The notes under the pieces were generated by a model. It was not told where the DNA came from. It saw only the letters and a program-made list of their open reading frames with translations, and ran no database searches. Below, in pieces: positions 1 through 64,000 of a DNA stretch of 64,000 nucleotides. The stretch spans positions 1 to 64,000 of the forward strand of contig JAOUIA010000009.1 of assembly GCA_029884335.1 (NCBI GenBank), written 5' to 3'. Positions within the stretch are counted from its first letter, which is position 1, and each line of letters begins with the position of its first letter. The stretch is from Betaproteobacteria bacterium. GTDB taxonomy: Bacteria; Pseudomonadota; Gammaproteobacteria; Burkholderiales; Casimicrobiaceae. The translations under genes were made by a program, and so were the position numbers.

Positions 1-431
1 TTCGCCGAGATTGGCGATCGATCCACTCTACTCTCACTGCGTTCTTGCGGGAGGCCATCAATCCGCCAATCTCGGCGAACTCGATGCGGCGATGCCAAGC
101 GCAACCCGGCGAGGCCCGTGTGCCACAGCAGTCCGGGCAGCGGAAGCCTGCCGCGTCACGGCGGCTTTTGCAGCGCTGCGCGACTTCCGTCGCCGCGTCC
201 AGGGCAGCCCTGGCAGGGGTCCCCCTCTTGCGCGGCCCACAAACTTCGACGCTCCAGCCAGCGGTGCGACTGTCCAAGTCCGAACCGGCATCGCCCGCGA
301 TCGCTCCTATGCAGTCGAAGCGCAGGCGGGCCCGCGCTTCCTCGCCGGGACTCGCGCAATCAGACTATGATCCGGCGAATCGGTCGGCGGTTGTGGAGCG
401 CCCCGGGCGTTGGCAGAAAGCGAAGGCTGCA

Positions 432-1307
432 ATGGATCTGGTCGTCGGTGCAACCGGCAGGCTCGGTGGCGAGATCTGCCGGCTCCTGCTGGAGCAAGGC
501 GCCGAGGTCAGGGCGTTGGTCAGGGACACCTCGAGTCCGGACAAGGTCGAGAGGTTGATAAGCCTTGGCGCCGAGGTGCTGCGCGGCGACCTCGGGAACC
601 GGGCGTCGCTGGCAGCGGCGTGCCGCGGAGCAAGCGCGGTCGTCTCGACGGCCTCTTCGGTCGGGTCGAGGAAGGATGGCGACTCCATCGAGACCGTCGA
701 CCGCCTGGGACAACTGGCGCTGGTCGACGCCGCGGAGGAGGCCGGTGTCGGGCACTTCGTCCTGATCTCGTTTCCGACGGTCGACGTCGACTTCCCGCTG
801 CAGAGCGCGAAGCGCGCCGTCGAGGAACGCCTGCGGCGAGGCCGGATGACGTTCACGATCCTCCAGCCGACGTTCTTCACCGAGGTCTGGCTGAGTCCCG
901 CATTGGGCTTCGACCCGGCCCGCGCCGTCGCCAGGATCTATGGCGACGGGCACAACAGGATCAGCTGGATCTCCTTCGAGGACGTCGCGAAGTTCGCGGC
1001 CGCCGCCCTGCGCAGCCCGCGCGCGGTCGGCCAGGCCATCAAGCTGGGCGGTCCGGATGCGCTGAGCCCCCTGGAAGCGATGGAACTGGCGCAGCGGGTG
1101 ACAGGCAGGGAGATCGTGGCGCAGCATGTGCCCGAAGCGGCGCTCCGGGCGCAGCTCGCCGCCGCTGCGGATCCGCTGCAGCAATCGCTTGCCGGGCTGA
1201 TGCTCTACTACGCCCGAGGCGACGCCATCGACATGACGGAGGCGCTTCGCGCGCTTCCGGTGCAGCGCCTGAAATCCGTTCTCGACTACTTCCGCGCGAC
1301 TGCCTGA
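432..1307 (+). CDS. NmrA/SDR-family NAD(P)-binding protein
   Basis: MDLVVGATGRLGGEICRLLLEQGAEVRALVRD: N-terminal Rossmann GATGxLG motif and NmrA-like body. The in-frame ORF starts upstream at 45 but the domain begins at the ATG at 432. Confidence 0.85.
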   Translation: MDLVVGATGRLGGEICRLLLEQGAEVRALVRDTSSPDKVERLISLGAEVLRGDLGNRASLAAACRGASAVVSTASSVGSRKDGDSIETVDRLGQLALVDAAEEAGVGHFVLISFPTVDVDFPLQSAKRAVEERLRRGRMTFTILQPTFFTEVWLSPALGFDPARAVARIYGDGHNRISWISFEDVAKFAAAALRSPRAVGQAIKLGGPDALSPLEAMELAQRVTGREIVAQHVPEAALRAQLAAAADPLQQSLAGLMLYYARGDAIDMTEALRALPVQRLKSVLDYFRATA

Positions 1308-1452
1308 TCGTCGGACACCGTGTCCGGCTGGCTCCGCTGCGGGAGAACCGGACGCGGCAGCGGGACTTCCGGCTTCCCCCGAACGTTCGATGCCTGGCAG
1401 CGAAGCTTCAGCACGTTGTTTCTGCCTTGCATGCGTCTCGCGCGTGCAACCG

Positions 1453-1550
1453 TTGTCGTCCCTGCGCAGGCGGGGACCCAGCGACTTCGGCTTCGCTGTC
1501 CGCTCGAGGGATCCAGAGACACTGGGTCCCCGCCTGCGCGGGGACGACAA
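1453..1550. repeat. REPIN-like inverted repeat (copy A)
   Basis: Left arm ttgtcgtccctgcgcaggcggggacccag (1453-1481) and right arm ctgggtccccgcctgcgcggggacgacaa (1522-1550) are reverse complements with one mismatch in 29. Confidence 0.9.
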
Positions 1551-1598
1551 GTGCGCGGAGGGCATGCATCAACGAAACAGCCTCTTGACGGTTCGCGC

Positions 1599-3050
1599 CT
1601 AGCCGCCGGTCCCGCCCACCGTCAGCGCATCGATGCGCAGCGTCGGTTGCCCGACGCCCACCGGCACGCTCTGCCCGTCCTTGCCGCAGGTGCCGACCCC
1701 GGTGTCGAGGCGCATGTCGTTGCCGATCATCGACACGCGGGTGAGCACGTCGGGGCCGTTGCCGATCAGCGTCGCGCCCCGCACCGGATAGGCGAGCTTG
1801 CCGTTCTCGATCTTCCACGCCTCGGCGGCGGAGAACACGAACTTGCCGCTGGTGATGTCGACCTGCCCGCCGCCGAAGTTCACCGCGTAGATGCCGTCGC
1901 GCACCGAGGCGAGGATCTCGCCGGGATCGCGGTCGCCGTTCATCATCACCGTGTTCGTCATGCGCGGCATCGGCAGGTGCGCGAACGACTCGCGGCGGCC
2001 GTTGCCGGTGAGCGGCACGCGCATCAGCGCGGCGTTCATGCGGTCCTGCATGTAGCCGCGCAGGATGCCGTCCTCGATCAGCACCGTGCGCTGCGTCGGG
2101 TTGCCCTCGTCGTCGAGGTTGAGCGAGCCGCGGCGGTCGGGAATCGTGCCGTCGTCGACGACGGTGACCCCGCTCGACGCGACGCGCTGGCCGACGCGCC
2201 CCGAGAACGCGCTCGTGCCCTTGCGGTTGAAGTCGCCCTCGAGGCCGTGGCCGATCGCCTCGTGCAGGAGGATGCCCGGCCAGCCGGGGCCGAGCACCAC
2301 CGTCATCGTGCCAGCCGGCGCCGGGCGGGCCGCGAGGTTGAGCAGCGCCTGATCGACGGCCAGCTTCGCGTAGCTCTTGAGCACGCCGTCGTCGAAGTAC
2401 GCGTAGTCGAAGCGCCCGCCTCCCCCGGAGTGCCCCTGCTCGCGCCGCCCGCTCTCCTCCGCGATCACGGTGACCGAGACGCGCACCAGCGGCCGCACGT
2501 CGGCGGCCATCAGGCCGTCGCTGCGCGCGACGAGCACCGTCTCGTGCTCGGCGGCGAGCGAGGCGATCACCTGCGTCACGCGCGGGTCGAGCGAGCGCGC
2601 GTACTGCTCGACGCGGTGGAGCAGCGCCACCTTGTCGCCTTCGGCGAGGCTCGCGACCGGGTCGTCCTGCGAGTACAGCGCGCGCGCCTGCGCGTTGCGG
2701 GTCAGCGGCGCGACGGCGGAGCGGCCCTGGCGGCCGATCGCGCGCACCGCGACCGCCGCCTCCTCCAGCGCGCGCGGCGTCACCTCGTCGGAGTAGGCGA
2801 ACGCCTGCCGCTCCCCGGCGACCGCGCGCACGCCCACGCCGCTGTCGATCGAGAACGAGCCCGACTTCACGATGCCCTCCTCCAGGCTCCAGCTCTCGAA
2901 GCGCGAGTGCTGGAAGTAGAGGTCCGCGAAGTCCACTTCGTGAGTGTGGATGGACGCGAGGATGCGATCGAGCTGCGGCCGGTCGAGGCCGCCCGGGGCG
3001 AGCAGCGCACGTTCGGCGTCGGCGACGCCGGGAGTCACGGGTTGCGACAT
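1599..3050 (-). CDS. tldD: Metalloprotease TldD
   Basis: LYFQHSRFESWSLEEGIVKSGSFSIDSGVGVRAVAGERQAFAYSDE, GPGWPGILLHEAIGHGLEGDFNRKG; typical TldD length and motifs. Confidence 0.95.
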   Translation of the reverse strand: MSQPVTPGVADAERALLAPGGLDRPQLDRILASIHTHEVDFADLYFQHSRFESWSLEEGIVKSGSFSIDSGVGVRAVAGERQAFAYSDEVTPRALEEAAVAVRAIGRQGRSAVAPLTRNAQARALYSQDDPVASLAEGDKVALLHRVEQYARSLDPRVTQVIASLAAEHETVLVARSDGLMAADVRPLVRVSVTVIAEESGRREQGHSGGGGRFDYAYFDDGVLKSYAKLAVDQALLNLAARPAPAGTMTVVLGPGWPGILLHEAIGHGLEGDFNRKGTSAFSGRVGQRVASSGVTVVDDGTIPDRRGSLNLDDEGNPTQRTVLIEDGILRGYMQDRMNAALMRVPLTGNGRRESFAHLPMPRMTNTVMMNGDRDPGEILASVRDGIYAVNFGGGQVDITSGKFVFSAAEAWKIENGKLAYPVRGATLIGNGPDVLTRVSMIGNDMRLDTGVGTCGKDGQSVPVGVGQPTLRIDALTVGGTGG

Positions 3051-3159
3051 CGGGGAATCCTGCAGGGGCGAGCCGGCAAGTTTACTCCGGGCACGGCGCA
3101 ACACGGGGTCGCAGCCGTCGCACGCGCGAACTGCCGCGCGCGAACGACCCGCCCCGGCC

Positions 3160-3888
3160 TCAAGCCGCCTTGATGCCGAGGTAGGTCGCGGCGACCTTGG
3201 GATCGCGCGCGAGATCGGCGGCCGGCCCGTGCGTAGCCACGTCCCCGGTCTCCAGCACGTAGCCGTAGTCGGCCACCTGCAAGGCCGCGCGCGCGTTCTG
3301 CTCGACCAGCAGGATCGTCACGCCGGTCGCTCGGAGCTGCGCGACGATGGCGAAGATCTCCTTGACGATCAGCGGCGCGAGCCCAAGCGATGGCTCGTCG
3401 AGCATCAGCAGCTTCGGCCTGCCCATCAGCGCACGACCCAGCGCCAGCATCTGCCGCTCGCCGCCCGAGAGCGTGCCGGCGAGCTGCCCGCGCCGCTGCT
3501 CGAGGCGCGGGAAGCGCCCGTACACCTCGGCGAGCGTGGCCTTCGTGGCCCGCTCGCCTTCGCGGCGCCGCGCGAACGCGCCCAGCGCGAGGTTGTCCTC
3601 GACGCTCATCGCCGCGAACAGCTCGCGGCGCTCGGGCACCAGCACGAGCCCGCGCGCGACGCGCTGCTCCACCGTGAGCCGCTCGAGCGGCTCGCCCATG
3701 TAGCGCACGCTGCCTCGCGCCGGCAGCAGGCCCATGATCGCGCCCAGCATCGTCGTCTTGCCGGCGCCGTTGGGCCCGATCACCGTGACGATGCGGCCAG
3801 CGTCCGCGGTGAGCGCGACGTGGTGCACGGCCTCGACCTTGCCGTAGGCGACCGAGAGGTCGGCGACTTCGAGCAGCGGCGCGGTCAT
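3160..3888 (-). CDS. Branched-chain amino acid-type ABC transporter ATP-binding protein (LivF-like)
   Basis: Walker [26 protein letters not shown] signature, Walker [14 protein letters not shown]. Confidence 0.93.
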
Positions 3889-3907
3889 CGAGTGGCCCTC
3901 GCGCCGG

Positions 3908-4059
3908 CCCTCACCCCCGACCCCTCTCCCACCTGCCGGCGGGAGAGGGGAGTGGCGCTCTCCCCTCGCCCCGCGTCAGCGGGGAGAGGGGTCGGGGGTG
4001 AGGGGCGAGACTCCCCTCGCCCCGCGTCAGCGGGGAGAGGGGCCGGGGGTGAGGGGCGC
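3908..4059. repeat. Palindromic and tandem GC-rich repeat
   Basis: ccctcacccccgacccctctccc (3908-3930) is the perfect reverse complement of gggagaggggtcgggggtgaggg (3982-4004); a second near-copy lies at 4033-4055. A 51-bp unit ctcccctcgccccgcgtcagcggggagagggg... repeats at 3960 and 4011. Confidence 0.92.
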
Positions 4060-4060
4060 C

Positions 4061-5866
4061 TCATGCGTCGACCCCGCCCAGGTACGCCTCGCGCACCTGC
4101 GGGTTCGACTGGATCTCGGCGGGCAGCCCTTCCGCGAGCTTCTCGCCGAAGTCCATCACCACCAGCCGTTCGGTCACGTCCATCACGAAGTCCATGTCGT
4201 GCTCGACCAGCAGGATCGTCATGCCCTCCGCCTGCAGGCTCCTGAGCAGCGCCTTGAGCTCCTGCTTCTCGAGGAAGCGCAGGCCCGCCGCCGGCTCGTC
4301 GAGCAGCAGCAACTCCGGGGCGGCGAGCAGCGCGCGCGCGATCTCGACGATGCGCTGCTTGCCCAGAGCCAGGCTGCCGGCGGCATCGTGCAGGTGCGCG
4401 GAGAGCCCGCAGCGCTCGATCGCCCTCGCCGCTTCGGCGCGCGTGCGCGCCTCCTCCGCGCGGTCCAGGCGCAGCGCGGCGCTGACCACGCCCGTCGAGC
4501 CGCGCAGGTAGGCGCCGAGCGCGACGTTGTCCAGCACGCTCATCATCGGGATGAGCTTCACGTGCTGGAACGTGCGGCCGATGCCCAGCGCGGCGATCTC
4601 CCAGGGCGGCACGCCGCCGATCGGCTGCCCGGCGAACACGACTTCGCCGGAGGTGAGGGGCAGACCGCCGGAGATCAGGTTGAACGTCGTGGTCTTGCCG
4701 GCCCCGTTGGGGCCGATGAGCCCCACGATCTCGCCAGGCCGGATCGCGAACGAGAGATCGTTCACGGCGATCAGGCCGCCGAAAGCCTTGCGCGCGCCCT
4801 TGAGCTGCAGCAGCGCGCCCTCGTGCGGACGCGTCGCGCGCTGCGGCAACGGCTCCGCCGGCACGATCGGCGGCGGCTTGCGCCTGGGCACGAAGCGGGC
4901 GAACCAGGGCCACAGCCCCTCGGGCGCGCGCTGCAGCAGCACGACCAGCAGCGCGCCGAACATGATCAGTTCGAAGTTCGACGACGGCACCACCGACGGC
5001 GGCAGCACGGCCTGCAGGCCGTCGCGCAGAACGGTCATCAGCGCCCCGCCCTCCTGCAACCACTGCTTGAGCAGCGTGATCAGCGTCGCGCCGAGCACTG
5101 CGCCCCACACGCTCCCGGCGCCGCCTACCACCGCCATGAACAGGTACTCGATGCCCTGGTGGATGCCGAACGGCGTGGGATTCACGAAGCGCTGCAGGTG
5201 CGCGTACAGCCAGCCGGAGAGCCCGGCGAGCAGCGCGGCGTAGACGAACACGACTATCTTGAGCCTTGCGCCGTTGACGCCAAACGCCTGGGCCATCTCG
5301 AGGCCGCCCTTGAGCGCGCGGATCGCGCGCCCCGGGCGCGAGTCGAGCAGGTTGTTGGTGGACCAGAGCGCGGCGAGCGCGGCGCCCCAGATCAGATAGT
5401 AGTAGAGGCGCTCGTTGCGCAGTTCGAAGCCGAACACCGACAGCGCGGGGACGCCGGTCATCCCGGTGTGCCCGCCCAGCATCTCGAGGTTGCCGAACAG
5501 GTAGTAGAGGCTCGCGCCCCACGCTATCGTGGCGAGCGGCAGGTAGTGTCCGCGCATGCGCAGCGTGATGAAGCCGAGGAACAGCGCGACGGCGGCCGTG
5601 AACGCGAGCCCCACGGCCAGCGCGAACCACGGCGACACCGCGTACTTCGTCGTGAGGTACGCCGAGGTGTACGCGCCCAGCCCGACGAACGCGGCCTGGC
5701 CGAAGGACGTCTGCCCCGCCACCCCGGTCAGCAGCACCAGTCCCAGCGCGACGATGCTGTAGAGGCCGATGTAATTGCCCAAAGTCACCCAGAACTGCGG
5801 GGCGAACAGGGGCATCCCGAGGGCGAGCGCGATGAAGGCGGCGAAGGCGAGGCGGCCTGGGTTCAC
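4061..5866 (-). CDS. Fused Liv-type permease (LivM-like) plus ATP-binding protein (LivG-like)
   Basis: N-terminal half is a LivM-type membrane domain; the C-terminal half has [16 protein letters not shown] and [10 protein letters not shown]. One uninterrupted 601-codon frame, GTG start. Confidence 0.92.
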
Positions 5867-5881
5867 TGACTGCCGTCCCGG

Positions 5882-6919
5882 CTACTCATCTTCTTCGTGG
5901 TGCGTCGTGGTGAGGCTGCGCCACAGCAGCACGGGGATGATCAGCGTGAAGACGATCACCTCCTTGAACGCGCTCGCCCAGAACGACGAGAACGACTCGA
6001 TCAGCCCGACCAGGATCGCGCCCGCCGCGGCGAGCGGGTAGCTTGCGAGCCCGCCGATGATGGCGCCGACGAAGCCTTTGAGGGAGATCAGGAACCCCGA
6101 GTCGTAGTAGATCGTGGTGATCGGCCCGATCAGCACGCCGCAGAACGCGCACAGCAGCGAGGCCAGCGTGAACGTGAGCGACCCGGCGAAATTCGGCGAC
6201 ACGCCCATCAGCCGCGCACCGACGCGGTTGAGAGCCGTCGCGCGCAGCGCCTTGCCGTAGAGCGCCCGCCCGAAGAAGAGGTACAGCGCGAGGATCAGCA
6301 GGACGCTCGTGGCGACGACGAGCAGGCTCTGCAGGTTGACGTGCACGGCGCCGACGGAGAACGAGAACGACGAGAACGGCGGCGTGCGCGAGCCCTCGGC
6401 GCCGAAGAACCACAGCCCCAGGCCCAGCAAGGCGAAGTGCACGGCGACCGAGACGATCAGCAGCACGAGCACCGACGCCTCGGCGAGCGGCTGGTAGGCG
6501 ATGCGGTACATGAGCGGGCCGAGCGCGGTCACGGCGGCGAGCGTGGCGAGCACCTGCACGGGCAGCGGCGCCGACAGCGGCGCCAGCGCATAGACGGCGG
6601 CGGCAATCGCCAGCGGCAACCCGACCCACACGAGCAGGCTGCGCGGGATGCGGCGCGTCTCGCCGGTGCGGACGCAGGCGATGACCTCCATCGCGCCGGC
6701 CACCACCGCCATCGCGACCAGCAAGCCGACCGTCCCCGGCGTCTTGCCGAGCTGCAGCGCTGCCAGCGTCAGCGTGCCGAACGCCACGAACTCCCCCGAC
6801 GGCACCCAGATGACGCGGGTGACCGCGAACACGAGCACCAGCGCCAGCGCGAGGAGCGCGTAGATCGCGCCGTTGGTGATGCCATCCTGCGTCAGCAGGG
6901 CGGCGATCGACAGGTCCAT
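5882..6919 (-). CDS. Liv-type ABC transporter permease (LivH-like)
   Basis: [48 protein letters not shown]; multiple TM segments. Confidence 0.92.
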
Positions 6920-6967
6920 GGGCGACCCCGGCTCAGCCGGCCAAGGGGCGCTGCCCTGACCCCTTCG

Positions 6968-6996
6968 TCGTCGTCCCCGCGGGAGCGGGGGCCCGG
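6968..6996. repeat. Single arm of the REPIN-like repeat
   Basis: cgtcgtcgtccccgcgggagcgggggccc matches one arm of the 1453, 34341 and 35934 elements; lies between livK-like and livH-like genes. Confidence 0.6.
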
Positions 6997-7093
6997 CGGC
7001 CTGCCTTGCAGCGTGGCAAAGTCGACGCCAGCGGATCCCGGCGGAGCCCGCCACCGCGGAGGCGGCGGCGGGAGTGCCGCTGGCGCGGCATCG

Positions 7094-8224
7094 TCACTTG
7101 ATCAACGTCCACTTCCCGTCGACGATCCGGACCATCACCCGCGCCCGATTGTCGAAGCCGTTGTGGTCGTTGGCCGTCATCACGTACACGCCGTGCGTGG
7201 CGACCACCGTGGCCGTCTCCAGCGCGTCGCGCAGCGCCGCGCGGAACTCCTTCGTCCCGGGCTTGCCCTTCCTGAGCGCCGCGGGGATCGTGGCGTTGAG
7301 CAGCAGGTAGCTGTCCCAGGCGTGGCCGCCGAAGGTCGAGCGCGTGCCGAACTTCTTCTCGTAGGCGTTGATGTACTCGGCTGCGACCTTCTTGATCGGG
7401 TTGCTGTCGGGCAGCTGCTCGTAGACGAGCATCGGGCCGGCGGGCAGCACCGTGCCGTTGCCATCCTTGCCGACAACGCGCAGGAAGTCGGGATTGGCCA
7501 CGCCGTGCGTCTGGTAGATCTTGCCCTTGTAGTTGCGCGCGACCAGCTCCTTCTGCGGGGTGGCGCCGGGCGTGCCCGCGGCGCCGATCAGGATCGCGTC
7601 GGGGTTCGCGGCGACGAGCTTCAGCACCTGACCGGTGACCGACGGGTCGGCGCGGTTGTACTTCTCCTCGGCGACGACCTTGATCCCGGCGGTCTGCGCG
7701 GAGCGCTTCATTTCGGCGAGCCAGCCGTCGCCGTAGGCGTCGGCGAAGCCGATGTAGCCCATCGTCGCGACGCCGTTGGCCTTCATGTGCACCGCGATCG
7801 CGTCGGCCATCAGCGAGTCGCTCTGCGGCGTCTTGAACACCCAGCGGGTCTTCGGGTTGGCCGGGTCGACGATGCGCGCCGAAGCCGCCATCGAGATCAT
7901 CGGCACCTCGGCGTCGGCAACCACGTCGACCATCGCCAGCGAGTTGGGCGTGATCGTCGAACCGATGATCACGTCGACCTTGTTCTCGGTGATCAACCGC
8001 CGCGTGTTCGTCACGGCGCGCGTGGTGTCGGACGCGTCGTCGAGCACGATCCAGTTGATCTTCTCGCCGCCGATCGACGTCGGCAGCATCTCGAAGGTGT
8101 TCTTCTCCGGGATGCCCAGCGAGGCCGCAGGGCCGGTCGCCGACAGCGTGACGCCGACGTTGATGTCGGCATGGACGGCGCCCGCGAGCGCCAGCGCCAG
8201 CAGGGGCAGGAAACGCGCCTTCAT
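7094..8224 (-). CDS. Liv-type ABC transporter substrate-binding protein
   Basis: MKARFLPLLALALAGAVHADINVGVTLSATGPAASLGIPEKNTFEM: signal peptide and periplasmic binding domain. Confidence 0.92.
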   Translation of the reverse strand: MKARFLPLLALALAGAVHADINVGVTLSATGPAASLGIPEKNTFEMLPTSIGGEKINWIVLDDASDTTRAVTNTRRLITENKVDVIIGSTITPNSLAMVDVVADAEVPMISMAASARIVDPANPKTRWVFKTPQSDSLMADAIAVHMKANGVATMGYIGFADAYGDGWLAEMKRSAQTAGIKVVAEEKYNRADPSVTGQVLKLVAANPDAILIGAAGTPGATPQKELVARNYKGKIYQTHGVANPDFLRVVGKDGNGTVLPAGPMLVYEQLPDSNPIKKVAAEYINAYEKKFGTRSTFGGHAWDSYLLLNATIPAALRKGKPGTKEFRAALRDALETATVVATHGVYVMTANDHNGFDNRARVMVRIVDGKWTLIK

Positions 8225-8421
8225 GGTGGTTCTCCTCCTTGGAAGCCTCCGGGAATCCCGTCGGCGCCGCCCCTTCGCCGGGAGACGGTCACCGCAAAAT
8301 CGGCTGAATTCTCGCACCCGAATGCGTATTTGGTCAACGCGCCCGGTCGGGTAGACGGGATGTTCGTGCCGCCCGCACGCCCTGCCGGGCGGGCGGATGG
8401 CGATTATCGGCAGAGAAGGTC

Positions 8422-8850
8422 CTACCTGCGCCGCAGCTCGTCGCGGATCTCCCGCAGCAGCGCCACGTCCTCCGGCGGCGCCGGCGGGGCTGCCGGCGCG
8501 GCTTCGGGGGTCGCCCTGACGCGATTGATCGCCTTGACCATCCAGAATACGACCAGCGCGAGCAGGACGAAGTTGATGAGCACCGTCACGAAGCTGCCCC
8601 ACGCGAACACCACGGCAGCCTTCTGCGCGGCTTCCAGCGAAGTCCCCGCAGGCACGCTGCCCGACAGGACCAGGTACTTGTTGGAAAAGTCGACCGATCC
8701 GCCGAGGATCGCGTTGATCACCGGCATCGCGATGTCCTTGACCAGCGAGTCGACGATCTTGCCGAACGCGGCGCCGATGATGACGCCCACGGCGAGGTCG
8801 ACCACGTTGCCCTTGACCGCGAACTTGCGGAACTCCTTCGCGAACGACAT
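8422..8850 (-). CDS. mscL: Large-conductance mechanosensitive channel
   Basis: [45 protein letters not shown]. Confidence 0.97.
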
Positions 8851-9043
8851 GGCATGCTCCTCCTTCTGCACCGGGCAGCACGCCCGGCTCGCGCACCACA
8901 GTGCATCCGACGCGCGTCGTCTGGTGCCGTTGCCCTCAGGGCCGGGGAATCCCCGGACGCTCGCCCTGACTCCCATTCGATGCGAGAGGCGCAGCGCGAC
9001 CGGTCGTCAGGCGCGGCGCGCACGAACGCCTCTTGCATCGACC

Positions 9044-9418
<375 letters not shown>

Positions 9419-9435
9419 TTACACCAACGCGCCGG

Positions 9436-11055
9436 TCAGCCTGGCAGCGACTCCCAGTCGTTCCACGCCGAGGTGATCGGGTAGCGCCAGTCCTTGCCGA
9501 AGCCGCGCGGCGTGATGCGGATGCCCACCGCCGACTGCCGGCGCTTGTACTCGGCGATCTTGATCAGCCGCACGACGCGGCGCACGTCGGCGGCCGGGTA
9601 GCCCATCGCCGCGATCTGCGCGGGGCTCGCGTCCTGCTCGACGTACGCCTCGAGGATGGCGTCGAGCACCTCGTAGGGAGGGAGCGAGTCCTGGTCGGTC
9701 TGGTCGGGCCGCAGCTCGGCGGACGGCGGCCGGGTGATGATCCGCTCGGGGATCACGCGCCCGAGCGAGTTGCGGTAGTGCGCGAGCCGGTAGACCAGCG
9801 TCTTGGCGACGTCCTTGAGCACCGCGAACCCGCCGGCCATGTCGCCGTACAGCGTCGCATAGCCGACCGCCATCTCCGACTTGTTGCCGGTCGTCAGCAC
9901 GATGGCGCCGAACTTGTTGGACAGCGCCATCAGCAGCGTGCCGCGGATGCGCGCCTGGATGTTCTCCTCGGTGGCGTCGGGCGGCAGCTCGCCGAACTCC
10001 GGGGCGAGCGTGTCGAGGAACGCCGCGAACGGCCCCTCGATCGGCAGCTCGTCGTAGCGCACCCCGAGAATGCCCGCCATCTCGCGCGCGTCGTCGAGGC
10101 TGATCCGGGCGTTGTACCGCGAGGGCAGCATCACCGCGCGCACCGCGTCGCGCCCCAGCGCGTCGACGGCCACGGCGAGCGTGAGCGCAGAGTCGATGCC
10201 GCCGGACAGGCCCAGCAGCGCGCCGGGGAAGCGATTCTTGCGCACGTAGTCGCGCACGCCCATCACCAGCGCGTGGTAGACGTGGTGCTCGGGCCGCGGG
10301 TCGAGCGTCCCGCGCACGGGCTTCGGCGTCGCGCCGTCCAGCGCGCACAGCGCCAGCGCCTCGTGCCACGCGGGCACCTGCTGCACGACCTCGCCCCCGG
10401 CGTCGGTCACGAACGAGGCGCCGTCGAACACCAGCTCGTCCTGGCCGCCCACGCGGTTCGCGTAGATCACCGGCAGCGCGTTCTCGCGGGCCCGCGCCCC
10501 GACGGTCTGCCGCCGCAGCGCCTGCTGCCCGGTGTGGTACGGCGAGCCGTTCGGCACCACGAGCACCTGCGCGCCGGCATCGCGCGCCTGCCGGGCCGGC
10601 CCCGGCCACCACACGTCCTCGCAGATCAGCAGGCCGAAGCGCACGCCGCCGGCCTCGAACACGCAAGGCTCGCGACCCGGCTCGAAGTAGCGCTCCTCGT
10701 CGAACACCGTGTAGTTCGGCAGGCACTGCTTGCGATAGACCTGCGCCACCTTGCCGCCGGCGAGCACCGCGGCGGCGTTGTGGCAGCGGCCTTCGTGGCG
10801 GTCCGCGAAGCCGACGACCAATGCGCTGTCGCGCACCTCGGCGGCGAGCGCGGCGAGCTCGCGCAGGTTGGCGTCGACGAACGCCGGCCGCAGCAAGAGG
10901 TCCTCGGGAGGGTAGCCGGTGAGCGAGAGCTCCGGCGTGACGGTCAGCGCCGCGCCCGCCCGCTCGGCGTCGCGCAAGGCGGCGAGCATCCGCTTCGCAT
11001 TGCCTGCAAGGTCGCCGACGATCTGGTCGAGCTGCGCGATGGCGACGTGCATCAA
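9436..11055 (-). CDS. nadE: Glutamine-dependent NAD+ synthetase
   Basis: N-terminal nitrilase domain (LLICEDVWWPG) and C-terminal synthetase domain (GLSGGIDSALTLAVAVDALG). Confidence 0.96.
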   Translation of the reverse strand: MMHVAIAQLDQIVGDLAGNAKRMLAALRDAERAGAALTVTPELSLTGYPPEDLLLRPAFVDANLRELAALAAEVRDSALVVGFADRHEGRCHNAAAVLAGGKVAQVYRKQCLPNYTVFDEERYFEPGREPCVFEAGGVRFGLLICEDVWWPGPARQARDAGAQVLVVPNGSPYHTGQQALRRQTVGARARENALPVIYANRVGGQDELVFDGASFVTDAGGEVVQQVPAWHEALALCALDGATPKPVRGTLDPRPEHHVYHALVMGVRDYVRKNRFPGALLGLSGGIDSALTLAVAVDALGRDAVRAVMLPSRYNARISLDDAREMAGILGVRYDELPIEGPFAAFLDTLAPEFGELPPDATEENIQARIRGTLLMALSNKFGAIVLTTGNKSEMAVGYATLYGDMAGGFAVLKDVAKTLVYRLAHYRNSLGRVIPERIITRPPSAELRPDQTDQDSLPPYEVLDAILEAYVEQDASPAQIAAMGYPAADVRRVVRLIKIAEYKRRQSAVGIRITPRGFGKDWRYPITSAWNDWESLPG

Positions 11056-11058
11056 GTT

Positions 11059-12243
11059 ATGCTAGCACGCGACCTGGCACGTTCTCCCATGCGCCCTGAC
11101 CCGCCGCCCAAGCCGCTCGCCGTCGAACGCGACGTCGTACCCGAGTCGCTGCCTGCCGCTGCGTGGAACGCGCTGGCGCCCGGCCAGCCGCTGCTGTCGC
11201 ACGCGTTCCTGAGCGCCCTGCACGAGACCGGTTGCGCAAGCCGGGCCACTGGCTGGACGCCCCGCTACCTCGCCGCGCGACGGGGGGGCCGCCTCGTCGG
11301 CGCGCTGCCGCTGTACGCGAAGACGCACTCGTGGGGCGAGTACGTGTTCGACTGGGGCTGGGCCGACGCCTACCGCCGGCACGGCCGCCGCTACTATCCC
11401 AAGCTCGTCGCGGCGATCCCGTTCACTCCGGTGACCGGGCCGCGCCTGCTCGGCGGCGATCCGGAGGCCCGCGCGGCGCTGCTCGCCGAGGCGCGTGCGC
11501 TGCTCGCCGCGGAGCCCTACTCCTCGCTGCACCTCCTGTTCCTCGACGCGGAAGACGCTGACCTGTGCGAAGGCTCGGGCTGCACGATGCGCAGCGGCGT
11601 GCAGTTCCGCTGGAGCAACGCCGGCTACGCCGACTTCGATGCTTTCCTCGCGACGTTCTCGCGCGACAAGCGCAAGAAGGCGAGGCAGGACCGCCGTCGG
11701 GTGGCCGAGTCGGGCGTGACGTTCGTGCGCAAGACGGGGGCCGCAATCGGCGCGGACGACTGGGCGCTCCTCCACCGTTGCTACGAGGCCACCTACCGCG
11801 CGCACCACTCCACGCCGTACCTCACGCGGGCGTTCTTCGAGCGCATCGGCGCGACGATGCCGGAGCACCTGCTGCTCGCCGTCGGCTATCGCGACGGACG
11901 CCCGCTGTGCGCGGCGCTGGACGTGTTCAACGACACGACGCTGTGGGGCCGCTACTGGGGCACGCTGGAGTACGTGCCGGGCCTGCACTTCGAGGCCTGC
12001 TACTACCAGGCGATCGAGTTCGCCATCGAGCGGGGGCTGGCGACGTTCGAAGGCGGCGCGCAGGGGCTGCACAAGCTCGCGCGGGGACTCGCGCCCGTCG
12101 TCACCCGCTCGGCACACCTCATCGGCGACCCTGCGTTCGCCGCCGCCATCGCCGACTACTGCGCGCGCGAGCACGCCGACATCGGGCACACGGTCGGCGA
12201 GCTCGAGCGCTCGTCGCCCTACCGCGCCGCGCGCGAATGCTGA
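11059..12243 (+). CDS. GNAT/FemAB-like protein (peptidogalycan biosynthesis/recognition family)
   Basis: SHAFLSALHETGCASRATGW...FSRDKRKKARQDRRRV...GLHKLARGLAPVVTRSAHLIGDPAFAAAIADY; start could also be ATG at 11089. Confidence 0.85.
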   Translation: MLARDLARSPMRPDPPPKPLAVERDVVPESLPAAAWNALAPGQPLLSHAFLSALHETGCASRATGWTPRYLAARRGGRLVGALPLYAKTHSWGEYVFDWGWADAYRRHGRRYYPKLVAAIPFTPVTGPRLLGGDPEARAALLAEARALLAAEPYSSLHLLFLDAEDADLCEGSGCTMRSGVQFRWSNAGYADFDAFLATFSRDKRKKARQDRRRVAESGVTFVRKTGAAIGADDWALLHRCYEATYRAHHSTPYLTRAFFERIGATMPEHLLLAVGYRDGRPLCAALDVFNDTTLWGRYWGTLEYVPGLHFEACYYQAIEFAIERGLATFEGGAQGLHKLARGLAPVVTRSAHLIGDPAFAAAIADYCAREHADIGHTVGELERSSPYRAAREC

Positions 12244-13169
12244 TCTACGCCTCCGACCGCTTCGTGCTGCCGCTGCCGGCGGGACACCGCTTTCCGATGG
12301 CGAAGTACTCGCGGCTGCGCGAGCGCGTCGCCGCGGTGGCGGGCGACCGCATTCGGGAGCCCCCGGCGGCGACCGACGACGAGCTCGCGCGAGCGCACGA
12401 CCGCGCCTACGTCGAGGCGGTCGCCCAGGGACGGCTCGACGAGCGCGCGCTGCGCCGCATCGGCTTTCCCTGGTCCGAGGCGATGGTCGAGCGCTCGCGC
12501 CGCTCGGCGGGCGCGACGATCGCCGCGTGCCGCTCGGCGCTCGCCCACGGCTGCGGCGTCAACCTCGCCGGCGGCACCCACCATGCGCACCGCGGCTTCG
12601 GCGCTGGCTTCTGCGTGTTCAACGACGCCGCGGTCGCCGCGCGCGCGATGCAGGCCGAAGGGCTCGCCCGGCGCGTTCTCGTCGTCGATCTCGACGTGCA
12701 CCAGGGCGACGGCACCGCGGAGATCGTCGGCGACGACCCGAGCGTTCACACGCTGTCGATCCACGGCCGCAACAACTTCCCGTTCGCCAAGCGCGCGAGC
12801 CGCCAGGACGTCGAGCTCGACGACGGCACGGGTGACGCAGCCTACCTCGCGGTGCTGGCCATCGCGCTCGACCTGGCGCTGCGATCCGGGCCCTTCGACC
12901 TCGCGATCTATCTCGCGGGCGCGGATCCGTTCGCGGGCGACCGGCTCGGCCGGCTCGCGGTGTCGAAAGCGGGACTCGCGCGCCGCGACGAGCACGTGCT
13001 CGACATGCTGGGCGACGCGTCGATCCCCGTCGCCATCGCGATGGCCGGCGGCTACGCCGAGAACGTCGACGACATCGTCGACATCCACTTCGCCACGGTG
13101 CGCACTGCGCTCAAGCGCGGCTGCGCGGCGCCCGGCGGGACGCATGCGCGTAGTAAGATTCCCGCATGA
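12237..13169 (+). CDS. Histone deacetylase-like amidohydrolase family protein
   Basis: GGTHHAHRGFGAGFCVFND, VVDLDVHQGDGTAEI, AGADPFAGDRLGRLAVSK, AGGY: catalytic and metal-site motifs retained. Start overlaps the upstream stop. Confidence 0.9.
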   Translation: MLIYASDRFVLPLPAGHRFPMAKYSRLRERVAAVAGDRIREPPAATDDELARAHDRAYVEAVAQGRLDERALRRIGFPWSEAMVERSRRSAGATIAACRSALAHGCGVNLAGGTHHAHRGFGAGFCVFNDAAVAARAMQAEGLARRVLVVDLDVHQGDGTAEIVGDDPSVHTLSIHGRNNFPFAKRASRQDVELDDGTGDAAYLAVLAIALDLALRSGPFDLAIYLAGADPFAGDRLGRLAVSKAGLARRDEHVLDMLGDASIPVAIAMAGGYAENVDDIVDIHFATVRTALKRGCAAPGGTHARSKIPA

Positions 13170-13957
13170 ATGCACCCGTGCTGCTGGAGCGCGACGGCAC
13201 CGTGGCCACGCTCACGCTGAACCGCCCCGAGGCGCTCAACGCGCTCGACGACGCGATGGTCGAGGCGCTGGTCGCGCGCACCGCCGAAGTCGCCGCCGAT
13301 GACACGATCCGCGTGCTCGTGCTGCGCGGCGCCGGGAAGCACTTCATGGCCGGCGGCGACATCCGCCTGTTCGCGCAGTCGCTGGCCACCGAGGGCGTCG
13401 CGCGGGCGAAGGAGTTCCAGCGTCTCGCGGAGCGCATCCACGCGGCGATCGAGACGCTGGCGCGGATGCCGCAGCCGGTGATCGGCTGCGTGCGCGGCGC
13501 CGCCGCGGGCTTCGGGCTGTCGCTGATGAACGCCTGCGACCTCGTGTTCGCGTCCGACGACGCGTACTTCGCCTCCGCCTACCTCACGCTCGGCGTCACG
13601 CCGGACGGCGGCGGCACCTGGTGGCTGCCGCGCATCGTGGGATCGCGCAAGGCGGCCGAGATCATGCTGCTCGGCGAGCGCATCGCGGCACAGCAGGCGC
13701 TCGAACTCGGGCTCGTCAATCGCGTGCTGCCCGGTGCGGAGCTGGATGCGGCGGTGGCCGCCGCGGCGCGGCGCCTCGCGCGGGGCCCGCAGCAGGCAGT
13801 GCGCGGCGTCAAGCGGCTGCTGCGCCAGTCGGGCGGCGCGACGCTCGCGGAGCAGTTGCAGGCCGAGGCGCGCAGCTTCGGCGCGTGCGCGGGAACCGGC
13901 GACTTCGCGGAGGGCGTGCGCGCGTTCCTCGACAAGCGCCCGCCGGAATTCAGATAG
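13166..13957 (+). CDS. Enoyl-CoA hydratase/isomerase family protein
   Basis: TLNRPEALNALDDAMVEAL, GKHFMAGGDIRLFA, GAAAGFGLSLMNACDLVFASDDAYF; ATGA overlap with the upstream gene. Confidence 0.95.
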   Translation: MNAPVLLERDGTVATLTLNRPEALNALDDAMVEALVARTAEVAADDTIRVLVLRGAGKHFMAGGDIRLFAQSLATEGVARAKEFQRLAERIHAAIETLARMPQPVIGCVRGAAAGFGLSLMNACDLVFASDDAYFASAYLTLGVTPDGGGTWWLPRIVGSRKAAEIMLLGERIAAQQALELGLVNRVLPGAELDAAVAAAARRLARGPQQAVRGVKRLLRQSGGATLAEQLQAEARSFGACAGTGDFAEGVRAFLDKRPPEFR

Positions 13958-15469
13958 TCACTTCTCCTCGCCGGAACCCTCGGGCGGCAGGTCGATCGTC
14001 CGCCGCTTCTTGAGCGTGATGCGCGGCGAAGGGTTGCCGGGCTTGGGCGCGTGCAGCGACGAAACCGACGGCTCGCGGTACTCGCGCTCGTCGCGGATCG
14101 ACGAGCCCATTGCGCGCTGGCCGCGCCGCGCGTGCTGCTTGCCCGTGCGCATTCCCGGGACGTAGCCGGCGACGTTGCCGTTGGGCGGGCCGCGGCGGCC
14201 CCGACGCTTGGCGGCCTTGCCCTGTCCCTGCGCACCCTCGCCCTTGCGCTGGCCTTGCCGCGCTGCGCCTCCCGGCGCGCCTGGCGGCGCCATGCCGGGC
14301 TTCCCCTTGCGCTTGCCGCGCCGCTTGCCGGGCTGACCTTGCGGCTGCCCCTGCGACGGACCCGATGCGCCGGCGTGGCGGCCGGGCTCCTGGGGCGCGA
14401 CGTTGCCGTCCGCCTCGCGCGGTCCGCCGGGATGGCCGGGGCCGCGCCGGCCGCGGCGCCCGCGCCCCTTCGCGGATTTCGCGCCGGCGCTCGCGCCCTG
14501 CGCGTGCCCTTGCCCCTGCGGGCGCGGCGGGCGCGGCCCGCCTTCGCCGGCCGGCGCAGCGGCGCCGCCCGCGTTGGCCTTGAGCCCGATCGACTTGAGC
14601 AGCGCGTTGACGTCCTGCGGCTCGAGCTCCATGACGTCGCCGCGCTTGAGCGCCGGAGGCATCGAGATGCGCCCGTAGCGCGTGCGGATGAGCCGGCTCA
14701 CGGTGAGGCCGAGCGCCTCGAACAGGCGGCGCACCTCGCGGTTGCGTCCCTCCTTGATCGAGATGTTGTACCAGTGGTTCGCGCTGTCCTCGTCGCCGCC
14801 GCCGTCCTCGACCTTCTCGCACTTCGCGGGCCCGTCGTCGAGCTCGACGCCTTCGGTGAGCTCGCGCACCTGCTCGTCGGTCAGCCGCCCCATCACGCGG
14901 ACCGAGTACTCGCGCTCGACCTCGTAGCGCGGGTGCATCAGGCGGTTGGCGAGCTCGCCCGAATTGGTGAACAGCAGCAGGCCTTCGGTGTTGTAGTCGA
15001 GGCGGCCGACCGCGATCCACTTGCCGTCGCGGATCGACGGCAGCTGCTCGAAGACGGTGGGACGCTCCTCGGGGTCGTCGCGCGTGACCAGCTCGCCGGC
15101 GGGCTTGTGGTAGAGCAGCACGCGCGGCTTCGGCTCGGCGAAGCGGATCTTCACCGGCTCGCCGTTGATGCGGACCTCGTCGCCCGGGCCGACCTTCTGC
15201 CCGATCTCCGCCGGCATCCGGTTGACCGTGATGCGGCCGGCGATGATCAACTCCTCCATCGCGCGGCGCGAGCCGAATCCGCACGACGCGAGGATCTTGT
15301 GGAGCCGCTGCGGCTCCGAGAAGACCTCGTCAGTGGAGGACTTGTGCTTGCGGAGGGGCGTCTCCTCCGCGATCCTCTGCAGCGCCAGCGACGACTGGTG
15401 CGTCGTCGGCTGCGGCGAGGATCGGGCCCGCGAGCGCGAGCGGCGCTTCGGCGGCCTTGGTGGGGGCAT
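13958..15469 (-). CDS. rluB: 23S rRNA pseudouridine synthase RluB with long low-complexity basic C-terminus
   Basis: S4-domain [65 protein letters not shown]-terminal [13 protein letters not shown] tail. The true start is uncertain. Confidence 0.93.
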
Positions 15470-16082
15470 CGGGAATCTCCAGGAGATGGGAGGGATCGAG
15501 CTCGGCGAGCGGAGGGAGTTCCGCGAGGGAGGTGAGGCCGAGGTCGTCGAGGAACGTCTTCGTCGTCGCGTAGAGCGCCGGCCTGCCCGGCGTCTCGCGA
15601 TGGCCGACCGCCTCGATCCATTGCCGGTCCTCGAGCGTCTTGATGACGTTCGTGGACACGGCGACGCCGCGGATCGACTCGATGTCGCCGCGGGTGACGG
15701 GCTGCTGATAGGCGATGATGGCGAGCGTCTCCATCGCCGCGCGCGAGTACTTCGGCGGCCTCTCGGGCGAGAGCCGGTCGAGGAAGGCCTGCACCTCGCG
15801 GCGGCCCTGGAAGCGCCAGCCCGAGGCGACCTGCACGAGCTCGACCTTGCGGCCGCTCCAGTCCTGCTTCAGGTCCTCGAGCAGGCGGCGCACGAGGTCG
15901 GCGGGCAGCGGCGGGTCGAACAGCCTGGCGAGCTGCGCCACCGGCACCGCCTCGCCGGCGACGAGCAGCGCAGCCTCGAGCACGCCCTTGATCTCGCCGA
16001 CGTCGCCGCCTTCGGGCATGTCGTTCGCATCCGCGCCGGGCGGCGGCTCGTCCGGCCTGATCGTGTCGATGTCGTCGGTCAA
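15330..16082 (-). CDS. scpB: Segregation and condensation protein B
   Basis: [25 protein letters not shown]...[27 protein letters not shown]. Confidence 0.95.
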
Positions 16083-16106
16083 GGCTCTCGCCTCCTTGCT
16101 GAATCG

Positions 16107-16952
16107 TCAGGCTTCGTCGGCCTGCAGCGCAAACGGCCGCTCGCCGCGGCCGTGCACGTAGATCGGCGCGTACGGAGCGGTCTGCGCCACTTCGACCAGC
16201 TGCTCGCGGGCGAGCTCGAGGATCGCGAGGAACGTGACCACCAGGTGCGGCACGTCCGCGTGCTCGGCGAACAGCGTCGTGAACTCGGCGTAGCGCCCCG
16301 AGTCCAGCGCCTTCAGGATGCGGCTCATCTCGGCGCGCACCGAGAGCTGCTCGCGCGTGACGAGGTGGTGGCGGTGGATCCGGGCGCGCTGGATCAGCCC
16401 GGCCCAGGCCGCGCGCAAGTCCTCCGGAACGACGCGCGGCAGGCGCGAGGCCGCCTCGCGGTCGAACCACACCCTCGCCGTCTCGAAGTCGCGCCCGGCG
16501 AGCGGCAGCGCGTCGATCTCCCGCGCCGCCTCCTTCATGCGCTCGTACTCGAGCAGCCGGCGCACGAGCTCGGCGCGCGGATCCTCGACTTCCTGTCCGG
16601 GGATCGCGGGCGGCCGCGGCAGCAGCAGGCGCGACTTGATCTCGATGAGCACCGCGGCCATCAGCAGGTACTCGGCGGCGAGCTCGAGGTGCGTGCGCCG
16701 CATCATCTCGACGTAGCCCAGGTACTGGCGCGTGAGCTCGGCCATCGGGATGTCGAGCACGTTGATGTTCTGGCGGCGGATGAGGTAGAGCAACAGGTCG
16801 AGCGGCCCCTCGAACGTGTCGAGGAACACCTCCAGCGCCTCGGGAGGGATGTAGAGGTCCGTCGGCAGGTCGTTGTACGGCTCGCCGTAGACGCGCGCGA
16901 GCGGCTTCGGCTCCGGCGACGCGTGCGCGAGGTCGAGGGCGCTGTCGGTCAT
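16107..16952 (-). CDS. scpA: Segregation and condensation protein A
   Basis: FEGPLDLLLYLIRRQNINVLDIPMAELTRQYLGYVEMMRRTHLELAAEYLLMAAVLIEIKSRLLLP. Confidence 0.96.
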   Translation of the reverse strand: MTDSALDLAHASPEPKPLARVYGEPYNDLPTDLYIPPEALEVFLDTFEGPLDLLLYLIRRQNINVLDIPMAELTRQYLGYVEMMRRTHLELAAEYLLMAAVLIEIKSRLLLPRPPAIPGQEVEDPRAELVRRLLEYERMKEAAREIDALPLAGRDFETARVWFDREAASRLPRVVPEDLRAAWAGLIQRARIHRHHLVTREQLSVRAEMSRILKALDSGRYAEFTTLFAEHADVPHLVVTFLAILELAREQLVEVAQTAPYAPIYVHGRGERPFALQADEA

Positions 16953-16956
16953 GGCG

Positions 16957-18159
16957 TCAGTCGTACCTGAGGCCCATGGCCTCGCGCACGTCCTGCATCG
17001 TCTCCTCGGCGAGCTCGCGCGCGCGCTCGCAGCCGTCGGCCACGATGTTGCGCACCATCTGCGGGTCGTCGAGGTAGGGCTGCGCGCGCTCGCGCATCGG
17101 CCCCTGCTCGCGGATCACGGCGTCGATCACCGGCTGCTTGCAGTCCAGGCACCCGATGCCCGCGGAAGTGCAGCCCTTCGTCACCCAGTCGCGCGTGGCC
17201 TCGTCGGAATAGATCTGGTGCAGCGCCCACACCGGGCAGCGCTCGGGGTTGCCGGCGTCGCTGCGGCGCACGCGCGCCGGATCGGTCTGCATCGTGCGGA
17301 TCTTCTTCGTGACCTCGGCGGGCTCCTCGCGCAGGAAGATCGCGTTGCCGTAGGACTTCGACATCTTCTGGCCGTCGAGCCCCGGCACCTTCGGCGTCGC
17401 GGTGAGCAGCGCCTGCGGCTCGGGCAGGATCACGCGCCGCGAGCCCTCGAGGTAGCCGAACAGCCGCTCGCGGTCGCCCAGCGCGAGGTTCTGCGTGTCC
17501 TCGAGCAGCGCCTTCGCTTCGGCGAGCGCCGCCTCGTCGCCCCGCTCCTGGAACGCGGTGCGCAGCACCTCGTAGCGCTTGGCCTTCTTGCTGCCGAGCT
17601 TCTTGACCGCGGCTTTCGCCTTGTCCTCGAATCCCGGCTCGCGGCCGTACAGGTTGTTGAAGCGGCGCGCCAGCTCGCGCACGAGCTCGAGGTGCGACAC
17701 CTGGTCCTCGCCGACCGGCACGAGGTTCGCGCGATAGATGAGGATGTCGGCGCCCTGCATCAGCGGGTAGCCGAGGAAGCCGTAGGTCGCGAGGTCGCGG
17801 TCCGCGAGCTTCTGCTGCTGGTCCTTGTAGGTCGGCACGCGCTCGAGCCAGCCGACCGGCGCCATCATGCCGAGCAGCAGCGTGAGCTCCGCGTGCTGCG
17901 GCACGCGCGACTGGATGAAGATCGTCGAGCGGTCGGGGTCGAGCCCGGCGGCGAGCCAGTCGATCACCATCTCCCACGCGGTGTCCGCGATGTTCTCCGG
18001 CTCCTCGTAGTGGGTGGTCAGCGCGTGCCAGTCCGCCACGAAGTACAGGCACTGGTACTGCTCCTGGAGGCGGACCCAGTTGCGCAGCGCGCCATGGTAG
18101 TGGCCGATGTGCAATCGGCCCGTCGGGCGCATGCCCGACAACACGCGGTCAGCGAACAT
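16957..18159 (-). CDS. trpS: Tryptophanyl-tRNA synthetase
   Basis: SGMRPTGRLHIGHYHGALRNWV...GQKMSKSYGNAIFL: HIGH and KMSKS motifs. Confidence 0.97.
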   Translation of the reverse strand: MFADRVLSGMRPTGRLHIGHYHGALRNWVRLQEQYQCLYFVADWHALTTHYEEPENIADTAWEMVIDWLAAGLDPDRSTIFIQSRVPQHAELTLLLGMMAPVGWLERVPTYKDQQQKLADRDLATYGFLGYPLMQGADILIYRANLVPVGEDQVSHLELVRELARRFNNLYGREPGFEDKAKAAVKKLGSKKAKRYEVLRTAFQERGDEAALAEAKALLEDTQNLALGDRERLFGYLEGSRRVILPEPQALLTATPKVPGLDGQKMSKSYGNAIFLREEPAEVTKKIRTMQTDPARVRRSDAGNPERCPVWALHQIYSDEATRDWVTKGCTSAGIGCLDCKQPVIDAVIREQGPMRERAQPYLDDPQMVRNIVADGCERARELAEETMQDVREAMGLRYD

Positions 18160-18199
18160 CGTTTCGCGAGGAGTGGATGAAAGGCCGCGCCGGCGGGTG

Positions 18200-18838
18200 C
18201 TACAGACCGGTCAGCGCGGCGATGATGCTCTCGGCGCCGGCGATCAGCGGGCGCATCAGGTTGTCGAGCAGCCCCGCTGCGAGCAGGGCCACGATCACGA
18301 ACAGGCCGTACGGCTCGATGCGCGCGAACACGCGCGCCGCCGGCGCCGGCAGGAGCCCGGTCAGGATGCGGCCGCCGTCGAGCGGCGGGATCGGCAACAG
18401 GTTCAATGCCATCAGGATCAGGTTGATCTGGACGCCCGCGAACGCCATGCGCGCGAGCCCCTGGCTCGCCAGCACGCCGCCGCCCATCGCCGCCACCAGC
18501 ACCATCGCCCACGCCAGCGCCTGGACGAAGTTCGACCCAGGTCCCGCAGCCGCCACCCAGATCATGTCGCGCTTCGGATGTCGCAGGTTCGCGAAATTCA
18601 CCGGCACCGGCTTCGCCCAGCCGAACACGAACGGCAACTTGAGCAGCACCATCGCCGCGGGCACCAGGATCGTGCCCACCAGGTCGACGTGCTTGACCGG
18701 ATTCAGCGTCACGCGACCCAGCATCGCGGCGGTGTCGTCGCCGAACATCCGGGCGACGTAGCCGTGGGCGGCTTCGTGCAGCGTGATGGCGAGGACGACC
18801 GGCACGCCCCAGAGCACGGCGGTCTCGAGCCAGTCCAT
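18200..18838 (-). CDS. Site-2 protease family (M50) membrane metalloprotease
   Basis: MDWLETAVLWGVPVVLAITLHEAAHGYVARMFGDDTAAMLGRVTLNP: HExxH motif. Confidence 0.94.
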   Translation of the reverse strand: MDWLETAVLWGVPVVLAITLHEAAHGYVARMFGDDTAAMLGRVTLNPVKHVDLVGTILVPAAMVLLKLPFVFGWAKPVPVNFANLRHPKRDMIWVAAAGPGSNFVQALAWAMVLVAAMGGGVLASQGLARMAFAGVQINLILMALNLLPIPPLDGGRILTGLLPAPAARVFARIEPYGLFVIVALLAAGLLDNLMRPLIAGAESIIAALTGL

Positions 18839-18849
18839 CGGTTGCAATT

Positions 18850-19503
18850 CTACCCGAGTTCGGCGTTCCCCGCCGGGGATGCCAATCCGAGCCGTGCCGG
18901 GTCGCCGCGGCCGCGCCGCGTGACCTGCGGCGGATCGACCGCCAGGTCGACGACCGTGGTGGGCTCGGCCGGGCAGGCTCCCGCGTCGAGCACCGCGTCC
19001 AGCCGCTTGCCCAACCGGTCGCGGATCTCCTCGGCGTCGTTGAGCGGCAGCGCGTCGCCGGGCAGCAGCAGCGTCGAGGAGAGGATCGGCTCGCCCAGCT
19101 CGTCGAGCAGCGCGCGCACCACCGGGTGCTCGGGAACGCGCACGCCCACCGTGCTGCGCTTGGGGTGCTGCAGCCGCCGCGGCACCTCGCGCGTGGCGGG
19201 CAGCAGGAACGTGAACGGTCCGGGAACGCCCTTCTTCACCATGCGGAACTGCCAGTTGTCCAGCCGCGCGAAGTGCCCCAGCTCCGCGAGATCGCGCAAC
19301 ACCAGCGTGAGGTGGTGCTCGAGTCCCACGCCGCGGATCAGGCGGATGCGCTGCGCGGCTTCGAAGTCGCCGAGCCGGCACCCCAGGGCGTACGAGGAGT
19401 CGGTCGGGTACGCGATCACGCCGCCGTCGCGCAGGATCGCGGCAGCCTGGCGCACGAGGCGCGGCTGCGGCGACACGGGGTGGACGGTGAAGAGTTGCGA
19501 CAA
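18850..19503 (-). CDS. L-threonylcarbamoyladenylate synthase (Sua5/YciO/YrdC family)
   Basis: AAAILRDGGVIAYPTDSSYALGCRLGDFEAAQRIRLIRG...GVPGPFTFLLPATREVPRRL. Conserved part begins at a TTG near 19503; the ORF extends to 19653. Confidence 0.9.
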   Translation of the reverse strand: MSQLFTVHPVSPQPRLVRQAAAILRDGGVIAYPTDSSYALGCRLGDFEAAQRIRLIRGVGLEHHLTLVLRDLAELGHFARLDNWQFRMVKKGVPGPFTFLLPATREVPRRLQHPKRSTVGVRVPEHPVVRALLDELGEPILSSTLLLPGDALPLNDAEEIRDRLGKRLDAVLDAGACPAEPTTVVDLAVDPPQVTRRGRGDPARLGLASPAGNAELG

Positions 19504-19505
19504 CG

Positions 19506-19534
19506 CCGGGGTGGGGGGTGGGGGGTGGGGGGTG
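19506..19534 (+). repeat. 7-bp tandem repeat (ggggggt), G-quadruplex-prone
   Basis: cggggtggggggtggggggtggggggtg: four G-runs of at least 4 separated by single T. Confidence 0.85.
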
Positions 19535-19987
19535 CCGGGCAAGCGCGCCCGATCGGGCGCCGGAGGATCAGGAAGGCGGGATGGTGGGCGGGGCGAGAGG
19601 GCCCGATCGGGCGGCAGCGCTATCATCGCGGGCAATTCTAACGTCGACAGCACGGGCGCACTTCGCGTCAGGCACGCCGCATTGCGTCATGCACGCCCAC
19701 CCTTCACCCTTCACCCTTCCCCCCGTCATCCTCGAACCTCCGGCAGCTCCGCTCCGTCGTCGCCGTGGTCGGCGACCGGGAGCGGACCGCCAGGCGTTCC
19801 GGCACCGCCGCGACGTGGGCGAACCGGCGACCGCGACCACTCACAGGCCGGCCCGCTGCGTGCTGCCCCGCGTGATCCAGGCGTTCGCCGCCCGCGGGCT
19901 CGAGCCGAGCGAGTTGCTCACGGTCCTCGTCGCGCCGCGCCATGACCTGGCGGCCGTCGACGCGCTGCCCGGCAAGGGCGCCTCCCG

Positions 19988-21220
19988 TTGACCGCGCCTG
20001 CGCGCGTCCCCGCGGGGCCGCCCCCGGCGCGGCGGCACTGGCCGCTGGCCGCACTGCTCGCGTCGCTGACGATGATCGGGCCGTTCGCCATCGACGCCTA
20101 CCTGCCGGCCTTCACCGCCATGCGCGACGAGTTCGGCGTCGCGCCGCTCGCGATCCAGCAGACGCTCTCGGCCTACCTGCTGGCCTTCGCGTTCATGCTG
20201 CTCTGGCACGGCGCGCTCGCCGACGCGTTCGGCCGGCGCGCCGTCGTGATGGTCGCGATGAGCGTGTTCGCGGTCGCCACGCTGGCCTGCGCGATCGCCG
20301 GCAACGTCGAGTCGCTGTGGCTCGCGCGCGCGCTGCAGGGCCTGTGCGCCGGCGCCCCGATGGTCGCGGGCCGCGCCATCATCCGCGACCGCTTCCACGG
20401 CGCCGAGGCGCAGAAGGTGATGTCGAAGGTGACGCTGATCTTCGGCCTGGCGCCGGCGATCGCGCCGGTGATCGGCGGATTCCTGCTCGAGGCGCACGGC
20501 TGGCGAGCGATCTTCTGGTTCGTGTTCGCCTTCGCGCTCGCGGCGCTGGCCTGGGCGTGGAGGTCGCTGCCCGAGACGCTCGCCCCCGACAGGCGCCAGC
20601 CGCTGCACCCGCGGGTGCAGCTGCACAACTACCGGCACGTCGTCGCCAAGCCGGACTTCCTTCTGCTCGCGATGATCCCGGCGCTCAACTTCTCAGGCTT
20701 CTTCATGTACGTCGCCGCGGCCCCCGTGTTCCTCGTCGAGCGGCTCGGCGTGTCGACGACGGGCTTCGCCTGGCTGTTCGTGCCGATGATCGGCGGCGTC
20801 ATGCTGGGCGCCTTCCTGTCGGGCCGCGTCGCCGACCACCGGACGCCGCGGCAGACGGTGAAGCTGGGCTTCCTGTTCCTTTTCTCCGGCGCTGCCCTGC
20901 AACTGGCTGCCGCGCTGTTCGCGCCGCCGCACGTCGCCTGGCACGTGCTGCCGATCGCCGTGTACACGGTGGGCTCGGCGATCGTCATGCCCAGCGCGAC
21001 TTTGCTGCTCCTCGACCTGTTTCCCGCCAACCGCGGCCTCGCCGCCTCGCTGCAGGGATTCCTGCAGTTCTCGCTCTCGGCGCTGACCGCGGGTACGATT
21101 GCACCCCTGCTCGCCGTTTCGCTTCCCGCGCTCGCGCTGGGGATGGCCGGATTCGTCGCCGCCTCGTTCGCGCTCTGGCTCGTCTACCAGCGCCGCGCGC
21201 CGCAAGGACCCGCCGCATGA
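19988..21220 (+). CDS. Bcr/CflA-family multidrug efflux MFS transporter
   Basis: MIGPFAIDAYLPAFTAMRDEFGVAPLAIQQTLSAYLLAFAFMLLWHGALADAFGRR. TTG start overlaps an upstream ORF stop. Confidence 0.93.
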   Translation: MTAPARVPAGPPPARRHWPLAALLASLTMIGPFAIDAYLPAFTAMRDEFGVAPLAIQQTLSAYLLAFAFMLLWHGALADAFGRRAVVMVAMSVFAVATLACAIAGNVESLWLARALQGLCAGAPMVAGRAIIRDRFHGAEAQKVMSKVTLIFGLAPAIAPVIGGFLLEAHGWRAIFWFVFAFALAALAWAWRSLPETLAPDRRQPLHPRVQLHNYRHVVAKPDFLLLAMIPALNFSGFFMYVAAAPVFLVERLGVSTTGFAWLFVPMIGGVMLGAFLSGRVADHRTPRQTVKLGFLFLFSGAALQLAAALFAPPHVAWHVLPIAVYTVGSAIVMPSATLLLLDLFPANRGLAASLQGFLQFSLSALTAGTIAPLLAVSLPALALGMAGFVAASFALWLVYQRRAPQGPAA

Positions 21221-21678
21221 AGTCGCTCGCCCTTTTCCTCCTCACGCTGCCGCTGGCGCTCGCCGTCCCCCCTGCCGTCGCGCAGCCGGGCAAGCCGAAC
21301 ACGGGCCTGCCGGTCGTGAAGCTCACCATCGCCGGGCACGCGCTCGCCGCCGAGGTTGCCACGACCGACGCGCAGGTCCGCACCGGGCTCATGTTTCGTT
21401 TCAGCCTCGCGCCGGACAGCGGCATGCTGTTCGTGTACTCGACGCCGCAGCCGATGGCGTTCTGGATGCGCAACACCTACGTGCCACTTTCGATCGCGTT
21501 CATCGCCGCCGACGGCCGCATCATCAACATCGAGGACATGGCACCGCTCGACGAACGCCTGAAGTTCTCGACCGCGCCCGCGCTCTACGCGCTGGAAATG
21601 CGCAAGGGCTGGTTCGCGCAGAAGGGCATCCGCGCCGGGGCGAAGGTCGAAGGACTGCCGCCGGCGTCGCGCGAGTAG
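21217..21678 (+). CDS. DUF192 family secreted protein
   Basis: Signal peptide then VKLTIAGHALAAEVATTDAQVRTGLMFRFSLAPDSGMLFVYSTPQPMAFWMRNTYVPLSIAFI. Confidence 0.93.
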   Translation: MKSLALFLLTLPLALAVPPAVAQPGKPNTGLPVVKLTIAGHALAAEVATTDAQVRTGLMFRFSLAPDSGMLFVYSTPQPMAFWMRNTYVPLSIAFIAADGRIINIEDMAPLDERLKFSTAPALYALEMRKGWFAQKGIRAGAKVEGLPPASRE

Positions 21679-21682
21679 CCCC

Positions 21683-22768
21683 GTGGCCGCGCCCGCTTCA
21701 CTCGGCCTGCCGCGCTGGACGTTGGCCGCGCCCGCGGCGGCGTGGCTCGCGCTCGCGCTGCCCGGAGCGGGCGGCGGCCTGGCCGCGCTGGCGATGGCCG
21801 CCGCGCTGGTCGCCGGCGTGCTCGCCGCCGTGCACCACGCGGAGGTCGTCGCGCACCGCGTCGGCGAGCCGTTCGGCACGCTGATCCTGGCCATCGCGGT
21901 GACGGTGATCGAGGCCTCGCTCATCGTCTCCCTGATGCTGGCCGGCGGCCCAGCGACGTCGGCGCTCGCGCGCGACACCGTGTTCGCCGCCGTGATGATC
22001 ATCCTGAACGGCATCGTCGGGCTGTGCCTGCTCTGGGGCGGCTCGCACCACCACGAGCAGCAGTTCTCCCTGCAGGGCGCGGCCGCCTCGCTCACCACGC
22101 TGGCGGCGATCGTGGTCCTCGCGCTGGTGCTGCCGAACTACCTGACGACCGCCCTGGGCCCGGTCTACTCGCTGAGCCAGCTCGTGTTCATCGCCATCGT
22201 GTCGTTGATCCTGTATGGCGCGTTCGTGTTCGTGCAGACGGTGCGGCACCGCGACTACTTCCTGCCGCAGCACGCCGCGTCCAGCGAAGCGCATCACGCG
22301 CCGCCGCCCGCGAATCGCACCGCGCTGGCGAGCCTCGCGCTGCTCATGGTGTGCCTCGGCGCGGTCGTCCTGCTCGCAAAGGCGCTTTCGCCGGCGCTGG
22401 AAAGGGCGGTCGCCACCGCGGGCGCGCCGGCCGCGCTGGTCGGCGTGATCATCGCCGCCGTCGTGCTGCTGCCCGAGGGACTCGCCGCGCTGCGCGCAGC
22501 GCGCGCCGACCGCCTGCAGACCAGCCTCAACCTCGCGCTCGGCTCGGCGCTGGCCACGATCGGGCTCACGATTCCCGTCGTGGCCGTCACCTCGATCCTG
22601 CTCGGCTTCCCGCTGACGCTGGGCATCGACGGCCGCTCGACCGTGCTGCTGCTGCTGTCGCTGTTCGTGACCAGCCTCTCGCTGTCCACCGGGCGCACGA
22701 CGGTGCTGCAGGGGACGATCCTGCTCGTGCTCTTCGCCGTCTACCTCTTCACGTCGGTCGTGCCGTGA
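21683..22768 (+). CDS. Calcium/cation:proton antiporter (ChaA-like)
   Basis: HRVGEPFGTLILAIAVTVIEASLIVSLML...LPEGLAALRAARADRLQTSLNLALGSALATIGLTIPVVA. Confidence 0.92.
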   Translation: MAAPASLGLPRWTLAAPAAAWLALALPGAGGGLAALAMAAALVAGVLAAVHHAEVVAHRVGEPFGTLILAIAVTVIEASLIVSLMLAGGPATSALARDTVFAAVMIILNGIVGLCLLWGGSHHHEQQFSLQGAAASLTTLAAIVVLALVLPNYLTTALGPVYSLSQLVFIAIVSLILYGAFVFVQTVRHRDYFLPQHAASSEAHHAPPPANRTALASLALLMVCLGAVVLLAKALSPALERAVATAGAPAALVGVIIAAVVLLPEGLAALRAARADRLQTSLNLALGSALATIGLTIPVVAVTSILLGFPLTLGIDGRSTVLLLLSLFVTSLSLSTGRTTVLQGTILLVLFAVYLFTSVVP

Positions 22769-22771
22769 TGC

Positions 22772-23707
22772 TCAGCGCAACCGGGGGGAGCGAAGCCCGA
22801 TGCCGGACCACTGCGCGAGCGCGGTGCCCAGCCGGCGCGACAGCCGGTCGGCGAGGTTCTCGTCCGGCGTGAAGTCGACCAGCTCCGGCGCCTGGATCAC
22901 GTCGCGCGCCACCGAGTGCGCCGAGCCCAGCGCGTCGGCGAGGCCGAGCTCGATCGCCCGCGCACCGGTCCACACCAGCCCGGAGTAGAGGTCGGGCGAT
23001 TCCTTCAGGCGCGCGCCGCGGCCGTCGCGCACGACGCCGATGAACTGCTCGTGCACCTCGTTCAGCATCTTCCCGATGTGCGCGACGTCCTCGGGCTTCT
23101 GCGGCTGGAAGGGGTCGAGAAACGCCTTGTTCTTGCCGGCCGCGATCACGCGCCGCTCGACGCCGAGCTTGTCGATCGCCCCGGTGAAGCCGAAGCCGGA
23201 CATGATCACGCCGATCGAGCCGACGATGCTCGCCTTGTCGACGTAGATGCGGTCGGCGGCCGCGGCGATGTAGTAGCCCCCCGACGCGGCCATGTCCTCG
23301 ACCACCGCGTGCGCCGGCTTGTCCGGGTGCTTCGCGCGCAAGCGCTTCAGCTCGTCGTGGATCTGGCCCGCCTGCACGGGGCTGCCGCCCGGGCTGTTGA
23401 TGACCACCAGCACGCCGGCGACCTTCGGGTACTCGAACGCCTGCTTGAGCGAGTCGACGACCGCCTCGGCGTTCGCGCGCTCGCCGCGGTCGATCTCGCC
23501 GTCGATGCGCACGACCGCCGTGCACTTGTCGAGGCAGACCTTGTGCCCCAGCCCGGAGGCGGCGAAGAGCGACACGCACACGAGCAGGACCAGCGCGACG
23601 GCGACGAAGCGCCAGAAGTTGCCCCAGCGGCGAGTGCGGCGCCTCTCGGCCACGACGTCCTCGGCGAGCTTCGCCAGCACATCGCGTTCCCAGTTCTCTT
23701 CGGCCAT
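22772..23707 (-). CDS. S49 family peptidase (SppA-like signal peptide peptidase)
   Basis: RIDGEIDRGERANAEAVVDSLKQAFE...VINSPGGSPVQAGQIHDEL...DMAASGGYYIAAAADRIYVDKASIVGSIGV. Confidence 0.95.
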   Translation of the reverse strand: MAEENWERDVLAKLAEDVVAERRRTRRWGNFWRFVAVALVLLVCVSLFAASGLGHKVCLDKCTAVVRIDGEIDRGERANAEAVVDSLKQAFEYPKVAGVLVVINSPGGSPVQAGQIHDELKRLRAKHPDKPAHAVVEDMAASGGYYIAAAADRIYVDKASIVGSIGVIMSGFGFTGAIDKLGVERRVIAAGKNKAFLDPFQPQKPEDVAHIGKMLNEVHEQFIGVVRDGRGARLKESPDLYSGLVWTGARAIELGLADALGSAHSVARDVIQAPELVDFTPDENLADRLSRRLGTALAQWSGIGLRSPRLR

Positions 23708-23743
23708 CGTCGTCTTCGGCGGGAGTCGTCGGATCCCGCGAGT

Positions 23744-23839
23744 CTACCCGTCCCCGGCCGCGACGATCGCACCAACGCGCTCGGCTACGAAGCGCACGCC
23801 GGCACCGCGCTCGGCGGGGTCCTCCGAGCGCGCGATCAC
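23744..23839 (-). pseudogene. 31-codon ORF resembling a truncated Rieske [2Fe-2S] protein N-terminus
   Basis: GTGA-coupled start at the HAD gene stop; V/M-IARSEDPAERGAGVRFVAERVGAIVAAGDG-stop resembles the first about 25 residues of the small Rieske proteins often found between a HAD gene and sppA. Confidence 0.45.
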
Positions 23840-24513
23840 GCGTTCGACGCCAGCCACGAACGCAGCTCCGCGACCGAGTGGACCGTGGCCAGCGGCGCGA
23901 GCGCCGCAAGCCCTTCCGGCTCGTGCGCGCCGTAGGCGACGGCGACGGCGCTCGCCCGGGCGCCGCGCGCCACCTCGAGGTCGTGCGTGGTGTCCCCGAT
24001 CATCAGCGTGCGCGACGGCCCGACGCCGAGCTGGTCCATCAGGTACAGCAGCATGTCCGGATGCGGCTTGGGCCGGCCCTCGTCGGCGCAGCGCGTGGCG
24101 TGGAAGCGGCCCTCGAGCGCGTGGGCGGCGAGCGCGCGGTCGAGGCCCTTCCGCGTCTTTCCCGTGGCAACGGCGAGCAGGTAGCCCGCAGCGGCGAGGT
24201 CGTCGAGCAGCTCGCGCGCGCCGTCGAACAGCGGGATGTGCGGGTCGCGCGCCAGGTAGTGGTCGCGGTAGCGCGCCGAGAGCTCGGGGTAGCGATCGAC
24301 GGGGAGGTCGGGCGCCACGAGGTTCAGCGCGTCGCGCAGCCCCAGACCGATCACGTAGCGAGCCGAGGCGTCGTCGGGCACCGGTTCGCCGAGGTCGCGG
24401 CACGCGTCCTGCAGGCAGGTCGCGATCGCCGCAGTGGAGTCGACCAGCGTCCCGTCCCAGTCGAAGACGATCAGGCCGAAGCGGCGCACTGAGCGGTCAG
24501 GCGGCGGGACCAT
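23836..24513 (-). CDS. HAD-IA family hydrolase (phosphoglycolate phosphatase-like)
   Basis: LIVFDWDGTLVDSTAAIATCLQDAC...ATGKTRKGLDRAL...RPKPHPDMLLYLM...MIGDTTHDLEVARGA. Confidence 0.95.
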   Translation of the reverse strand: MVPPPDRSVRRFGLIVFDWDGTLVDSTAAIATCLQDACRDLGEPVPDDASARYVIGLGLRDALNLVAPDLPVDRYPELSARYRDHYLARDPHIPLFDGARELLDDLAAAGYLLAVATGKTRKGLDRALAAHALEGRFHATRCADEGRPKPHPDMLLYLMDQLGVGPSRTLMIGDTTHDLEVARGARASAVAVAYGAHEPEGLAALAPLATVHSVAELRSWLASNA

Positions 24514-25456
24514 CGAGCGCGGCGAGGAAGCCGGCGAGATCCGGCGGCAGCGGCGATTCGAGCGCGATCGGCGCCCCTGTCAGCGGGTGGTCGAAAGCGA
24601 GCCGCCAGGCGTGCAGGAACATGCGCTTCAGGCCCGCCTTCGCGAGCTCGCGGTTCCACGCGAAGTCGCCGTACTTGTCGTCGCCCGCCAGCGGGAAGCC
24701 GAGCGAGGTCAGGTGCACGCGGATCTGGTGGGTGCGCCCGGTGTGCAGTTCCGCCTCGAGCAGCGCGAGCGGCGGCGCGCGGTCGCGCCAGACCTGCCGG
24801 CGGTGGAACACGGTGACCGCCTCGCGCCCCCCCTCCTCGTCGACGCGCACGCGCCGCTCGCCGGAGGTCGTGGCGAACTTGTGCAGGGCGAGGCGCACGG
24901 TGCGCTTCTCGTCGCGCCAGCGGCCGCGCACGAGCACGAGATAGCGCTTGGCCACGCGCCCCTCGCGCAGCGCCGCGTGCAGCGCGGTCAGCGCCGGGCG
25001 CTTCTTGGCCACGACCAGCAGTCCCGAAGTCTCGCGATCGAGCCGGTGGACGAGTTCGAGGAATCCCGCGCCGGGGCGCGTAGCGCGCAGCGTCTCGATG
25101 AGGCCGTGCGCGATCCCGCTGCCGCCGTGGACGGCCAGCCCCGAGGGCTTGTCGACGACCAGCAGGGCTTCGTCCTCGTAGACGATCGGCGGGGCCGCCG
25201 AGGCCGGCAGCCGGCGCGGCGCGCCGGGAGACGCGGTGCGGATGGGCGGGACGCGGACGCGGTCGCCCGCGGCGAGCCGCGCCTCAGGCCCGACCCGCTT
25301 GCCGTTGAGGCGCACCTCGCCCGAGCGGAGGATCCGGTAGACGTGGCTCTTGGGGACGCCCTTGAGGGTCCGGCAGAGGAAGTTGTCGATGCGCTGGCCG
25401 GCCGACTCCTCGCCGATCGCCAGCTGACTGGCCGAATCCTTGCTTAACCCGTTCAT
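24497..25456 (-). CDS. rluC: 23S rRNA pseudouridine synthase RluC
   Basis: GQRIDNFLCRTLKGVPKSHVYRILRSGEVRLNGKR...LVHRLDRETSGLLVVAKK; divergent from rne as in many proteobacteria. Confidence 0.94.
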   Translation of the reverse strand: MNGLSKDSASQLAIGEESAGQRIDNFLCRTLKGVPKSHVYRILRSGEVRLNGKRVGPEARLAAGDRVRVPPIRTASPGAPRRLPASAAPPIVYEDEALLVVDKPSGLAVHGGSGIAHGLIETLRATRPGAGFLELVHRLDRETSGLLVVAKKRPALTALHAALREGRVAKRYLVLVRGRWRDEKRTVRLALHKFATTSGERRVRVDEEGGREAVTVFHRRQVWRDRAPPLALLEAELHTGRTHQIRVHLTSLGFPLAGDDKYGDFAWNRELAKAGLKRMFLHAWRLAFDHPLTGAPIALESPLPPDLAGFLAALDGPAA

Positions 25457-25467
25457 TCGGTTACAAT
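25440..25467 (+). promoter_or_regulatory. Candidate sigma70 promoter for rne
   Basis: TTGCTT (25440-25445), 16-bp spacer, TACAAT (25462-25467); overlaps the rluC start codon. Confidence 0.55.
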
Positions 25468-26078
25468 TCGGCCGCGACCCCGATTTCCGTGCAGCCTTCC
25501 CCGGGAAGGCGCCGATCGATCGGGGCTCGCCCGCCTGCCCGCGCATTCGGCGGGACGAGGTGTGGAGGCAGTACCGCCGGTTACGTCGCTCACCGGCCGG
25601 GGCATCGGACCCCGGGGAAGTAGCGATACTAAAGGATTGGCGCAGTCCCCGCACCGCCCGTGACCGGTACTTGGCGGCGACGACGCGGCGAACTGCGCGG
25701 CACCGACAGCAAAGCGAGCGTCCCGCCCGACAACCATGCCGGCCGCCGTCAGCGCACATTGCGCCGCGGCCCGCGACCGAGTCGACGAGGCGCCCGAACG
25801 ACGAGTCCGCAGCGACCGACCAAGCACGACCTGGCGCCCCGCGAGGGGCAGCCGCGACGATCGAGCCCACGTTGCCCACACCGCGCACCCGTTCGACCCA
25901 GGACTCCGCGAGCCACCGCCCGCGGGGACCCCGGCTTTGCTGGAGTCCGGCCGCGTAGCGCAGTTCCGTCCGCAGCAAGGCAGCTGACGCCGCGCCTTCC
26001 GGGCCGGCCGCTGTCACCGTCGCCCGCCGCTTCGCCGGCAGGCCGTGCGCGAGGACCCTGACGCCGAGGGAACCCCGC

Positions 26079-28853
26079 ATGAAGCGCATGCTGTTCAACG
26101 CCACCCAGGCCGAGGAGCTCAGGGTGGCGATCGTCGACGGCCAGAAACTGGTCGACCTCGACATCGAGTCCGCTGCCAAGGAGCAGCGCAAGTCCAACAT
26201 CTACAAGGCGGTCATCACCCGCGTCGAGCCCTCGCTCGAGGCGTGCTTCGTCGACTACGGCACCGACCGCCACGGCTTCCTGCCGTTCAAGGAAGTCGCC
26301 CCGCAGTACCTGCGCGAAGGCGACGGCGGCCACCGCCGCGTGGCCGACCAGCTGCGCGAAGGGAAGGAGCTGATCGTCCAGGTCGACAAGGACGAGCGCG
26401 GCAGCAAGGGCGCGGCGCTCACCACGTTCATCTCGCTCGCCGGGCGCTATCTCGTCCTGATGCCGAACAACCCGCGCGGCGGCGGCGTGTCGCGCCGCAT
26501 CGAGGGCGAGGAGCGGCAGGAGCTGCGCGAGGCGATCGGGCAGCTCGAGGTTCCGGGCGGCATGAGCGTCATCGCGCGCACCGCCGGCATCGGCCGCAGC
26601 GCCGAGGAGCTGCAGTGGGACCTCAACTACCTGCTCAAGCTCTGGGCGGCGATCGAGGACGCGGCGAAGATGCAGTCCGGCGCGTACCTCATCTACCAGG
26701 AGTCGAGCCTCGTCATCCGCGCGATACGCGACTACTTCCAGCCGGACATCGGCGAGCTCCTGATCGACACCGAGGCGGTCCACGAGCAGGCGCAGCAGTT
26801 CATGGCGCACGTGATGCCCGACAACGTGCAGCGCGTGAAGCTCTACCGCGACGACGTCCCTCTGTTCTCGCGCTTCCAGATCGAGCACCAGATCGAGACC
26901 GCCTACGCGCGCCAGGTGCCGCTGCCGTCGGGCGGGTCGATCGTCATCGACCACACCGAGGCGCTGGTCGCCGTCGACGTCAACTCGGCGCGCGCGACCA
27001 AGGGCAGCGACATCGAGGAGACCGCGTTTCGCACGAACTGCGAGGCCGCCGACGAGATCGCGCGCCAGCTGCGCCTGCGCGACCTCGGCGGCCTGGTCGT
27101 CGTCGACTTCATCGACATGGAGAGCGCCAAGAACCAGCGCGAGGTCGAGAACCGGCTCCGGGACGCGATGCGCTACGACCGCGCGCGCATCCAGCTGGGC
27201 AAGATCTCGCGCTTCGGCCTCATGGAGCTGTCGCGCCAGCGGCTGCGTCCCGCGCTCGCCGAGTCCGCGCACCAGGCCTGCCCGCGCTGCCACGGCATCG
27301 GCCACATCCGCGGCACCGAGTCCACCGCGCTGCACATCCTGCGCATCGTCCAGGAAGAGGCGATGAAGGAGAACACGGCGCAGGTCGTCGCCCAGGTGCC
27401 GGTCGACGTCGCCACGTTCCTGCTGAACGAGAAGCGCCCCGACGTGCACGCGATCGAGGCGCGCTTCAAGGTGAACGTGCTGCTGGTGCCCAACCGCTAC
27501 CTCGAGACGCCGAACTACTCGATCACGCGGCTGCGCCACGACGACCTCAACCAGGCCGAGCCGCTGCCGCCGTCGTTCCAGATGGTGGAGCAGCCCGAGC
27601 AGACCGACCACGCGCAGAAGATCAAGGAGGAAGCCGCCCAGCCGCGCCAGGAGGCGATCGTCAAGGGCATCACGCCCGAGCAGCCCGCCCCGGTGCCGCC
27701 GGCGCCCGCGGCACAGCCCGTCGCGGCCCCCGCGAGGGCGGCATCGGGCAACTGGCTCGACAAGGTGCTCGGCTGGTTCCGCGGCCCGCGCGCAGCAGAG
27801 ACCGCGCCCGCCACCGACACGAAGAAGGCAGCCACCGCGCCGCGCGAGCCGCGTCGCGAGCAGCGACGCCCTCACGGCGCGCCGGGTCGCGGCGAGCGGC
27901 GCGACGAGCGCCGTGGCGATCGCCGCGAGGATCGCGGCGGCGAGCGGCGCGATGCGCCCCGCGAAGGGGGCCCCCGCGACGCCGCGCGACGCGAAGGCGG
28001 ACGCCCCCCGCAGCAGCCGCAGGCGCCGCGCAAGGAACGCGAGCCGCGCGAGGCGCGCGAGCCGCGCGAACCCCGCGAGGCGCGCGAGCCGCGCGAGCCG
28101 CGCGAGCCGAAGGAGCGTCGCGAAGGGCAGCCGCGCGAGCAGCGCGGCGAGCGTCCGCCGCGCAAGGAAGCGCCTCAGCCCGCCGCTGCGCTGGAGCATG
28201 AAGGCGTCGCCGCCCCGGCGGCGGATGGCGCCCCGCAGGCGGAAGGCGAGGAGCGGCGCGAAGGTGGCCGCCGTCGTCGCGGACGTCGCGGTCGCGGCGG
28301 TGGCGAGCGCGCCGGCGAGCAGCGTCCCGCCGGTGCGCCGGAAGGTGCGGCAATCGCAGCCGCCACGCCGCCCGCGCAGGCTGCCGCCGACGCTCCTGCC
28401 ATTGCGTCCGCCGAAGGAACGGTCGCGTCGACGATCGACGCGATCGCCGGCGCCGCAGTGGACGTGCAGTCGATCCCGCTGCACGTCGAGCCGGAGAGCG
28501 TCGAGCGCATCGCGCGTCCGGTTCCGCGCGTACCCGAGCGCGCGCCCGTACCGCCGGTCGCGGAAGCGCCGATCGACGTGGCAGCAGTGGAGCCCGCGCC
28601 GGCGCCGCGAGCCGCGCCGCCCGAGCGGGCCCGGCCGAAGAACCTGCCCGAGCTGCCGCCGGTGACGATGGAGTTGCCGCCGGAGTCCGGTCTCGAACTC
28701 GTCCAGACGAAGCGCCACGAGGCCCCGCCCGCCGAGGATGCGCCGCAGGAGCCGCTGCCGCGCCGCGTGCGCCCGCCGCGCCCCGTCGTCGCCGAGGAGC
28801 CGCTGCAGATCGTCGAAACGAAGCACGGCGAAGGACAGGCCCCCAGCGCCTGA
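26079..28853 (+). CDS. rne: Ribonuclease E/G family, RNase E with long disordered C-terminus
   Basis: [72 protein letters not shown]; catalytic domain plus Arg/Glu/Pro-rich C-terminus. Confidence 0.96.
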
Positions 28854-28880
28854 CTTGGCCTCGCGCAGGCAGGCGCGCAA

Positions 28881-28900
28881 GGCGGGCCCTCGTGCCCGCC
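28881..28900 (+). terminator. Candidate hairpin downstream of rne
   Basis: ggcgggc-cctcgt-gcccgcc followed by tt; the T-tract is weak. Confidence 0.4.
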
Positions 28901-29022
28901 TTCGCCTGCGCTGCGCCGGCGCGCCTTGACTTCGGGCAAGGACACGCTTCGCGTCCGCCCCCAAGCTATGTCGCCCTCACTACGGCGCGCGAGCGCCGGA
29001 GACGGCCGGGGAGGAGGCAGGC

Positions 29023-31152
29023 GTGGACGATTCGCCGCAGTCCGATCGCAGCTGCGCGCGCGACCTTGCGCGGGCTTCGTCCATCCTCGCCGACGCTGCA
29101 GCGGCCGGGCACATCAGCCTGCCGGCGGCGCAACTCGCCGAACTCGTCGCGAGCCTCGGCCTCGAGCTTCACGCGCAATCACCGGAGCGGGCGCAGCCTG
29201 CTGCAGTCGAGCTTGACCTCGCGCTCGCCCACACGCGCGAGTTCGGGCTGGTCCTGTCGGCCGGTCCCGGCGGGCTCGACGCAGCCGTGCCGCCCGGAGA
29301 CTATCGACGCGATCGCCACAGCGTCCACGCCGTCGCCGAGCTGACCGACGCCGCCGACTTCCTGCGCCTGTTCCGGCGCACGATCGCCTGTCGCAAGCTC
29401 GAAGCGCAAGCCGGCGTGCGCGGCCAGCCGCTGCCGGCCGCCCGGCTCGAGCGCTGCTTCGATGCGCTCCTCGCCCTCGCAGCGTGCTGCGCGGAAGGTA
29501 CCGCCAGGGCGCGCTTCACGCTCGACGTGCTGGCGCTGCGCGTCGTGTTCGCCGAGGGCGCGCTCGCGGTGGCCGGCGCGCGCTGCGCGCTCGCGCCGCC
29601 GCAGCGACGCCCGCATCCGCGTCCGATCGCGAAGATCGACAAGCTGCTGCACCCGGGAACACTGGGAATCGTCGGCGTCTCGGCCACCGGCATGAACTTC
29701 GCGCGCATCATCCTGCGCAACATCGTCGGCAGCGGGTACGCGAAGGAGCGCATCACGATCCTGCGGCCGGGCGAGAGCGAGATCGACGGCGTGCGCTGCG
29801 TGGAGGGCCTGCGGGCGCTGCCCGGGCGGCTGGACCTGCTGATCGTCGCCGTCAACGCCGACGCGGTGTACGGCCTCGTCGACGAGATCATCGCCACCGA
29901 CGCGGTCGACGCCGTGATGCTGATTCCCGGCGGGCTCGGCGAGACGCCGCGCAGCCGCGAGGCCGCGGCGGCGATGGCCGCGCGCATCAACGCCGCGCAC
30001 GAGCGGCCCGGCGGCGGGCCGATCTTCCTCGGCGCCAACTGCCTCGGCGTCGTCTCGCACCCGGGGTCGTACGACTCCTGGTTCATCCCGCTCGAGCGCC
30101 TGCCCAAGCCGCAGAAGCGGCCGGAGCGCAACGCGGTCATGCTGAGCCAGAGCGGCGCCTTCATGATCACGCGGCTGTCGCAGAACCCGTGGCTCGACCC
30201 GCGCTACATGATCGCGATGGGCAACCAGACGGACCTCACGCACGGGGACCTCCTGAGCTTTTTCGCCGAGCGGCCGGAAATCGCGACGATCGGAATCTAC
30301 ATCGAGGGCTTCCGCGACCTCGACGGCCTCGACTTCGCGCGCGCCGTCCGCCGGGCCGTTCGCAGCGGCAAGGACGTGGTCGTCTACAAGGCGGGGCGCA
30401 CCGACGCCGGCGCGGGGGGTGCGCTCGGCCACACGGCGTCGATCGCCGGCGGCTACGCGGTGTTCGACTCGGTCGTGCGTCACGCCGGCGCGATCGTGGC
30501 GGAGGACGTGACGGCGTTCGACGACCTCTTCTACGTCGCGGGCGCGCTGCACGCCACGACGATCGCCGGCAGGCGCCTCGGCGCGATCAGCGGCGCCGGG
30601 TTCGAGGCCGTCAGCATGGCCGACGCCATCGAGGTCGACGGCTTCGCGATGGAGATGGGCGCCCTCGCCCCGGCCACCGTGGATCGCGTGCGCGAGATCC
30701 TCAAGGCCAAGCGCCTGGACGCGCTGGTGGAGGTGGCCAACCCGATCGACATCAACCCCGGCGCGGACGACGAGGCGCACATCGCGATCGCCGAGGCGTT
30801 CCTCGATGATCCCAACGTCGACGCCATCGTCGTCGCGCTCGACCCGACGGCACCGGCGGTGCGCGCGCTCGAGGAGAGCCGCCTGCGACCGGGCCACGAC
30901 CTCGGCGATCCGCAGGGGACGGTGCACCTGATGCCGCCGCTCGTCGCCCGCCACGCCAAGCCGGTCGTCGGCGTGGTCGACGCCGGCAGGCTCTACGATG
31001 CGATGTGCGTGCGCCTGATGGACCAGGGCGTGTGCGTGTTCCGCAACTGCGCCCGCGCCACGAAGGCGCTGGTACGCTACGTCGAGGCGCGGCTGGCGGC
31101 CGCGTCGCTGCGCGACCCTTCCACGGCCAACCCCGAGAGCCCGAAACGATGA
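29023..31152 (+). CDS. Permuted NDP-forming acyl-CoA synthetase-like protein: ATP-grasp C-half-like segment fused N-terminal to CoA-binding and ligase domains
   Basis: From about residue 220: IDKLLHPGTLGIVGVSATGMNFARIILRNIV..., AVMLSQSGAFMITRLSQ, GALGHTASIAGGYAVFDSVVRHAGAI (ACD alpha-type). N-terminus: VELDLALAHTREFGLVLSAGPGGLD...RFTLDVLALRVVFAEGALAVAGARC resembles the second half of an ATP-grasp domain. Confidence 0.85.
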   Translation: MDDSPQSDRSCARDLARASSILADAAAAGHISLPAAQLAELVASLGLELHAQSPERAQPAAVELDLALAHTREFGLVLSAGPGGLDAAVPPGDYRRDRHSVHAVAELTDAADFLRLFRRTIACRKLEAQAGVRGQPLPAARLERCFDALLALAACCAEGTARARFTLDVLALRVVFAEGALAVAGARCALAPPQRRPHPRPIAKIDKLLHPGTLGIVGVSATGMNFARIILRNIVGSGYAKERITILRPGESEIDGVRCVEGLRALPGRLDLLIVAVNADAVYGLVDEIIATDAVDAVMLIPGGLGETPRSREAAAAMAARINAAHERPGGGPIFLGANCLGVVSHPGSYDSWFIPLERLPKPQKRPERNAVMLSQSGAFMITRLSQNPWLDPRYMIAMGNQTDLTHGDLLSFFAERPEIATIGIYIEGFRDLDGLDFARAVRRAVRSGKDVVVYKAGRTDAGAGGALGHTASIAGGYAVFDSVVRHAGAIVAEDVTAFDDLFYVAGALHATTIAGRRLGAISGAGFEAVSMADAIEVDGFAMEMGALAPATVDRVREILKAKRLDALVEVANPIDINPGADDEAHIAIAEAFLDDPNVDAIVVALDPTAPAVRALEESRLRPGHDLGDPQGTVHLMPPLVARHAKPVVGVVDAGRLYDAMCVRLMDQGVCVFRNCARATKALVRYVEARLAAASLRDPSTANPESPKR

Positions 31153-31553
31153 GCGACACCCTCAAGCCCGGAGCGACCCTCACCCGCCGCATCGAGGTCG
31201 ACCGCGAGCGCACGATCAGCTTCATGGGCGACGAAGGCCGCGTGTACTCGACCCCGCGCATGCTGTTCGACATCGAGATGACCTGCCGCGAGCTGCTGCT
31301 CGCGCACGTCGAGCCGGGCCGCGACTCGGTCGGCACGCGCGTCGAGCTCGATCACCTCGCCCCCACGCTGCTCGGGATGTGGGTGGAGATCACCGTCACG
31401 CTCACGGCGGTCAACGGCGCCGCCGTCGCTTTCGACTTCACGGTGCGCGATCCGGTCGAGGAGGTCGCGCGCGGCAAGCACAACCGCTTCGTCGTCGCCA
31501 TCGAGAAGTCGATCCAGCGCCTGCAGGCGAAGCGCGCCAAGGCGGGGATGTAG
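31149..31553 (+). CDS. Thioesterase, fluoroacetyl-CoA-specific (FlK)-like hotdog family
   Basis: MSDTLKPGATLTRRIEVDRERTISFMGDEGRVYSTPRMLFDIEMTCRELLLAHVEPGRDSVGTRVELDHLAPTLLG; ATGA overlap with the upstream gene. Confidence 0.82.
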   Translation: MSDTLKPGATLTRRIEVDRERTISFMGDEGRVYSTPRMLFDIEMTCRELLLAHVEPGRDSVGTRVELDHLAPTLLGMWVEITVTLTAVNGAAVAFDFTVRDPVEEVARGKHNRFVVAIEKSIQRLQAKRAKAGM

Positions 31554-31582
31554 CCGTCCGCGTCCGCTGCTGGCATCCGCGG

Positions 31583-32059
31583 ATGCGGCGGCTGCTCATC
31601 GTCTGGCACACGCAGTTCGGCGGCACCGGCCAGATGGCTGCAGCCGCGCTCGCGGGTGCGCGCAGCGTCGAAGGAGTCGAGACCGTCGCGCTTCGCGCGC
31701 ACCACGCCGGTCCCGCCGACCTCCTCGACGCCGACGCGCTGCTGCTCGGATGCTCCGAGAACTTCGGCGGGATGGCGGGGATGCTGAAGGACTTCCTCGA
31801 GCGCTCGTACTACCCCTGCGAAGGCAAGGTCGACGGCCGCGCCTGGAGCCACTTCGTCTGCTGCGGCAACGACGGCGCCGGCGCGATCCGCGGCCTCGAG
31901 CGGGTGGCCACGGGACTCCGCCTGCGGCGCGTGCATCCGGGCGTGCTGTGGCGCGGCGGGCGCACCGATGCCGCGCAAGTCGTGCCCGCCGACGTGCTCG
32001 CGCAGTGCCGCGAGCTTGGCGCGACGATGGCGGCCGGCCTGGCCGAACGGCTCTGGTAG
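31583..32059 (+). CDS. Flavodoxin-like/NADPH-dependent FMN reductase family protein
   Basis: RLLIVWHTQFGGTGQMAAAALAGARSVEGVETVALRAHHAGPADLLDADALLLGCSENFGGMAGMLKDFLERSYYPCEG. Confidence 0.82.
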   Translation: MRRLLIVWHTQFGGTGQMAAAALAGARSVEGVETVALRAHHAGPADLLDADALLLGCSENFGGMAGMLKDFLERSYYPCEGKVDGRAWSHFVCCGNDGAGAIRGLERVATGLRLRRVHPGVLWRGGRTDAAQVVPADVLAQCRELGATMAAGLAERLW

Positions 32060-32066
32060 CCACGCG

Positions 32067-32561
32067 TCAGCCGCGCAGGCCCGGCGCCACGCGCTCGAGC
32101 AGCCTCTCGCTCGCTTCCTCCAGCAGGTCGAGCACGCGCTCGAAGCCCTCGCCGCCGCCGTAGTAGGGATCCGGCACCTCGCGCACGCCGAGCGAGGGGG
32201 CGACGTCGAGCATCAGGCCGAGGTGGCCGCCGAACGCGTCCGGGCGCATCGCCGCGAGGTCGCGCAGGTTGTCCTCGTCCATCGCGAGGATCCAGCCGAA
32301 GCGGCGGAAGTCCTCGCGCGTCACCTGCCTGGCGCGCAGCGGAGCGAGGTCGTAGCCGCGCCGCGCCGCGTGCGCGATCGCGCGCCGGTCCGGCGGGTGT
32401 CCGACGTGCCAGCCGCCCGTGCCCGCCGAGTCGACGAGGACGCGATCGCCAAGGCCCGCGCGGGCGGCGCGCTCGCGGAACACCGCCTCGGCCGTCGGCG
32501 ATCGGCAAATGTTGCCCAGGCATACGAACAGCACCGACTCGCGGGGCTCCGGGCGGGTCAC
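32067..32561 (-). CDS. Low molecular weight protein-tyrosine-phosphatase
   Basis: SVLFVCLGNICRSPTAEAVF (CX5RS) and DPYYGGGEGFE (DP motif); GTG start. Confidence 0.95.
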   Translation of the reverse strand: MTRPEPRESVLFVCLGNICRSPTAEAVFRERAARAGLGDRVLVDSAGTGGWHVGHPPDRRAIAHAARRGYDLAPLRARQVTREDFRRFGWILAMDEDNLRDLAAMRPDAFGGHLGLMLDVAPSLGVREVPDPYYGGGEGFERVLDLLEEASERLLERVAPGLRG

Positions 32562-33004
32562 GGCCGCTCTCCGGGCAGTTCGAACAGCGACGTCGCCTCC
32601 ATGTCCAGCACACAGTGCCCGCCCTGGTTGTGCAACCGCCAACGCCAGCGCAGGATGCCGAGCCGCGGATTGCCGCGCGAGACGCGCTTCTCCAGCACGT
32701 CCGCGCGCATGCCCAGCCGATCGCCCGGGCGCACCGGGTACAGCCACTTGAGGTAGGCGAGCCCGGGCGAGGCGAAGCTCTCGGAGTCGTGCAGGAAGTT
32801 GTCGACGGCGAGCCGCATGGCCAGCCCGCAGGTCTGCCAGCCGCTGGCGATGAGCCCGCCGTGCCGCCCGTCCGCCGAGCGCTCCGGGTCGACGTGGAAC
32901 CACTGCGGGTCGTAGTCGCGCGCGAACGCGACGATCGCGTCCTCGTCCACGGCAATGGGCCCGGCCTCGAGCACCTGCCCCGCGGCGAAGTCGGCCCACT
33001 TCAT
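32558..33004 (-). CDS. MaoC-family hotdog dehydratase-like protein
   Basis: [65 protein letters not shown]. Confidence 0.92.
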   Translation of the reverse strand: MKWADFAAGQVLEAGPIAVDEDAIVAFARDYDPQWFHVDPERSADGRHGGLIASGWQTCGLAMRLAVDNFLHDSESFASPGLAYLKWLYPVRPGDRLGMRADVLEKRVSRGNPRLGILRWRWRLHNQGGHCVLDMEATSLFELPGERP

Positions 33005-34278
33005 CAGTACGTCTCGAGGTGCAGCCGCCCCTCGCGCCGCATCGCATCCGCCAGCGCGTCCCACGAGAGCCCGCCGGCGACGGCAGCGTCGCGCAGCGCC
33101 AGCAGCACGCCCTCCTCCATCGCTCGCAAGCCGCACACGTAGACGTAGGTGTCGGACTGCTGCAGGAGGCCGGCCAGGTCCGCGGCGCGCTCCCGCATCA
33201 GGTCCTGCACGTGGCGCTTCGGCTGGCCGGCCGTGCGCGAGAACGCGAGGTTGATGTCGATGAAGTCCTTCGGCAGGCTCATCAGCGGTCCGAAGTACGG
33301 CAGCTCCTCGCGCGTGCGCGCGCCGAAGAACAGCATGAGCTTGCCGCCCTCGAACTTGCCGCCCTGCCGCAGCCGCCGGCGCCACTCGGTCATCGCGCGC
33401 ATCGGCGCGCTGCCGGTGCCCGTGCAGATCATCACGATGTTCGACCGCGGGTGGTTCGGCATCAGGAACGAGGTGCCGAACGGGCCGATCACCTGCACCT
33501 TGTCGCCCACCTTGAGGTCGCAGACGTAGTTCGAGCACACGCCCTTGACGGCCCGGCCCTGGTGGTCGGCGGTCACGCGCTTCACCGTCAGCGACACGTT
33601 GTTGTAGCCGGGGCGCTCGCCGTTGCGCGGGCTCGCGACCGAGTACTGGCGCGCGCGGTGCGGCCGTCCGGAAGCGTCCGCACCGGGCGGGACGATGCCG
33701 ATCGACTGTCCCTCGAGCACCGGGAACGGCATCGCGCCGAAGTCGAGCACGACGTGGTGCGTCTCGTTGGCGAAGCCGGCCTCGGTGACGCGGAAGTTCC
33801 CCGTGACCGTGGCGACCGTCGGCGCCTTCGGCCCGTAGAGGTTCGCGTAGGCGTGCGCCGCCGACCACGGCGGCAGCAGCGACGAGTAATGCGCCGCGTC
33901 CAGGGGCACCGGCTCGCCGGGGTCGGCCGTGGCGACGACGGCGACCGCCGGCGCGACGACACCGATGACCGCCTCGGGCACACCGGCGGCGGCGAGCTCG
34001 TCGTGCGTCAGTTCCGCCGGCAGCACGTCCCAGCCGAGCTGCTCCTCGATCGAGTACACCCTCGCCGACGGCACGACGCGCCAGTTGTCGATCGCGCCGG
34101 TGGGACACGGTGCGATGCACGCGTTGCACGGCTTGCAGACGTCGGCGCGAACGACGTAGTTGCGCTCGTCGTGCGTGATCGCCCCCACCGGGCAGGTCGC
34201 CTCGCAGGTGTTGCAGCGGATGCAGATCTCCGGGTCGATCAGGTGCTGCCTGATCGTCGTCGCGGCCGCAATGTCCAT
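33004..34278 (-). CDS. boxA: Benzoyl-CoA 2,3-epoxidase reductase subunit BoxA
   Basis: Two 4Fe-4S motifs ([32 protein letters not shown]) plus FNR-type FAD/NADP reductase domain. Confidence 0.94.
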
Positions 34279-34340
34279 CGGGCTCCCGCTCGCTGTGATG
34301 TTTCGATGCGTTGCTCGCCGGCGCATCAATTCAGGTCATT

Positions 34341-34434
34341 CGTCGTCCCCGCGAAGGCGGGGACCCAGTGTCGTTCGTACGTGCGGGCGTGCCAACGCGG
34401 GAGACGCTGGATCCCCGCCTTCGCGGGGACGACG
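34341..34434. repeat. REPIN-like inverted repeat (copy B), boxB-boxA spacer
   Basis: cgtcgtccccgcgaaggcggggacccag (34341-34368) versus ctggatccccgccttcgcggggacgacg (34407-34434): reverse complements with one mismatch. Confidence 0.92.
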
Positions 34435-34483
34435 ATTCAAGAGTGCGAGCAGCGCAAGTCTTGCAGCAACAACGTCGTGACAG

Positions 34484-35911
<1,428 letters not shown>

Positions 35912-35933
35912 GTCTCCGCTCGCATAAGGCTGG

Positions 35934-36026
35934 CGTCGTTCCCGCGTACGCGGGGGCCCGGTGTCGTTCGCAAGACGCCCGGTCCCCGCCCCCGCCTGCG
36001 CAGGGACAGGCTTCGCGGGAACGACG
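35934..36026. repeat. REPIN-like inverted repeat (copy C), boxC-boxB spacer
   Basis: cgtcgttcccgcgtacgcgggggcccgg ... gcttcgcgggaacgacg. Confidence 0.82.
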
Positions 36027-36037
36027 GTGTGGTTGGG

Positions 36038-37717
36038 TCAGACTCTGTTGAAGTCGAAGCCGGCCTTCTCGCCGGTCCCGTAGACCTTGAGCGCGCCCTT
36101 GTCGCCGACCGCGTTCGGCCGCTGGAATATCCAGTTCTGCCAGGCGGTGAGCCGCCCGAAGATGCGCGTGTCCATCGTCTCGGCGCCGCCGAAGCGCAGG
36201 TTCGCCTCCATGCCGGTGAGCGCGTCCGGCGACAGGCTCGCGCGCTCCTCGACGGCGATGCGGATCTCGTCCGCCCAGTCGATGTCGTCCGGGGCGGCGG
36301 TGACGAGCCCCAGCGCCAGCGCGTCGGTCCCCGACAGCGGCTGCCCGATCACCGCGCGCGCGGCAGCCAGCGGCTCCGCCTCGTCGTAGAAGCGCTGCGC
36401 GAGGCGCGCCTTGCCGTTCGCCATCGGGTAGGTCCCGAAGTTCGCCGCCGACAGCGCGAGCGCGGGCGCGCGCTCCGGCTCGTCGGGCAGCGCGAGCATG
36501 TAGGTCCGGTCGGCCGCGAGCGCGAGCTCCGCCAGCGTGCCGGCGAAGCACGAGCCCGGCTCGACCAGCGCGAACAGCGTCCGCGACGAAACGTCCAGCC
36601 GCGCGAGCGTGCGCCGCAGGAAGCCTACGACCTCGCGCACGAACCAGTGGCCGGCGTGACGGCGCATCGCCTCGTCGGCGGCGAGCACGGCGGCGGCGTC
36701 GCCTTCGGTCTTCAGGAGCCACGTGCCGATCGCCGGCTCGTTGGCGCGCATCTCCAGGATCGCGTCGTCGAGCTCGCGCGCCATCGCCAGCGGCCACCAC
36801 GCCGCTCCGGCGGCCTCGATCGCGGGGAGGTCCGCCGGCTGCGGGCCGCGCGGCGCACGCACCGTGATCGTCGCCGTGCGCTTGGCGCGGTCGATGTCAA
36901 CGCCCACGTGCGCGTAGGCGATGCGGTCGGCCCCGATCGTGCGCTCGATCCGCGGCAGCGCCACGCCCTTCGCGTCCGCCGGCCGGTCGCAGCGCGCAGC
37001 CAGCACGTCGGCCCGCTCGCGTACGACGCGGTCGAAGTCGGCCGGCTTCGCGATCGCGTCGACCAGCCGCCACTCGAGCGCGCGCCTGCCGCGCACGCCC
37101 TCGGTGGTCGTGCAGAAGATGTCGGCGTGGTCGTGGCGCACCTTGCGCTTGTCGGTGACGCGCGTGAGCCCCCCGGTGCCGGGCAGCACGCCGAGCAGCG
37201 GCACCTCGGGCAGCGACACCGAGGAGGAGCGGTCGTCGACCAGCACGATGTCGTCGCAGGCGAGCGCGAGCTCGTAGCCGCCGCCGGCGCAGGAGCCGTT
37301 CACTGCCGCAACGAAGCCGATGCCCGAGTGGCGGCTCGTGTCCTCCATGCCGTTGCGCGTCTCGTTGGTGAACTTGCAGAAGTTCACCTTCCACGCGTGG
37401 CTGGAGAGGCCGAGCATGAAGATGTTCGCGCCCGAGCAGAACACGCGCTCCCGCGCGCTGGTCACCACCACCGCGCGCACCTGCGGGTGCTCGAAGCGGA
37501 TGCGGTTCAACGCGTCGGCAAGTTCGATGTCGACGCCGAGGTCGTAGCTGTTGAGCTTGAGCTTGTAGCCGGGTCGCAGGCCCCCGTCCTCGGCCACGTC
37601 CAGCGCGAGCCGGGCGACCGGGCCCTCGACGTTCAGCTTCCAGTGGCGGTAGCGCGAGGGGTCGGTGCGAAAGTCGACGCGCGGGGGCGATTCGGGGGAG
37701 TTGGGATCAGCCGACAT
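36038..37717 (-). CDS. boxC: 2,3-epoxybenzoyl-CoA dihydrolase BoxC
   Basis: Crotonase-fold protein PPRVDFRTDPSRYRHWKLNVEGPVARLALDVAEDGGLRPGYKLKLNSYDLGVDIELADALNRIRFEHPQVRAVVVTSARERVFCSGANIFML. Confidence 0.96.
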   Translation of the reverse strand: MSADPNSPESPPRVDFRTDPSRYRHWKLNVEGPVARLALDVAEDGGLRPGYKLKLNSYDLGVDIELADALNRIRFEHPQVRAVVVTSARERVFCSGANIFMLGLSSHAWKVNFCKFTNETRNGMEDTSRHSGIGFVAAVNGSCAGGGYELALACDDIVLVDDRSSSVSLPEVPLLGVLPGTGGLTRVTDKRKVRHDHADIFCTTTEGVRGRRALEWRLVDAIAKPADFDRVVRERADVLAARCDRPADAKGVALPRIERTIGADRIAYAHVGVDIDRAKRTATITVRAPRGPQPADLPAIEAAGAAWWPLAMARELDDAILEMRANEPAIGTWLLKTEGDAAAVLAADEAMRRHAGHWFVREVVGFLRRTLARLDVSSRTLFALVEPGSCFAGTLAELALAADRTYMLALPDEPERAPALALSAANFGTYPMANGKARLAQRFYDEAEPLAAARAVIGQPLSGTDALALGLVTAAPDDIDWADEIRIAVEERASLSPDALTGMEANLRFGGAETMDTRIFGRLTAWQNWIFQRPNAVGDKGALKVYGTGEKAGFDFNRV

Positions 37718-37720
37718 GAC

Positions 37721-37765
37721 GCACAATAATGCCTATCATGATTTCCTTGATATGCATCATAGTGC
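37721..37765. promoter_or_regulatory. Two candidate BoxR operator half-dyads upstream of boxC
   Basis: GCACAATAATGC (37721-37732) and GCATCATAGTGC (37754-37765, reverse complement GCACTATGATGC). Confidence 0.55.
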
Positions 37766-37785
37766 CTGTCTACGGAATGTGTCAA
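37756..37785 (-). promoter_or_regulatory. Candidate sigma70 promoter of boxC
   Basis: On the minus strand TTGACA (37785-37780), 18-bp spacer, TATGAT (37761-37756). Confidence 0.7.
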
Positions 37786-37825
37786 GCGTTTCCGCATCGA
37801 TTCGGCGGGATCCCGCGAGGCGCGG

Positions 37826-38770
37826 TCAGGCGGATTGCCCGCGTGCCTGGCGGACCCTCTCGCGCAGCACGCCGAACGTCTTCTCCAGCGGCTGGGCGCT
37901 GGTGTCGACCGTGGCGTCGGCGCGCGAGTAGAACGCCTCGCGCCCGGCGAGGATGCGGCGCAGGTCGTCCATCGCCTCGCGGCTCGCCGCCATCGGCCGC
38001 ATGTCGCCCTGCGCGGCGACACGACGCATGTGATCCTCCGGCGCCGCCTGCAACCAGACCGTGAAGCAGCGCGAGACGAGCAGGTCGAACGCGGCGACAT
38101 CGGCGACCAGCCCGCCGGGGGTTGCGATCACCGCCTCCGCGTGCGTCGCGATCGCCTCCTCCAGCGCGCGCCGCTCGTAGCGCCGATAGGCGTTGGCGCC
38201 GTAAAGTGCGTGAACTTCGGGCGTGCTGCAGCCGGCAAGCCGCTCGATCTCCCGCGACACCTCGATGAACGGCACGCCTAGCTCCTCGGCCAGCATGCGC
38301 CCGAGCGTCGACTTGCCCGCGCCGCGCAGGCCCACGAGCGCGATGCGTCCGCGCCGTGTCGGGTCCTCGCCTTCGCCGCCCAGCAGGTCTCCGATCGCCA
38401 CGCGCGCGCGCCTGAGGTCCGCTTCGCTGCGCCCGGCCAGCAGTTCGCGCAGGCTCAGCCACTCCGGCGTGCTGGTGGTGACGTCGCCGAGCAGTTCCGC
38501 CAGCGGGCAGTGCAACGCGCCCGCGACCTGCTGCAGGACGAGGATCGACGCGTTGCCGATGCCGTACTCGAGGTTGGCGAGGTGCCGCTCGGACACGCCC
38601 GCCGCGCCGGCCACCGCCTTGCGGGTGAGGCCGCGCCGCGCACGCGCGTCGCGCACGCGCTCGCCGAGCGCGACGAGGAACGGGTGCTTGTCCGCGTCCG
38701 GCGCCTCGGGCGACGGCGCCGGCGCGGCTTCGTTGACCATGCGGGCTGCCGCCAACGAGGAACCCTCCAT
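37826..38770 (-). CDS. boxR: BoxR-type transcriptional regulator (XRE HTH fused to shikimate kinase-like domain)
   Basis: LGERVRDARARRGLTRKAVAGAAGVSERHLANLEYGIGNASI (HTH) and RIALVGLRGAGKSTLGRMLAEELGVPFIEVSREIERLAG (shikimate kinase-like). Confidence 0.94.
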   Translation of the reverse strand: MEGSSLAAARMVNEAAPAPSPEAPDADKHPFLVALGERVRDARARRGLTRKAVAGAAGVSERHLANLEYGIGNASILVLQQVAGALHCPLAELLGDVTTSTPEWLSLRELLAGRSEADLRRARVAIGDLLGGEGEDPTRRGRIALVGLRGAGKSTLGRMLAEELGVPFIEVSREIERLAGCSTPEVHALYGANAYRRYERRALEEAIATHAEAVIATPGGLVADVAAFDLLVSRCFTVWLQAAPEDHMRRVAAQGDMRPMAASREAMDDLRRILAGREAFYSRADATVDTSAQPLEKTFGVLRERVRQARGQSA

Positions 38771-38775
38771 CACAT

Positions 38776-38838
38776 GCACTATACTGCTTGACACGATCCA
38801 ATGCCGGTCGTATCTTGCGTCGACAAGCACAATAATGC
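38776..38838. promoter_or_regulatory. Two candidate BoxR operators in the divergent boxR/DUF4863 region
   Basis: GCACTATACTGC (38776-38787) and GCACAATAATGC (38827-38838), the latter identical to the one at 37721. Confidence 0.55.
38788..38816 (+). promoter_or_regulatory. Candidate sigma70 promoter for the DUF4863-benzoate-CoA ligase operon
   Basis: TTGACA (38788-38793), 17-bp spacer, TATCTT (38811-38816). Confidence 0.7.
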
Positions 38839-38885
38839 ATAACGCGGCGCCTGCGCAAGGGCCGCAACCTGAGCGAGGAGCCGGA

Positions 38886-39353
38886 ATGTCCCAGGACGCC
38901 TTTCGCGCGCTCGTCGGCGCGGTCACCGCCTCGATCGGTGCGCGTCCGCTCGACGGCGCTCTCGGCGACTGGCTGAACGCCAACCTCGGCCCCGGCAGCG
39001 CGACGTACGCGGCGTTGCGCGAGGCCTGCCTCGCCGGCGTCGCGGAAGGCTGGATGTGCAACCGCGAGGCCGGCGGCATCCGCTACGGCCGCGTGGCCAA
39101 GCCCGGCGACGACCTCGATCGCTTCTCCGTCGACGTCGTCGACATGCGCGACGTCGTCGGCCCGCATCACTCGCATCCCGCAGGCGAGATCGACCTCGTC
39201 ATGCCGCTCGAGGGCGACGCGCGCTTCGACGGCCGCGGCGCCGGCTGGCTCGTCTACCCGCCCGGAAGCGCCCACCATCCCACGGTGACCGGCGGGCGCG
39301 CGCTGGTCCTCTACCTGCTGCCCGAAGGACGCATCGAGTTCACGCGGCCGTGA
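38886..39353 (+). CDS. DUF4863 family cupin-like protein
   Basis: MSQDAFRALVGAVTASIGARPLDGALGDWLNANLGPGSATYAALREACLAGVAEGWMCNREAGGIRYGRV...PHHSHPAGEIDLVMPL. Confidence 0.82.
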   Translation: MSQDAFRALVGAVTASIGARPLDGALGDWLNANLGPGSATYAALREACLAGVAEGWMCNREAGGIRYGRVAKPGDDLDRFSVDVVDMRDVVGPHHSHPAGEIDLVMPLEGDARFDGRGAGWLVYPPGSAHHPTVTGGRALVLYLLPEGRIEFTRP

Positions 39354-39373
39354 CGGCCGCGAGGAGCCACGCC

Positions 39374-40945
39374 ATGCCCGCAACTGCAGCCCCGCCCGGC
39401 GAGACGTTCAACTTCGCCGCGCACCTGGTCGAGGCGAACCGCGGCCGCGAGTCGCGCGTCGCGTACGTCGACGACGCCGGCACGCTGTCCTACGGCCAGC
39501 TCGCCGACGGCATCCGCCGGGTCGCCGCCGCGCTCGCGGCGCTCGACGTGCGGCGCGAGGAGCGCGTGTTCCTCGTGATGCACGACTGCACCGACTGGCC
39601 GGTCGCGTTCCTCGGCGCGATGTACGCGGGCGTGGTGCCGGTCGCGGTCAACACGCTGCTCACCGCCGACGACTACGCGTACATGCTGAAGCACAGTCGC
39701 GCGCAGGCCGTGATCGTCTCCGACGCGTTGCGAGCGCAGCTCGAGAGCGCGCTGGCCCGCGGCGGCCACGAAGTGAAGCACGTCGTGGTGTCGCGGCCGC
39801 AGTCGGCCCCGCCCGCGGGCTGGCACGCGTTCGACCGCTGGATCGCCGCGGCCGCGCCCGCCTCCGCGCCGGCCGCCACCGGCCCCGACGACGTCGGCTT
39901 CTGGCTGTACTCGTCGGGCTCGACCGGCCGTCCCAAGGGCACGGTGCACACCCACGCGAATCCGTACTGGACCGCCGTGGCCAACGTGCGCCTGCTCGGA
40001 TTGCGCGAGGACGACGTGCTGTTCTCGGCGGCGAAGCTCTTCTTCGCCTACGGGCTCGGCAACGCGCTCACGTTCCCGCTCACCATCGGGGCGACGACGA
40101 TCCTCATGGCCGAGCGCCCCACGCCCGACGCCGTGTTCAAGCGCTGGCTCGAGCGCAAGCCCACGGTGTTCTTCGGCGCGCCGACCGGCTACGCGGGGAT
40201 GCTCGCCGCGCCGAACGCGCCCGACCGCTCGCAGCTGAAGCTGCGCCTGTGCTCGTCGGCCGGCGAGGCGCTGCCGAAGGAGATCGGCGAGCGCTTCACC
40301 GAGCGCTACGGCGTGGCGATCGTCGACGGCATCGGGTCGACCGAGATGCTGCACGTGTTCATCTCCAACCGCCCCGACGACATCCGCTACGGCACCTCGG
40401 GCAGGCCGGTCGAGGGCTACGAGGTCGAGCTGCGCGGCGAGGACGGCCGCCTCGTCGCCGACGGGGAGGTCGGCGACCTCTACATCAACGGCCCCACCGC
40501 GGCGCTGATGTACTGGGGCAACCGCGAGAAGTCGCGCGACACGTTCCGGGGCGCGTGGACGCGCACCGGCGACAAGTACATCCGCGACGCCGAGGGCTAC
40601 TTCACGTACTGCGGCCGCAGCGACGACATGCTGAAGGTCTCCGGCCAGTACGTCTCGCCGTTCGAGGTCGAGGCGACGCTGGTGCAGCACCCGGCGGTGC
40701 TGGAGGCCGCGGTCATCGGCGTGGCCGACGAGAACGGCCTCACGCGCACCAAGGCCTTCGTCGTGCTGAAGGGCGGAAAGGAAGGCGATGCGAGCACCGA
40801 GGCGGCGCTGAAGGCCTTCGTCAAGGAGCGCCTCGCGCCGCACAAGTACCCGCGCGCGATCGAGTTCATCGCCGAGCTGCCGAAGACGGCGACCGGCAAG
40901 ATCCAGCGCTTCCGGCTGCGTGAGCGCGAAGCCGCTCGCAGCTGA
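39374..40945 (+). CDS. bclA: Benzoate-CoA ligase family protein
   Basis: ETFNFAAHLVEANRGRESRVAYVDDAGTLSYGQLADGI...FWLYSSGSTGRPKGTVHTHANPYWT...GSTEMLHVFISNRPDDIRYGTSG. Confidence 0.94.
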   Translation: MPATAAPPGETFNFAAHLVEANRGRESRVAYVDDAGTLSYGQLADGIRRVAAALAALDVRREERVFLVMHDCTDWPVAFLGAMYAGVVPVAVNTLLTADDYAYMLKHSRAQAVIVSDALRAQLESALARGGHEVKHVVVSRPQSAPPAGWHAFDRWIAAAAPASAPAATGPDDVGFWLYSSGSTGRPKGTVHTHANPYWTAVANVRLLGLREDDVLFSAAKLFFAYGLGNALTFPLTIGATTILMAERPTPDAVFKRWLERKPTVFFGAPTGYAGMLAAPNAPDRSQLKLRLCSSAGEALPKEIGERFTERYGVAIVDGIGSTEMLHVFISNRPDDIRYGTSGRPVEGYEVELRGEDGRLVADGEVGDLYINGPTAALMYWGNREKSRDTFRGAWTRTGDKYIRDAEGYFTYCGRSDDMLKVSGQYVSPFEVEATLVQHPAVLEAAVIGVADENGLTRTKAFVVLKGGKEGDASTEAALKAFVKERLAPHKYPRAIEFIAELPKTATGKIQRFRLREREAARS

Positions 40946-41807
40946 CCCCGCGGCGCCGGACGACGCGCCGAGGCTGGTCGAGGTCGACTGGGGCGGCCGG
41001 AGCGTCGCCATCGAGCACGCGTGGATCGGCAGCGCCCGCCGCGACGCGCCGCTCTTCGTGTTCCTGCACGAGGGTCTGGGGTCGCTCGCCATGTGGAAGG
41101 ACTTCCCGCGCGCGTTGTGCGACGCGCTCGGCGTGCGCGGCCTCGTCTACTCGCGCCCCGGTTACGGTGCCTCGACGCCGCGGCCGCCCGACGAGCGCTG
41201 GGACGTCGACTTCATGCATCGCCAGGCGCACGAGGTGCTGCCGGCGTTCCTCGCCGCCGTGGGAGTCGGCCCCTCTGCGCCGGCGCCCTGGCTCTTCGGG
41301 CACTCCGACGGCGGCTCGATCGCCCTGCTCTACGCCGCGCGCTTCCCCGGCCGGGTCGCCGGCCTGGCGGTGCTGGCGCCGCACGTCTTCGTCGAGGACG
41401 TGGGCCTCGCCAGCATCGACGCCGCCCGGCAGACTTTTCTGACCGGCAACCTCAGGGACCGGCTCGCGAGGTACCATCGCGACGTGGATTCGGCATTCTG
41501 GGGGTGGAACGACATCTGGCTGCACCCGCCGTTCCGCCGCTGGAACATCGAGGAGGAGATCGCCGCGATCCGCGTCCCCGTGCTCGCCGTGCAGGGACGC
41601 GACGACGAGTACGGCACGCTGGCGCAGGTGGAGGGCGTCGCGAAGGCGGTGCCGGGCACCCGCGTGGTCGTGCTCGACGATTGCGGACACTCGCCCCACA
41701 AGGACCAACCGGCGCGCCTCGTCGAGGAGGTGGCGCGCTTCCATGCCAACCCGGGTGCCGCAGGCACCGGCTCCTCGCCACACCAAGCACGCCAGGAGGA
41801 ACCATGA
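40920..41807 (+). CDS. Alpha/beta hydrolase
   Basis: FVFLHEGLGSLAMWKDFPRALCDALGVRGLVYSRPGYGAST...LFGHSDGGSIALLYAARFP...DDCGHSPHKDQP; GTG start inside the bclA 3' end. Confidence 0.9.
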   Translation: MSAKPLAADPAAPDDAPRLVEVDWGGRSVAIEHAWIGSARRDAPLFVFLHEGLGSLAMWKDFPRALCDALGVRGLVYSRPGYGASTPRPPDERWDVDFMHRQAHEVLPAFLAAVGVGPSAPAPWLFGHSDGGSIALLYAARFPGRVAGLAVLAPHVFVEDVGLASIDAARQTFLTGNLRDRLARYHRDVDSAFWGWNDIWLHPPFRRWNIEEEIAAIRVPVLAVQGRDDEYGTLAQVEGVAKAVPGTRVVVLDDCGHSPHKDQPARLVEEVARFHANPGAAGTGSSPHQARQEEP

Positions 41808-42994
41808 AGTCGAACACCCTGAACCGCCTCAAGCGGCTCGCCCTCGCTTCCGCCGTCGGGCTCGCAGTCGGCGTAGCCGCCGGCCCCGCGGCCGCGCAGC
41901 AAAAGCTCAAGGTCGGCCTGATGCTCCCCTACACCGGCACGTTCGCCGCGCTCGGCAACGCGATCGAGAACGGCTTCCGCCTCGCCGTCAGCGAGAACGG
42001 CGGCAGGCTCGGCGGCCGCGAGGTCGAGTACTTCAAGGTCGACGACGAATCCGACCCGGCGAAGGCCACCGACAACGCGAACAAGCTGATCAAGCGCGAC
42101 CAGGTCGACGTGCTGGTCGGCACCGTGCACTCCGGCGTGCAGATGGGCCTTGCCAAGGCGGCCAACGACAACAACGTGCTGCTGATCGTGCCGAACGCGG
42201 GCGCGGGCGCGGTCACCGGCCCGATGTGCAGCACGAACATCTACCGCAGCTCGTTCTCGAACTGGCAGCCCGGCTACGCGATGGGCGAGGTGGTCGCCAA
42301 GCGCGGCCACAAGAACGTCGTCACCATCACCTGGAAGTACGCGGCCGGCGACGAGTCGGTCGGCGGCTTCAAGGAGGCCTTCGAGAAGGGCGGCGGCAAG
42401 ATCGTCAAGGAGCTCTCCCTGCCGTTCCCGAACGTCGAGTTCCAGGCGCTGCTGACCGAGATCGCCTCGCTCAAGCCGGACGCGGTCTACACGTTCTTTG
42501 CCGGCGGCGGCGCGGTCAAGTTCGTCAAGGACTACGACGCAGCGGGCCTGCGCAAGACGATCCCGCTCTACGGCGCGGGCTTCCTCACCGACGGGACGCT
42601 GGAAGCGCAGGGCGCCTCCGCGGAGGGCTTGCTGACGACGCTGCACTACGCCGACGGCATCGACAACCCGAGGGAGAAGGCGTTCCGCGCGGGCTACGCG
42701 AAGGCCTTCCCGAGCGCGCCGGCGCCCGACGTGTACGCGGTGCAGGGCTACGACGCGGGGCAGATGCTCGCGACCGCGATGGCAGCGACCAAGGGCGACG
42801 CGAAGAAGTTCGACGTGATCCACGCAGAACTCTCCAAGGCCACGATCGACTCGCCGCGCGGCAAGTTCACGCTCTCGAAGTCGGGCAACCCGGTGCAGGA
42901 CATGTACCTGCGCGAGGTGAAGGGCAAGGAGAACCGCGTGGTCGGCATCGCGTCGAAGGCGCTCTCCGACCCGTCGCGCGGCTGCAAGCTGTAG
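41804..42994 (+). CDS. Liv-type ABC transporter substrate-binding protein
   Basis: Signal peptide, then QQKLKVGLMLPYTGTFAALGNAIENGFRLAVSENGGRLGGREVEYFKVDDESDPAKATDNANKLI. Confidence 0.93.
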   Translation: MKSNTLNRLKRLALASAVGLAVGVAAGPAAAQQKLKVGLMLPYTGTFAALGNAIENGFRLAVSENGGRLGGREVEYFKVDDESDPAKATDNANKLIKRDQVDVLVGTVHSGVQMGLAKAANDNNVLLIVPNAGAGAVTGPMCSTNIYRSSFSNWQPGYAMGEVVAKRGHKNVVTITWKYAAGDESVGGFKEAFEKGGGKIVKELSLPFPNVEFQALLTEIASLKPDAVYTFFAGGGAVKFVKDYDAAGLRKTIPLYGAGFLTDGTLEAQGASAEGLLTTLHYADGIDNPREKAFRAGYAKAFPSAPAPDVYAVQGYDAGQMLATAMAATKGDAKKFDVIHAELSKATIDSPRGKFTLSKSGNPVQDMYLREVKGKENRVVGIASKALSDPSRGCKL

Positions 42995-43047
42995 CGGCTG
43001 CGGAGGCTTCGCGCCCCTCGCACATGCCTCGCGCAACGGTCCGTCAC

Positions 43048-43126
43048 GTCGTCATTCCCGCGCAAGCGGGAATCCAGCGTCTTTGCGTTGCAGAGACGCC
43101 GGGTCCCCGCCTTCGCGGGGACGACG
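43048..43126. repeat. REPIN-like inverted repeat (copy D), livK-livH spacer
   Basis: cgtcgtcattcccgcgcaagcgggaatccag ... ccgggtccccgccttcgcggggacgacg. Confidence 0.85.
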
Positions 43127-43161
43127 GCGGGCCCGTTCGCGCGACCCGATAGTCGCAAGGC

Positions 43162-44043
43162 ATGGAGTTCGGCACGTTCCTGGTGCAGTGCCTCAACGCG
43201 CTGCAGTACGGGCTCCTGCTGTTCCTGGTCGCCAGCGGCCTCACGCTCATCTTCGGCATCATGGGCGTGATCAACCTGGCGCACGGCAGCTTCTACATGA
43301 TCGGCGCCTACATGGCGTACGCGCTGGCGCCGTTCGTGGCGAAGTGGACCGGCGGCGGCTTCTTCGCCACGCTCGCCGTCGGCCTCGTGCTCTCGGTCGC
43401 CCTGGGCTACGTGCTCGAGTGGGCGTTCTACTCGTTCCTCTACGAGCGCGAGCACCTGCAGCAGGTGCTGATGACCTACGGGCTCATCCTCGTGTTCGAG
43501 GAGCTGCGCAGCATCCTCGTCGGCAACGACGTGCACGGTGTCAAGGCGCCGGACTGGCTCGCCGGCAGCATCCCGCTCGGCGACCTGATGACCTACCCGG
43601 TCTACCGGCTGTTCATCTCGGCGGTGTGCGTGGCGCTCGCCGCCGCGATGTACCTCGTGCTCACCCGCACGCGGCTCGGCATGATGATCCGCGCCGGCGC
43701 CACGAACCGCGAGATGGTGCAGTCGCTGGGCGTGGACATCCAGTTCCTCTACCGCGTGGTGTTCGCGGCTGGCGTCGCGCTCGCCGTGTTCGCCGGCATG
43801 ATCGCCGCGCCGGTCTCGTCCGTGTACCCGGGGATGGGCAGCCAGGTGCTCATCATCTGCTTCGTCGTCGTCGTCATCGGCGGCATCGGCTCGGTGCGCG
43901 GCGCGCTGTTCGCCGCGCTGCTGATCGGGCTGGTCGACACGTTCGGCAAGGTCGTGTTCCCGCACGCCGCCGGAGTGCTCGTCTACGTGATGATGGCGCT
44001 GATCCTCCTCTGGAAGCCCGACGGGCTGTTCAAGGCGGGCTGA
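43162..44043 (+). CDS. Liv-type ABC permease (LivH-like)
   Basis: MEFGTFLVQCLNALQYGLLLFLVASGLTLIFGIMGVINLAHGSFYMIGAYMAY. Confidence 0.94.
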   Translation: MEFGTFLVQCLNALQYGLLLFLVASGLTLIFGIMGVINLAHGSFYMIGAYMAYALAPFVAKWTGGGFFATLAVGLVLSVALGYVLEWAFYSFLYEREHLQQVLMTYGLILVFEELRSILVGNDVHGVKAPDWLAGSIPLGDLMTYPVYRLFISAVCVALAAAMYLVLTRTRLGMMIRAGATNREMVQSLGVDIQFLYRVVFAAGVALAVFAGMIAAPVSSVYPGMGSQVLIICFVVVVIGGIGSVRGALFAALLIGLVDTFGKVVFPHAAGVLVYVMMALILLWKPDGLFKAG

Positions 44044-44044
44044 G

Positions 44045-45052
44045 TTGGACTTCCGCGGCGGACGCAACGTCGTGCTCGCGGCCGCCGTCGTGGCGGCGCT
44101 CGCGCTCTTCCCCCTCGTGGCGGGGAAGTTCGGCATCGACCTCGTCACCAAGATCATGATCTTCGCGGTGCTCGCGCTCTCGCTCGAGCTCCTCGTCGGG
44201 CAGACCGGGCTCGTCTGCTTCGGTCAGGCCGCGTTCTTCGGCATCGGCGCGTACGCCGTCGTGCTGGCCACGCCGCAGTACCAGGCGGTGTCGATCTTCT
44301 GGCTCGCCCCGCTCGCGGTGGCGTGCGCCACGCTCTACGCGCTGTTCGTCGGCTCGCTGGTGCTGCGCACGCGCGGCGTGTACTTCATCATGGTCACGCT
44401 CGCGTTCGCGCAGATGGCCTACTACGTGTTCCACGACACCCCGCTCGGCCGCGGCACCGACGGCGTCTACCTCTACGTCAGGCCGTCCGCCGAGGTGTTC
44501 GGCGTGACGCTGGTGAACTTCGAGAAGCCGGTGTCGCTCTACTACGTCGCGCTCGCCGCGCTGGTCGCGACGTTCGCGTTCCTCGCCGTGCTCCTGCGCT
44601 CGCGCTTCGGCCGGGCGCTGGCCGGCATCAAGGCCAACGAGCAGCGCATGCGCGCCGCGGGCTTCTCCACCTACGCGTACAAGCTCGCCGCATTCACGCT
44701 GTCGGGCGCGATCGCCGGCTTCGCGGGGGTGCTCTTCGCGGTCAAGGACGCGTTCGTCAACCCCGAGCTGCTGGCGTGGCACCTGTCCGGCTCGCTGCTC
44801 GTCATGATCATCCTCGGCGGGTTAGGCCGCCTGTGGGGCGCGGTGATCGGCGCCTTCGCCTACGCGCTGCTGCAGGAGTTCTTCCAGTCGCAGGCGATCT
44901 TCGGCGATCTCGCGAAGCACTGGCTGCTCGGCCTCGGGCTCACGATCATCGCGATGGTCGCGCTGCTGCCCGAGGGACTCGCCGGCCTGCCGGCCGCCGT
45001 CTCGCGCCGCCTGGCGCGCAAGCCCGCGAGGAGCGCCGGTGGCAACGCCTGA
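44045..45052 (+). CDS. Liv-type ABC permease (LivM-like)
   Basis: LALSLELLVGQTGLVCFGQAAFFGIGAYAVVL...FFQSQAIFGDLAKHWLLGLGLTIIAMVALLPEGLAGL. Confidence 0.94.
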   Translation: MDFRGGRNVVLAAAVVAALALFPLVAGKFGIDLVTKIMIFAVLALSLELLVGQTGLVCFGQAAFFGIGAYAVVLATPQYQAVSIFWLAPLAVACATLYALFVGSLVLRTRGVYFIMVTLAFAQMAYYVFHDTPLGRGTDGVYLYVRPSAEVFGVTLVNFEKPVSLYYVALAALVATFAFLAVLLRSRFGRALAGIKANEQRMRAAGFSTYAYKLAAFTLSGAIAGFAGVLFAVKDAFVNPELLAWHLSGSLLVMIILGGLGRLWGAVIGAFAYALLQEFFQSQAIFGDLAKHWLLGLGLTIIAMVALLPEGLAGLPAAVSRRLARKPARSAGGNA

Positions 45053-45794
45053 CGTGCTGATGCGCGGCGAGAAGCTCACGCGCCGCTGGGGCGGTCTCAC
45101 GGCCGTCGACGAGGTGTCGCTGGAGCTCGCGCGCGGCAGCGTGCACGCGGTGATCGGCACCAACGGCGCCGGCAAGTCGACGCTGATCAACCTGCTCTCC
45201 GGCGAGATCCCGCCCTCCTCCGGCCGCGTCGAGCTCAAGGGGGTCGACGTCACTGCCTGGCCGCAACCTGCCCGCGCGCGCGCCGGGCTCGGGCGCAGCT
45301 ACCAACGCACGACGATCTTCCCGCAGTTCACCGTTTTCGAGAACTGCAGGCTCTCCGCGCAGTCGCGCCTGCAGCGGCCGTGGGCGTGGTGGGAGCGCGC
45401 CGATGCCTGCGCGCTCGCCGTCGAGGCCGCGCGCGGCGCGGCGGCGAAGGCCGGCCTGGCCGCCGAGATCGACCGCCCGGCCGGGCTCCTCTCGCACGGC
45501 GGCCGGCGCCAGCTCGAGATCGCGATGTGCCTCGCCACCGACCCCGAGGTGCTGCTGCTCGACGAGCCGCTCGCCGGCATGGGCGCCGAGGAGACCGACC
45601 GCATGCTCGAGCTTCTTGCAGAGCTGCGCCCCGGCCACGCGATCCTGCTGGTCGAGCACGACATGGACGCCGTGTTCCGCGTCGCCGACCGCATCACCGT
45701 GATGGTGAACGGCGCCGTCATCGCCTCCGACGCGCCCCAGGCCGTGCGCGCGAATCCCGAAGTGCAGGCCGCCTACCTCGGACACCACGCGTGA
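45039..45794 (+). CDS. Liv-type ABC ATP-binding protein (LivG-like)
   Basis: GTNGAGKSTLINLLSG, LSHGGRRQLEIAMCLA, LLLDEPLAGMG. Confidence 0.94.
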   Translation: MATPDVLMRGEKLTRRWGGLTAVDEVSLELARGSVHAVIGTNGAGKSTLINLLSGEIPPSSGRVELKGVDVTAWPQPARARAGLGRSYQRTTIFPQFTVFENCRLSAQSRLQRPWAWWERADACALAVEAARGAAAKAGLAAEIDRPAGLLSHGGRRQLEIAMCLATDPEVLLLDEPLAGMGAEETDRMLELLAELRPGHAILLVEHDMDAVFRVADRITVMVNGAVIASDAPQAVRANPEVQAAYLGHHA

Positions 45795-45795
45795 G

Positions 45796-45980
45796 CCCGC
45801 AGGGCCGTCCCAAGGGCGAACAAGCCCCGCAGCGCGCAGCGCGGAGGGAAAACCCAATTCGCCCGCAGGGCCGTCCCAAGGGCGAACAAGCCCCGCAGCG
45901 CGCAGCGCGGAGGGAAAACCCAATTCGCCCGCAGGGCCGTCCCAAGGGCGAACAAGCCCCGCAGCGCGCAGCGCGGAGGG
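45796..45980 (+). repeat. 66-bp direct tandem repeat, about 2.8 copies, in the livG-livF spacer
   Basis: Unit cccgcagggccgtcccaagggcgaacaagccccgcagcgcgcagcgcggagggaaaacccaattcg starts at 45796, 45862 and 45928; copies appear identical until the last diverges after ggaggg. Confidence 0.97.
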
Positions 45981-45987
45981 TAGTCCA

Positions 45988-46698
45988 ATGAGCGCGGAGA
46001 AGCTCATCGAAGCGCGCGGCCTGCACGCGTGGTACGGCAGCAGCCACGTGCTGCACGGCGTCGACCTCCTGCTGGGCCGCGGCGAAACCGTCGGCCTGCT
46101 CGGGCGCAACGGGATGGGCAAGTCGACGCTGATCCGCACGCTGCTGGGTCACGTACGCGAGCGCGACGGGCGCATCAGCGTCGCCGGGCGCGACGTGTCG
46201 AAGGCGCGCCCGCACGAGGTCGCGAAGCTCGGCGTGGCCTACGTCCCCGAGGGCCGCGGCATCTTCCCCAACCTCACGGTGCGCGAGAACCTGCTCATGG
46301 CGGCGCGGCCGTCGCGCGACGGCCGCCGCGAGTGGAACTTCGAGCGCGTGATCGAGACGTTTCCCCGCCTCGGCCAGCGGCTGGACCACTTCGGCGCGCA
46401 GCTCTCCGGCGGCGAGCAGCAGATGCTGTCGATCGGCCGGGCGCTCGCCACCAACCCCGACGCGATCATCCTCGACGAGGCGACCGAGGGGCTGGCCCCG
46501 CTGATCGTGCAGGAGATCTGGCGCGTCATCGGGACGATCCGCACGGCGGGCATCGCGACGATGGTGGTCGACCGCGACTACCGGCGCGTGGCCGCGGAGT
46601 CGGATCGCGTCGTCGTGCTGCAGAAGGGGCGCGTGGTGCTGGAAGGTGCTGCGAAGTCGGTGCGGCACGAGGAGTTGGCGGGTTTCCTCGGCGTCTGA
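45988..46698 (+). CDS. Liv-type ABC ATP-binding protein (LivF-like)
   Basis: GRNGMGKSTLIRTLLG, LSGGEQQMLSIGRALATNP, IILDEATEGLAP. Confidence 0.94.
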   Translation: MSAEKLIEARGLHAWYGSSHVLHGVDLLLGRGETVGLLGRNGMGKSTLIRTLLGHVRERDGRISVAGRDVSKARPHEVAKLGVAYVPEGRGIFPNLTVRENLLMAARPSRDGRREWNFERVIETFPRLGQRLDHFGAQLSGGEQQMLSIGRALATNPDAIILDEATEGLAPLIVQEIWRVIGTIRTAGIATMVVDRDYRRVAAESDRVVVLQKGRVVLEGAAKSVRHEELAGFLGV

Positions 46699-47140
46699 CG
46701 CGCCAAGACCGCGTTCTGATCAACCAGGCGGCGGCAGCGCCGATCTGCACCAGCGGCGATTGGATGAGGACGGTGCCCCGTCTTGGTTCGACCATGCGGG
46801 CGGCCGATTGCGAAGCCCGGAAAGGAAGTGCCACCATTCGGGAGTCGCGATCGACCGGCGGCAGTCGGCCATCTCCTGCCATCCACCTGCTCGTGAGCAG
46901 ACGTTGACTACGACCGGAATCGAGGCACAGCAGGCTCAGCGTGGCACTGCGCGCGCTGAATCGGATTCCCGGAAGGGGAAGTCAGCGGTAAATTGTCAAC
47001 AGGTACAGGAACCTGCCCGTTTCGATGGCCCTGGCAAGACGCGCTGCGGTTCGGTCCCACCTTCAAGGCAGACAGTCAACGGCTCCGTTCGCGCGAAGCG
47101 GAGGCGAAGCCGTATTTCCCACGGACGAGGCAGGCAAGAG

Positions 47141-47494
47141 ATGAACAAGCTGCTGACCTCATCGGCTCTCTGCATCCTGCTTTGTGCAGGGCAGGCACTT
47201 TCGGCCGATCTCAACGCACCGTATTCGCCGACCCGTGCGGAGTGGCTGCGCGTCTACCTGGCGGAGAACATCACGACCAAGACGGACGATTGGCCGCTGC
47301 GGCTCAGGGTCATGGTGACGGTCGACAGCAACAATCAGCAGGTCTTGGTCACTCTGAAACCGTCGGGCGGCGAGAAGAAGCCAAGCAAGGAGCAGAGCGA
47401 CTTCATGATCTCTTCGGTCACCGAAATCGTGACGCGTGCGCTCGGCAGCTACGCATGGTCAAAGGACCTAAGAGTCACCGTCTCGTTTGTGTAA
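47141..47494 (+). CDS. Hypothetical secreted protein
   Basis: MNKLLTSSALCILLCAGQALSADLNAPYSPTRAEWLRVYLAENITTKTDDWPLRLRVMVTVDSNNQQVLVTL: clear signal peptide, no recognised family. Confidence 0.65.
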   Translation: MNKLLTSSALCILLCAGQALSADLNAPYSPTRAEWLRVYLAENITTKTDDWPLRLRVMVTVDSNNQQVLVTLKPSGGEKKPSKEQSDFMISSVTEIVTRALGSYAWSKDLRVTVSFV

Positions 47495-47610
47495 TCGCAA
47501 GACGTGCCGATCATCTCCGCTGTCGGCCTTCGAGGGCGCGCTGCAGTTGACCCGCGATAGCCGGGCGATGACCGGGAACTTCCGCCCCCGCCGGGTCATC
47601 CGCAGGGCCT

Positions 47611-47809
47611 GATCCGCACGCTGCTCGGTCACGTGCGCGAGCGCGACGGGCGCATCAGGGTCGCCGGGCGCGACGTGTCGAAGGCGCGCCCGCACGAAGT
47701 CGCAAAGCTGGGCGTGGCCTACGTCCCCGAGGGCCGCTGCATCTTCCCGAGCCTCACGGTGCGCGAGAACCTGCTCATGGCGGCGCGGCCGTCACGCGAC
47801 GGCCGCTGC
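47611..47809 (+). pseudogene. Truncated duplicate of livF
   Basis: Ungapped alignment to 46131-46329 with 11 mismatches over 199 bp by manual count; no start, Walker A or C-terminal half. Confidence 0.92.
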
Positions 47810-48177
47810 GACCGCCGGCGCGCGTCGCGAACTCCGTGACGCCTGCGCATCACCCGCCTCCACGGCTTCTCCGGGCCGCGCAGCCCACCCATCACCCCGG
47901 CTTCGCGTCGGCCCGGACAGGTCGGGGGCGTGTCACGCTGCCTCCCACGTCGCGTCATTGCGTTGGACTTCCCATCCTTGACCCGCTTAGGGTATTACCC
48001 TGAACAAGCGTTCCTGACGTGCGACTTGCCCCGCTCATCCGCCTCTCCGGAACCATCTGTATTGCCGCAGACGGCCGCCGGACGCCTCCCGGCGCGCTTG
48101 TCCAGCCCGGCCATTGAACCTTCAACGCAGCGGCCGGCCCAATTGACGTCTTCGAGCACACCTGCCCACACCCGACC

Positions 48178-49101
48178 ATGCGCACCGTCGTCACAGGAGG
48201 AACCGGACTCATCGGCCGGGTGCTGCTTCGCCGGCTTCCCGATCCTGCCGCCGTCCTGAGTCGCGCCGAAAAGCCCGCGGAACGACCGGCCGGGGCCGGC
48301 GAGGTCGTGCGTTGGGACCCGCTGGCGGGTCCGCCGCCGCCGCAGGCGCTGCGAGGTGCCGAGGTCGTGTTCAACCTCATGGGCGAGCCGGCTGCCGAGG
48401 GACGCTGGACCGCCGACAGGAAGCGGCGCATCCGCGACAGCCGCGTCGTCGGCACGCGCAACCTCGTCGCGGCGCTGGCTGGGCTCGACAAGCGCCCGCG
48501 CGTTCTCGTGTCGGCGTCGGCGGTCGGCTTCTACGGCGATCGCGGCGACGAGCTCCTCGACGAGCGCTCGTCCCGTGGCGAGGGCTTCCTGGCCGACGTC
48601 TGCGTCGACTGGGAGGGCGAGGCGATGGCCGCCGAGCGGCTCGGCATCCGCGTCGTGTGCGTCCGCATCGGCCTCGTCATGTCGACCGAGGGCGGCGCGC
48701 TCGGCAAGATGCTGCCGGCTTTCCGCCTCGGCGCCGGCGGGCGGCTCGGCAGCGGCCGCCAGTGGATGCCGTGGATCCACGTCGACGACGTCGTCGGCCT
48801 GCTGTTGCACGCTGCCGCTCAGGACTCGTTGTGCGGCCCGCTCAACGGCACCGCGCCGACGCCGGTGACCAACGCCGACTTCTCGGCCGCTCTCGGGCGC
48901 GCGCTGCATCGTCCGGCGCTGTTGCCGGTGCCGGCGTTCGCGCTGAAGGCGGCCTTCGGCGAAATGAGCGGGATGCTGATGGCCTCCCAGCGCGCGCTGC
49001 CGCGGCGCGCGCTCGAATCCGGGTATGCGTTCGCGCACCCCGAGCTCGACGGTGCACTGCGCGCACTGCTCGAGCCGGCCGTCGCGGCGACGGCCGCGTG
49101 A
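48178..49101 (+). CDS. TIGR01777-type NAD-dependent epimerase (YfcH-like)
   Basis: MRTVVTGGTGLIGRVLLRRLPDPAAVLSR...VLVSASAVGFYGDRGDELLDERSSRGEGFLADVCVDWE. Confidence 0.93.
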   Translation: MRTVVTGGTGLIGRVLLRRLPDPAAVLSRAEKPAERPAGAGEVVRWDPLAGPPPPQALRGAEVVFNLMGEPAAEGRWTADRKRRIRDSRVVGTRNLVAALAGLDKRPRVLVSASAVGFYGDRGDELLDERSSRGEGFLADVCVDWEGEAMAAERLGIRVVCVRIGLVMSTEGGALGKMLPAFRLGAGGRLGSGRQWMPWIHVDDVVGLLLHAAAQDSLCGPLNGTAPTPVTNADFSAALGRALHRPALLPVPAFALKAAFGEMSGMLMASQRALPRRALESGYAFAHPELDGALRALLEPAVAATAA

Positions 49102-49637
49102 GTACGACCGTGGCCACGCTCCATCGCCTCGAGCGCCGGCAGTTGCTGCAGCGCCCGGTCGACGACGTGTTCGCGTTCTACGCCGACGCCGCGAACCTCG
49201 AGGCGCTGACGCCGCCGTTCCTTCGCTTCCGGATCCTCTCTCCGATGCCGATCGCGATGCGCGCAGGCACGCGCATCGAGTACTCGCTGTCGCTGTACGG
49301 GGTGCCGATCCGCTGGCGCACGCTGATCACCCGCTGGGATCCCGGCGTGGCCTTCGTCGACGAGCAGGAGGCCGGACCCTACGCGTACTGGCGGCACGAG
49401 CACGCGTTCGAAGCGCACGGCGGCGCCACGCTGATGCGCGACACCGTGGACTACCGCGAGCCGCTGGGCGCTCTCGGCCAGATCGCTCACGCGATCTTCG
49501 TGCGCCGGTCGCTCCAGCGCATCTTCGACTTCCGCCGGGACGCCGTCCACCGGCTGCTCGGGGGGGCGGGCCCGAACGCGGCGGAGGCCGCGGGTCCGAC
49601 ATCGGCGACGCCGGCCGCGAGCCGGCAGGCTGCGTAG
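49098..49637 (+). CDS. SRPBCC family (START/Bet v1-like) protein
   Basis: HRLERRQLLQRPVDDVFAFYADAANLEALTPPFLRFRILSPMPIAMRAGTRIEYSLSLYGVPIRWRTLITRWDP; GTG start overlapping the upstream stop. Confidence 0.88.
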   Translation: MSTTVATLHRLERRQLLQRPVDDVFAFYADAANLEALTPPFLRFRILSPMPIAMRAGTRIEYSLSLYGVPIRWRTLITRWDPGVAFVDEQEAGPYAYWRHEHAFEAHGGATLMRDTVDYREPLGALGQIAHAIFVRRSLQRIFDFRRDAVHRLLGGAGPNAAEAAGPTSATPAASRQAA

Positions 49638-49646
49638 CGAGCCGAC

Positions 49647-50057
49647 ATGGCCGACTTCGACGTCGAAGTTTTCTACGATGGCGCGTGCCCGATGTGCGCG
49701 CGCGAGATCGCGATGCTGCGCCGTCTCGACCGGCGCGGGCGCATCCGCTTCACCGACATCGCCGCCCCGGGCTTCGATGCCGCGACGCTCGGCAAGAGCC
49801 ACGACGCGCTGATGGCGCGCATCCACGCGCGACTTCCCGACGGCACGATGGTCGACGGTGTCGAGGTGTTCCGGCGGCTCTACGCGGCCGTGGGCTTCGC
49901 GCCCGTGGCGGCGCTCACGCGCCTCCCCGGCGTGGCGCAGTTCCTCGATGTCGCCTACGACGCGTTCGCGAAGCGGCGGGTGCGCCTTGGCGGGCGTTGC
50001 GAAGCCGGCGCCTGTGCGTCTGGCGTTTCGACGCAGACCGAGGCACCCCGCGCCTGA
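49647..50057 (+). CDS. DUF393 family thiol-disulfide oxidoreductase-like protein
   Basis: [43 protein letters not shown] motif. Confidence 0.92.
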
Positions 50058-50125
50058 CGGCGCCGCGGCGGATCGCCCGCTTCGCGCGGCACGTCGCCGA
50101 CGCTGCGGCGAGCCGCGCGCTGGAC

Positions 50126-51893
50126 TCAGTCCGCGAGCCGCATCCTCGCGAGCCACGGCAGCCAGCGAGGATCGTCGTGCAGGCCGCGCAGCAGCGGGTC
50201 GACCTTCATCGAGGCCAGGCCCGCGTCGCGCTGCCGGTGCGCACGCTCGAGCCAATCGAAAGCCTCGTTCGCCTCGCCCCGGTACGCGTGGGCCTGTGCG
50301 ATCTGAAACGCGGCGCCCTGCGCGTACTTGCGCGTCAGCTCGCGCATCGCCGCCGCCGACTCGTCCTTGCTGCCGCGCGCATGCTGCGCGAGCACCCGGC
50401 CGAGCAGGACGAACGTCTCGTGAGCCTCGAGCTCGACCTCGCGCAAGGCGTCGTCCGCCCGGCCGCGCGCCAGGTGGACGCGGCCCAGCAGGTAGTGGAT
50501 CCGCGCGCGCTGCGGGCGGCTCAACTCGATCGCCTTGCGGAACGCCCGCTCGGCCTCGTCCAGCCGGTCGGTGTAGAGGAACAGCAGGCCGGACGTCACG
50601 CGGGCCTCGTCGTTCAGCGGATCGAGCTCGAGCGCCCTGCCGACCAGCGCGCCGGCTTCCTCGAACTGGCCGAGGTTCTCGAGCAGGAGGGCGGCGAGGT
50701 TCAGCAGTTGCGAATCCTCCGGCGCCAGCTCGAGCGCGCGACGGATGGACGCTTCCGCGCCCCGCCAGTCCCAGTCGTGCCACAGGAGAACCGCGCCGAG
50801 CGCCCAGTGGCCTGCCGCGACGCCGGGCCCCACCGCGAGCGCGCGCTTCGCCGCGTCGCGGGCGCGCTGCGCGCCTTCGGCGATCGGGGCCCACGCGTTG
50901 ACCTCCTGGCGCATGTAGCAGAACGACAGCGCGGCCCAGGCCGTGGCGTACTCCGGGTCGAGCTCCAGCGCGCGCCGGAGGCAGTCGATCGCCTTCTTCG
51001 TGTCCTCGTCGCTGTAGCGGTTCAGGTAGAAGGTTCCCTCGAGGTAGAGCCGGTACGCCTCGGCGTTGCTGCTGCGGCCCTGCGCCGCGGCGGTCACTTC
51101 GGCACCGACCTCGGCGTTGCCCGGTTGCGTGCCGTGCCCGCCCATCAGCGGCGTGCGGATTTCGTTCACGACGGACCGCGCAATGTCGTCCTGGACCGCG
51201 AAGATGTCCTCGAGCTCGCGGTCGTAGGTCTGCGACCAGAGGTGGGAGTCCGTGGCGACGTCGACGAGCTGGACCGTCACGCGCACCCGCGAGCCCGCCT
51301 TGCGGACGCTTCCCTCGAGCACGGTCGCCACGTCGAGCTTCTGCGCGACCGTCGGGATGTCGGCCTTCGCGCCCTTGAAGCTGAACGCGGACGTGCGCGA
51401 CGGGACGCGCAGCCCGCGTATCTTCGACAGGACGTTGATCAGCTCTTCCGAGAGGCCGTCGGCGAAGTACTCGTTCGCGGCCTCGTCGCTCATGTTGACG
51501 AAGGGCAGCACGGCGACGGACGGCTTGCGCGTGCCGCCGCGCGCGAGCGGCGGCGAAGTGGACGAGGGCGAGGCGGAAGCAGCGTCCAATGGCAGGTCGA
51601 AGCGATAGCCCCGGCCCGGCACCGTCGCGATCGCCGCCGCGCCGAGGATCTTGCGCAGCGCGGACACCTGGACCTGCAGGTTGTTCTCCTCGACGACGAG
51701 GCCCGGCCAGGCACGGTCGAGCAGCTCGGCCTTCGGCACCAGCTGGCCAGCGCGCTCGACGAGCGCGGCGAGCAGGTCGAACGCGCGCTGTCCAAGCGCC
51801 ACGGGTTCGCCGTCCGCGAGCAGCCGCTGGGCGGCGGGCTGCAGGACGAAGCGCCCGAAGCGGTACTCGGGAGAGGAGGCAGTCACGGCCATG
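50126..51893 (-). CDS. Winged-helix (OmpR/CadC-type) regulator with C-terminal TPR repeats
   Basis: YRFGRFVLQPAAQRLLADGEPVALGQRAFDLLAALVERAGQLVPKAELLDRAWPGLVVEENNLQVQVSALRKILG, then FlgO/adenylate cyclase-like SVAVLPFVNMSDEAANEYFADGLSEELIN and TPR-rich C-terminus. Confidence 0.92.
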
Positions 51894-52100
51894 CGCCTGG
51901 TCGAGCCGGGTCCGGCTGGCCGTAAGTCTAGTCCCACCCGCGAGCGATCGCCGCTGCGCCGCCGCCGACCGGACGTGCCGGCTGCGCCTTCATCACGTTT
52001 CAGGCGCGGCTCAGGCAGATTTCAGCGCGGCCAAAGGACGGCGGGTGCTGGCAGGGTAGATGCTGGCGCCGTAGTTCTCGCCAACGCTTCGGAGGACGCC

Positions 52101-52217
52101 ATGAAGACCCTCAGAGCCGTCGCCAACTCCATCCGCACCAGGCTCGACGACGCCGCCTTCACCGTGTGCCTTTCCGGCATCGCCGTCGCGCTCGCCACGC
52201 TCGCGGGATCCGCCTAG
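52101..52217 (+). CDS. Candidate 38-aa small membrane protein
   Basis: MKTLRAVANSIRTRLDDAAFTVCLSGIAVALATLAGSA preceded by ggagg at 52091-52095; divergent from the CadC-like gene. Confidence 0.5.
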   Translation: MKTLRAVANSIRTRLDDAAFTVCLSGIAVALATLAGSA

Positions 52218-52570
52218 GACCGCGCGCCTCGACCGGCTGGCGCGCCACCCGTGATCGCCGGCAGGTGCGCGACCGGCGCCGCGCAACCCCGCATGCGCGT
52301 CGCCGACCGCGGCGAGCCACAGCCGGCGGCGTGCAGCGGCGTTGCGCTGGGGCTCCTTTCCAGCCGAGGCGTTTGCCGTAAGTGAACCGCACCCACATGT
52401 ACCAGTAGGGTCGGGGTACGTCGAGCGCCACGGCCGGGTCACATTGCTGAACGTCCGTTTCTCGACCAATGAACGTCGGCTTGATTGGAAGATCCACCGG
52501 CCGGTTTGGGTCGGTTTACGACGGTCGCAAGACCGTTGCTGACCGGCCACAACCGGCCATTGCCTGACGG

Positions 52571-53578
52571 CTACTCGATCACCTGATCGGCGCGAAGCAG
52601 GATGGCTTGCGGAATCTTGAGGCCGAGCGCCTTTGCCGTCTTCATGTTGATGACCAGCTCGAAGCGGGTCGGCTGCTCGACGGGGAGATCGCCCGGCTCG
52701 GCGCCCTTCAGGATCCGGTCGACGAATGAGGCGGCCCGCCGGTAGACCTCTCGCGGGTCGCCGCCGTAGCACAAGAGGCCGCCCGCTTCCACATAGCCTG
52801 GCAGCGTGAACATCGTCGGCAGCCGCGCTTTCAGCGCGAGATCGGCAATGAGGGCGCGATGCACGAAGCTGGAACCCTCGACGACGTAGAGCGTGTCGAT
52901 GCGCGCGGCCTCCAGGCGAGCGAACGCGCCCTGGATTTCCTCCGGACCGATGGCCGCCGCCGATCGAAACTCCATGCCAAGCTGCTGCGCCGCCGCCTCC
53001 ATCGTGCTCGTCAGTCGGTCCAGCATCGCAGTCACCGGATCCGATGGATTGCCCGCGGTGCGCGGCCTGAGGAAACCGAGGCGCTTGGCGGCGGGGACCA
53101 CTTCCTTGAGCAGCTGCAAGCGCTTGGCTGCCAGCTGGACGGAGATCATGGTCACGCCGGTGATGTTGGCCGCCGGCCGTGCAAGGTCCTGGATGAGTCC
53201 GGCCTCCTGCACGTCCAGCGTGCCCGCCATGACGATCGGTATCGTGCTGGTCGCTTTCCGCGCCGCGACGGTGGCCGGCGTAGTCGTCGGGAGAATGACG
53301 TCCACCTTCTGATCGACGAGTGCATGAGCGAGGCCCTGCAGCCGCCCGGGAACGCCTTCGGCATAGCTGACTTCGATGACGATGTTCCGGCCCTCGATCC
53401 AGCCGAACCCACGCAACGCTTCCCTGAAGGCGTCGAGCTGGGGATTGGGTTGCATCGGCGTCCCGACCGACAGGAACGCGACGCGAAAGACTCTTGCCGC
53501 CGGCTGGCCAGCCGCGTGCGGCGCCGCCAATACCGCACCGAACGCGACCAGGAACTGCCGACGTGGAACGGGGCCCAT
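52571..53578 (-). CDS. ABC transporter substrate-binding protein (ABC_sub_bind, PF04392-like)
   Basis: RRQFLVAFGAVLAAPHAAGQPAARVFRVAFLSVGTPMQPNPQLDAFREALRGFGWIEGRNIVIEVSYAEG. Confidence 0.92.
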   Translation of the reverse strand: MGPVPRRQFLVAFGAVLAAPHAAGQPAARVFRVAFLSVGTPMQPNPQLDAFREALRGFGWIEGRNIVIEVSYAEGVPGRLQGLAHALVDQKVDVILPTTTPATVAARKATSTIPIVMAGTLDVQEAGLIQDLARPAANITGVTMISVQLAAKRLQLLKEVVPAAKRLGFLRPRTAGNPSDPVTAMLDRLTSTMEAAAQQLGMEFRSAAAIGPEEIQGAFARLEAARIDTLYVVEGSSFVHRALIADLALKARLPTMFTLPGYVEAGGLLCYGGDPREVYRRAASFVDRILKGAEPGDLPVEQPTRFELVINMKTAKALGLKIPQAILLRADQVIE

Positions 53579-53800
53579 GCCGTCGCCTTCTCGGGGAGCA
53601 CGCCTGCCGATGACTCTATACCGGCATGGCGCGTTTGGAAGGCGTCATGTTGACGCCGGTCAATACTCCAGGCCAAGGGCTGCTCCGGGTCGATAGCGCC
53701 CGCCCGTCACTCACCGAGAGGCGTCCGCTTTCCACGCGGCCGACTCCGGTCGGAACGGAAGATATCCGTCCCGGCTGACTCCAGTCCGGATCGCCAGCTT

Positions 53801-53858
53801 CGTCGCCCCGGCGCAAGCGGGTCCCGGCTCCGTCGTCTCCGCGCGGGCGGAAACGACG
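53801..53858. repeat. Degenerate short REPIN-like repeat (copy E)
   Basis: cgtcgccccggcgcaagcgggtcccgg...cgtcgtctccgcgcgggcggaaacgacg. Confidence 0.6.
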
Positions 53859-53868
53859 ATAGCCCCGA

Positions 53869-55914
<2,046 letters not shown>

Positions 55915-55977
55915 CGTTGACGGGCGAATCGGCCATTCTAGGGCCGAACGTTCGTTCGGCGCAACGGCTTCCCGCCC

Positions 55978-57765
55978 CTACGCAGCGAACTGCAGCGCCG
56001 CCAGCCGCGCGTACAGCGGGCTGTCCGCGACGAGGCGGTCGTGCGTTCCCGCCGCGACGATGCGGCCGGCTTCCAGCACGACGATGCGATCGGCGTGCCG
56101 CACGGTGGCCAGCCGGTGCGCGATCGTCAGCACCGTGCGGCCCGTCATCAGCCGCTCCAGCGCCTGCTGCACCGCGCGCTCGCTCTCGGCGTCGAGCGCC
56201 GACGTAGCCTCGTCGAGCAGCAGGATCGGCCGGTCGGCGAGGATCGCGCGCGCGATGGCGAGCCGCTGCCTCTGCCCGCCCGACAGGCGCACGCCCCGCT
56301 CTCCCAGCTCGCTCGCGTAGCCCTGCGGCAACTGCGCGACGAACCCCGACGCGTGTGCCGCCTCGCACGCGGCGCGCACCTCGTCCTCGGACGCGTCGGG
56401 GCGGCCGTAGCGCACGTTCTCCAGCACGCTCGCGGCGAAGATCACGGGATCCTGCGGCACCAGTGCGATGCGCCCGCGCACGGCGGCGGGATCGGCGCGC
56501 GCGACGTCCACGCCGTCGACGCGCACGGTGCCCGCCTGCGGGTCGTAGAAGCGCAGCAGCAGCTGGAAGAACGTCGTCTTGCCCGCCCCGGAGGGCCCGA
56601 CGAGCGCGACGCGCTCGCCTGCCGCCACGGCGAGGTCGATCTCGGCGAGCGCCGGCGTGCCCGGCCGCGACGGGTAGGAAAACGTCACGCGCTCGAAGTC
56701 GAGCGTGCCGCGCGGCGGCACGGGAAGCGAAAGCGGTTCCGACGGCGCGCGGATCGCGGGCTCGAGCGAGAGCAGCTCGAACAGCCGCTCCGTCGCCCCG
56801 GCCGCACGCTGCAGGTCGCCCACGACCTCGCTGATCGTGCCCACCGCGCTCGCGACGATCACCGCATAGAACACGAATGCCGAGAGCTCGCCCGGCGAGA
56901 TGCGCCCGGCCAGCACGTCGCGGCCGCCGATCCAGAGGATCAGCCCGACCGCGCCGAATGCGAGCAGGATGACCAGCGCCACCAGCATCGCGCGCTGCGC
57001 GATGCGGCGCTTGCCCGCTGCGAACGCCGCCTCGACACGTTCGCCGAAGCGCGCGCGGTCCACGCCCTCGTGGCCGTAGGCCTGCACGGTGCGGATCTCG
57101 TGCAGCGCCTCGTCGACGTAGGCGCCGACGTCGCCGACGCGGTCCTGGCTCGCGCGCGCGAGGCGCCGCACGCGCCGGCCGAACAGCAGGATCGGCGCGA
57201 CGACCAGCGGGACGCCGGCCAGCACCAGCAGCGTCAGCTTGACGCTCGTCAGCGCGAGCATCGCCAGGCCGCCGACGAGCAGCAGCCCGTTGCGCGCGGC
57301 CATCGACGCCGACGAGCCGATCACCGTCTCCAGCATCGTCGTGTCGTTGGCGAGCCGCGCAATCACCTCGCCGGTGCGCGTGTCCTCGAAGAACGCGGGC
57401 GACTGCGCGAGCAGGCGGGAGAACACGTCGCGACGCAGGTCCGCGGTGACGCGCTCGCCCAGCCACGACACGAAGTAGAAGCGCGTGTAGGTGGCCAGCG
57501 CCATGACGACGATGACGCCGGCGGACAGCGCGAGCGCGCGGTCGAGCTCCGCGGCGCTGCTCGCCGCGAAGCCGCGGTCGATCACGAAGCGCAGCCCCTG
57601 CCCGATGGCGAGCACCGCGGCGGCGGCGACCACCAGCGCCGCCGCCGCGATGGTCACCTGGCGCAGGTAGGGCCGCAGGTAGCGGCCGACGCGCGCGAGC
57701 GTGCGCGCGGCGGTCGCCGGCGGGAGCTTCGGCGCGTCCAGGGGAATGCGTTCGGCGCGGGCCAT
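55978..57765 (-). CDS. MsbA/BmrA-type ABC exporter (TM and ATPase half-transporter)
   Basis: LRPYLRQVTIAAAALVVAAAAVLAIGQGLRFVIDRGF...GPSGAGKTTFFQLLLRFYDPQAG...LSGGQRQRLAIARAILADRPILLLDEATSALD. Confidence 0.94.
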   Translation of the reverse strand: MARAERIPLDAPKLPPATAARTLARVGRYLRPYLRQVTIAAAALVVAAAAVLAIGQGLRFVIDRGFAASSAAELDRALALSAGVIVVMALATYTRFYFVSWLGERVTADLRRDVFSRLLAQSPAFFEDTRTGEVIARLANDTTMLETVIGSSASMAARNGLLLVGGLAMLALTSVKLTLLVLAGVPLVVAPILLFGRRVRRLARASQDRVGDVGAYVDEALHEIRTVQAYGHEGVDRARFGERVEAAFAAGKRRIAQRAMLVALVILLAFGAVGLILWIGGRDVLAGRISPGELSAFVFYAVIVASAVGTISEVVGDLQRAAGATERLFELLSLEPAIRAPSEPLSLPVPPRGTLDFERVTFSYPSRPGTPALAEIDLAVAAGERVALVGPSGAGKTTFFQLLLRFYDPQAGTVRVDGVDVARADPAAVRGRIALVPQDPVIFAASVLENVRYGRPDASEDEVRAACEAAHASGFVAQLPQGYASELGERGVRLSGGQRQRLAIARAILADRPILLLDEATSALDAESERAVQQALERLMTGRTVLTIAHRLATVRHADRIVVLEAGRIVAAGTHDRLVADSPLYARLAALQFAA

Positions 57766-57846
57766 GGACCGGCACCATGCGCGAGCGGCGGAGCGATTGC
57801 AAGCCTGCGGTAAAATCCGCCGTTCCCCCGCCCGAGGTCGCGTCCC

Positions 57847-59064
57847 ATGAACGCCCCCCAGCCCGCCTCGCTGTTCGGCGCCGTCGAGCTCGCTCCGCGC
57901 GATCCGATCCTCGGCGTCTCCGAGGCCTTCGTCGCCGACACGAACCCGGACAAGGTCAACCTCGGCGTGGGCGTCTACTGCGACGACAACGGCAAGGTGC
58001 CGCTGCTCGAGTGCGTGCGCCGCGCCGAGCGCGCGCTGACCGACAAGGGCGCGCCGCACCCCTACGTGCCGATCGACGGCATCCCCGCGTACGACAAGGC
58101 GGTGCGCGCGATGCTGCTCGGCGAGGACAGCGAGATCGTGCAGTCGGGCCGCGCGTTCACGGTCCAGGCGCTCGGCGGCACCGGCGGCCTGCGCGTGGGC
58201 GCGGACTTCCTGCGCCGCTTCGCGCCCGGCAGCAAGGTGTGGATCAGCGACCCGTCGTGGGAGAACCACCGCGCGCTGTTCGAGGCCGCCGGCTTCGAGG
58301 TCGGCACCTATACCTACTACGACGCGGCCACGCGCGGGCTGGACTTCCCCGGCATGATCGCCTCGCTGGAGAAGCTCCCCGCCGGCGCGATCGTCGTTCT
58401 GCACGCCTGCTGCCACAACCCGACCGGCGTGGACCCCACGCCAGAGCAGTGGCAGCGCGTGCTCGGCGTCGTGCGCGACCGCGGGCTGGTGCCGTTCCTC
58501 GACATGGCCTACCAGGGCTTCGCCGAAGGGGTGGTCGCGGACGGCGCGATCGTTCGCCGCTTCGCCGCGACGCCCGGCCCGCTGCTCGTCGCCAGCTCGT
58601 TCTCGAAGTCGTTCTCGCTCTACGGCGAGCGCGTGGGCGCGCTGACGGTCGTCGCGGGGGACAAGGACGAGGCCGCGCGCGTGCTCTCGCAGGTCAAGCG
58701 CATCGTGCGCGCCAACTACTCGAACCCGCCGTCCTGGGGCGGGCAGATCGTCACCGCGGTGCTGACTTCGCCGGAGCTCATCGAGCTGTGGGACCGCGAG
58801 CTCGGGCAGATGCGCGAGCGCATCAAGACCGTGCGCGCCGAGCTCGTCAAGCGCGTCGGGGCAAAGCTCCCCGGCCGCGACTTCAGCTACGTCACGCGCC
58901 AGCGGGGCATGTTCTCCTACTCCGGCCTCACGAAGGAGCAGGTCGCCCGGCTGCGCGCCGAGTACTCGGTCTATGCGATCGACTCCGGGCGCATCTGCGT
59001 GGCCGCGGTCAACTCGCGCAACGTCGCCTACGTCGCCGACGCGCTCGCCGCCGTGCTGGCGTGA
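57847..59064 (+). CDS. Aromatic/aspartate aminotransferase (TyrB/AspC-like)
   Basis: DPILGVSEAFVADTNPDKVNLGVGVYCDDNGKVPLLECVRRAE...CCHNPTGVDPTPEQW...ASSFSKSFSLYGERVGALT. Confidence 0.96.
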   Translation: MNAPQPASLFGAVELAPRDPILGVSEAFVADTNPDKVNLGVGVYCDDNGKVPLLECVRRAERALTDKGAPHPYVPIDGIPAYDKAVRAMLLGEDSEIVQSGRAFTVQALGGTGGLRVGADFLRRFAPGSKVWISDPSWENHRALFEAAGFEVGTYTYYDAATRGLDFPGMIASLEKLPAGAIVVLHACCHNPTGVDPTPEQWQRVLGVVRDRGLVPFLDMAYQGFAEGVVADGAIVRRFAATPGPLLVASSFSKSFSLYGERVGALTVVAGDKDEAARVLSQVKRIVRANYSNPPSWGGQIVTAVLTSPELIELWDRELGQMRERIKTVRAELVKRVGAKLPGRDFSYVTRQRGMFSYSGLTKEQVARLRAEYSVYAIDSGRICVAAVNSRNVAYVADALAAVLA

Positions 59065-59079
59065 CGGCGGCCTGCCGTT

Positions 59080-59107
59080 TTGACAGCGGATGGCCTTCCG
59101 CTATAAT
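59080..59107 (+). promoter_or_regulatory. Consensus sigma70 promoter of the tRNA-Gly/tRNA-Cys unit
   Basis: TTGACA (59080-59085), 16-bp spacer, TATAAT (59102-59107), 15 nt upstream of tRNA-Gly. Confidence 0.88.
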
Positions 59108-59122
59108 GTGCGACTTGCCAGC

Positions 59123-59198
59123 GCGGGAATAGCTCAGTTGGTAGAGCGCAACCTTGCCAAGGTTGAGGTCGCGAGTTCGAGACTCGTTTCCCGCTCCA
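59123..59198 (+). tRNA. tRNA-Gly (GCC)
   Basis: gcgggaatagctcagttggtagagcgcaaccttgccaaggttgaggtcgcgagttcgagactcgtttcccgctcca: cloverleaf with anticodon gcc and encoded CCA. Confidence 0.97.
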
Positions 59199-59208
59199 CA
59201 TCCTGACG

Positions 59209-59232
59209 GGGAGAGCAGCGCAGCGCTCTCCC
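59209..59232 (+). terminator. Hairpin between tRNA-Gly and tRNA-Cys
   Basis: gggagagc-agcgcagc-gctctccc followed by ttgtcgttt; could be a terminator or a processing hairpin. Confidence 0.45.
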
Positions 59233-59273
59233 TTGTCGTTTCCGGCCCCGGATCGACGCGGCCGGCACCCCTG

Positions 59274-59347
59274 GGCGGGGTGGCAGAGTGGTCATGCAGC
59301 GGCCTGCAAAGCCGTGTACGCCGGTTCGATTCCGACCCCCGCCTCCA
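59274..59347 (+). tRNA. tRNA-Cys (GCA)
   Basis: ggcggggtggcagagtggtcatgcagcggcctgcaaagccgtgtacgccggttcgattccgacccccgcctcca: anticodon gca, encoded CCA. Confidence 0.96.
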
Positions 59348-59472
59348 ATCCCCGCAGCGATCGCCGGCGCCTCGCCGGCCGGCCGACCGCGCCTCGCCAG
59401 CCGGCCTCCGTTTGGCTAGGATCGCGAAGCCGGTTCAGACTACAGTCGAATCTTCCCCCATCGGAGGTCGTG

Positions 59473-59742
59473 ATGTCCCACTCGTCGATGTTGAAAGCCA
59501 GGCGGCAGCACCAGAAGACCAGGAAGCTCATCGCCGGCGCAGCCAAGGAGGCCAAGCGGCTGGCGAAGCTCGCACTGGCGGGGCCGGCCGTGAAGAAGGA
59601 GAAGGTGAAGAAGGAAAAGGTGAAGAAGGAGAAGGTCAAGACCGAGAAGGTGAAGAAGGTCAAGCCGACCAAGGAAGAGCTCGGCAGGCAGGAATCGAAG
59701 AAGAGCAGCGCACCTGCCGGGAAGAAGAAGGGCGCAGCCTGA
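59473..59742 (+). CDS. Lysine-rich small basic protein
   Basis: MSHSSMLKARRQHQKTRKLIAGAAKEAKRLAKLALAGPAVKKEKVKKEKVKKEKVKTEKVKKVKPTKEELG...; five 15-bp units at 59590-59664. Confidence 0.75.
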   Translation: MSHSSMLKARRQHQKTRKLIAGAAKEAKRLAKLALAGPAVKKEKVKKEKVKKEKVKTEKVKKVKPTKEELGRQESKKSSAPAGKKKGAA

Positions 59743-59867
59743 CCGCTCCCCGGGCGCCGTTCCGCGGCTCCGCACGGTAGTCCGGGAGCGGTCGAGCGCT
59801 GCCGGGGAGCGGGCGTCTCTCTCCCCGCCGGCGAATTCTGCGGGACGCCGATGCGCCCCGCCGGAAG

Positions 59868-61559
59868 TCAGGAAGCGCCGGGGCCGCCGGAGCCCGCAGG
59901 CTTGTCGAGGGCCTGGAAGCGCTCGATCGCCGCGCGCGCGTTGAACAGCATGCGCTCGCGTCCCAGGCGCCGGTCGAGCCCGGCGTTGCGCGCAACCTCG
60001 AGTACGCCGGGGTTGAGCCCCGCCAGCCAGACCACCGTGCCGCCCTCGGCCATGCGCTGCTCGCCCTCCACGAGCGCGGCAAGCGCCGAGTACTCGACAT
60101 CGGGCACGCGGCTCATGTCCAGCGTCACCACGCGCGGCTTGTGCTCCGCCACCAGCGCGCGGATGCGGTCGGCCACGTACTGCGCGTTGACGAAGAACAG
60201 GCGCCCCTCCGGCCGCAGGATCAGCAGGCCTTCGAACGTCTCGTCGTCGGGGTGCTCCGCCGTCAGCGGGCGCAGCACATCGGCGCCGCGCTTGCGGCCG
60301 ATGATCGACACCCGCGGGTGCGCGGTCTGGCTCGCGAGGCCGATCATCGACACGATGATCGCCACGACGATGCCTTTCAGCGTGCCGAACAGGAGGACGC
60401 CGACGCAGGCGATCAGCGCCCAGCGGAACTCCATCGTGCGCACGCTGCGGATGGCGCGGAACTCGCCGGGCTGGATCAATCCGACCGAATAGACGATGAC
60501 CACCGCCGCCAGCGTCGCGTGCGGCATCAGGCCGAGCACGGGCGCGAGCAGAAGCATCGTCGCCAGCGCGGTACCCGCGGTCACCAGCGACGCCTTCTGC
60601 GATTGGCCGCCGACGGAGCGCACCACGGCTGTCTGCGACGTGCCGCCGCCGGCCGGCATGGCTCCGAAGAGTGCCCCGCCCAGATTGGAAGCACCGGTGG
60701 CGACCAGCTCGCGATTGGCGTTGATCGGCGGGTCCGCCGGACGGGCGAAGGCGCGCCCCGCCGCGATCGTCTCCGTGAAGCTCATCAGCGCCATGCCCAG
60801 CGCGCCCGGCGCCAGCTCCGCCACGAGCGCGAGATCAGGCAGCGTGAGAGCGGGGAATCCCTGCGGTATCAGGCCGACGGTCGACACGCCCATCGCCTTC
60901 AGCCCGAAGAGCCACGAGGCGGCGATGCCGCCGCCCACGGCGACCAGCGGCGCCGGGGAGTGCGGCCACAGCCTCTCCATGCCGATCAGGACCGAGAACG
61001 TGGCCACGGCCACGGCGAGCGTCAGCAACGAAGTGTCGGGAAGGTGTTGCGCGACGCTGACGACATCGCGGAAGAACCCGGACTTGTCGATGTGGATGCC
61101 GAGGAGCTTCGGGACCTGGTCCAGCACGATCACCAGCCCGATGCCCGCCTTGAAGCCGGTCAGCACCGGAGTCGAGATGAAGTTCGCCGCGAAGCCCAGG
61201 TTGAGCAGCCGCGCCGCGATCAACATCACGCCCACCAGCGCCGCCAGCGTGGCGGTCGCCGTGACGAGCTTCGCGGGATCGCCGTCCGGCACGGCCAGCC
61301 CGAGCTGCGTTCCGGCGAGGATCGCCAGCGTCGTCGTGGAGCTGACGCTGAGCACGCGCGACGAGCCGAGCAGCGCGTAGATCACCATCGGGACGAACGC
61401 CGTGTAGAGCCCCACCGCCACGGGCAGTCCCGCCACGGTCGCGTAGGCCATCGCCTTGGGGAGGACGACTGCTGCCGCCGTGAGGCCGGCGACGATGTCG
61501 AGGCGCAGTGCCGGCTTGCCGGCTTCGCCGGCGTTGGTTGCCGTCATGGGCGAAGTCAT
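59868..61559 (-). CDS. SulP family inorganic anion transporter with STAS domain
   Basis: LRLDIVAGLTAAAVVLPKAMAYATVAGLPVAVGLYTAFVPMVIYALLGSSRVLSVSSTTTLAIL; C-terminal STAS segment. Confidence 0.95.
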   Translation of the reverse strand: MTSPMTATNAGEAGKPALRLDIVAGLTAAAVVLPKAMAYATVAGLPVAVGLYTAFVPMVIYALLGSSRVLSVSSTTTLAILAGTQLGLAVPDGDPAKLVTATATLAALVGVMLIAARLLNLGFAANFISTPVLTGFKAGIGLVIVLDQVPKLLGIHIDKSGFFRDVVSVAQHLPDTSLLTLAVAVATFSVLIGMERLWPHSPAPLVAVGGGIAASWLFGLKAMGVSTVGLIPQGFPALTLPDLALVAELAPGALGMALMSFTETIAAGRAFARPADPPINANRELVATGASNLGGALFGAMPAGGGTSQTAVVRSVGGQSQKASLVTAGTALATMLLLAPVLGLMPHATLAAVVIVYSVGLIQPGEFRAIRSVRTMEFRWALIACVGVLLFGTLKGIVVAIIVSMIGLASQTAHPRVSIIGRKRGADVLRPLTAEHPDDETFEGLLILRPEGRLFFVNAQYVADRIRALVAEHKPRVVTLDMSRVPDVEYSALAALVEGEQRMAEGGTVVWLAGLNPGVLEVARNAGLDRRLGRERMLFNARAAIERFQALDKPAGSGGPGAS

Positions 61560-61587
61560 GGGGCGCTGCTCCTTGCGGGGGGCGACA

Positions 61588-62235
61588 CTAGAACGAGGCG
61601 CCGATCGACCCGACGAAGACCTGGTCGTCCGATCCCGGATTGAACCAGTAGCCGCCGATCGTGAAGTTGCCGAAGGTCAGCTGGAGGAACGGACCACGCT
61701 GGATGTCGCGCTCGCCGCCGTAGGCTCGGGTACGCTGGCCCGCGAACCCGACGCGCAGCCACTCGACCGGCTGGAAGCCCAGCTCGCTCCACGCGTACAG
61801 GTAGCTGTCGGTGCGCTCCGCGTTGTCGCGCACGTACTCCGCCTCGACGTAGAAGTCGAACCTCTCCCAGGCCAGGCTTGCCTCGAAGCCGGGCACGAAA
61901 GCCTTGGTCGCGCCCCAGGCGCCGCCAAGCAGAGGCGTGAACTCCCACGTGAGCGTCTCCCCGCCCGAGAACTTCCACCCGACGAACGCCGAACGCGCGC
62001 CGATCGACTCGTAGTTGTATCGCGCCTCCAGGTGGAGGGGACCACGATCGGCTGCGGCGATGGCCGAGGTGTAATTCTCGCCTCCGCGCACCACGGTGGG
62101 ATAAGCGGTGACGGTGAACTCCCACGCTGGGCTCTCCTTGGAAGCGTCCCCGGCCGCGCCCGGCGGGCCTTGGGCCAGCGCCGGTACGTTCGCCAGCGCC
62201 CAGGCCACCACGACCAGGCGCGGCAGCACGCTCAT
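61588..62235 (-). CDS. Outer-membrane beta-barrel-like hypothetical protein
   Basis: Signal peptide MSVLPRLVVVAWALANVPALAQG, alternating aromatic beta-strands, terminal ...VFVGSIGASF. Confidence 0.8.
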   Translation of the reverse strand: MSVLPRLVVVAWALANVPALAQGPPGAAGDASKESPAWEFTVTAYPTVVRGGENYTSAIAAADRGPLHLEARYNYESIGARSAFVGWKFSGGETLTWEFTPLLGGAWGATKAFVPGFEASLAWERFDFYVEAEYVRDNAERTDSYLYAWSELGFQPVEWLRVGFAGQRTRAYGGERDIQRGPFLQLTFGNFTIGGYWFNPGSDDQVFVGSIGASF

Positions 62236-62903
62236 CCGCCGAGCGCGATGATCGCGCCCACCAGCAACGTGCCCAGACCGGCCATCATGAGTCCGGCCTT
62301 CCAGCCGCCGTATCCCGCGAACCGGCCGAGCGCAAAGCCCCCGAAGAAGAGCATCGCAAGCGCGACGGTGCGCGAAACCGCCTTGGCCGTCCCGATGTCC
62401 TGGAAGATCATGTACGGCAGCGCCACCGGAAACGTCGACCCGACCACGATCAGGAAGACGGCGAAGGCCGCGAGGAAGTCGCCCGCCCTCAGGGTGGGCC
62501 GCTCCGGCACGTCGCGCAGAGCGACGACCCGCCCGCGAATGGCCTCGATCTCGACATCGGAGACCAGGCGCGTCATCACCCGCCGCAGCGACGACTCGAT
62601 GAGTCGGCGTCCCGCCTCCGGGCTGGCGGCCGCCTGAACTCCGCGGATGAGCGTGAGCGCCTTGCCCCGAGCGGTGATCGTGCGGACCAGGTACATGACC
62701 GCATCGGCGAGGCCCCACGCGAGGTTGCAGCCCAGCGCAGCGTGCAGCGCCGCGCGCACCTCGTCCCGACCGGACTCCGCCACCGCCACGGCGCCCACGA
62801 ACGTGAGCGCCATGAACAGCCCGAACAGCATCTCGGACACCCGATCGACGACGTCGAGGACGGGCTCGCGCGCCTCTCCGGCCACAGACTGCTCGACGTT
62901 CAT
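62232..62903 (-). CDS. Integral membrane protein (VIT1/CCC1-like)
   Basis: VDRVSEMLFGLFMALTFVGAVAVAESGRDEVRAALHAALGCNLAWGLADAVMYLVRTI and C-terminal hydrophobic segments. Confidence 0.75.
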   Translation of the reverse strand: MNVEQSVAGEAREPVLDVVDRVSEMLFGLFMALTFVGAVAVAESGRDEVRAALHAALGCNLAWGLADAVMYLVRTITARGKALTLIRGVQAAASPEAGRRLIESSLRRVMTRLVSDVEIEAIRGRVVALRDVPERPTLRAGDFLAAFAVFLIVVGSTFPVALPYMIFQDIGTAKAVSRTVALAMLFFGGFALGRFAGYGGWKAGLMMAGLGTLLVGAIIALGG

Positions 62904-62982
62904 CGTGCGCCTGCGCGACGCCCGGATGCAGCGCGACGGGCGCGGCGAATCGTCCGGCGAGTCACGACCGCGTCTTCCCCGC

Positions 62983-63894
62983 TCAGTACCGCTCCGGGAC
63001 GAACTTGAACGGATGGTCGGCCGCCTTGTACCGGCCGATCCTGCGGCTCGGGAGCTTGACCTTCTTCGTCTCGATGCCCTTGTGGGGGACGTGCTTCAGG
63101 ATGTGCCTGATCACGTTCAGGCGGACCCGCTTCTTGTCCTCCGAGCGGGCGACGAACCACGGCGCCCAGGGGGTGTCCGTCGCGGCGAACATCTCGTCGC
63201 GCGCCCTCGTGTAGTCGTCCCAGCGATCGTAGGACTTGAGGTCCATCGGCGAGAGCTTCCACGTCTTGCGGCCGTCCTCGATGCGCGAGGCGAGCCGTCG
63301 CGTCTGTTCCTCCGGGCTCACTTCCAGCCAGTACTTGAGCAGGATGATCCCCGAGTCGACCATCGCCCTCTCGACCAGCGGCGCCGCCTTGAGGAACTTC
63401 CGCGCCGCCTCCTCGGAGCAGAAACCCATCACCCGCTCCACGCCCGCGCGGTTGTACCAGCTGCGGTCGAAGATCACGATCTCGCCGGCGGCCGGGAAGT
63501 GCGGCAAGTAACGCTGGACGTACATCTGGCTCTTCTCGCGCTCGGTCGGCGCCGGCAGGGCGATCACACGGAACACCCGCGGGCTCACACGCTCGGTGAT
63601 GGCCTTGATCGTGCCGCCCTTGCCCGCGCCGTCGCGGCCCTCGAACACGATGCAGACCTTGAGCCCCTCCTTCTTCACCCACTCCTGCAGCTTCACCAGC
63701 TCCACGTGGAGCTTCCTGAGCTCGCGTTCGTACTGCTTTCCCGAGAGCTTGCCGCCGGCTGCTGCCGCGCCGTCCTCCGTCGCACCGGCCGTGCCGGCGG
63801 TCCCGTCCGCTGCCTTGCGTGCAGCGGCGCCCTTCCTGCGTTCGCTCTTCGTCGCGATGCTGTCTCCCGTGATTCCGAACGCCGCATTCACCAC
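62983..63894 (-). CDS. ppk2: Polyphosphate kinase 2 family protein
   Basis: VCIVFEGRDGAGKGGTIKAITERVSPRVFRVIALPAPTEREKSQMYVQRYLPHFPAAGEIVIFDRSWYNRAGVERVMGF. Confidence 0.96.
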   Translation of the reverse strand: MVNAAFGITGDSIATKSERRKGAAARKAADGTAGTAGATEDGAAAAGGKLSGKQYERELRKLHVELVKLQEWVKKEGLKVCIVFEGRDGAGKGGTIKAITERVSPRVFRVIALPAPTEREKSQMYVQRYLPHFPAAGEIVIFDRSWYNRAGVERVMGFCSEEAARKFLKAAPLVERAMVDSGIILLKYWLEVSPEEQTRRLASRIEDGRKTWKLSPMDLKSYDRWDDYTRARDEMFAATDTPWAPWFVARSEDKKRVRLNVIRHILKHVPHKGIETKKVKLPSRRIGRYKAADHPFKFVPERY

Positions 63895-64000
63895 TCCGAT
63901 GCCGGCGTACCAACGCGCACAACATAGCGTGCGCGGCCGCTATCTGCTGCGCGCCAAACCGCTCCGAGCTGTCGAGAAAAGCCAGTCGCGCGACGAAAAC

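Follow-up and report, generated by a model that had tools for sequence, protein, structure and literature searches.

The two short dyads that flank the promoter between boxR and the divergent bclA operon are very probably operators of BoxR, a regulator that would repress both catabolic operons of the aerobic benzoyl-CoA (box) pathway until relieved by benzoyl-CoA, and would also control its own gene. Repression of the bclA and boxCBA operons, together with autoregulation of boxR, is well supported as a prediction from sequence comparison. DNA binding, the formation of dimers, the response to benzoyl-CoA and repression itself were ascribed to the protein by analogy to BoxR/BzdR of Azoarcus sp. 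CIB.

The window, i.e. the whole 64-kb stretch of DNA that was analysed, carries an aerobic benzoyl-CoA (box) cluster, with boxR, boxC, boxB and boxA on the minus strand and a PF16155 gene, bclA, a hydrolase gene and ABC transporter genes on the plus strand. The boxR gene (37826-38770, minus strand; alternative start at 38740) was assigned with 439 bits to NF006015 (cut-off 204). Its product combines an N-terminal XRE helix-turn-helix domain (HTH_3, 29-83) with a C-terminal shikimate-kinase-like domain (SKI, 139-288), and it is encoded together with boxABC and bclA, not with bzd genes. By analogy, it would be a benzoyl-CoA-responsive repressor. It was the sole family member over the cut-off in the 3.66-Mb genome, and no BzdR paralogue exceeded the family cut-off there.

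BoxA, BoxB and BoxC were identified as equivalog matches. On the minus strand, boxC, coding for 2,3-epoxybenzoyl-CoA dihydrolase, is located at 36038-37717 (TIGR03222, 968 bits), boxB at 34484-35911 (TIGR03225, 906 bits) and boxA at 33004-34329 (TIGR03224, 711 bits; coordinates of the listed reading frame, whose actual start may be slightly further in). The divergent operon on the plus strand begins with a cupin-like PF16155 (PnbB/DUF4863) gene (38886-39353, E=1e-52; start codon taken from the sequence), followed by bclA for benzoate-CoA ligase (39374-40945; TIGR02262, 787 bits) and an alpha/beta hydrolase gene (40920-41807; Abhydrolase_1). The hydrolase is likely the box-cluster lactonase, judged by its position, which is the same as in the published divergon. 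Genes of a benzoate-type ABC transporter (substrate-binding protein, permeases and ATPases; Peripla_BP_6, UrtB- and UrtE-like profiles) follow at 41801-46698. A match to boxD over the family cut-off was not obtained in the genome; a different aldehyde dehydrogenase may substitute, or the gene may fall in a gap.

A sigma70-like promoter of the PnbB-bclA-hydrolase-ABC transporter operon was located at 38788-38816 on the plus strand. It consists of TTGACA (38788-38793), a 17-bp spacer and TATCTT (38811-38816), exactly as given in the preliminary description, and matches the consensus at 10/12 positions. The promoter of boxCBA, also sigma70-like, was found on the minus strand at 37756-37785 (TTGACA-N18-TATGAT); with 11/12 positions it was the stronger match in the scan. 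Consensus scanning of 37650-38950 yielded four matches of any quality, compared to a mean of 0.1 in shuffled sequences.

Operators were assigned by comparison to ATGCACTATAGTGCAT, the 16-bp palindromic BoxR/BzdR motif derived by phylogenetic footprinting in 32 Betaproteobacteria (Suvorova and Gelfand 2019, PMC6449761), and with a weight matrix that was built from relatives only, with the window left out, and scanned over the 64 kb. Four sites were retained, none of which was assigned a strand. Operator A (ATGCACTATACTGCTT, 38774-38789) has 2 mismatches to ATGCACTATAGTGCAT and the best matrix score of the window (23.4); its final two bases double as the initial TT of the -35 box TTGACA. It is positioned upstream of boxR, 3 bp from the start at ATG 38770 or 33 bp from that at ATG 38740. 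Operator B (AAGCACAATAATGCAT, 38825-38840; 3 mismatches, score 20.6) spans the predicted start region of the bclA operon, at about +3 to +18. At the boxC promoter, operator D (ATGCATCATAGTGCCT, 37752-37767; 3 mismatches, score 14.5), which was absent from the preliminary description, overlaps the -10 box, and operator C (ACGCACAATAATGCCT, 37719-37734; 4 mismatches, score 12.8) lies directly upstream of the boxC start codon at a distance of 33 bp from D. These sites were ranked A, B, D and C at positions 1-4 of the window, and the next candidate scored 3.6. B and C, which differ from the consensus at 3 and 4 positions, respectively, may therefore have modest affinity.

Both dyads noted earlier are contained in these operators. 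The first, GCACTATACTGC at 38776-38787 inside operator A, does abut the -35 box, which starts at 38788. The second, GCACAATAATGC at 38827-38838 inside operator B, proved identical to the copy at 37721-37732 beside boxC, as had been described. The start-to-start distance of 51 bp corresponds to 4.9 turns at 10.5 bp per turn, in agreement with the earlier figure of about five. Both dyads are imperfect, with arm pairs matching at 5/6 and 4/6 positions. As for known BoxR operators, the sites fit a TGCA-N6-TGCA palindrome (2, 3, 3 and 4 mismatches for A, B, D and C), are situated at box-gene promoters and beside boxR, and occur in multiples a few helical turns apart (51 bp between A and B; 33 bp between D and C).

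Near-matches to the motif were confined to this locus. With up to 3 mismatches allowed, ATGCACTATAGTGCAT was found at three places in the 3.66-Mb genome, namely A, B and D, and the reversed 16-bp motif, used as control under the same threshold, was found at none. Because base composition alone predicts about 1.4 scattered places genome-wide at this threshold, the signal was seen in the clustering within one 1.1-kb locus and not in the count. Exact GCACWATANTGC likewise occurred at three places in the genome, all within the box locus. Scanning of the window with the 12-mer and 2 mismatches allowed gave 13 matches versus 8.9 expected, which is no excess over shuffled sequences; therefore, the argument was based on the 16-bp motif and its conservation. 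One-mismatch matches elsewhere in the genome (L004-L006) obtained matrix scores of -1.2, 8.3 and -3.1, lower than any of the four box sites, and were discarded.

Conservation was analysed in 109 boxR loci from two collections, chosen by BoxR similarity and including many of Variovorax. A site upstream of boxR was present with up to 3 mismatches in 99 of the 109 relatives and with up to 4 mismatches in 106, compared to a minimum of 6-8 mismatches in shuffled upstream copies for 106 of the 109. After filtering at 75% identity (ungapped), 67 relatives were left, and an operator fused to the -35 box (TGCTTGAC, corresponding to (T)GTCAAGCA on the boxR strand) was found in 50 of these 67, which are not independent events and represent an effective number below 67. 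The fused layout was missing in about a quarter of the filtered relatives; by hand count, it spans at least six families of the order. Among the 50 relatives with a fused -35 box, the best second operator was located 49-52 bp from A in 46, and a -10-like hexamer, mostly TATGGT, TATCGT or TATCTT, followed 17 bp from the -35 box in nearly all. Spacings of this pair of 21, 26-27 and 30 bp were observed in other relatives. At the boxC promoter of the relatives, inspection revealed an operator at the -10 box, frequently with TTGAC ahead of it at the distance expected of a promoter, and the commonest distance between the sites was 33 bp, the same as between D and C.

The arrangement differs in L009, L010, L017, L018, L020, L026 and L032. 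In these, boxR is located beside boxC and preceded by one or two operators, but operator and -35 box are not fused and no divergent bclA was detected in the flanking sequence retrieved. Many Variovorax-like relatives, L047, L048 and L076 among them, share an inverted repeat of short length (GGTGTTTACCC or a similar sequence). It lies on the boxR side of operator A at a distance of about 20-35 bp, close to where boxR is predicted to have its 5' end; it is missing in the window and is possibly the site of another regulator or a leader element. As a marker of boxR genomes, AWGCANTATANTGCAT with 1 mismatch was too loose to discriminate, matching 127 of 300 genomes of the order; perfect matches, among the matches listed, were mostly in boxR genomes.

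The locus resembles the BoxR regulons described in the main text of Suvorova and Gelfand (PMC6449761) in the motif ATGCACTATAGTGCAT, in the multiplicity of sites and in the divergent boxR-boxCBA and bclA/PF16155/transporter operons. According to that text, BoxR/BzdR sites are nearly always multiple and mostly 3-5 helical turns apart, and the divergon, the gene order of which recurs here, includes a PF16155 gene and a benzoate ABC transporter. That operator A directly adjoins the -35 box, as seen here (TGCTTGACA), is not stated in the main text of PMC6449761, its site table aside. In Azoarcus sp. CIB, the BoxR/BzdR repressor binds TGCA palindromes and is released when benzoyl-CoA is bound by the shikimate-kinase-like domain (PMC6449761, PMC4424350, PMC3602430). 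BzdR binds the promoter PN of this strain as four dimers, and wrapped DNA was visualized by AFM (PMC6678401). Operator regions OR1-OR3 of PN contain TGCA-N6-TGCA palindromes around a sigma70 promoter, as observed here; an XRE/shikimate-kinase repressor and an operator over the start region are also shared, and a response to benzoyl-CoA would be expected by analogy. In contrast to the locus studied here, PN has three regions, with OR2 and OR3 upstream between -63 and -146, a TGCA-N15-TGCA element and a site for an FNR-type activator (PMC6678401), whereas the bclA-operon promoter has two sites of the N6 type and a consensus -35 box.

By analogy to these systems, BoxR dimers would occupy A and B in the absence of benzoate. 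At A, the repressor would mask the edge of the -35 box of the bclA operon as well as the DNA immediately preceding boxR, and at B the transcription start of the bclA operon; thereby, RNA polymerase would be kept off the PnbB-bclA-hydrolase-ABC transporter operon and boxR would be autoregulated. The pair D and C would act alike on boxCBA, with D over the -10 box and C in the leader. After entry of benzoate, basal BclA would produce benzoyl-CoA, the binding of which to the shikimate-kinase-like domain of BoxR would release both promoters. Simple occlusion would account for the repression of both operons and the autoregulation of boxR.

Assignment of the dyads to a global factor or to another specific regulator, for example BenR (TGCA-N6-GGNTA), was considered since BenR/XylS and CopG also use TGCA-containing sites (PMC6678401). 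This is very improbable: the GGNTA half is missing, with the second half reading TGCTT or TGCAT, it is the BoxR/BzdR palindrome that the dyads match, and the sites travel with boxR across the relatives. A mere chance likeness, as short AT-rich dyads around a promoter might show, would fit the loose 12-mer scan and the number of near-matches predicted from composition, but every near-match of the genome lies within a single 1.1-kb stretch and both position and sequence of the sites are kept in relatives from several families, so that coincidence is scarcely credible.

With BoxR as the regulator acting at these sites, two additions to simple occlusion were weighed. TATAGT on the minus strand inside operator A had been proposed as the -10 box of boxR, in which case BoxR would directly occlude the boxR promoter and the transcript would start at or beside ATG 38770. 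The predicted start, 6-8 bases further on at about 38770-38772, does coincide with this ATG, and TATAAT was present on the boxR strand in 10 of the 50 fused relatives compared to 0 of 50 on the mirror strand, which is taken as a hint only. Against this, a -35 box at 15-19 bp is lacking in the window (3 mismatches at best), the relatives exhibit no clear -35 enrichment over control spacings, the promoter scan returned no minus-strand promoter at site A, and the BoxR operator itself has TATA as its core. This -10 assignment is therefore weakly supported and has a lesser, though appreciable, chance of being correct. If transcription began from TATAGT and ATG 38770 were used, the boxR mRNA would be leaderless; ATG 38740 is the second candidate. 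Somewhat more doubtful is a cooperative wrapped or looped complex, in which BoxR bound to A and B on one face of the DNA, about five turns apart, would behave like BzdR on PN and which may also include the boxC pair at a distance of about 1 kb. The four BzdR dimers on wrapped PN DNA (PMC6678401), the usual multiplicity of sites at 3-5 turns reported in the main text of PMC6449761 and the tightly kept spacing of 49-52 bp are consistent with it. However, a promoter geometry with A on the -35 box and B on +1 also yields tight spacing, integral turns are not required because relatives also have spacings of 21, 26-27 and 30 bp, and occlusion by itself explains repression. Looping, as suggested previously, is not needed, since a distance of 51 bp is short and it would be enough to block -35 and +1; the wrapping by BzdR keeps wrapping possible. 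A more elaborate arrangement, in which the fused TGCA-N6-TGCTTGACA is a conserved composite of -35 blocker for the catabolic operon and boxR promoter core (or -10 box), and in which both promoters are switched together by a single wrapped complex that it forms with B and the boxC pair, was judged improbable. Thus, of the earlier proposal that one regulator autoregulates boxR and represses the benzoate operon, the regulatory scheme itself agrees with the published motif and divergon and with the layout conserved in relatives, and is very likely right; TATAGT and looping were not established.

The locus constitutes an ordinary on/off switch that was already described in related bacteria, and the general picture of BoxR is unchanged. 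What sequence comparison adds is a conserved layout expressed in numbers, above all the constant contact between operator and -35 box. By this, the aerobic benzoyl-CoA (box) pathway was given an operator/promoter layout in an experimentally unstudied lineage, and the layout, with one operator at the -35 box and a second over the start at 49-52 bp, is common to several families. It eases tests by mutation of A and B and by half-turn changes of their spacing, and could aid the construction of benzoyl-CoA sensors.
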